Virus record (IMG/VR): IMGVR_UViG_3300030117_000134 | Span: 1-26,468 of that record | DNA from: a virus | Direction: 5' to 3' (one strand) | Length of the DNA: 26,468 bases | Part shown: in pieces, positions 1 to 26,468 of the stretch | Position numbering within the stretch: position 1 is the stretch's first letter | Layout of the letters: the number at the start of each line of letters is the position of its first letter | Translations under genes and position numbers: made by a program | Notes under the pieces: generated by a model | Told to the model about the DNA's origin: nothing | What the model saw: only the letters and a program-made list of their open reading frames with translations | Databases searched by the model: none

Positions 1-2
1 CG

Positions 3-581
3 GGTACTGTATCGCAACTGGTGGACGCTGCAAGCGGCATTCACGCTAGGCATAACGACTACTACATCCGCACCGTGCGTGCTGACAACAAAGACCCCCT
101 GACACAGTTCCTCAAGGAGCAAGGGGTGTACAGTGAGGCGGACGTAACCAAGCCAGACACAACCACCGTGTTCTCATTTGCAATGCGATCCCCCGATGCT
201 GCTGTCACACGCACAGACATGTCGGCTGTAGAGCAACTAGAGTTGTGGAAAACGTACGCAATTCACTGGTGTGAACATAAACCGTCGGTGACGATCACTG
301 TGAAAGAACACGAGTGGATGCAAGTTGGATCGTGGATATACGATAACTTCGATGTGGCATCGGGTGTCTCGTTCCTTCCTCACACTGATCACTCGTATCA
401 ACAAGCTCCCTATCAGGACATCGAACGAGAAGAGTATCTCGAATGGCAGGAGCGATTCGGTGCGTTCAAGATAGACTGGGATGCGCTATCTGAATACGAA
501 AAGGAAGATAATACATCTGGCTCTCGTGAGCTTGCGTGTACGGCAGACTCGTGTGAGGTGGTTGACCTCAATGCCGCCTAA
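3..581 (+). CDS. nrdJ: Class II (adenosylcobalamin-dependent) ribonucleotide reductase, C-terminal part
   Basis: This is the 3' end of a gene that begins left of the window; the frame is open from base 3, so the GTG at 21 is probably not the start. The product reduces ribonucleotides to deoxyribonucleotides using vitamin B12 and supplies dNTPs for phage DNA synthesis. The visible part has blocks I recognise from monomeric class II enzymes: SGIHARHNDYYIRTVR near the start, KPSVTITV, and VGSWIYDNFDVASGVSFLP. The tail carries a Cys pair spaced C-x4-C (CTADSC), the thiol shuttle that re-reduces the active site in the Lactobacillus leichmannii type enzyme. Class II enzymes are common in marine phages because they need neither a second subunit nor oxygen. 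The stop codon overlaps the next ORF by 11 bases. The family call is strong; the N-terminal part, including the catalytic Cys loop, is not visible. Confidence 0.9.
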   Translation, partial: GTVSQLVDAASGIHARHNDYYIRTVRADNKDPLTQFLKEQGVYSEADVTKPDTTTVFSFAMRSPDAAVTRTDMSAVEQLELWKTYAIHWCEHKPSVTITVKEHEWMQVGSWIYDNFDVASGVSFLPHTDHSYQQAPYQDIEREEYLEWQERFGAFKIDWDALSEYEKEDNTSGSRELACTADSCEVVDLNAA

Positions 582-702
582 GAAGGAAACGCGTCCCATA
601 TGGAAGCAGGGGAAGGGGTGGATTCAATACGATCCGCCCCGGAACCACCCCTGTTACGAAGAGTGGAGAAAGCTCGTTGATCGAAGTAAAGATAACGCCT
701 GA
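571..702 (+). CDS. Small hypothetical protein (43 aa)
   Basis: A 43-residue basic ORF with no recognised family. I chose the ATG at 571 rather than the upstream in-frame ATG at 481, because 481 lies deep inside nrdJ, while 571 has a purine-rich GAGGTGG about 9 bases upstream. It overlaps the end of nrdJ by 11 bases and the start of the nuclease-like gene by 26 bases, as expected for a translationally coupled phage cassette. The sequence has a basic start (MPPKKETRP) and several Trp and Pro residues (IWKQGKGWIQYDPPRNHPCYEEW). That composition looks like a real small protein rather than a shadow frame. Function unknown. Confidence 0.55.
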   Translation: MPPKKETRPIWKQGKGWIQYDPPRNHPCYEEWRKLVDRSKDNA

Positions 703-1147
703 ACTAGTAAAGCGTGCAGAAAAAAAGGTTGCCCACGTAGGCATCCTAGAGGGCAGTATAACGGGCAGCACGAGTCATGTGGTAGGGGCGCTAGGGGAGC
801 TTATCGTAAGCGACCTCACGGGCGCTCTAGAGGCGAATAACAGGCATTACGATTTGCTGCTAGGCGACAAGCGCATCGACGTAAAGACAAAGCGGTGTAA
901 TACGAAGCCTCGACCACACTACGATTGTACGATACCCGCACACGGAACGAAGCAAGACTGTGACTCGTACGTATTCGTACGCATCAAGATCGACGGCTCG
1001 AAGGCGTGGATTCTGGGAGAAATAGATAAGCGTGCATTTTACCGCAATGCGAAGTTCTATCGTCGTGGTGATATCGATCCGGACAACGGATTCGTATTTA
1101 AGGCAGACTGTTACAACCTGCCAATAGAGGAGTTAAATAATGTATAA
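677..1147 (+). CDS. PD-(D/E)XK-type nuclease-like protein
   Basis: A 156-aa protein with the signature of the restriction-endonuclease-like fold: a helix Glu (GALGELIV, E41), a strand Asp (HYDLLLG, D59) and a strand D-x-K (RIDVKTK, D68 and K70), then a beta strand in DCDSYVFVRIK (about 94-104). In this superfamily these acidic residues bind Mg2+ and the Lys assists phosphodiester cleavage. The C-terminal half (WILGEIDKRAFYRNAKFY, about 111-128) looks like a substrate- or DNA-contacting extension. The start is TTG at 677, supported by GGAGA seven bases upstream. Position beside nrdJ suggests a role in host DNA breakdown, recombination or DNA processing; the substrate cannot be told. Superfamily assignment rests on motifs only. 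Confidence 0.65.
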   Translation: MIEVKITPELVKRAEKKVAHVGILEGSITGSTSHVVGALGELIVSDLTGALEANNRHYDLLLGDKRIDVKTKRCNTKPRPHYDCTIPAHGTKQDCDSYVFVRIKIDGSKAWILGEIDKRAFYRNAKFYRRGDIDPDNGFVFKADCYNLPIEELNNV

Positions 1148-1349
1148 GGCACTAGTGATAGTGTGTTCTTTTTATTTACCGGACGGACCCTGTATGAATT
1201 TCGAAGACGAGTGGGGGCCGTATCGGACAGAAGAACTTTGTGAAGAGCGGGTTATGAAGATGTCAGAGATGATACTTCAGATGCCTAAGCCTCTTCCACC
1301 ACCGCACGCGTATTCGTACAAGTGCGAAATAGTAGGAGAACAGCTATGA
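1140..1349 (+). CDS. Small hypothetical protein with hydrophobic N-terminus (69 aa)
   Basis: The N-terminus MYKALVIVCSFYLPDG is a short hydrophobic stretch after a single Lys, like a weak signal peptide or membrane anchor. The rest is acidic with Cys residues and a Pro-rich stretch (MPKPLPPPH) before a final Y-x-Y-K-C. The ATG lies inside the end of the nuclease-like gene (overlap of eight bases) and the stop overlaps the next ATG (ATGA), so it is a coupled member of the same operon. The layout (hydrophobic start, an aromatic-Arg-x4-Cys segment, a C-terminal Tyr/Cys element) resembles the 62-aa protein at 26213-26401. No known function; a secreted or periplasmic small protein is possible. Confidence 0.6.
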   Translation: MYKALVIVCSFYLPDGPCMNFEDEWGPYRTEELCEERVMKMSEMILQMPKPLPPPHAYSYKCEIVGEQL

Positions 1350-1555
1350 AAGCACAGCTATTTTCTTTGACGGCACACCTACGGCAAGATGGTAACGTCG
1401 AACTCAACAAGGAGTCGGTGCGTCCGGAAGACCTAGAAAAAGAAATGGACACGGGAGTGCCTGACTATGAGGGCACACACTCCATCGTGTCCTTATTACG
1501 TTACTTAAATTTATCTGCTGACGAGATTATAAACAAGTCGACAAGATACGTTTAA
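1346..1555 (+). CDS. Small hypothetical protein (69 aa)
   Basis: No family recognised. The ATG at 1346 is preferred over the GTG at 1322 because it has a GGAG ribosome-binding site just upstream and overlaps the previous stop as ATGA. The protein is soluble and acidic in the middle (RPEDLEKEMDTGVPDYEG, about 26-43) with a likely C-terminal helix (SIVSLLRYLNLSADEIINKS). It is the last rightward gene. Its TAA stop shares the TTAA tetranucleotide with the stop of the converging leftward gene, so there is no room for a conventional terminator between them. Confidence 0.55.
   Translation: MKAQLFSLTAHLRQDGNVELNKESVRPEDLEKEMDTGVPDYEGTHSIVSLLRYLNLSADEIINKSTRYV
1552..1555. other. Convergent gene junction with shared TTAA stop
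   Basis: The palindrome TTAA gives TAA at 1553-1555 on the plus strand (end of the 69-aa gene) and TAA at 1554-1552 on the minus strand (end of the 103-aa gene). It marks the boundary between the rightward metabolic module and the leftward virion module. I saw no hairpin with a T-run within about 100 bases on either side. Confidence 0.85.
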
Positions 1556-1863
1556 CTTTTCTTCGCACCTACGATGCGGTCTGCTGCTGTAGGCTTGGGA
1601 TTATTATCATATCCTGCCTTCACACTCAACATACCAAATGACGTGTTTCCACCTCCGGACATCTGCATCGGTGCCACCGGTGACATAGCCGTCTGTTGTT
1701 GACGCTTACGCTGTGTGTTTTGTTGCGTCGGGCTTGCGGACATCATTCCGCCAGCGGACGCTTTCTTTCTTTTCTTGGCAGTACCGCCGTACATCATCGG
1801 CTTGCGCTTGGCTGCACCACCATACATCATGGCCTTGCGTTGGCCGTTGTTGTACATTTTCAT
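1552..1863 (-). CDS. Basic Met/Tyr/Gly-rich small protein with internal repeats (103 aa)
   Basis: Last gene of the leftward module, overlapping the upstream 1671-aa gene by one base (start ATG at 1863). The N-terminal 36 residues contain a repeated unit, RKAMMYGGAAK then RKPMMYGGTAK, followed by runs of Lys/Arg (KKRKK). The middle is Gln-rich (TQQNTQRKRQQQT) and the end is Gly/Ser-rich with MSGGGNTSFGM. The strong positive charge and low complexity suggest a disordered nucleic-acid-binding protein, possibly a packaged or DNA-condensing virion component. I know no family with a tested function. Its place right after the presumed internal core genes fits a virion-associated role. Confidence 0.65.
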   Translation of the reverse strand: MKMYNNGQRKAMMYGGAAKRKPMMYGGTAKKRKKASAGGMMSASPTQQNTQRKRQQQTAMSPVAPMQMSGGGNTSFGMLSVKAGYDNNPKPTAADRIVGAKKS

Positions 1864-4800
1864 TAAGAGTCTCCCTCTTTCTCTTTTAGTTTTAACGCTT
1901 CTAAGGCATCGTCTGTCGCTTCCGCCAGAAGGTCTTGATCTATTTGTCCCAAGTAATCCTTTGCGTCTAGACCTAAAGATGCAAATTCTGTTATGACAAA
2001 ATTCACAATCAAGTCTGCCCCCATCTCTATTTCTGCCCTTGTCATGTTTTCAGGATAGTTCAGAAACTGACTCATAAACTTCGCGCCTTCTTTTTCTGAG
2101 GCTGCTAGTTTCATAATATCAATTCCTGCCTGTGTCGCTAGGGCAACTGATAATTCTGCTGCGACGTACTGGGGGCTGACCATGCCGCGACGAAGGTTGA
2201 AGGCACGAGATATCAGCTTGTTCACCCCAAATTCCGCTACAAGATTCTTGATGTTAGGGTCGTACTCTCCCATAGGGGCTTTAGACTTCATCATAAAATA
2301 CTGAGACACATCTCGTAAAAACGATGCGTGATCCGGCCCGAGTATAGACTCTACCTGTTCGAAAGCAGGACCACTCATAATTTTGTACAGGGCTTCTGGT
2401 TGTACAAAAGCCTCTCGTACCTCTTTGTCCCCTCCCATAGGAACGACGCCACCCTTCTTCATCAACCCATCAAGAAGAAGGGTGGCTATGCCGTCGTTGA
2501 TTGCCTTTTCAATCGGAACTTCTCTGCCTCGTAAAGTGACGGTTGTTATGTTCGGATCACCCCCGGTGAGACGCAGACGAACATCTAACGCAAGAGTCTG
2601 CAAGTCATCGGCGGTTCCGGTTTCAAAGTACCTCTGCACAAAAGAGACAGAATTGCGACCGACGCCAGCGGCTTCTGCGATAGCCCTGTTCACTTCGTTT
2701 CGTTTAGGATCGGCTAATCCGGTTACTGTCTTTGTCTGTCGTTCGATTTCCGTCACAATGCGATTAGCGGCTCTTTTGCCTACTGCAAGAGCATCATCAT
2801 CCTGTTCGAAAAGATTTTGCAAGGAGCGAGACTCACTGATCATCCCCTCAAAATCTAACATGCTATGTACAACTGCTCCTTCGATACCCGGATTTACATT
2901 GTTAGGTCCGTTTATGATGCGAATATTAAATGCTGATTCTACATCTCCTACGTTTTCAAGCGAGGGCAGTTTGTCTTGCATATTTAAACCGCCGGTATCT
3001 CGTATGTCCTGTGCAAGTCCCGGAGTGCGACGAGAGCGTTTCGCTGCAGTGTCTAGCTTTCTGGTGACTTCACGCGCCCACCCATCATATATAAATTCTT
3101 GAAGTGTGCTTTGTAGTAAGTCGTACCTTTTTTTACTTGCTGGGTTAGAGAAGTCGAAATAGAGGTTGCCTTGCATATCTTTGTCCGCAAACTCGCCAAA
3201 CAATCTTCTTGCTTGACTGTCTAATTTTGCGAGATCAGTAGCGTCTCCTTTCATCGCATTTCGTATTTGACCGACGAGAGGTATGAGCATCGTTCCCGGC
3301 GTGACATTTCCGTACCCGTAATCTAGAAGTCGAGCGAATACCCCATCTTCAACATCTGCTAAATCATCAAGAACGTCTTCGTAAGGTTCTGCTTCGTCAA
3401 CAGGACGAGGACCGAGTTTTCCAAATTTTTGTGATCTAAGAGTCTTTGTGGCCGGACCCTCCATGCGTTGAAATCTATCGAACCACTGGACTTTATAGTG
3501 ATCCGCACCGGCCTGCCACTCGTCGTAATAGTCTCCTACGTTGTTCTTCACAAGGTTTCGTACATTTGTCGCGTATTGTTTGTAAGCACGAGAAAGTTTC
3601 GGGTCTTTGAGAGATACGGCGTAGTCTCGAAACGCAGCATACACCTCCATGACTTCTCCGGGTGCGGCTTGAAATCCACGGAAGTCGCCCTTCTCCATGA
3701 GATGTAAAGCAACGTCTAATTCTGTAGCCTGAAGAAGCTGTCCTTTTTCAACGTCTAGCCCTGCTTTACGAGACATTTCGATAATTTCGTTATTCATAAA
3801 TGCGTCGTACGTTTCAGGACTCAACGTGCCGCGTATAGAGCGTTTTGCCATCTCGTTGAAAACGTCTAATACTTTCTGACCCATCTGCCCTTTGAAAAAT
3901 TGAGAATCTGTACTGAAGAAGTCTCTGAAACTATCGGGGGTTATGGGTGCATTAGTCGTGGGGTCTTTTGTAAACGCAAGAAGGTCCGTGATCATTCCGC
4001 TTACGTTTACAGTCACACCATCAGCAAGAGCTTTCTTATCGAGGGCACGTAGCGGAGCGCGTGCCTGCTCTCGGGTTTCTGCAGTGAAAGTCATAAGGAC
4101 GCGTTCAGCATCCCTGCTTCTTCCGGCTACATCTGCCTGACGCAGTAGGCGGGTTTCTTTAAGAACCCTAGAGCGTTCCTGTAGCGCTTCTCGTGCCTTA
4201 TCAGAAAGTGCCTTCTGTGCAGCAACCACATCGAGTTCAGGATCGATAATCCGTTTTACGTCAACTCCTAAACTAGTGAGTGCCGTGATTGTGTTTGCTT
4301 TTACATCTTGTGACGGATCAGACAGGGACGTTTCTATTAGGTTGACGACAGTACGATCCATATCTTCCATCTGTAAATCGAAATCGTCTTGGAATCGGAC
4401 AATCGTCGCTTCGAGCGTTTTCATGTAGTCTTCGAGGACTCGTCCATCTTCCGGATTAATATTTTTGTTATCAGCTAACATCTGTCGTAATTTCTTTACA
4501 GACAGTGTAGCAGCGTTTAAACGATCTTTTTGCATTACTGCGAGGTTGCTGGCCTCTCGTATGCCTTCTGTCCCTTGTACTGCCATAGCACTCACACTGC
4601 CCATAGACAAAGCTGAAGCAGAACGCATCCATCCTAAGTCGCTCATTTCAGCGAAAGTTTCGGAGAAAGCTTTGCTTACATTCTCTTGTTCTTTCGGATC
4701 GAATGCACCGACAATTTTCAACTGTAAGTCTTCATACGCTTCCATACTTTCGCGAACCATCTTACGAGACTCGTCATCGAGGCTGTTATTTACAGTCTTT

Positions 4801-6878
4801 AGGTACTTCAGGGCGCGTAATTCTGCGAATGTTAGATTACGCCCTTTAGCTTGTTTTATGAGCTTACGATACGTTCGAAGGTCTCTATCTGTTATAATTC
4901 CGGTGAATAGTTCTGTCGGTTTTTCCGCACCTGCCATTTTAGCAAAGGGATAAGACACGAGACTTGCTGCTGTTTCCAGAACTACTCCCGCCTCTTGCGC
5001 CATGTTACCCGTAGCAGCGTTCGCCCGAGCAAAACCGTAACCTATACCCTTAAGAGTAGGTCGACCTACAGATAGATAGATGAGCGCTCCTATTCCCTCT
5101 GCAGCAAAAACATCTCCTCCTAATGCAGGAGCCATAAAATATCCCGATGCAACTTGAGCGGCTGTCAAGGGCAATCCCTCGACTAGAGTGCTTTTAAGAA
5201 TAGGAGAGCCGTGCATTCGCAGTCGAGCGACGTGTGCGCGTCTCTTCATAGTTTCTATATCCGCAAGAAGTTTCGGAACTTCTAGGTCGTTATCGAAACT
5301 GTATCGCTGTCCTTTTCTATACGATCCTAACCTGTCTGAGGGAACTGTCTTCCCATCCATAACTCTACGTCTATCTAACTCGTTTTGAAGTTTTACGATA
5401 TCATCAGCTATTCTTTGTGTTCCCGCTTCTGCGGCTTCGAAGGCAAGAGTACGCTCCACCCTGCCCCTGTTGAATTTTTTTATTCTCTTACTGCTCTCAA
5501 GTGCTAGAAGTTGCTCACCGAAACTCATAGAGCCGAGTCGTTCGCCAAAGTCATCTCCCACATTTATGTAGCCATCAACCTTCTTACGCAATGATTCTAC
5601 ATATTCTTTATCAGAGGCTTTACGAGCTTTTCCACTTCCGAACAAAACCAACGCGGTGTCAATAGCCGAAACTCCTACCCTCTCACTTGTAGATAGTGTT
5701 CGAACTACTGACGACACGACATCAGAAGCCACGCTTTCATTGACGAGAGGACGTGCTATTTTAGCTGTGCTGCCATCTGCATTTTGTACTTCTATATTCA
5801 AAAGGCGATCTAGACGCTCCGGATCATCCGCAAGTCGTGCCGTGAGTTCTTCTCTAATAATTTCTTGCAGTGTCTGTTGTGCAGTACGTAGACCAAATTC
5901 ATCCGAAAGAACATTTGACCATGTTTTTTCTACAGCATCGCGATAGGGCTTTGCGCCCTGCCACATCTCCTTAATCCCGACGTATCGTGTTTCATATTGT
6001 GTTCCTAACATACTGTTAGAAACTGCCTGTGGCACGTTGGCTATGTTCGCTCCTGTCCATCCGAAACCGGATGCCACAGCAGACGGCACCCAACTGAAAA
6101 TTGCATCACCGGCGAAGTCGAAACCCTCGACAGCGAGGTTACGATAGAGTTTCTCCTCTATGACGTTTATCATGCTGTTTGTTGATACACGGTCCACAAC
6201 GATCTGTTCGAGAAGAGTATAGTCTTCCGGAAGAAGGTCTTGATTGAGAGGAACATTTGCGAACTTACCTGCTACACCCTTACGTATTTCGGATTTAGCG
6301 GCGTACTTCAACTCTTGTGCGCTCATAAGGTTGGGAGACTCGTACGCTTCTTCCGTAGGAGCAAACTTTCCCTCGCGCTCGAATTCGACAATGACTTGCG
6401 AATCCGCTTTACTTTGTTGATACGTGTACTCGTCTAGAAAATCGAGAAGTTGGTTTTCGAAATACTGACGTGTCTCCGGACTTTCATCAGGATTCTTAGA
6501 CTCTTTTACAAAGCTCAACAACTTCGCCTGAGTTACATTAGGCAGAGAGGTTATCTGTCCCCGCTCGATTGCAGTTTTGAACTCATCTATTGTGAGACCG
6601 CGCTGTTGTTGCTCTCGGCTCTGTGCCATGCTGGGGCCGAGTGTACCCTCCGGGGTCAACGCACCTCCGTACGTCTCGTCCTGCCCCGCAATATCTCCCA
6701 CTTCTCCAGTTGCAAACGGGCGAGGATCGATATCGAAGACGCCTCCTCTTTCCGCTGCCTTTCCCGGTGCTGCGGTTATAATAGCCGGATCAGGAATTAC
6801 CTTATCCACGACGCCGACGGCTTGTTCGATGACATTCTTTTCTTCGTCAGGCTTTTCTTGTTTGAGAGCTTCGGCCAT
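1863..6878 (-). CDS. Very large putative internal virion (DNA-ejection) protein, T7 gp16-like by position
   Basis: At 1671 aa this is the largest protein here. By position and size it matches T7 gp16 (1318 aa), the internal core protein ejected with the DNA to span the cell envelope. The N-terminal 100 residues are charged and probably disordered. Moderately hydrophobic, Ala/Gly-rich segments at about 252-290, 380-415 and 568-605 (for example LTAAQVASGYFMAPALGG) could insert in membrane, while the rest is mostly charged and helical. I found no lytic transglycosylase motif like that at the N-terminus of T7 gp16. The gene starts at the ATG overlapping the last base of the 752-aa gene stop and is followed with one-base overlap by the 103-aa gene. 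The virion role is inference from size, composition and order; a polyvalent or enzymatic protein is not excluded. Confidence 0.6.
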   Translation of the reverse strand: MAEALKQEKPDEEKNVIEQAVGVVDKVIPDPAIITAAPGKAAERGGVFDIDPRPFATGEVGDIAGQDETYGGALTPEGTLGPSMAQSREQQQRGLTIDEFKTAIERGQITSLPNVTQAKLLSFVKESKNPDESPETRQYFENQLLDFLDEYTYQQSKADSQVIVEFEREGKFAPTEEAYESPNLMSAQELKYAAKSEIRKGVAGKFANVPLNQDLLPEDYTLLEQIVVDRVSTNSMINVIEEKLYRNLAVEGFDFAGDAIFSWVPSAVASGFGWTGANIANVPQAVSNSMLGTQYETRYVGIKEMWQGAKPYRDAVEKTWSNVLSDEFGLRTAQQTLQEIIREELTARLADDPERLDRLLNIEVQNADGSTAKIARPLVNESVASDVVSSVVRTLSTSERVGVSAIDTALVLFGSGKARKASDKEYVESLRKKVDGYINVGDDFGERLGSMSFGEQLLALESSKRIKKFNRGRVERTLAFEAAEAGTQRIADDIVKLQNELDRRRVMDGKTVPSDRLGSYRKGQRYSFDNDLEVPKLLADIETMKRRAHVARLRMHGSPILKSTLVEGLPLTAAQVASGYFMAPALGGDVFAAEGIGALIYLSVGRPTLKGIGYGFARANAATGNMAQEAGVVLETAASLVSYPFAKMAGAEKPTELFTGIITDRDLRTYRKLIKQAKGRNLTFAELRALKYLKTVNNSLDDESRKMVRESMEAYEDLQLKIVGAFDPKEQENVSKAFSETFAEMSDLGWMRSASALSMGSVSAMAVQGTEGIREASNLAVMQKDRLNAATLSVKKLRQMLADNKNINPEDGRVLEDYMKTLEATIVRFQDDFDLQMEDMDRTVVNLIETSLSDPSQDVKANTITALTSLGVDVKRIIDPELDVVAAQKALSDKAREALQERSRVLKETRLLRQADVAGRSRDAERVLMTFTAETREQARAPLRALDKKALADGVTVNVSGMITDLLAFTKDPTTNAPITPDSFRDFFSTDSQFFKGQMGQKVLDVFNEMAKRSIRGTLSPETYDAFMNNEIIEMSRKAGLDVEKGQLLQATELDVALHLMEKGDFRGFQAAPGEVMEVYAAFRDYAVSLKDPKLSRAYKQYATNVRNLVKNNVGDYYDEWQAGADHYKVQWFDRFQRMEGPATKTLRSQKFGKLGPRPVDEAEPYEDVLDDLADVEDGVFARLLDYGYGNVTPGTMLIPLVGQIRNAMKGDATDLAKLDSQARRLFGEFADKDMQGNLYFDFSNPASKKRYDLLQSTLQEFIYDGWAREVTRKLDTAAKRSRRTPGLAQDIRDTGGLNMQDKLPSLENVGDVESAFNIRIINGPNNVNPGIEGAVVHSMLDFEGMISESRSLQNLFEQDDDALAVGKRAANRIVTEIERQTKTVTGLADPKRNEVNRAIAEAAGVGRNSVSFVQRYFETGTADDLQTLALDVRLRLTGGDPNITTVTLRGREVPIEKAINDGIATLLLDGLMKKGGVVPMGGDKEVREAFVQPEALYKIMSGPAFEQVESILGPDHASFLRDVSQYFMMKSKAPMGEYDPNIKNLVAEFGVNKLISRAFNLRRGMVSPQYVAAELSVALATQAGIDIMKLAASEKEGAKFMSQFLNYPENMTRAEIEMGADLIVNFVITEFASLGLDAKDYLGQIDQDLLAEATDDALEALKLKEKEGDS
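2448..2486. repeat. Perfect 13-bp inverted repeat with 13-base loop
   Basis: The left arm GCCACCCTTCTTC (2448-2460) is exactly complementary to the right arm GAAGAAGGGTGGC (2474-2486), with 13 unpaired bases between. It lies inside the 1671-aa gene at about residues 1465-1477 (ATLLLDGLMKKGG). In mRNA it would form a stable hairpin. No T-run follows on either strand, so it is not a standard intrinsic terminator. Confidence 0.85.
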
Positions 6879-9136
6879 CAGGTCTGTATCCCTACTGGTT
6901 GTGGGGGCTGATATCCTTCTGGATACGCGTTTTTATACGCTTCGGGTAAGCCTTCTTGCGTGAATAATTCATCAAGCATCTTCTTCATTTCGGGGGAAGT
7001 AGGATCGATAATTTTACCTGAATCTAAATTTTTAATCTCGCCGTTCCGCTTGAACATGTACTCCACCCCGTTCATGGTAAATATATTAGGTGCTTGTGGG
7101 TTGAACGAGAATTTCATCGTTGACTGATCTTCTCCACCCGTGCCCTCTACATCTCGAAATCCGCCCAGACCCGCACGTTTTGCAAGATCATCAAATGCTT
7201 TAGACCCCTGCATGAAGAGTTTTGCGTTCTTAGTAACCGGACCTCTGGTGTTAGCGTACGTCATCAAAGCAGCATACCTGTCAAGCTGTCCCTCGAATTC
7301 TATAACAGCCATTTGTATCTTATCGACTATGTCTTCTGGCCTGTCGAGATCACCTCCCAGTCTCACAAGCTGTTGAAGAACGTCTTGGTTCGACAAACGT
7401 CCTGACGGGTCTGCTGCACGAGCCATCTGGAAGGCAAGGGATATACGCATCGCTTCGAAACGAGCGTATGCACTAGCCATCTCTTCACGACTTAATTCAC
7501 GCTTGTCTTCTCCCTTACCAACAGAAAGACGGTTGCCCTTGTCGTAATTTTCGAACGCACGATTTCTAGCGATTTGTAGTTTTCTTTGTTGTTTGTCAAG
7601 AAACTCCGTAGTTACGACCTTCTGTACTTGTCCGTCGGCACCTACTTTTTCACCAGTTTCAGCATCGAAGCCGTCTGTCGTAGCATTTGCCGCTGTCATT
7701 GTTGTTATACCAGTAGTCCTAAAACTTTGAACCTCTCCTTTTTCTTCTCCCCCGGTCCCGAAGAAGAAATCTATTATGTCAAGACCCGTTTCGACTGCTT
7801 TTGCATACCTGCTTATGACCGCCGGAGCGTCGAACTCATTCATAACGAGTTTTTGGAACCCTCTAAGTCCGGTCTCTTCATTGAGGACTTTTTCGATAGC
7901 GTCGTGACGCTCGACAATTTTATCGAAGTCTTTATCCGTAGCTGATGCGTTTATAAACAAACGGGCAGCAAAGAGACGAGTGTCATTTATGTCTTGATCG
8001 ACCGTGCTTTTCTGATTGAGCGGACGTGCGGCTTTAGTGGTTCCGAACTTTTGAGGTTTTAAGAAAGAACCGAGTATGTACGACATGTCGACATAGCTAC
8101 CGCCCGTTTCATCGACAAGAAACTTTACCATTCTTTTAGCTGTTTCGTCGTTAATGTTCCTTACAGCTAGTGGATTTTGAAACGCAGCAGTAGTTATCTT
8201 AAATTCTTCTGCAAATTCTAGGGTGCTTTCCCACAGAGTTTCTTGTTTGGCCTCATCGTATCCGATAGTCGACGTGTAATCGTACCACCACTTGTTACTT
8301 TCATCCGGACCTATCTTAGCACCGAAGTTCGCTGCGATATCAGCAGCGTAAGGAGCTTGATCGGCAGTTACGTCTAGTTGAATTATTTTGCCATTCCCGA
8401 CGTGGTCCGCAGGAGTGCCGCCTCCTACTCCGTCGCCTTGATCCGGCGCGTTTCGTAGCGCGTTCGTAAACACGGATATATATTTATTCTTGTCATGCGT
8501 CGGAGTCAAAGCCATGTTTTGATCGAACGTATCTACAATTCGCATAAAGCCGGTGGCATCAAGGTCAGGATACTCTCTATCTTTGGGGGTCTTCGATATA
8601 TCATTAGCTATGATCGTACCCAAAGCGCTCATACGAGTGTAAAATGCGTTGTGAATTTCTGCCGGAGCTTTTTTCCACTTATCTCTGTCTGACGTAATTG
8701 CAAAATTTAACTGTGCTGCGGCGCTTATAGCGTCGTTGACTGTTAAATCTCCGTATACATCTATAGGAAATTCGTATTTTACATCTTTGAATTCTATAAC
8801 AGACTTTGTGAAATCATCTTCATCGTCGTCCTTAGCGGTCGATTTAAGCTGCCCCATCACAGACATCATCTCTTCGCTGGTAAACGCATCGTCTCCGCGT
8901 GTGCCGAATATATCTATGCCACCCTGTTCATCTATGCGCTGTTGAGCTTTAGTGACCATGTTCTGTATCGCATCTACGTTTTTATTGTTGAAATCGTCAC
9001 CAAGACCCGCAGTAAAAATGGCATTTTGAATCGCATTTATGCGATCCTTTTCGCCTTGACGACGTTCCATTTCGCGTCCGATGTTTTCTGTGAAACCTTT
9101 TACGAGTCCTGATGCGAGTGCGTAGCCGATACCCAT
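6878..9136 (-). CDS. Putative internal virion protein, T7 gp15-like by position and size
   Basis: A 752-aa, mostly helical and charged protein. Its length is very close to T7 gp15 (747 aa), the middle internal core protein, and it sits immediately upstream of the larger gp16-like gene, the same order as in T7. The N-terminus (MGIGYALASGLVKGFTENIG) is a short amphipathic helix followed by a charged helix (REMERRQGEKDR). The remainder has no motif I recognise; the C-terminus carries a small beta segment (IFTMNGVEYMFKRNGEIKNL) and ends Pro-rich. The start ATG at 9136 lies three bases after the previous stop. The assignment is positional; sequence identity with T7 gp15 is not apparent to me. Confidence 0.55.
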   Translation of the reverse strand: MGIGYALASGLVKGFTENIGREMERRQGEKDRINAIQNAIFTAGLGDDFNNKNVDAIQNMVTKAQQRIDEQGGIDIFGTRGDDAFTSEEMMSVMGQLKSTAKDDDEDDFTKSVIEFKDVKYEFPIDVYGDLTVNDAISAAAQLNFAITSDRDKWKKAPAEIHNAFYTRMSALGTIIANDISKTPKDREYPDLDATGFMRIVDTFDQNMALTPTHDKNKYISVFTNALRNAPDQGDGVGGGTPADHVGNGKIIQLDVTADQAPYAADIAANFGAKIGPDESNKWWYDYTSTIGYDEAKQETLWESTLEFAEEFKITTAAFQNPLAVRNINDETAKRMVKFLVDETGGSYVDMSYILGSFLKPQKFGTTKAARPLNQKSTVDQDINDTRLFAARLFINASATDKDFDKIVERHDAIEKVLNEETGLRGFQKLVMNEFDAPAVISRYAKAVETGLDIIDFFFGTGGEEKGEVQSFRTTGITTMTAANATTDGFDAETGEKVGADGQVQKVVTTEFLDKQQRKLQIARNRAFENYDKGNRLSVGKGEDKRELSREEMASAYARFEAMRISLAFQMARAADPSGRLSNQDVLQQLVRLGGDLDRPEDIVDKIQMAVIEFEGQLDRYAALMTYANTRGPVTKNAKLFMQGSKAFDDLAKRAGLGGFRDVEGTGGEDQSTMKFSFNPQAPNIFTMNGVEYMFKRNGEIKNLDSGKIIDPTSPEMKKMLDELFTQEGLPEAYKNAYPEGYQPPQPVGIQT

Positions 9137-9139
9137 CGT

Positions 9140-9691
9140 TTACGATTCCTTCTTTTCCATAGTCATAAAGTTTTCTTCTTCGCGAGGTTGCGGCATCTGT
9201 CCACGTCGAATACCTTCATTGATTGTTTCGCTGACATACGCGAACATAGCCGGGTTGTTGTCTCGCATCATTGCAAAGAACGTCTGATCATCCATCTCAT
9301 CTTTTGTAACAGCGTCTTCATTTTCGAACATGCGGTAAGGTATATTTTCTTCTTCCGCGACAGAAGCGATGTACATAGCGAGTGGTCCCTTGATAATCAG
9401 ACCTATATCCGGAGAGAACCCGCCCTCTTGGAATGCTTGAAATATGTACCCTTCGACAAGTGCCTCGACTGATGCTCCGACCATAAGCAACTTCATCATC
9501 TCTTCGCGCACCGCAGGCACATCAAGAGAGTCGACTGCTTTGTCGAGTACTGTTTGTGGGTCGACTCGTTCCTGTGGCTGGCCCCACGGCCAACGCTCGT
9601 TGTCGATTGTCAGGCTGTGGCCCGGAGGAGACATAGCAAAAGAATCTTTCGCTTCGATAGTTCCGGCTTGGGGACGAAATTCTTCTTCCAT
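9140..9691 (-). CDS. Hypothetical virion-module protein (183 aa)
   Basis: An acidic protein with a disordered first 40 residues, including DNERWPWGQPQERVDP, then a helical core with hydrophobic stretches (EMMKLLMVGASVEALVEGYIFQAF, about 65-88, and GLIIKGPLAMYIASVAEEE, about 97-115). The end is Met/Glu/Lys-rich and polar. It lies between the 147-aa and 752-aa genes with gaps of two and three bases, so it is co-expressed with the presumed core proteins. I recognise no family. A small core or chaperone-like virion protein is a reasonable guess by context only. Confidence 0.55.
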   Translation of the reverse strand: MEEEFRPQAGTIEAKDSFAMSPPGHSLTIDNERWPWGQPQERVDPQTVLDKAVDSLDVPAVREEMMKLLMVGASVEALVEGYIFQAFQEGGFSPDIGLIIKGPLAMYIASVAEEENIPYRMFENEDAVTKDEMDDQTFFAMMRDNNPAMFAYVSETINEGIRRGQMPQPREEENFMTMEKKES

Positions 9692-9693
9692 GC

Positions 9694-10137
9694 TTATACC
9701 TTGATATCTTTAGGTTGAGGAGTGGCAAGAGTCTTGCGACCTTGCCGTACAGTCAAAGGCATGTGTTTAGCTCTGAAATCTGCCATTTGAGGATTTGTGC
9801 TATTCTGTAGGAAGTCGGGTATTCTTACAGCTAATTTTTCGTTGTTCATAACTAACTGTGATTGAGGACTTAACTGCACCTGACTAGCTTTTCGCGAACC
9901 CGCAGCGAGTTCTGCTGCAGTGCGAGGTCGCGCTTCTGGAGCTTGAGAGAACACACTACCCGTAGCGTCTCCCTTCGCGTCTAAAAACCCCGTGCTTGTA
10001 AGTAGCGCATTTGCAAGGTCTTTTCCTGTGCCACCCTTCCCCGCTTTTGTTTGAGAGGCACCTCCTGAAAGTAAGTCTCCAACCATAGGTATCATAGCAG
10101 CTACAAGCGCAAATTTACCGTTACCCCCAAACATCAA
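9694..10137 (-). CDS. Small virion-module protein with hydrophobic N-terminus (147 aa)
   Basis: It begins MMFGGNGKFALVAAMIPMVGDLLSGG, a Gly-flanked hydrophobic segment of about 17 residues that could be a membrane-active helix. A low-complexity Ala/Gly/Lys region follows, then a basic C-terminal part (TVRQGRKTLATPQPKDIKV). The start overlaps the 453-aa gene stop by four bases (ATGA). It is similar in plan to small proteins ejected with internal core proteins. With the 453-aa neighbour it occupies the place of T7 gp14 (196 aa), but I cannot show homology. No enzymatic motif seen. Confidence 0.5.
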   Translation of the reverse strand: MMFGGNGKFALVAAMIPMVGDLLSGGASQTKAGKGGTGKDLANALLTSTGFLDAKGDATGSVFSQAPEARPRTAAELAAGSRKASQVQLSPQSQLVMNNEKLAVRIPDFLQNSTNPQMADFRAKHMPLTVRQGRKTLATPQPKDIKV

Positions 10138-11495
10138 GCAGTCCCCCTATTTGCATACCACAACGCAAGCCAATTTCCGATACCTGCAGCTAAGTTGTCT
10201 TTTTGTTGTTTATTATATAAGGCTTCGCTATTCGCAAATTCCATAGCCATGATACCAACCTCATGTTGACGTTGTAAAAACGATTCTGTTTTTTGTAACG
10301 CCCACGCAGCTTCGTCTCGATATCGTTGCCACAGATTGTTGAGAGCATTTTGCGTTGCGTTGTAAGCGTTTTGTGTGTTTATACGATTAGTTTCATTTTG
10401 CAAAGCAACGTCAGCAGTGTTGACCTGTCTGCGCCATTGAACATTCGACTGATCCACTGCGTATTGCATGTTCGCATTGAACTTTTCACGGTTGTCACGC
10501 ATCGCAACATTAAATTGATTTTGTGCATTTACTTCACCAGCGTTGAACTGTTCGACAGCGGCTCTGCGGTTGGCATTTGCTGTCTCAACTTGTGACTCTA
10601 GCTCTGCAAAGAACTCTTCGACTTGTAACTGGTTCTTAGCATTGAACTGACGACGAGCGTTTTCTTCTGCCGCGTCTTTAAATAGAGCTTGCGTCAGGGC
10701 GTTGTATGATAAAACTGCTGACTGTTGTTGTGCATCGAGGTTTTTAGTTTCTGTAGCGAGAAGAAGCTGTGCGTTCGTGACCGCACCCTTCAAGCGTGCA
10801 GAAAGATTGGCACGATCCATCGCTGCAAAAATTGCTGCGTTTTGAAGGGCGGTTTTCTGACGATTGTCTAGATTTTTTAGTTGAATGGTTGCGTAAGTCT
10901 TCGCATCTGCCGCCGCAATAGGTATGCCCGACTCCATAACGGCCTGTGTTATAGCAGCGCCAGCCATAGACGATGCACCTAAACCACGAGCCTGCATAAC
11001 ACCAGCAATCTTTCGTGCGTTTGGTGCGGCCCACGGAGGTAGGGGCTGTCCTTCTTCAATACTGGACATCAGTTGTCCTAATTGATACTGAACAGTACCT
11101 CGCTGATCGAGTTCTTCAGTGACAGCCTGTGCTTGGGCACCTTCAGAAACCGTGCCCTGAATTTGTGACAAATCAATTTGCGGCGCAGACCTAATCTGTG
11201 CAGCTTCCATCGCTCCGATGTTAGGCGCGATACGTTCCGTCGCTGATATTTGTCCGACATCTGCAGCAGGTGCTGTAGGGGTGGTTACGTCGATGCCGGT
11301 CAACGAGGCTTGAGCCGTCTCTGCTTGGGGGGCAGTGCCGAGTTTCGTACCTGTAGTCTGCTGTATTGTGTCAGATGTTACTGTTGGTCGAACGACATCA
11401 ACTTGAGGAACGCCCGTTTGCATTCCGGCAGCTTGTTCTCCTACCTGTGCAGCTAACTTAGAGTCGGTGTCTATTTTTTCTACAGGTTCTGCCAT
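10134..11495 (-). CDS. Asn/Gln/Ala-rich helical virion protein, probable internal core component
   Basis: A 453-aa protein. Residues 1-110 are Thr/Pro/Gln-rich and probably disordered. Residues 150-200 form an Ala-rich compact region (RGLGASSMAGAAITQAVMES). Residues 205-420 look like a long coiled coil dominated by Asn, Gln and Ala, with a recurrent Q-F-N-A/V motif (RRQFNAKN, EQFNAGEV, NQFNVAMR, EKFNANMQ). The end is more hydrophobic (AAGIGNWLALWYANRG). Position after the nozzle and fibre genes and before the gp15/gp16-like genes fits an internal core or ejectosome protein like T7 gp14, though it is more than twice as long. The start ATG at 11495 follows the previous stop by one base. The structural role is inference. 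Confidence 0.55.
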   Translation of the reverse strand: MAEPVEKIDTDSKLAAQVGEQAAGMQTGVPQVDVVRPTVTSDTIQQTTGTKLGTAPQAETAQASLTGIDVTTPTAPAADVGQISATERIAPNIGAMEAAQIRSAPQIDLSQIQGTVSEGAQAQAVTEELDQRGTVQYQLGQLMSSIEEGQPLPPWAAPNARKIAGVMQARGLGASSMAGAAITQAVMESGIPIAAADAKTYATIQLKNLDNRQKTALQNAAIFAAMDRANLSARLKGAVTNAQLLLATETKNLDAQQQSAVLSYNALTQALFKDAAEENARRQFNAKNQLQVEEFFAELESQVETANANRRAAVEQFNAGEVNAQNQFNVAMRDNREKFNANMQYAVDQSNVQWRRQVNTADVALQNETNRINTQNAYNATQNALNNLWQRYRDEAAWALQKTESFLQRQHEVGIMAMEFANSEALYNKQQKDNLAAGIGNWLALWYANRGTA

Positions 11496-11496
11496 C

Positions 11497-11715
11497 TTAT
11501 CTAAATCCCATAAATACGGAGACGACCATAGCTACGACTAAGATCGTGCTTCCCATGATCATCGCTTCTAAGCGCCACATACGTTTGTCTAGGCTGTCTA
11601 ACTTCCCGTGAACCAGTTCTCGAAACATGGCGCATTCTTTCTCGTGCGCTTCGAGTTGCATCTGGGTCTTCAGTGCGGGTTCCATTGCCTGTTCCATTTT
11701 CATACTAGCTTGCAT
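11497..11715 (-). CDS. Small coiled-coil protein with C-terminal membrane helix (XhlA/holin-accessory-like)
   Basis: 72 aa. Residues 1-48 are charged and helical with a heptad-like pattern (VHGKLDSLDKRMWRLEAMI), and residues 51-69 form a single membrane helix (MGSTILVVAMVVSVFMGF) ending in Arg. This layout matches XhlA-type hemolysin/holin-accessory proteins, in which a cytoplasmic coiled coil precedes a C-terminal anchor. A role in lysis timing is therefore possible; a membrane-bound assembly factor is an alternative. It overlaps the end of the 709-aa fibre gene by 11 bases. No strong ribosome-binding site precedes the ATG at 11715; the ATG at 11703 (fifth residue) also lacks one, so translation may depend on coupling. 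No endolysin is seen in the window. Confidence 0.6.
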   Translation of the reverse strand: MQASMKMEQAMEPALKTQMQLEAHEKECAMFRELVHGKLDSLDKRMWRLEAMIMGSTILVVAMVVSVFMGFR

Positions 11716-13834
11716 TTAGGCTACGACCTATTTCGTACAGATTTGTTCCGTCCGAGAGGAATGTGAAAATGTCTTTAGCACTTGGTGTTGTGGTCAAAGT
11801 GGGAGTGTTACCGGCTGCCCACTTGAAGACTGCATTCCACGGGCCAATCGTGCGTGAGCCGGTGCTATCTTGCTTTACCATTAAAACGTACACACCACCA
11901 TCGACTTGATTGGTGGGCGCACCAAAGGCACGACTGTTGCCAACACCAGAGGTAAGTTCGACGCTAGTCACCTGATTGCTAGATGTGTCCCATGCAATTG
12001 TAGATGCGTCAGTTAACGTGGTGGCGTTGAAGTTCTGTGTCTTGGTGAACTCTTGCGCTTTAGCATCGATGATCACATTACCTGTTTCATCGGGCAAGGT
12101 AATCGTACGATCTGCTGTCGGGTCCGTTACGGCAAAGGTGGTTTCGAAGTCGTTGGCCGTAGCGCCTTCAAACACAATGTTAGCGCCGAACGAGCCGCCT
12201 ATCGCAGCTACTTCTGTATCGACGTACGCTTTGATAGACTGTTGGGTTGCAAGTGCCGTTGCACTGTCAGAAGACATGTTGTCTTCGTCGAGAATGTCTG
12301 TGACAGTCGTCGTCGGCATCGCGATGCTGTCAACGTACGCAACGCCATCGATGTATAGGTCTTTCCACTCGGAGCCGGATGCACCCAAGTCGTGTGTGTT
12401 GTCTGCAGACGGAATGATGTTAGAAGCAACGTCAGCGGTGATAGTCACGGTATCTGTTGCAGCGTCACCGAGAACTACGTTACCATTAACGGCTATAGCC
12501 CCTTCAAAGGTTGCTTTCTTATCTTCGTCGATAGTGACCGCTGTGGCAAAAGCGTTCGCACTGGAGCCTGAACTGCCAGCCTTGCTCACTTTGAGAAGTA
12601 TGTTACCACCTGTGCCCGAACCTGTGCCCTGTCCCCCACTGATAACGAGGTTCGTACCGGCTGCATTCGTACCCGTGCCCGGAGTAGGCTGGAGGTCGGC
12701 GTTTTCGAGGCGTCCTACAGCTTTGATAGCTGTCGATGTCATCTCGATAGCGTTGTCAGCATCGATGTCGAGTTGCCCGTCTGCAGATGATCCGATAGAC
12801 AGAGCAGAGTCGCGGAATTGTAGCTCGATGGCGTCGTTGATACGCAGGGCTGTGTCAGCTACGTGAGTGAGAGTTACATCACCATCAGCACCGAGAGCGA
12901 TCACCGTGCCATCGTGCGTTATACTCAAATCTTCAGAGAGTTCTGTTGTCGGCGCAGTTATTTTTGTTTTAGTGTCGGCTTGGATGTCGAGTTGACCGTC
13001 CGCTGTTGATCCGACAGTCAGGGCCGAGTCACGGAACTGCAACTCCATAGCTGCGTTGAGAAGCAGGCCGGTATCAGCAACGTGTGTAAGGTTTACGTCG
13101 TCATCCGCGCCAAAGTTTAAGACGGCAGCATCAGAGCGAAGAAACACATCGTGCGGGGCTATCACACTGTCGTCTTGCAGGGTGAGGGCAGTGGTCAAGG
13201 CTTCTGCATTGCCCGTCTGGAAGACGAGCTTTACATCGTCTCCACCAGTGTCATCGAGGCTGTCCACTACGACAGCGTCAATCTTTGCAACATCTACGCC
13301 CGACTGCTGCGTATCTAAAGTCTCAAAAACAATAGAACCAACGCTGTCCGCCGCAAGCATGTCGGTAGACGTGTTGGTCAGAGTGATGACGGGTGCATCG
13401 TTTTTACGAACATTTAGGTTGACGAGATATGCGTTGTTCCATAGATAAGTAGTAGAACCGAGATCAAAGGACGCGTTCGTCATCGGCTGCAAGTGTGAAC
13501 CTACACCGTCTGCAGAACCATCAGAAGCAGCTACTGTAAGACGATCAATATATGCAATACCGTCGAGATACAAGTCTTTGAACTCGGCAGAAGACGTACC
13601 AAGATCGATACTGCCACTAGGTGTCAGGGCTGTCGTTGTTTGTGTTAACTGTTGAGATGGTCCGAGCTTACTGACGGGTCCGCCATCTCCACTGGTAGAG
13701 CCGTCGTGTGTGTGCCCGGACGACACGTTAAACGCTGTTTCGATAGCGTTAAACTCCCCGTCAAGAGGAGCCGCACTAATGACATTACCATCTGCAATGT
13801 TACCGGCTGTATCGTTTCGTGTGTAACCTGCCAT
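11705..13834 (-). CDS. Tail fibre protein with internal repeats
   Basis: 709 aa, longer than the T7 fibre gp17 (553 aa). The N-terminus (about 1-60) includes SSGHTHDGSTSGDGG; HxH-DG motifs of this kind recur in trimeric fibres, and the region may be the virion attachment end. The shaft contains D-L-G-x2-S-x-E-x-K-D-L-Y-x-D-G units (77-92 and 482-497) and a duplicated block of about 50 residues (241-292 and 314-365). A helical segment follows (TALATQQSIKAYVDTEVAAI, 526-545). The last 117 residues match the C-terminal part of the 164-aa protein at 22267-22761. An AGAAGG-like ribosome-binding site precedes the ATG at 13834. It lies next to the nozzle gene, so it may be the main fibre attached to the tail. 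Adhesin or receptor binding is the likely role; the receptor is unknown. Confidence 0.8.
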   Translation of the reverse strand: MAGYTRNDTAGNIADGNVISAAPLDGEFNAIETAFNVSSGHTHDGSTSGDGGPVSKLGPSQQLTQTTTALTPSGSIDLGTSSAEFKDLYLDGIAYIDRLTVAASDGSADGVGSHLQPMTNASFDLGSTTYLWNNAYLVNLNVRKNDAPVITLTNTSTDMLAADSVGSIVFETLDTQQSGVDVAKIDAVVVDSLDDTGGDDVKLVFQTGNAEALTTALTLQDDSVIAPHDVFLRSDAAVLNFGADDDVNLTHVADTGLLLNAAMELQFRDSALTVGSTADGQLDIQADTKTKITAPTTELSEDLSITHDGTVIALGADGDVTLTHVADTALRINDAIELQFRDSALSIGSSADGQLDIDADNAIEMTSTAIKAVGRLENADLQPTPGTGTNAAGTNLVISGGQGTGSGTGGNILLKVSKAGSSGSSANAFATAVTIDEDKKATFEGAIAVNGNVVLGDAATDTVTITADVASNIIPSADNTHDLGASGSEWKDLYIDGVAYVDSIAMPTTTVTDILDEDNMSSDSATALATQQSIKAYVDTEVAAIGGSFGANIVFEGATANDFETTFAVTDPTADRTITLPDETGNVIIDAKAQEFTKTQNFNATTLTDASTIAWDTSSNQVTSVELTSGVGNSRAFGAPTNQVDGGVYVLMVKQDSTGSRTIGPWNAVFKWAAGNTPTLTTTPSAKDIFTFLSDGTNLYEIGRSLNAS
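12740..13114 (-). repeat. Duplicated ~50-residue shaft block in the 709-aa fibre
   Basis: Residues 241-292 and 314-365 align along their whole length. Shared elements include LTHVADT, ELQFRDSAL and ADGQLDI. The first copy begins FGADDDVNLTHVADTG and the second LGADGDVTLTHVADTA. The spacer holds EDLSITHDGTVIALG. This is an intragenic duplication of a beta-rich fibre unit. Confidence 0.8.
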
Positions 13835-13839
13835 AATGT

Positions 13840-15705
13840 TTACCTTCTTCCGTATTGACCGTATTCAAGAACTGTTGCGTCGAGCGAGTAGGGGGGGTTA
13901 GTGTCGTCGCTGGAAAACTGAAGTGATACGGTAAATCCGGACCCCTGTGCTTGATTATCAAAAATAGATTTTAAAGTTTCTCCACTGAACACTGCTGTAT
14001 TGTTAACACCACCTACAGTAGTGAAGATAATATCGTCATTATCTGCTACAGAGGCTGCTAAATTTGGAGTAAATGCCAGAGTCGTTGTCGCTGTAGACGG
14101 GGTTGCAGATGCATTTCCTGTTATTGTGGGTTTGCTTGACAGCGTGTATGTTTTTTCAAAGTTTGCAGATGAACTGCTGTTTGTTATTACTTGAAACGTG
14201 TCTCCAGAGTCGAGAGTTGGAGATGATGTGCTGTCCAACGACATTAAATCTACTACCATACTAGAAACACCCGACGAGTACCCGCCACCGTTGTTTATTT
14301 TACCGCCGTCTGCAAATTGAACACTGGGTTCTCCAAAAATAAATACGCCGCCTGCGGAGGACGTATTCTCTAAAGAAACAGTGCTTGGCTCAATAACTCC
14401 TGTTTCACTCAAGTCGTACTTGAGATTTAAGGACAAATTGATAGTTCCCTGCGGATCAGTATAAACGGTTGTCTTATACACAGTCTTGCGGAGACGGGGG
14501 TCACTGATGGGGAAGTATGGGGTAGAGAAACTAGCAACGATGTTGTTACCATCGAAACTGTTGCCCGACTCCATTTGATATATGTAGCCATCGTTGTGTC
14601 CAAAAAGAACAGTTTCTGTCGTCCCACTATACGTTGAGTCTGCAGTAAACGCTTTTATGCCTGTAGTTTCTGACCAATTTATTGCGATACCTTGCTGATC
14701 TTGAATTTGTGTTCCGATAATTCCTTTTGATGTTCCTGCCGTGCTTGATCCCGTAAACCCAAAGATTCTATACTGAGACTTTTCACGAATAACTACGGAT
14801 GCAAAAGAACTATTTTGAGACGCTAGTTGCACCATCTGTTTTTGAATGGGCTTAGATATAGATGCTAGTTCAAAATCTTGGTTCCGCTCTGTCCCAGCAA
14901 CTGTCCGTAAGCCGTCTGGTCCTAAGAAGATAACATCGCCTGATATTTCTTGTGCCGTATCGCTTACAACGCAACCTATGTTGTCCGTGATGGGTTGCAT
15001 TTGAAAGTCTGCAATGCTGTTACCCACGATGCGTGATATGCGATCTTCGGAGAAAACAATAAGCTGTTCACGAAAAACAATTAAGTCAGTTATGGTACTG
15101 CCTACGTTGATTATACCACCGCCTGATGCTGCTGTAAAGTCATCATCTTCAAATGGCGCAGAAAACACAAGGTTTTCGCCCTTTGCAGCAAAGATATGTT
15201 CCTTAAATTCTACTGCGTGGGTGGCACCCTGTAGGTCTGACGGTCCAGAAAGCTGCGACAGATCAGAAGCAGTAACTCCTGCAAGTATCAGGGGGTAGCC
15301 TATACCATCGACGATAAAAAGTTTGTCGTTGCCGTCGAAATTGTATTTACAAAAACGTACACGCGACGTATTCGCACCGAGAGTTAGGGATGTTGAAAGG
15401 TCTGTCCACGCCCCTGTTCCGCTTGTGCCTGCATAGAGTTTTGGATCGCCGGATGTTTGATCACGTGCCGTAATTGCGCTATCTCGAAAGAACGTAACTC
15501 CTAAAATATTGTTTTGCCCCGTAACTATATTCGAGTTGAACTTCGAAAACCCTTCGATACGACGATAGCCGCCCTCTGTAGATACTTCGAAGTTAGTAAG
15601 GTTACGCGCAGAACCCGGAGCGGCAGCACCGTGCTGCAACGGACTAAGGTTGCTGATAAGACCCCCACGAAACTCGATGGGGTACGTCTGCCAACGATCC
15701 GGCAT
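13840..15705 (-). CDS. Tail tubular protein B / tail nozzle (T7 gp12-like)
   Basis: A 621-aa, mainly beta protein. The N-terminus (FRGGLISNLSPLQHGAAAPGSARNLTNFEV, about 13-42, then GGYRRIEGFSKF) is a pattern I associate with T7 gp12 and P22 gp10-type nozzle/DNA-stabilisation proteins, which open with a line about sampled points and an average trend. The following SGTGAWTDLS, KLFIVDGIGYPLIL and HIFAAKGENLVFSAPFEDDDF segments look like beta-propeller blades seen in this family. It is shorter than T7 gp12 (794 aa). The gene follows the gp11-like adaptor with one base between, exactly the T7 order. The protein forms the distal tube through which DNA leaves. Residues 355-400 carry a Trp/Tyr-rich beta stretch and the end is Ser/Thr-rich. 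Confidence 0.8.
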   Translation of the reverse strand: MPDRWQTYPIEFRGGLISNLSPLQHGAAAPGSARNLTNFEVSTEGGYRRIEGFSKFNSNIVTGQNNILGVTFFRDSAITARDQTSGDPKLYAGTSGTGAWTDLSTSLTLGANTSRVRFCKYNFDGNDKLFIVDGIGYPLILAGVTASDLSQLSGPSDLQGATHAVEFKEHIFAAKGENLVFSAPFEDDDFTAASGGGIINVGSTITDLIVFREQLIVFSEDRISRIVGNSIADFQMQPITDNIGCVVSDTAQEISGDVIFLGPDGLRTVAGTERNQDFELASISKPIQKQMVQLASQNSSFASVVIREKSQYRIFGFTGSSTAGTSKGIIGTQIQDQQGIAINWSETTGIKAFTADSTYSGTTETVLFGHNDGYIYQMESGNSFDGNNIVASFSTPYFPISDPRLRKTVYKTTVYTDPQGTINLSLNLKYDLSETGVIEPSTVSLENTSSAGGVFIFGEPSVQFADGGKINNGGGYSSGVSSMVVDLMSLDSTSSPTLDSGDTFQVITNSSSSANFEKTYTLSSKPTITGNASATPSTATTTLAFTPNLAASVADNDDIIFTTVGGVNNTAVFSGETLKSIFDNQAQGSGFTVSLQFSSDDTNPPYSLDATVLEYGQYGRR

Positions 15706-15706
15706 G

Positions 15707-16387
15707 TTAGGTTGCCCTTACGTAATAATTTTCGTTTACAAGTATTTTACGCATGTTTTTCATGCCTTCGTCGAATTTACTTTTTGATATCGTTGCCATT
15801 TCCATATTGTCACGGAACATGTAGCAGTAGTACATGGCACCATCCACAATCACATACTTGTAGGGTTCTGGTATCATAGGCACGTCATCGTGGAGGGATA
15901 AATTCACGGGATGTAGGAAATATTCGTACTCGACTGTGTACGCTTTGTCAGGCATGGGTATGATACCGAAGTAGCCATCTTGTGATCTGAATACAAGTTC
16001 AGGAACGCCCCCCTTCGAAACGTCTGTCTCGTCTTCTTGATCTATGTAACGATCTACATATTCCACATAAGTAATTTTACGCAATCTACGCGCTCTGCCT
16101 ACGTCGAGGCTTGTGTCTCGCTTCACTCGGAATGTATCAAAGTCTACGTACTTAGCTTCGTCCGCAAACGAGTAACGAGTCTCTCCAGCAACCAGTGTAA
16201 TTTCATCCGAGTTGTGATTGTAAGGCCAGTACAAGTAATACTGATTGATGTCACGGATAGAAGAATTTATCGCGTCTTTGATAGTTCCGTAAAAACCTTT
16301 TGCGGTAGAAAAATTAGTAGATGTGAGTTCTGTCTCGTTGAGGCGACGAGCAACGCTGTTGACAAGTTCGAGGTAATTGTATGCCAT
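15707..16387 (-). CDS. Tail tubular protein A / adaptor (T7 gp11-like)
   Basis: 226 aa, close to T7 gp11 (196 aa). The protein starts with a helical segment (YLELVNSVARRLNETEL) and a second helix (AINSSIRDINQYYLYWPYNHN) that match the helical bundle of portal-binding adaptors. It continues with a beta part (ITLVAGETRYSFADEAKYVDFDTFRV) and a C-terminal helix (YKYVIVDGAMYYCYMFRDN, then KSKFDEGMKNMRKILV). Proteins of this family dock on the portal and join it to the nozzle. The neighbouring gp12-like gene supports the call. The start ATG overlaps the previous stop by one base. Confidence 0.8.
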   Translation of the reverse strand: MAYNYLELVNSVARRLNETELTSTNFSTAKGFYGTIKDAINSSIRDINQYYLYWPYNHNSDEITLVAGETRYSFADEAKYVDFDTFRVKRDTSLDVGRARRLRKITYVEYVDRYIDQEDETDVSKGGVPELVFRSQDGYFGIIPMPDKAYTVEYEYFLHPVNLSLHDDVPMIPEPYKYVIVDGAMYYCYMFRDNMEMATISKSKFDEGMKNMRKILVNENYYVRAT

Positions 16388-16728
16388 TAGCTACGCTCCC
16401 TTACTCGCAAGTTAATCACTCGTTTTGTAACGATAGCAGCAGTAGTTTTAGCTGACGTGCTTGTTGTAATCTCGCAGATTAACTTGTTGTCTATATTTGC
16501 CGTGCCGCCTGACAGCACAATGGTGGCTGTCGTGTCAGTGTTAGCAATACGATTTACAGTCATGCCGTTGATCGTATCCGAAGCAGATAAGTTACTCGAT
16601 TCTGTGCCATCAGTCTGTATAAAGCGCCACGCAACAGACGCGATAGTCAGCGTATCTAAATACCGGGACCAGTCTACAGTATAATCTAGCTGCTCATCTG
16701 GGTCTTTGTCGGGCCATCGTAATGACAT
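16387..16728 (-). CDS. Small Ig-like beta virion protein (113 aa)
   Basis: It opens SLRWPDKDPDEQLDYTVDW, a W-x-D-K-D-P-D-E-x2-D-Y-x-x-D-W motif I recognise from small phage structural proteins encoded near head-tail genes. The rest looks like one Ig-type beta sandwich (VAWRFIQTDG, TDTTATIVLSGG, NKLICEITTS) ending in basic VINLRVRERS. No enzyme motif is present. In other phages this family sits beside tail or fibre genes and is annotated as a virion or tail protein of unknown role. Here it lies between the adaptor (one-base overlap) and the 842-aa repeat protein. Confidence 0.65.
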   Translation of the reverse strand: MSLRWPDKDPDEQLDYTVDWSRYLDTLTIASVAWRFIQTDGTESSNLSASDTINGMTVNRIANTDTTATIVLSGGTANIDNKLICEITTSTSAKTTAAIVTKRVINLRVRERS

Positions 16729-16729
16729 T

Positions 16730-19258
16730 TTATGCTACCTTTGCTAATCTTTGTGCGTCTTGAGGCACAGATACGATTCGGGGCTTTTCTTCAGGCACTA
16801 GTACAATTCGTTGTTTATCTTGAACGATGTAAAGAATGTGTTCTGTCGGTTCTGTAACATGAACTACACGTTGTTTTTCTGCAGCTACGAATACGACGTG
16901 CTTGCGTTCGTAAAGCGTTGCGTCGAAGAAGAAGGACAGGAATCCGGTTGCGACAGTGGTTGCCTGTCCGGATACGGATGCGGTTCCTGTCCTACGACGA
17001 GTTGCCAGCCCTGTGATTGAGGCCGTGCCAATTACAGAACTTGTTACGACTTGGATACGGATACCCGTTGCCGTAGCTGTTGCTGCACCCGATACAGATG
17101 CGCTTTCATTACGCACCCGCACTGCTGCGCTAGACTGGGAAGCGTCCCCGCTGACACTGCTTGCTCCGTCCCGGACGCGAATTGCGGCTGCTGATACGGT
17201 TGCTGCACCAGCAACGGAGGAGCTTGTATTGCGGACACGTATCGAAGATGCAGAGACAGACGCCGCACCTGAAACAGATGCTGATTCGTCCTTGACTCGG
17301 ACTGCTGATCCAGCAACCGTACCCGCACCTGATACAGAGCTTGCACCCTCGCGTACTCGAATTGCCGCTGCAGAAACTGTAGCCGCACCTGACACAGAAG
17401 AGGCTGCAACGGCTCGTAGTACCGCAGAGGATGACGCTGTTGCCTGACCAGATACAGAGCTAGTAACAGGAGCGAGGAGCGTAGCCGCCGCCGATACAGT
17501 CGCTACTCCGGATACAGAGGCTGCGCCCGTTTGAACGCGAACACCACTCGATGATGCCGTCGCGTCACCGGATACGGACGACGCGCCCTTTGCCCTAAGT
17601 AACGCAGTTCCTGATGCCGTCGCCGTACCGGAGATGGTGGAGTCACCCGGACGAAGACCCGTTGCTGTAGCACTCGACGCGCCTGATGCGGAGATAGAGC
17701 TACTTGCAATAAGACGAGCGGTGGCTGTCGATGCTCCCGTACCCGCACCAGATACGGATGCACTGTTTGTAGCTATTAGTGCGGCGCTTGCGCTAACTGT
17801 GCCTGCGCCAGATGTAGACCCTGCTGCCGCTTTGAACGATGTTACCGATACGTCTGCTACGGTAGCAGTGCCGGATACGGATGCTTGACCCGCTGCCCGA
17901 AGAGTTGTTGCACCACTGACTGTAGCCGCACCAGATATAGAGGCAGTGACCTCGTGTTCAACCTTAACGTCTGATGCGTCAGCGAGATCGCCAACCTGCC
18001 CTGTCCCGGCAACCCCCGTGAGGGTTATACTCGCTGCACCGCTAACCGAGCCGCCAAAGTATCGAAGACCGAAGAGGTTGGATTCCCTGTTGGCGCTGTC
18101 ATCTTCGACAATGGCACCGACAGGCACTTCCGAAACGAAGCGCATACCAGCGGTGAGCGCGTAGCTCTTGGCGTTACCAGTTAGATTGCTGTCCGTGGTT
18201 GTGCTTGAGATAAGCTGGAACTTAGTTGGGAAGTCCGACCCTGTGTTGCTTGTCGCAAGCTGTATCGTGTCTACGAGTGTGCCGCTGCTGTTAAATACCT
18301 TGATGTTGCGGCCATTCGTACCGGGCGCACCTACAAAGTTAACAAACTCTGCTGCTTCGATGAGGCGAAACTCATTGGCAAAACAACCTTCGGGTACAAA
18401 ACTGGTTTTTTCACCGCCGTCAGAGTCTGCAAAACTGAATGCCGCAGAGGCTTTAGCCGTTTGATACCTATTACTTGGCCCTGTAAAGTCTGTACCCGCT
18501 GCAAAATTAGTGTTGATTGTGCTTATCGTGGAACTGTTACTGGTTCCATCACTAGCAAATCTTGTAAAGGTTTGTGCCGTTCCACCATACCCGTCCACCA
18601 AAACCGCTGTCGCACTAGACGCTGCAAAACCGTAAAGGAAGTCGGTGCTTGCAGGGAACACTGGCCGGTTGTCGCCAGACAAGCTAGTAGCGCGTGTCTT
18701 AAAGACAATAATCGGCAGGTCTGAGAGTACGGTGTATTCAGGGTCAGAAGTATCGTCAGCGTAGGATTGCGTTGTGGTCGCAGTGCTACTAACACTCAAG
18801 GTTGTAGTTGATACACCGTCCTTGAATATCTCCACAGATGCTGTGCCATACAAGGCGCGTATCTGTAATACAAAACCCGTCCTTGTGTTGCGGAAGCCAA
18901 ACGAGGTTCCCGCCCAAGAGGTCGGCACACCAACAGTTTGGTTGTCCCCACTTTGAAGCGTAATCGGCTTATTTGCCGATATAATCTTGTTTTCGTAGTT
19001 CGAATGGGAGACTGCAAGTGTGCCACCTGCCGAACTTATTGTGCCAAGAGATGACCCGTCAGCCGAAACTGTTGTGCTAGCCTCAAAGGCCATAACAGTT
19101 ATGTTGGGATCATCGGTGTCTGTAGGTACGAAGTATTCTGCGTGACGCGCACCGCCTAAGTCTTCACTGCCACGAGCCTCAACTCCCGTCAACGTCACCT
19201 GTGCATTTACAGGAGACTCTGCAAAGGTGAGAAACGAAAAGGGACTGTGGCCGAACAT
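16730..19258 (-). CDS. Large repeat-containing tail/fibre protein (842 aa)
   Basis: Three parts are visible. Residues 1-440 are a Ser/Thr/Gly-rich beta region without a clear family, including KPITLQSGDNQTVGVPTSWAG and a segment around 280-385 that looks like a jelly-roll. Residues 441-772 are 17 tandem copies of a unit of about 20 residues, consensus V-S-G-x-A-T-V-S-A-x-A-x-R-x. Residues 783-842 are six roughly 10-residue repeats of the E-K-Q-R-V-V-x-V-x type (EKQRVVHV, DKQRIVLV, EKPRIVSV). Arrays like the last occur at the C-terminus of phage tail-associated proteins. A fibre or virion decoration protein is likely; the regular Ala/Ser/Val units suggest a beta-helix or solenoid shaft. It precedes the Ig-like and gp11-like genes. 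The function of the N-terminal part is unknown. Confidence 0.7.
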   Translation of the reverse strand: MFGHSPFSFLTFAESPVNAQVTLTGVEARGSEDLGGARHAEYFVPTDTDDPNITVMAFEASTTVSADGSSLGTISSAGGTLAVSHSNYENKIISANKPITLQSGDNQTVGVPTSWAGTSFGFRNTRTGFVLQIRALYGTASVEIFKDGVSTTTLSVSSTATTTQSYADDTSDPEYTVLSDLPIIVFKTRATSLSGDNRPVFPASTDFLYGFAASSATAVLVDGYGGTAQTFTRFASDGTSNSSTISTINTNFAAGTDFTGPSNRYQTAKASAAFSFADSDGGEKTSFVPEGCFANEFRLIEAAEFVNFVGAPGTNGRNIKVFNSSGTLVDTIQLATSNTGSDFPTKFQLISSTTTDSNLTGNAKSYALTAGMRFVSEVPVGAIVEDDSANRESNLFGLRYFGGSVSGAASITLTGVAGTGQVGDLADASDVKVEHEVTASISGAATVSGATTLRAAGQASVSGTATVADVSVTSFKAAAGSTSGAGTVSASAALIATNSASVSGAGTGASTATARLIASSSISASGASSATATGLRPGDSTISGTATASGTALLRAKGASSVSGDATASSSGVRVQTGAASVSGVATVSAAATLLAPVTSSVSGQATASSSAVLRAVAASSVSGAATVSAAAIRVREGASSVSGAGTVAGSAVRVKDESASVSGAASVSASSIRVRNTSSSVAGAATVSAAAIRVRDGASSVSGDASQSSAAVRVRNESASVSGAATATATGIRIQVVTSSVIGTASITGLATRRRTGTASVSGQATTVATGFLSFFFDATLYERKHVVFVAAEKQRVVHVTEPTEHILYIVQDKQRIVLVPEEKPRIVSVPQDAQRLAKVA
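16733..16912 (-). repeat. C-terminal ~10-residue R/V repeats
   Basis: The last 60 residues of the 842-aa protein have a period of about 10, with the pattern (E/D)-K-Q-R-(V/I)-V-x-V-x: HVVFVAAEKQRVVHV, HILYIVQDKQRIVLV, EEKPRIVSVPQDAQRL. Alternation of hydrophobic and charged residues suggests beta strands, possibly an interaction or trimerisation tail. Confidence 0.7.
16943..17938 (-). repeat. Tandem array of 17 units of 20 residues (60 bases)
   Basis: Units run from residue 441 to 772 of the 842-aa protein; nearly all are exactly 20 residues, with one of 21 and the last partial. Each begins (V/I)-S-G followed by small residues (for example VSGAATVSAAAIRVREGASS). In the downstream half position 14-16 usually carries R-V-(R/K), giving one basic spot per turn; upstream units lack it. 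The DNA copies have diverged, so they are old or under codon-level change. Confidence 0.85.
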
Positions 19259-19262
19259 CTAC

Positions 19263-19814
19263 TTAGTCCAGCGGATCGGGCCAGTCGTTAATCGGTGCGT
19301 TGCCTGTTATGTTTCCTTTTGAATCTTTAGGCGGTTCAAACAACGCAAGGAAGGCTGCGTGATCTGCAGCATTGTCGATAGCAGTTTCGATTGTTCCGCT
19401 TTTTGTGCGGACTGCAGCGCGGTATGTAGTCACAGCAGAGGGAATTGCTGCATTTGTTTCCGATTTACGTACAACATACCAGTCAGTGTCTTGTAGTAAA
19501 TTACCCGCAATTTTCTTCGTTTCATTTTTCCACGTGGTTTTTAGGCCACGTGCAACAAGCTGATTACCGTCCTTGTCTAAGATCGGATCACCTTTTTCGT
19601 CAACCTGCTTTACATCATCAATAGCTTTCGGTGTTTTTGCGTCCCAGTAAAACCGACTATCGTATGGTGCCGGATCATCTTCCCACACCAGACCAACAGC
19701 TTTCTTTTCTGCATCCGTAGTCAGGAATAGCCAGTTGCCCGGATACTGATTTCCGTCATTATCAGACCAAGCCCTCCCTGCTCGAATGATTTTACTTTGA
19801 TATTTCCATGCCAT
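19263..19814 (-). CDS. Tail-assembly-chaperone-like protein (Phage_tail_APC type)
   Basis: 183 aa. Residues 92-160 contain LLQDTDWYVVRKSETNAAIP then VTTYRAAVRTKSG, matching the L-x2-T-D-W-x(n)-P-x3-Y-R-x-A-(L/V)-R pattern of small phage proteins annotated as tail assembly chaperones and often encoded right after fibre genes. The first 60 residues (AWKYQSKIIRAGRAWSDNDG, NWLFLTTDAEKK, SRFYWD) look like a second beta domain. It directly follows the 813-aa fibre gene by 14 bases, so it may help fold or attach that fibre, as Tfa proteins do. The start is ATG at 19814 and an AGGAGAC-type ribosome-binding site lies just upstream. Confidence 0.6.
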   Translation of the reverse strand: MAWKYQSKIIRAGRAWSDNDGNQYPGNWLFLTTDAEKKAVGLVWEDDPAPYDSRFYWDAKTPKAIDDVKQVDEKGDPILDKDGNQLVARGLKTTWKNETKKIAGNLLQDTDWYVVRKSETNAAIPSAVTTYRAAVRTKSGTIETAIDNAADHAAFLALFEPPKDSKGNITGNAPINDWPDPLD

Positions 19815-19828
19815 CAGTGTGTCTCCTG

Positions 19829-22270
19829 TTATCTTGCATTGGCATACTTGAATGGCTGTTCAGCGAAGGCGAGGTAGAGGAACGTGCTACCGTCTCCATT
19901 TTGTTCGCCGCTCGAACCTCTTAACTTAAATCCGTTAGATAATAAATCTATGTTGAAAGTGCTACTTGTGTCCTCTTGGACATTGTTATCTGCCTCAAGT
20001 CTAGCGTTAATTACGTTGAAGGGGTTGGGTCTTTTGTTATCAAAGAGCTTCCAAGAACCTGATGTACTGGTGCGTTTCAACAGTAACCATGCTGGCCTGA
20101 AACCTGTATAAACAAACTGACCATCAGCATTGCCATTGCCAATGTAAGTACCAACCTTGCTGTAACCTTCAACGTCGTGAAAACAATACGCTACATATGT
20201 TTTAGTGCTTTGATTTAAATCAGCGAAAGTTCCTAAAGAAAACACAGTTGATGTAGTCGCCGTATCATTAAATGCCCCTACTGCATCTGTTGCCTCAACG
20301 GATGAATTTAATAGCAAGTAATCAGTCTCGTTTACCAGCCCGAAACCGGCTGATCCCGCTCTAGCATAGACGAGCCAATTGCCATCTGCACTTGTAGCTA
20401 CTCTTGATTTTATAAAAATCATTGTGGGAGCCGAAGTTAAACCGTGACCAACAGTGTCGCCATTTGTACCTGTGCCTGTGTATGTAACAATACTAAACCC
20501 ACTTTCAGTGCTTGCCGATACGCTGCTTGTAATGTCTCCGTCACTATTACTAACAGCCGTGCCGCCAGCTTTCCAGTTCCACGCAACGTAGGTTGCACCA
20601 CTGTTTCCGCCCCAGACCCCAGAACCAGAACCTGATCCTATTGTAAATCCGTCAGAGTCAAAACTTTGAAGACCCTGTGCATCAGTTGACTCCGCATTAG
20701 TTAGGTCTGGAAATAAAGTTTTGGTTACTCCTCGAATCACATCAGAGGTTGCGTGACTGTCAGCGGCAGAACGCTTCTTAGCCCAGACCCAGTCTGGTTG
20801 AAATCCTACTCCTGTGATTGATAGAGTTGTTGCACCAGTTCCCGTATAAGTCACCGTGTTGAAGTACTCGTCTGGCGTTTCGCCCTTATTCGGATCAATG
20901 CCGGGATCAGGCAATTCAGCAGCAGAAAAAGCGGTATACCCCGCAGGTGGAGTTGTTCCCCAATCACTAGGATCATCTTTTAAAGTAATGATAGCGGGAG
21001 TGCCAGCATGTATACCACCTGCACCTACCGTCAGCAGAGTATTCGCCGTGAAAGTAAAGTGTGGGTTAGTACCGTTTGCAATGTCAGGCGTACCATTTAC
21101 AGTTTGCACCGTGCCGTTTAAAGCAAAGAAACCTTTGCCAGCATCAAAATCTATATAAACACCAACACGATCATTTACGCTGCGGAATTTTGTAGGCGTG
21201 CCCTGATTAACCCCGCTGTCGTTAATAGAGGCCGCAGCATCGCTTGATCCACCCGCGTTATAACTACCTTCAAAATTAGACGAGTCACCACTTCCAATAT
21301 CTGAAAAATCTTTCCCCTCGCTAACAACAAAAATAGTTTGGCTATCGCCGCTGTTACCATCATAAGTTCTGTCTAGGTTAAATTCACAATAAGCCTTACC
21401 CTCGTTGCGGAATATTGTCAGTGGCACTCCTGAAAAACCACTGCTACCAGATGTGAAGCTAATTGTTTTGTTGCCGTCAGATAGAGTGGTGCTGTGTTTT
21501 AGGTCTTTAAGTAGGTAATTAAAAGTTGGCTTGTTATCCGTAGGGGCGTCCGGCATTTGATCTGTGGTAGCAAAATTGTTTGCTGTAAAATCGTGACCGT
21601 TCCCACTAGTGTCGTCACCAAAAGAAGAACTATCTTGAAAAGCAAGTCTAAACCCGTTGGTGCCGTAGCTGCCGCTAAATTCTTTAGGCACCCAAATACC
21701 GTTTTTTGTTACTCCGAATGAAGTAGGGTCGTGGCTAGTTCCGTCAACAAAATTCATTTCTGCCAGATAGCCATCGAAATGTTGACCTGTTCCCCCAAAT
21801 CTTCCTACGTTATGTGCTACTGTGTGGTTAAAATAACCGTTTGAGCTGGCTCTTGATTCGGTCTGTAACTCTTGTTGAACACCGTTAACATAAATTTCAG
21901 AGCTTGACCCACTTCGTTGAACAAGGATGTGATACCAAGCAGACGTGTCTCTAAACGAAGCAGATGTTTTAAGATGATTTTGAGCGGAACCACCAACGAA
22001 ATATATGTATCTAATGCAATCATCACTATCAAATCTTATATATTCAAAATCATTTGCCCCAGAATACGCACTAAACATGTTAGCTGAAGAATAGCTAAGA
22101 TTGCCACGCTTTACCCAACAACTCCATGTCCATATTGTTCTGCTTCCTGTGCTTGACGGTGTGCGGTTTAAGTACGGACTATCATCATCGTTAAAGCGCA
22201 ACGACTGCTCTATACTAAAATCATAAAACCCGGTGCTACCGCCACCACCGATACCAAGAATACCACTCAT
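19829..22270 (-). CDS. Tail fibre with LamG-like and SPRY-like domains (813 aa)
   Basis: Residues 25-185 resemble a concanavalin-type LamG domain: WTWSCWVKRG, then SAWYHILVQRSG, EIYVNGVQQ and FDGYLAEMNFVDG, the usual order of strands in these sugar-binding-like folds. Residues 290-425 resemble SPRY/B30.2, with GKAYCEFNLDR and DRVGVYIDFDAGKGFFALNG. Residues 470-806 contain three related modules of about 100 residues, each starting with a T-Y-x-G-x-G element and ending near T-Y-V-A-(W/Y) or F-L-Y-L-A-F. This layout recurs in marine phage fibre proteins. It likely recognises a surface polysaccharide, though the ligand is unknown. The start overlaps the previous stop by four bases (ATGA). A very Gly-rich start (GILGIGGGGSTG) may be a flexible linker. 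Confidence 0.75.
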   Translation of the reverse strand: MSGILGIGGGGSTGFYDFSIEQSLRFNDDDSPYLNRTPSSTGSRTIWTWSCWVKRGNLSYSSANMFSAYSGANDFEYIRFDSDDCIRYIYFVGGSAQNHLKTSASFRDTSAWYHILVQRSGSSSEIYVNGVQQELQTESRASSNGYFNHTVAHNVGRFGGTGQHFDGYLAEMNFVDGTSHDPTSFGVTKNGIWVPKEFSGSYGTNGFRLAFQDSSSFGDDTSGNGHDFTANNFATTDQMPDAPTDNKPTFNYLLKDLKHSTTLSDGNKTISFTSGSSGFSGVPLTIFRNEGKAYCEFNLDRTYDGNSGDSQTIFVVSEGKDFSDIGSGDSSNFEGSYNAGGSSDAAASINDSGVNQGTPTKFRSVNDRVGVYIDFDAGKGFFALNGTVQTVNGTPDIANGTNPHFTFTANTLLTVGAGGIHAGTPAIITLKDDPSDWGTTPPAGYTAFSAAELPDPGIDPNKGETPDEYFNTVTYTGTGATTLSITGVGFQPDWVWAKKRSAADSHATSDVIRGVTKTLFPDLTNAESTDAQGLQSFDSDGFTIGSGSGSGVWGGNSGATYVAWNWKAGGTAVSNSDGDITSSVSASTESGFSIVTYTGTGTNGDTVGHGLTSAPTMIFIKSRVATSADGNWLVYARAGSAGFGLVNETDYLLLNSSVEATDAVGAFNDTATTSTVFSLGTFADLNQSTKTYVAYCFHDVEGYSKVGTYIGNGNADGQFVYTGFRPAWLLLKRTSTSGSWKLFDNKRPNPFNVINARLEADNNVQEDTSSTFNIDLLSNGFKLRGSSGEQNGDGSTFLYLAFAEQPFKYANAR
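19853..20863 (-). repeat. Three related ~100-residue modules in the 813-aa fibre
   Basis: Modules begin near residues 470 (FNTVTYTGTGATTLSITGVG), 592 (FSIVTYTGTGTNGDTVGHGL) and 703 (YSKVGTYIGNGNADGQFVYTG). Each continues with an aromatic element: QPDWVWAKKR, APTMIFIKSR and RPAWLLLKRT. They are diverged copies of one domain. Confidence 0.75.
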
Positions 22271-22761
22271 TTTGTGTCCAAAGCCCTTCCGATTTCGTGC
22301 AGGTTTGTACCGTCGGATACAAAGACAAGTTGATCGCGCGCACTGGCAGTCGTCGTAAGCGTCGGAGCCGTGCCACCAACAAACTTAAACACAGAGTTGA
22401 ACGTGGCTGTGCGCGAACCTGTGCTATCCTGTTTAATTATCAAAACGTATGCTGCGCCGTCAACCTGATTTGTTGGCGCACCGAAAGTACGATTGCCGCC
22501 TAGCGTAACACTCGTCACCTGATTAGCAGAAGTATCCCACGCGATTGTGGAAGCGTCTGTAAGTGTCGTTGCATTGAAGTTCTGGGTAGCTGTAAACTCT
22601 TGCGCCGTCTTCAGGTTCGCAACAGCGAAACCGCCTGCCTGCGAATTATCATGGACAATCAAAGTATCCTTGTCGGTATCAACCGTGACCTCGCCTACCG
22701 CGCCGGTAAAGGAGCCATGTTGAGAGGTCGTCCCCCGTCTAAGCTGTACTTGCTGTGCCAT
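22267..22761 (-). CDS. Fibre-type protein with Mtd-N-like start and shared C-terminal module (164 aa)
   Basis: Residues 3-50 (QVQLRRGTTSQHGSFTGAVG, then EVTVDTDKDTLIVHDN) match the pattern of the N-terminal domain of Bordetella-phage major tropism determinant proteins, in which it forms the trimeric stalk. Residues 53-164 match the last 117 residues of the 709-aa fibre (NFNATTLTDASTIAWDTS and FGAPTNQVDG, for example). The C-terminal module, ending FVSDGTNLHEIGRALD, is widespread in marine phage fibre proteins. No adenine-specific variable region or reverse transcriptase is visible, so there is no sign of a diversity-generating element. Start and stop overlap neighbours by one and four bases. 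Confidence 0.7.
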   Translation of the reverse strand: MAQQVQLRRGTTSQHGSFTGAVGEVTVDTDKDTLIVHDNSQAGGFAVANLKTAQEFTATQNFNATTLTDASTIAWDTSANQVTSVTLGGNRTFGAPTNQVDGAAYVLIIKQDSTGSRTATFNSVFKFVGGTAPTLTTTASARDQLVFVSDGTNLHEIGRALDTK

Positions 22762-24077
22762 TAAGCTATTGCTCCATAATCTTGTGAACTAGCGGCTGAC
22801 CCTGTAATCAAGCCAAAATCTAAATCGCCAAGACCTAAATCTGATACAACCTCTGTTGCTGATCTGCCTTCTATCGAAGTTCCGTTTACGCGCAAGAAGT
22901 CATCGTCTGCAACGCCGGATGTAAATACTGGGACGTTACCGTTGCTGATGCCTGTAGCTGCGACAGCGGCTGTGCCTAGTCCGATATCAGATCGAACCTC
23001 TGACGCGCTTCGGCTTTCTAGTCCACTTGCAGTAAATCTAGCAAACTCGTCATCCGCTACAGAAGAACTGTCAATCTTGACTGCGTTGGTATTGCTGATG
23101 CCAAAAGTGAGACTAGCTTGACCACCAATGTCAGATAGCACCTCACTGGTTGACCGACTTTCTAGGCCATTGGCTGTGAAACGTGCGTACTCATCATCTG
23201 CTACGGAAGAACTGTCAATCTTAACTGCATTGGTGTTTGATATGCCAAAGGTTAAAGACGCCTGACCGCCAATATCCGACAGCACCTCTGATGTTGATCG
23301 ACTCTCCAAACCGTTTGCAGTAAATCGTGCGTATTCGTCATCAGCGACCGAACTGCTGTCTATCTTAACCGCGTTTGTATTGCTGATGCCAAAGGTAAGA
23401 CTAGCTTGACCACCGATATCAGACAAAACTTCGGATGCAGAACGTCCCTCTATATCTGTTCCGTTTACCCGTAAAAAATCGTCGTCTACAACGCCAGATG
23501 TAAATTTCGGTATATTTGTGTTAGATATGCCCGTGTCTAACACCGCTGCTGTACCAAGTCCCAAACTAGTTCTAGCTGTAGACCCAGACTCCGCTACAAA
23601 GTTTGCTCCGTCACCTACAATAAAATTACCGTTGGTAACTGCAAGGCCAGCTACGTCCTGTAGCTGTGCGTCGAGTCTGGCGTTAGGTACTGTGCCACTA
23701 GAAAGGTTGCTTGCGTTGAGTGCGGTGAGTGCGCTGCCATTAGCCGCTATGATATTCCCAGAGTCATCAAGAAACACCGCCTTCTCGGCTGGCTGTGTTA
23801 TAAAAACATCTCTAGTGCCAACGCCCCAGTCTACTTTGCCGCCGCTATTACTGGACTCTAAAACAGTATCACGAGCTAAAGTTGTGCCAGAACTTGCAAA
23901 TGTTCCCTTGCCAACTTCAAAGTTAGTGCCATCAGTGATGCAGTAATAGGTTTCGTCACCATTGCTTAGAACGCTCGTAAATGTTTGAAAACCAGTAGCG
24001 GCACCGCCAAGAGTAATTGTACCCTCACCAGTTGTAGTGGTAGTTTCTTTTACACGATCTTTTAGGACAAAGGCCAT
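22761..24077 (-). CDS. Repeat-containing tail fibre protein (438 aa)
   Basis: The N-terminus (about 1-105; LKDRVKETTTTTGEGTITLG, YYCITDGTNFEVGKGTF, VFITQPAEKAVFLDDSGN) is a conserved virion-attachment-like region found in many phage fibre proteins. Residues 167-407 are five units of about 48 residues; units 2-4 share SEVLSDIGGQASLTFGISNT and are nearly identical. The end (about 408-438) is short and Gly/Ala/Ser-rich. The fibre unit probably forms a beta-rich trimer shaft. It lies among other fibre-type genes with one-base overlaps on both sides. Confidence 0.7.
   Translation of the reverse strand: MAFVLKDRVKETTTTTGEGTITLGGAATGFQTFTSVLSNGDETYYCITDGTNFEVGKGTFASSGTTLARDTVLESSNSGGKVDWGVGTRDVFITQPAEKAVFLDDSGNIIAANGSALTALNASNLSSGTVPNARLDAQLQDVAGLAVTNGNFIVGDGANFVAESGSTARTSLGLGTAAVLDTGISNTNIPKFTSGVVDDDFLRVNGTDIEGRSASEVLSDIGGQASLTFGISNTNAVKIDSSSVADDEYARFTANGLESRSTSEVLSDIGGQASLTFGISNTNAVKIDSSSVADDEYARFTANGLESRSTSEVLSDIGGQASLTFGISNTNAVKIDSSSVADDEFARFTASGLESRSASEVRSDIGLGTAAVAATGISNGNVPVFTSGVADDDFLRVNGTSIEGRSATEVVSDLGLGDLDFGLITGSAASSQDYGAIA
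23004..23435 (-). repeat. Three 48-residue (144-base) tandem repeats
   Basis: Residues 215-262 and 263-310 of the 438-aa fibre are identical in amino acids and 311-358 differ at only a few positions (EF for EY, TAS for TAN, SA for ST). The DNA copies nevertheless differ at many third positions and even switch Ser codon families. Diverged related units flank the array on both sides (22857-23003 and 23436-23579). Confidence 0.9.
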
Positions 24078-24514
24078 TACGCAATCCTAACTATCGCATT
24101 AGAGGCGTCTGCCGTCGGAAACGTAATCACAAAGTCACCGCTCGTAGATGTTTGGGTGCTGCCAAAGTCAAACACAGCAATCGCCTTGTTGCTTTGTGAC
24201 GAGTTGTAAATGATACACCCATCCGCAGACACACTCGCATTGGAGAAAGTCACATCCGTAAAGTCAACGTGTGCTGTGGTTCCGTCCGTTCCTATCGTTG
24301 CACCTGACAGAGTAGCACCACCTGTTGTGTATCCTGTCCCTGATGCTTCGTCAGAATTACCCGTTACGTTAGAATAATTTGTTGTTGCCGCACCATACGT
24401 ACCAGATGGACTGGCTTTTATAAGAGCTAACTTCAACGTGTTTGTGTCGAGATCATGCGTACCTCCAAGCAGTTCACTCTTGAACGAGGTACACATTGCG
24501 GTGGTAATCGACAT
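24077..24514 (-). CDS. Small beta-rich virion candidate (145 aa)
   Basis: This matches a small phage protein family I know from many tailed phages, with the hallmarks FKSELLGGTHDLDTNTLKLA, G-T-G-Y-T-x-G-G-A-T-L, HVDFTDVTFSNASVSADGC, and TFPTADASNAIVRIA at the end. Its function is undetermined; it is usually found among virion or tail genes. Ser, Thr and Gly dominate and there is no signal peptide. The gene overlaps the 438-aa fibre gene by one base and follows the 128-aa gene by five bases. Confidence 0.65.
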   Translation of the reverse strand: MSITTAMCTSFKSELLGGTHDLDTNTLKLALIKASPSGTYGAATTNYSNVTGNSDEASGTGYTTGGATLSGATIGTDGTTAHVDFTDVTFSNASVSADGCIIYNSSQSNKAIAVFDFGSTQTSTSGDFVITFPTADASNAIVRIA

Positions 24515-24519
24515 AGCTA

Positions 24520-24906
24520 TTACGCCTCTGTGATCGTGATTGCACCTGATGCAAAACGAAGTGTGTCTCCGTCTGCGATAGTTTTGGAAGCCGTCAGGGC
24601 ACCGTAGTACAGTAAGTTCCCAGCAGTGGAAGCATCGTGGATTCCGAAGTGTGTTATTGTACCAAAAGCACCGCCACTAGCTGTAAACTCTTCTACCGAG
24701 TTACTTGCGGCTGAACCACTACTAGCTGCAGCAAATGTTATAGCTTGACGCGAATATCCGTTTCCAGATATTTCGTTACCATCATCTTCACCCGGACTTG
24801 ACGTATGCAAAGAAAGATACACAGCAGAGGGCGCAGAAGTGGAAGACGTTCCTAAGAAGTGGTCAAGAACCTTTAGCTCCAAGTAATTGGATTTTGCGTC
24901 TGACAT
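24520..24906 (-). CDS. Small phage virion protein of the L-x-L-H-T-S-x-P-G type (128 aa)
   Basis: The signature is VYLSLHTSSPGEDDGNEISG followed by GYSRQAITF and later ITHFGIHDASTAGNLLYYG. I know it from small structural proteins of tailed phages annotated as tail fibre-like or minor tail proteins. The start (NYLELKVLDHFLG) is a helix and the rest is beta. It is like the 145-aa neighbour in size and composition, and the two may be distant relatives. No enzyme motif. Followed after five bases by the 145-aa gene. Confidence 0.6.
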   Translation of the reverse strand: MSDAKSNYLELKVLDHFLGTSSTSAPSAVYLSLHTSSPGEDDGNEISGNGYSRQAITFAAASSGSAASNSVEEFTASGGAFGTITHFGIHDASTAGNLLYYGALTASKTIADGDTLRFASGAITITEA

Positions 24907-24917
24907 AATTTACTCCC

Positions 24918-25259
24918 TTATGTCTTGTTTGGATCGTACCTCTCCTCAACAGAGACGGTTACGAGTATAGTGTTAGCGGTTGTTGCCGTAGCATAGATAA
25001 TATCTCCCGCGTCTAGAAATAGTGGAGAATTCATGTCCACCAGTGCTACAGAGGAGTTAGACGATATGGCACGTGCCTCGAATATGTTAAACGTACCAGC
25101 CCCGTCATTCCTCTGTATAAGTATGTTTCGATTAGTCGAATCTGTATTAGATAAAATAATAGCCTGCACCACAGACGAATGATTGGCAGGCACCGTGTAC
25201 ACTGTTGTCTGGTTCGTCGTGGTCAAGTCTACTGACTTCGTAATTAGTTTGGTAGCCAC
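24918..25259 (-). CDS. Small beta-rich phage protein (113 aa)
   Basis: Residues 8-105 alternate beta strands and turns (QTTVYTVPANHSSVVQAIIL, NRNILIQRNDG, FNIFEARAISSN, PLFLDAGDIIYATAT, ILVTVSVEERYDPN). The pattern Y-T-V-P-A-x-H-x3-V-x-A-I-x-L-x-N and L-D-A-G-D resembles small phage structural proteins with a single jelly-roll or beta sandwich. Function not known; by context a virion accessory protein. The start overlaps the DUF5872-like gene by one base and the stop lies 11 bases before the 128-aa gene. Confidence 0.6.
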   Translation of the reverse strand: MATKLITKSVDLTTTNQTTVYTVPANHSSVVQAIILSNTDSTNRNILIQRNDGAGTFNIFEARAISSNSSVALVDMNSPLFLDAGDIIYATATTANTILVTVSVEERYDPNKT

Positions 25260-25519
25260 TAGCGAACCTTTCTGTATGCGCGCGTCTTCTTCGCTATCTT
25301 CTTAGGCTGCTTCGAAACCTGCTTACCGGCCTTCGTCGCCTTACGCTTTGCACGAGTCGTAGCAGCGTACTCTTTCGCGGAGAGCGCCTTAATAGCTTTT
25401 TCCGGTAGATATCTCTCCCCGGTAGCTTTCGGACCTTGTGTGGACGGCTTGCCACTCCGCGTACGCCACTTCTGTTTAGTCCATGCGGTCAAAGAGCGTT
25501 GGCTCTTTTTCTTCGGCAT
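25259..25519 (-). CDS. Basic DUF5872-like protein (86 aa)
   Basis: The core SLTAWTKQKWRTRSGKPSTQ, then ERYLPEKAIKALSAKEYAAT, is the pattern I associate with DUF5872 proteins of phages, giant viruses and algae. Their function is unknown. Lys and Arg are abundant and the end is QPKKIAKKTRAYRKVR, so nucleic-acid binding is likely. Conserved Trp, Tyr and basic residues suggest a small folded core with a disordered basic tail. The first 44 bases overlap the 83-aa gene in another frame. Family assignment is from memory of the pattern. Confidence 0.65.
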   Translation of the reverse strand: MPKKKSQRSLTAWTKQKWRTRSGKPSTQGPKATGERYLPEKAIKALSAKEYAATTRAKRKATKAGKQVSKQPKKIAKKTRAYRKVR

Positions 25520-25727
25520 CCTCTATCTCCATCGTAAGCGTAGCCAGTGCGGCCAGTTTATCTTGAGCCTCTCCCCACTTCTCAAGCGCTGTATCCATCT
25601 CTTGCAAAAGACCCGGATGTTCACCGACGCCAGCAGGACGATCAAAGTAAACTTGGAATACAAACTCTGCATCTGCCATATCCGCTTGATATTTGTGCCG
25701 CAAGGCATCTATTGCTAATTTGTGCAT
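25476..25727 (-). CDS. Acidic small protein (83 aa), first gene after a promoter
   Basis: A mostly helical protein: residues 1-31 (MHKLAIDALRHKYQADMADA), a conserved-looking FDRPAGVGEHPGLLQEMD (about 28-45), a helix EKWGEAQDKLAALATLTMEI, and an acidic end (EDAEEKEP). I have seen such sequences in marine phage genomes without a function. AGGAG lies five bases before the ATG at 25727. It is the gene immediately downstream of the predicted promoter, and its last 44 bases overlap the start of the basic DUF5872-like gene. Confidence 0.65.
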   Translation of the reverse strand: MHKLAIDALRHKYQADMADAEFVFQVYFDRPAGVGEHPGLLQEMDTALEKWGEAQDKLAALATLTMEIEDAEEKEPTLFDRMD

Positions 25728-25732
25728 GGTAT

Positions 25733-25737
25733 CTCCT
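25733..25737 (-). promoter_or_regulatory. Strong ribosome-binding site
   Basis: AGGAG on the minus strand, five bases upstream of the ATG at 25727. It fixes the start of the 83-aa gene and sits in a very short leader downstream of the predicted promoter. Confidence 0.75.
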
Positions 25738-25747
25738 GACTACATAT

Positions 25748-25776
25748 ATTGTAGCATAAACACATAAAATTTACAA
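25748..25776 (-). promoter_or_regulatory. Predicted sigma70-type promoter
   Basis: On the minus strand TTGTAA (25776-25771; four of six matches to TTGACA) is followed by exactly 17 bases and TACAAT (25753-25748; five of six matches to TATAAT). The region is AT-rich and is the largest gap between late genes (54 bases). A start near 25741 would give a leader of about 14 bases with AGGAG inside. It would drive the 83-aa gene and, with readthrough, the fibre and tail genes. Unproven; host RNA polymerase is the likely user. Confidence 0.6.
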
Positions 25777-25781
25777 GAAAA

Positions 25782-26213
25782 TTATAGTCTGCCCTGTACG
25801 TGTAAGACTATCAAGATAACCGCAGCAAAAATGCTGGCAATCACGATTAGAAGAAATGATATTATGGCTACTTCAATGTGATGCTTGCGCCTTCGTATCC
25901 GCTCTTCTTCTGCTTCTCTCCGAGCAACCCGCGCTTTTGCTTGAAAGCGTTGCCAGTCACCCCACAGTCCGGGACGACCGGCATAGATCATTATCTGTTT
26001 TAATTGTTCTTCTTGTTCGCGTATTTGTTCGAGAGCCATAAACTCTTCGAGGTCGGAGCCACCACCTTTTTTCTGTGCCTTTCTTTGTAGCTGTTCTTTT
26101 GCCCCTACAAAGTTAGCAATCGCCTTACCAGCACTGGCAATCTCCTTGCCGTTCTGGACAGCACTTTTGATCACAGCAAAGGCGGCGTTTGCGGCAGCAA
26201 GTTCGGCAAGCAT
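25782..26213 (-). CDS. Coiled-coil protein with C-terminal transmembrane helix (143 aa)
   Basis: Residues 1-37 are Ala-rich and mildly hydrophobic (AELAAANAAFAVIKSAVQNG). Residues 53-110 are charged helix (LEEFMALEQIREQEEQLKQI), broken by a conserved-looking YAGRPGLWGDWQRFQAKAR. Residues 114-137 form one strong membrane helix (EVAIISFLLIVIASIFAAVI). A very basic stretch (EEERIRRRKHH) precedes it, so by the positive-inside rule the long N-terminal part is probably cytoplasmic. I have seen this pattern in marine phages, usually without a function. A lysis accessory (holin- or spanin-like) or a membrane-bound assembly protein is possible. The ATG at 26213 overlaps the 62-aa gene stop by one base. 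Confidence 0.6.
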   Translation of the reverse strand: MLAELAAANAAFAVIKSAVQNGKEIASAGKAIANFVGAKEQLQRKAQKKGGGSDLEEFMALEQIREQEEQLKQIMIYAGRPGLWGDWQRFQAKARVARREAEEERIRRRKHHIEVAIISFLLIVIASIFAAVILIVLHVQGRL

Positions 26214-26401
26214 TAATAGACTCGTACTTTATCATTTACTAGTTTCGGTAGGCAGTACGCCGTGACCGTGCGACCTTGTTCGTGTAGCTTTTGTGCGTAC
26301 CACTTGCACTCTCGTAGGTCGCGAAAATACAAATCGTTACTGACCAGACGCTTATCATCCCCTAGCCCAAGAAAGACAAACAGGAGAAAGGCGTGCTGCA
26401 T
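26213..26401 (-). CDS. Small protein with signal-like N-terminus (62 aa)
   Basis: MQHAFLLFVFLGLGDDKRLV begins with a short hydrophobic stretch (residues 4-13) that could be a signal or anchor. A helix follows with YFRDLRECKWYAQKLHEQG (25-43) and a strand with VTAYCLPKLV (45-54). Two Cys residues could pair outside the cytoplasm. The plan resembles the 69-aa protein at 1140-1349. It overlaps the upstream partial gene by one base (TAATG) and the 143-aa gene by one base. Function unknown. Confidence 0.55.
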   Translation of the reverse strand: MQHAFLLFVFLGLGDDKRLVSNDLYFRDLRECKWYAQKLHEQGRTVTAYCLPKLVNDKVRVY

Positions 26402-26466
26402 TAGTCTCTGTAGCCGCCCCCTGCTTTTTTGTAGGCAGAAGCCAGCATTTGCGCTTTTCTCGCACT
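26401..26466 (-). CDS. Partial gene, C-terminal 21 residues only
   Basis: Reading leftward from the window edge, an open frame ends at TAA (26403-26401). It gives SARKAQMLASAYKKAGGGY followed by RD. The stop overlaps the next ATG as TAATG, the same coupling as its neighbours, which supports it as a real gene. The basic, Gly-rich end is typical of small phage proteins, but the protein cannot be identified from so little. Confidence 0.55.
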   Translation of the reverse strand, partial: SARKAQMLASAYKKAGGGYRD

Positions 26467-26468
26467 CC

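Follow-up and report, generated by a model that had tools for sequence, protein, structure and literature searches.

The window, which is the whole stretch of DNA analysed here (26,468 nt; IMGVR_UViG_3300030117_000134, positions 1-26,468), carries ahead of its tail adaptor gene a bank of genes that we read, with a probability of roughly two in three, as a variable host-recognition locus in which a fixed collar frame hosts a portable tip cassette. The bank would thus hold not many adhesins but one portable receptor-binding tip, which may be mounted on two types of fibre. An earlier note on this DNA had taken the number of fibre-type genes as a sign of several adhesins; the region does look like a host-recognition locus, and the equation of gene count with adhesin count is not supported, since the 164-aa connector (F164), the 813-aa tip (F813) and the chaperone-like gene (chap183) come and go as a unit across 28 relatives and the 709-aa fibre (F709) has its end domain in common with that unit. 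The reading was built by computation from the order and domain make-up of the genes, their co-occurrence, their presence in unrelated phages and the coupling of F709 in near relatives.

The ORFs of the bank and its flanks all lie on the minus strand, and those of the bank are tightly packed. The upstream edge is formed by gp80_128 (24520-24906, 128 aa), which resembles fiber I (gp80) of Ralstonia phage GP4 (Pfam Gp80, PF23140, 1e-41; PDB 8jou chain a, 1.1e-12), and it is followed by p145 (24077-24514, 145 aa; phrog_644, 1.6e-21), a small virion-type protein, the fibre shaft F438 (22761-24077, 438 aa), the connector F164 (22267-22761; Mtd_N, 7e-14) and the lectin-type tip F813 (19829-22270; phrog_19943, 1.6e-174; DUF7483, 4.3e-114). 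Directly after the tip gene comes the tail-fibre assembly chaperone-like chap183 (19263-19814, 183 aa), then the repeat protein or 'rope' R842 (16730-19258, 842 aa) and gp77_113 (16387-16728, 113 aa), a collar protein like the GP4 fiber-tail adaptor gp77 (Pfam Gp77, PF23148, 4.4e-15; 56.4 bits, cut-off 27). Next are the tail adaptor (15707-16387, 226 aa; SU10_adaptor, 2.6e-23), a tail protein in the nozzle position (13840-15705, 621 aa; phrog_5107, 5.7e-44), whose insert at about 460-560 is missing from some relatives, and the fibre F709 (11705-13834). Profile matches for the 813-, 164-, 113- and 226-aa products indicate that the bank ORFs are genes and not chance ORFs. Every gene named in the earlier note is present, with the 438-, 164- and 813-aa fibre-type genes, the chaperone-like gene and the 842-aa repeat gene preceding the adaptor and nozzle and the 709-aa fibre following them; the extent given there was too narrow, since the 145-aa gene (24077-24514) and the Gp80-like 128-aa gene also belong to the bank. 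The adaptor/nozzle pair had been called gp11/gp12, which is right as to position only: the first is an SU10_adaptor, the second has no Pfam match, and the named relatives of the 226/621-aa pair are HMO-2011-type tail proteins.

The source is a marine podovirus, and the window comes from a podophage of the HMO-2011 type. The adaptor is 47-51% identical to those of HMO-2011, CRP-345 and CRP-603 (51% for CRP-345) and the nozzle 38-47%, and the order adaptor, nozzle, F709-type fibre is common to all four. The window, CRP-345 and CRP-603 are also alike in having a gp77-like gene (37-39% identity) and p145 (77.9% to CRP-345, 76.6% to CRP-603), which in the two CRP phages lie between coat and adaptor, accompanied in CRP-603 by a fibre gene. 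Their banks are shorter than that of the window, and HMO-2011, unlike the window, has a single gene between coat and adaptor. Fibre genes ahead of the adaptor had been presented as an oddity relative to T7, a notion that the collar and fibre genes of CRP-345 and CRP-603 do not support; T7 is the wrong yardstick, as in the HMO-2011-type group collar and fibre genes can precede the adaptor. No match to F164 or to the chaperone was found in the genome parts examined of HMO-2011, CRP-345 and CRP-603, and all three are absent from the 9 chaperone records; in CRP-603 a sequence behind the nozzle-side fibre weakly resembles F813 (28% over 339 aa). The 26.5-kb window record yielded no DNA polymerase, terminase, portal or coat gene of the HMO-2011 type. 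The related contig G004 has portal, terminase, coat, polymerase and reductase genes in common with HMO-2011, and PHROGs names a major head protein in it; the P22 coat family was found in 0/12 related contigs. A near-identity search of window positions 1-25000 against named phages gave no match, nor did the 1671-aa protein match any named phage, and promoter-like sites (13 vs 17.5 in shuffles) and terminator-like sites (16 vs 14.2) gave no signal.

The bank appears to be divided into a fixed frame, consisting of a GP4-like gp80, the repeat protein and a GP4-like gp77, and a removable cassette. Both the gp80 and the gp77 Pfam models score above cut-off. In more distant relatives p145 occupies the place of gp80: among 28 complete banks p145 is present in 15, gp80 in 11, neither in 2 and both in 0, leaving out of the count weak p145 matches (26-27% over 65%) in two loci (L083, L085), and the window has both. 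The idea that p145 and gp80 are paralogues was dropped at an hhalign probability of 1%. R842 consists of a short N-terminal motif, 20-aa repeats, a conserved C-terminal part of ~86 aa and an inserted domain at ~31-407, with no meaningful match in the PDB or among named phages. It looks foremost like a tether, given its repeat chain with conserved ends beside a collar gene, and its one inserted domain could be an adhesin.

Copies of the R842 insert, 47-91% identical, are found in 37 loci, and the repeat protein of one relative (L159) has an inserted LamG domain (2.7e-11), both of which speak for F813, the R842 insert, F709 and gp80 being independent adhesins that serve different receptors, steps or hosts. 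The differing anchors (the N-termini of F438 and F709 and the ends of R842) likewise suggest at least two fibre types, and the F709-type fibre of a distant relative, L038, keeps an unrelated end. We nevertheless regard independent adhesins as unlikely: F164, F813 and the chaperone travel together, the end of F709 follows them in near relatives, and in none of F709, F438 and F164 did a receptor-binding domain of Pfam score above its cut-off.

The cassette F438-F164-F813-chap183 has the appearance of a removable, swappable gene set. The N-terminal ~110 aa of F438 recur in relatives and are common to gp58 of CRP-603, a 'putative tail fiber' (53% over 111 aa), and the protein also has 48-aa repeats, with a 144-bp tandem array of 2.6 copies at 23045-23425; a Pfam ASC match (4e-8, 33.2 bits, cut-off 23.6) covers short stretches on the repeats and was set aside as spurious. 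F164 begins with an Mtd_N anchor at residues 1-~50 (51.9 bits, cut-off 26.3; 1.6e-11 to the Mtd PDB structure), continues with a C-terminal domain at residues ~61-164 whose predicted fold is an XD1-like beta domain, and ends there, and Pfam finds no C-type lectin variable domain in it. F813 is made up of a pentraxin/LamG-like part (16-246), SPRY (246-452) and DUF7483 (466-806), the last with two halves alike (probability 98.1). Its N-termini differ by carrier type, for which reason a common N-terminal plug peptide was discarded as suggestive only. Chap183 matches phrog_4912, tail fiber assembly, at 1.4e-8, and Phage_tail_APC at 13.9 bits, below the cut-off of 26.6.

Since PHROGs places phrog_19943 in the 'head and packaging' category and a literature search found no mention of DUF7483, F813 might instead be a head or tail decoration, or act on surface glycans, and be no receptor binder. 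We consider this quite improbable, as F813 pairs with a fibre-assembly chaperone-like gene and follows fibre-type genes in several phages, and its Skadi-1 homologue, at 13377-15718, overlies a region delimited as hypervariable (13,646-15,713) in the available part of its description (PMC10504331).

Among the adaptor relatives surveyed (the best 80 of 208), 28 have a complete bank, and F164, F813 and the chaperone occur together in 4 of these and are all absent from the other 24. The banks span 998-8550 bp while the adaptors are 62-96% identical. Compared with the contigs G001 and G002, the DNA of the window shows 91% identity from 24520 to about 26460 and 85-87% identity across about 14.5-16.8 kb, and the similarity is patchy inside F813 and F438. 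The high variation that the earlier note advised looking for is present across relatives.

The tip and the chaperone also occur as neighbours in podo- and siphoviruses unrelated to this phage, so that a transferable fibre-plus-chaperone module is found in phages of unrelated type. Their genes are adjacent in MEP301, C72C1, CRP-811, CRP-406 and HTVC202P and have one gene between them in ctXG6705; all six phages are missing from the 28-record adaptor match list, tape measure genes are present in CRP-811, CRP-406 and HTVC202P, and the end domain is detected ahead of tip and chaperone in 4/6. Among loci with a relative of F164 (the best 80 of 92, near-copies included), 77/80 have the end domain, preceded by Mtd_N in 27, the F709 anchor in 3 and another or cut N-terminus in 47, and F813 lies within 3.5 kb after it in 62 of the 68 that are not truncated. 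Approached from 80 F813 loci, the end domain is found upstream in only 34 of the 69 with room for it. A different podovirus-like contig repeats the order p145, F438, F164, F813, chaperone, repeat protein, and then has a second fibre with the end domain; the chaperone is present in 4/4 contigs with that second fibre (L264-L267).

F709 has a conserved N-terminus of ~60 aa, and its C-terminal domain (about 593-709) is paralogous to the end domain of F164. The predicted model of this domain resembles XD1 of CBA120 TSP4 and T4 gp9, with Z scores of 7.3 for CBA120 TSP4-N, 6.4 for T4 gp10 and 6.2 for T4 gp9, and VIA Z scores of 6.2-8.4 for ranks 1-9 and of 5.0 and 3.7 for ranks 10 and 11, where a Z below 8 can mean merely a common arrangement; Foldseek matches it to 7rej at E 3.1e-4. 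Glycan binding is known for this fold in CpaA and StcE. For XD1 in TSP4, the function is described, in the part of the source available, as unclear, perhaps a spacer (PMC8825819).

In near relatives the end domain of F709 is found in 6/6 decidable loci with the chaperone and 0/22 without it (28/28 agree; only 24 of the 29 rows differ). On an IQ-TREE tree of adaptor and nozzle this corresponds to 4 changes, and 4/4 independent pairs agree, a number for which the p value of a sign test cannot fall below 0.125; a FastTree tree gives 3 changes. Three of four more distant relatives (L004, L214, L273) also have both the cassette and the F709 end domain. The fourth, L038, has an F438-anchored shaft, tip and chaperone in its collar bank and an F709-type fibre that lacks the end domain, so the coupling is not strict, and a strict form of it was rejected.

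That the same F813 tip is carried on the collar fibre through F164 and on the nozzle fibre through F709, by way of the duplicated end domain, is a tentative proposal to which we give somewhat less than even odds. We hold at similar odds that the end domain serves generally as a trimerising cap or spacer, that the coupling reflects co-transfer by recombination and that F709 does not carry F813 here. The domain indeed turns up in many viral proteins (BFVD gives 724 matches at E<=10 and 267 at E<=0.001), which fits a cap, as does the spacer role suggested for XD1; only 4 independent contrasts bear on the coupling, which L038 breaks, and the tip follows a fibre lacking a recognised end domain in L004 (a shaft) and in L022 and L063 (F709-type fibres), so that the tip can do without the domain or uses an unrecognised form of it. 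Against a cap with co-transfer, the tree of the adaptor and nozzle, two genes located between F709 and the bank, does not track the cassette, and a single block transfer therefore fails as an explanation. Five more distant relatives (L022, L040, L063, L071, L072) have the tip and chaperone genes directly behind an F709-anchored fibre, and this class of fibre can hence partner the tip; a second end-domain fibre again coexists with the chaperone in another phage type. Furthermore, 16/19 differences between the F164 and F709 end-domain copies fall at third codon positions, whereby both copies seem to be kept under selection. Diversification of the DGR type was rejected, the changes being mainly at third positions and not A-directed.

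Under the reading of a fixed frame with a portable tip, the frame would comprise the gp80/p145-type protein, R842, gp77, adaptor and nozzle. F438 would serve as a repeat shaft, the Mtd_N half of F164 would plug into the phage-specific part and its other end would display the XD1-like domain, at or near which F813 would be carried as a lectin-like receptor-binding tip, folded with the aid of chap183. Because the end domain, tip and chaperone recur with N-terminal halves that differ between phage types, the cassette could move between unrelated tails, and since F709 closes with the same end domain, both types of fibre may bear the tip. The assembly, the binding of the tip to the end domain, the binding of receptors and the use on two fibres are what we infer from these arrangements.

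Exchange between unrelated viruses makes the receptor-binding genes of abundant marine phages difficult to trace. The connector end domain, the LamG/SPRY/DUF7483 tip and the chaperone together offer a handle for recognising the tip gene across the phages of Pelagibacter, Roseobacter and Methylophilales. Should one tip indeed serve two fibres, the import of a single gene would re-target both, and host switching would become easier to explain and to test.

GP4 reportedly has three fibre types, with gp80 dimers on a rope, and is said to possess a 15-fold collar, beads on a rope and a tulip-like fibre II. The window and GP4 are alike in their gp80- and gp77-like proteins and in a fibre gene adjoining the nozzle, a likeness that does not extend to R842, for which the PDB gave nothing meaningful. 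The accessible parts of two papers mention, at second hand, a GP4 fibril that joins an adhesin to a collar (PMC13243795), and a 15:12 mismatch (PMC10925440). As far as its available text describes it, the module of Alteromonas phages A5/V22 resembles that of the window in combining a fibre with its cognate chaperone across distantly related phages; the window differs in its LamG/SPRY/DUF7483 tip, which is accompanied by a small connector encoded apart from it, and in this connector the anchor half is exchanged (PMC10579305). In phages of the Skadi/HTVC010P type, the position of a lectin-domain gene in the hypervariable region coincides with the F813 homologue, but this is another type of phage and the connector-and-second-fibre pattern was not found in the available portion of its description (PMC10504331). 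The likeness to Mtd of Bordetella phage BPP-1 is confined to the Mtd_N half of F164, and F164 lacks the C-type lectin half; beside mtd, BPP-1 carries a template repeat and a reverse transcriptase, whereas neither is among the annotated matches of the window. The parts are of known kinds, and their arrangement here is a new variant.

The locus is ordinary in kind: a variable fibre locus and a portable fibre-chaperone module. All genes described in the earlier note were found where it had placed them. Transcription, on the minus strand, runs through p143, p86, p113, a 128-aa protein resembling GP4 fiber I (gp80), the small virion-type protein p145, the fibre shaft F438, the connector F164, the lectin-type tip F813 and the assembly chaperone-like chap183. 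These are followed by the repeat protein R842, a gp77-like protein (113 aa), the adaptor (226 aa), the nozzle-position protein (621 aa), the fibre F709, p72 and p453, and then three small to medium-sized proteins and a 1671-aa protein. Adjacent genes overlap or are separated by 1-14 bases all the way from p113 to F709.

A near-identity search with bases 1-25000 of the 26,468-bp window among named phages gave no near match. The closest named relatives of the adaptor (28 records matched) are CRP-345 (51%), CRP-603 (48%) and HMO-2011 (47%), and a related contig, G004, has portal, terminase, coat, DNA polymerase and ribonucleotide reductase genes in common with HMO-2011. Judged by these genes, the window would be part of an HMO-2011-type podophage, a subfamily-level group reported to be widely distributed in the ocean (PMC9038755). 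In both CRP-345 and CRP-603 homologues of p145 and gp77 lie between coat and adaptor, and CRP-603 also has there a fibre gene that shares its N-terminus with F438; fibre genes upstream of the adaptor are thus not odd in this group. The nozzle-position protein (13840-15705) has an insert at residues ~460-560 that varies among relatives: proteins with it are 621 aa long (e.g., L096 and L102) and those without it 517 aa (e.g., L083 and L092), and its presence showed no link to the cassette; the HMO-2011 counterpart of this protein, gp44 (L163:14726-16234) is annotated as 'amidase', as is phrog_5107, a doubtful label. Adjoining the 1671-aa protein is a 103-aa ORF (1552-1863) with a 33-bp tandem repeat (MMYGG motif), its DNA being 88-90% similar in G001 and G004.

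The best 80 of 208 adaptor relatives in viral contigs were sampled, of which 28 hold a complete bank. The high variation that the earlier note proposed to look for was found, bank span ranging from 998 to 8550 bp whereas the adaptors are 62-96% identical. F164, F813 and chap183 are all present in four complete banks (L083, L085, L114 and L119), and 24/28 have none of them. Other banks carry unrelated genes, with C1q, G8 and Peptidase_S74 matches above cut-off and YadA-head and F5/F8-type matches below it; in L092, L102, L091 and L098, alternative genes with G8, S74, C1q or F5/F8-type matches stand in the same place. Compared with the related contigs G001 and G002, the window is 91% identical in DNA from 24520 to ~26460 and 85-87% over ~14.5-16.8 kb, and F813 and F438 align in islands only.

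Homologues of F813 were found in 72 named phage records and those of chap183 in nine. Tip and chaperone genes are adjacent in MEP301, C72C1, CRP-811, CRP-406 and HTVC202P (in the last, the order is connector, chaperone, tip) and have one gene between them in ctXG6705; none of these six is among the 28 records matched by the adaptor. CRP-811, CRP-406 and HTVC202P possess tape measure genes, and therefore the cassette set crosses tail types. In four of these six phages, the F164 end domain closes the gene that precedes tip and chaperone (33-75% identity); in CRP-406 and ctXG6705 no match to that domain was found there by blastp. Among the 80 viral-contig matches listed, the chaperone lies within 1.5 kb downstream of F813 in 58 of 68 loci with room, and the end domain within 1.5 kb upstream in 34 of 69. 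Three pre-tip fibres lacking an F164-type end domain (L022:2951-4438, L063:2445-4751 and L184:7906-8574) end in similar ...VSVS.ALT motifs and perhaps represent a second end-domain family. The chap183 homologues of CRP-811 and CRP-406 (L181:5734-6276 and L184:3939-4481) are annotated as 'N-acetylmuramidase/lysin', which looks like a misannotation.

The end domain was present in 77 of the best 80 of 92 F164 relatives, a set fetched with F164 patterns, biased towards F164 and containing near-copies. It is preceded by Mtd_N in 27 of these loci, by the F709 anchor in three and by other or cut sequences in 47. F813 follows in 62 of the 68 untruncated loci; in the other six the gene is a fibre that has the F709 anchor (L252 and L273) or another anchor (L264-L267), and the chaperone is also on the contigs of L264-L267 and L273, that of L252 being too short to decide. 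In the AlphaFold2 model, confidence is high for the end domain (pLDDT 87-95 in ten-residue blocks over 61-160) and low for the Mtd_N half (50-64). The domain model matches Solidus gp83 (Z 8.4), CBA120 TSP4 residues 79-180 (Z 7.3), T4 gp10 (Z 6.4) and T4 gp9 (Z 6.2), with ranks 10 and 11 dropping to 5.0 and 3.7. Going by the linkers described in PMC8825819, the TSP4 segment is XD1, whose function is there said to be not fully understood, with a spacer suggested, and partners are bound by XD2 and XD3. For this reason the predicted fold would favor 'connector-type domain' over the stronger term 'socket'.

F709 ends in a paralogue of this domain. A complete F709-type ORF occurs in 40 of the 80 near relatives, and the presence of the chaperone beside the repeat gene could be decided in 28 of them: end domain and chaperone are both present in six, both absent in 22 and never mixed. 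Another four loci with the end domain (L086, L089, L095 and L120) are truncated by a contig edge. On the adaptor-nozzle tree, which has 29 rows of which 24 differ, IQ-TREE gives four changes of the cassette and FastTree three; independent pairs agree in 4/4 cases (p 0.125 at best). One block transfer is insufficient to explain this coupling, because the adaptor and nozzle genes sit between both sites. The two copies in the window differ mostly at third codon positions (16/19 differences, 93 aligned columns), which is consistent with selection on both. F709, on the nozzle, may form a second fibre ending in an F164-type connector domain and perhaps bearing the same tip; a rival explanation is that its end domain is a neutral cap.

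More distant relatives were examined for exceptions. In L004, L214 and L273 (adaptors 52%) the bank includes the chaperone and F709 bears the end domain; L201 and L252 are truncated. L038 (adaptor 49%) combines an F438-anchored shaft, a tip and a chaperone with a 745-aa F709-type fibre lacking the end domain. Agreement between collar cassette and F709 end domain is therefore 31/32 decidable loci, L038 being the one clear exception. A different order, adaptor, nozzle, F709-anchored fibre, F813 and chaperone, was found in L022, L040, L063, L071 and L072 (L071 and L072 being near-copies), where the tip gene directly adjoins the nozzle fibre; the end domain of that fibre is diverged in L040, L071 and L072 (hmmsearch 2.9e-11 to 1.6e-12) and was not found by hmmsearch in L022 and L063. 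The F438-anchored shaft precedes the tip in L004, L005 and L038, with a 127-aa end-domain protein between them in L005. From these arrangements, the same tip family appears to pair with either fibre class across the group. A contig of another phage type (L240/L266) has p145, F438, F164, F813, chaperone and repeat protein in order, with another end-domain fibre after them.

In R842 and its counterparts the C-terminal ends are conserved, the N-terminal motifs are short, and the middle, which in R842 has 20-aa repeats, is very variable in length (131-655 aa in complete relatives where recognised vs 842 aa in the window; at least 737 aa in L095, which runs off the contig edge). The position and build of R842 suggest a tether tied to the collar. 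An insert at residues 31-407 (18039-19168) occurs in 37 loci at 47-91% identity, also in repeat proteins whose ends differ greatly, which suggests that it moves independently; L159 has a LamG domain as its inserted piece. Both p145 and gp80 are present at 24077-24906, and in relatives one replaces the other (p145 in 15 of the 28 complete banks, gp80 in 11, neither in two).

From gene order, co-occurrence and domain kinds, the first fibre would consist of the F438 shaft, F164 connector and F813 tip, with chap183 aiding folding. The number of adhesins suggested in the earlier note is probably too high. The twist specific to the locus is a duplicated connector domain together with a tip that pairs with either of two fibre classes. 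Pfam matches of the gp80-like and gp77-like proteins are to families named for GP4 fiber I and fiber-tail adaptor, the gp80-like protein also matching PDB 8jou, and by analogy with GP4 the collar may comprise a gp77 ring with beads of gp80 type and R842 as a tether. F813 was modeled well (pLDDT 84.2, pTM 0.87), with predicted pentraxin/LamG-like (residues 16-246, best Z 20.9) and SPRY (246-452, Z 18.8) folds and a DUF7483 (466-806) whose two halves resemble each other. This LamG-SPRY-DUF7483 architecture is found in 79 of 86 scored relatives' entries (the L013/L083 contig counted twice), and five relatives have an extra DUF7483. The lectin-type folds and the variability point to a receptor binder; in Skadi-1, the F813 homologue (13377-15718) coincides with the region reported as hypervariable, 13,646-15,713 (PMC10504331).

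Follow-up and report, generated by a model that had tools for sequence, protein, structure and literature searches.

Persi, Wolf and Koonin (2016, PMC5120217) described protein repeats in which each single copy stays conserved from one species to another. In the sections of PMC3909814 drawn on here, marine phage fibres consist of a conserved N-terminal part followed by a fibre-specific stretch of repeats, and the genes for host recognition, which appear as metaviromic islands, vary and are exchanged more than most.

The DNA analysed here, called the window, is a 26,468-nucleotide viral sequence (IMG/VR record IMGVR_UViG_3300030117_000134, positions 1 to 26,468). It encodes a 438-aa protein in which a conserved N-terminal part of ~100 aa is followed by a linker and five repeats of 47-48 residues. 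The tandem units carry the pattern GISNTN...DDE(Y/F)ARFT...GLESRS...SEV.SDIG. The features are as follows.

22761..24077, minus strand: putative tail-fibre protein, 438 aa; open reading frame with N-terminal matches to annotated tail fibres
23409..23552, minus strand: repeat unit 1, type B (...NIPKFTSGVVDDDFLRVNG...); profile match of 86.5 bits
23265..23408, minus strand: repeat unit 2, type A; 48/48 residues shared with unit 3, codons differing at 33/48
23121..23264, minus strand: repeat unit 3, type A; all 48 residues shared with unit 2
22977..23120, minus strand: repeat unit 4, type A; 43/48 residues identical to units 2 and 3
22833..22976, minus strand: repeat unit 5, type B, a degenerate relative; profile match of 70.9 bits
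approx. 22865..23512, minus strand: array block common to the window and contig L082; 94-100% DNA identity, with different backbones

The N-terminal ~100 aa have 44-64% amino acid identity to annotated tail-fibre proteins of marine and freshwater phages, including Roseobacter phage CRP-6 and Manatee Spring phages. From its position and these matches the protein is most likely a tail-fibre protein. The repeats would form the shaft of the fibre, presumably a trimer in which every residue is structurally constrained, and changes in copy number may tune fibre length. The AlphaFold2 monomer is a weak model (mean pLDDT 53.8, pTM 0.22) in which each unit is, at modest confidence, a β-hairpin followed by a short helix. 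A Foldseek search with this model gave no match at E<=0.001, and a PDB sequence search gave no convincing match. The N-terminal domain of T7-type tail fibres (PF03906) is absent among the fibre's Pfam matches at E<=0.01. Matches of the repeats to Pfam ASC and DUF4946 and to an NCBIfam degenerin family were judged spurious. The ASC (sodium channel) match on the repeats of 22761-24077 reaches 33.2 bits against a gathering score of 23.6, and such a false positive could mislead automatic annotation of fibres with these repeats.

The preliminary description reported that units 2 and 3 have the same 48 residues and that unit 4 has nearly the same. This was confirmed: units 2 and 3 share 48/48 residues, and unit 4 differs from both at five. 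Units 2 and 3 use the same codon at 15 positions and synonymous codons at the other 33, with no nonsynonymous difference; in DNA they differ at 41/144 nt, of which 31 are third positions. The DSSSVADDE stretch shows exactly the 7/9 codon differences noted before, including the Ser change from AGT to TCT. The interval given earlier, 23004-23435, is the same array with its unit boundaries moved by 27 nt, and the choice of boundaries in a tandem repeat is arbitrary. As a null for codon sharing, codons were drawn independently from the window's own codon usage. Units 2 and 3 share 15 codons versus 15.8 expected (sd 3.1; P(<=15) = 0.46). Units 2 and 4 share 20/43 codons, and units 3 and 4 share 16/43, each versus 14.1 expected. 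Sharing thus matches independent draws; the three units are at synonymous equilibrium and their divergence is no greater than chance gives.

Scans of IMG/VR yielded 105 distinct arrays; clustering at 90% unit identity reduced them to 38, which contain 91 type-A units. The repeat goes far beyond chance, as a single 48-residue profile hits 159 open reading frames in related loci. The cultured phages searched included none with this 48-residue repeat, bacterial and archaeal genomes gave a single match (150 nt in a Maricaulis MAG), and a literature search found no paper on it. Within the 38 representative arrays only 3/94 pairs are protein-identical, and the pair of units 2 and 3 is therefore the extreme of the family.

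The exact 48-mer of unit 2 is found in 17 arrays besides the window and its near-copy L082, at 67-78% DNA identity to the window units. Between representative arrays there are 34 protein-identical pairs, with 69-86% DNA identity. The sequence of units 2 and 3 is the family consensus, and the two neighbours agree in full because each has this consensus, which recurs in many unrelated phages. Orthologous arrays give a dS of 0.22, a dN of 0.011 and a dN/dS of about 0.05 (pooled over 95 non-independent pairs). The three type-A units differ between the window and L082 by 11 synonymous and 0 nonsynonymous changes. This ratio and the recurrence of the same 48-mer in many phages bear out the strong protein selection that had been proposed. 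Since the flanking genes, compared with contigs L083 and L030, have dN/dS values of 0.03-0.13, the constraint on the repeat is strong yet normal for this phage.

The age of the units is seen in the group of L052 (with L053, L113, L131-L133 and others). Corresponding units of different arrays in this group have mostly 85-99% DNA identity, whereas neighbouring units within one array have 65-79%, so the paralogues are old. Each unit has retained a DNA sequence distinct from its neighbours from a time before the arrays split. Convergence of unrelated units is disfavoured, since serines encoded by AGY alone, or nearly so, indicate shared descent: Ser36 of the type-A repeat (for example in the unit at 23265-23408) uses AGY codons in 86/86 representative units and Ser18 in 86/88. 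Most other type-A serines, unlike Ser36, use both codon families. The restriction at Ser36 probably reflects slow switching between codon families at a position that accepts no intermediate residue, or else a constraint at the nucleotide level. The AGT to TCT change need not be an impossible step. At positions 3, 9, 19, 38 and 40 relatives can have Ala, Gly or Thr, and all five positions use both Ser families; two-step routes are therefore available there. Homogenisation of the protein inside arrays was also considered. Residue agreement within arrays is above chance at positions 26, 36, 46, 47 and 48, and not at 10, 31 and 32; since the positions disagree there is no general array signature.

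Selection for dissimilar DNA predicts that units should be less alike inside an array than between arrays. The opposite was found. Among the 38 representative arrays, pairs of units from one array (94 pairs) have a synonymous codon identity of 0.459, versus 0.395 for pairs from different arrays (4001 pairs). When units were dealt randomly among arrays the mean was 0.396, and 0.459 was never reached in 300 trials. The expectation at saturation is 0.366 from pooled and 0.403 from column-specific codon usage. The longest identical runs are 18.1 nt within arrays versus 12.5 nt between. In a per-array test, shuffles were made with each fibre's own codons for 27 arrays (|z|>1.64). Eight of the 27 share more codons than their shuffles and three fewer (L068, L129 and L144; z below -1.64), and a few of the latter are expected by chance. 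Shared runs are longer than in the shuffles in 12/27 arrays and shorter in 1/27. Together with the 15 versus 15.8 codons of the window pair, these results do not uphold the earlier suggestion of selection for DNA dissimilarity. Nor is copy number conserved, as had been expected under that suggestion; the number of such repeats per array ranges from 1 to 9.

Patches, for example identical runs of 44-55 nt inside L019, L034 and L108, supply part of the within-array excess. They look like local recombination between units. L108 (IMGVR_UViG_3300030104_001062, 133-1906) is a ten-unit array in which identical runs reach 55 nt and the identity between units is the highest of any array, 91%; it is the array most likely to have expanded or undergone conversion recently.

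Some related arrays differ by a single unit. In these pairs the remaining units align, and one unit of the shorter array is a two-part hybrid of two neighbouring units of the longer array. The informative sites fall into two clean segments at 49/50 sites when L028 is derived from L008, and into two segments at 39/39 for L146 from L126, 37/39 for L141 from L126 and 44/47 for L128 from L052. No shuffle in 10000 equalled this fit. The two parents of a hybrid unit have 65-73% identity, with a tract of just 0-5 identical nt at the breakpoint. The simplest reading of these alignments is that in-register recombination deleted one unit, although a foreign unit may instead have been gained. The preliminary description suggested that divergence would limit recombination between copies. 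The hybrid junctions, which show occurrence and not rates, indicate that codon divergence is not a block to unit exchange.

The array in the window has a different history from its surroundings. The window backbone (24520-26468 and 22172-22826) is ~91% identical to L083 and L030, whereas the array region of these contigs is ~80% identical to the window, near the saturation level. Within the array block it is L082 that matches, with units 1, 2 and 3 corresponding in order to the type-A units of the window at 96.5, 98.6 and 97.2%. Identity to L082 drops to 0.86 at both edges (on one side at 23501-23550) and to about 0.5 (0.54) below ~22850, and outside the array L082 has just a 70% match over ~600 nt of window 24077-26468. 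A backbone at 91% to one set of contigs and an array at 94-100% to another argue that the array was swapped between phages as a block. The alternative raised earlier, import of units from related phages, is thus supported for the array as a block. Units matching a foreign phage, named before as a sign of ordinary recombination, do occur, in this block form.

Several other features are seen around the fibre gene. The adjacent gene at 24077-24514 is without a match in the examined part of L083 and L030, with both its flanks conserved, and is putatively replaced or inserted. At 24520-24906 the synonymous divergence from L083/L030 is ~1.1 versus ~0.2 in most neighbouring genes, which suggests another exchanged segment. 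On the other side lie a laminin-G/DUF7483 protein (19829-22270) and a small Mtd_N protein (22267-22761; Mtd_N is the N-terminal domain of major tropism determinant), both candidates for further host-recognition proteins. In the fibre open reading frame of L082 (IMGVR_UViG_3300020374_000016) the linker and the type-B module (NARLD.QLQDVAGLAVTNGNFIVGDG...) occur twice, around an unrelated segment, a modular duplication on a larger scale.

Neighbours with at least 95% DNA identity were found in 0/229 within-array type-A pairs. All arrays of the exact repeat come from contigs of uncultured viruses. Most of these are metagenome assemblies, where tandem units of 144 nt with the same DNA would tend to collapse or to break the contig. 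Because of this possibility the absence of near-identical neighbours is not readable as selection; assembly collapse could explain it, and 8/105 arrays end within 60 nt of the locus end. A partial control comes from cultured phages with other types of fibre repeat, in which codon identity is near expectation (0.49 versus 0.55 expected in HTVC106P gp54; 0.43 versus 0.40 in CRP-6 gp60). New DNA-identical units may also have been purged, being deleted before they diverged, or never made, the arrays growing with units of other phages. Either course seems unlikely. If either did occur, only codon-diverged arrays would persist; such a natural filter would yield fibre repeats that tolerate recombination, with no selection acting directly on their codons.

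The reading preferred here, with a probability of about 0.85, combines ancient paralogues, constraint of the protein to a consensus and block-wise movement of the array, and does without selection for DNA dissimilarity. In this reading the units are paralogues of great age, all versions of a single short repeat of the fibre shaft, kept by purifying selection at a single consensus protein sequence. The synonymous sites of neighbouring units have reached equilibrium, so that codons look independently drawn. The array is passed on with its units distinct from one another and is transferred between phages as a block, and in-register recombination produces related arrays one unit apart, with hybrid units left behind. 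Three points count against it. Growth by tandem duplication should sometimes yield fresh copies, and the 229 pairs contain none; three arrays of the 27 lie below their own codon shuffles; and the structural role rests on position, N-terminal matches and a model with a pTM of 0.22.

The closest rival is a mosaic, built up as units arrived one at a time, each from another phage. Units of one array are nearly as dissimilar as units taken from different phages, the array has been exchanged as a block, and the long identical runs inside some arrays are patchy, all of which would fit. However, the three type-A units of the window follow the order of L082 and so travelled together, and unit order is conserved in the L052 group; this mosaic is a rather unlikely alternative. 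Considerably less probable is a natural codon scrambling, in which neighbours with different codons are favoured since DNA-identical units recombine and vanish. The missing near-identical neighbours would follow from it, and the loss or gain of units by inter-unit recombination makes a cost of identity plausible. Against this, the window pair shares as many codons as random choice gives, units are more alike inside arrays, recombination happens anyway at 65-73% identity, and failure of short-read assembly on identical 144-nt tandem units would by itself keep such arrays out of the data. Recent duplication, or an artefact of assembly or sequencing, has a negligible chance of being correct. Assembly bias may account for what the data lack and nothing supports duplication, which the saturated synonymous sites rule out. 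An artefact is contradicted by the array being reproduced at 97-99% per unit in the independent metagenome contig L082, and by the recurrence of the family in 105 distinct arrays.

The locus is a worked case in which the same protein in different codons tempts toward a story of selection on DNA, when comparison with many relatives shows that age and protein constraint suffice. For uncultured marine phages, it provides a fibre repeat array that moves as a block between backbones. The hybrid units that join arrays one unit apart make changes in array length traceable at base resolution.

As in the repeats analysed by Persi, Wolf and Koonin (2016, PMC5120217), copies here are conserved between orthologues under purifying selection and paralogous copies diverge. 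In that study paralogues usually diverge faster in protein, under relaxed or positive selection; in the window fibre they are near-identical in protein and the divergence is in codons alone. The swapped array fits the variable host-recognition islands of marine phages in PMC3909814. The fibres in the sections of that paper considered here are T7-like with an N-terminal PF03906, which the window fibre does not match, and those sections deal with fibres and exchange and not with the codons of repeat units. Engineered codon diversification (e.g. PMC12365220) has the same look, a repeated protein encoded by dissimilar DNA, with the aim of less recombination. The engineered repeats are dissimilar on purpose, whereas in the family of the window similarity is at or above chance and the units still recombine.
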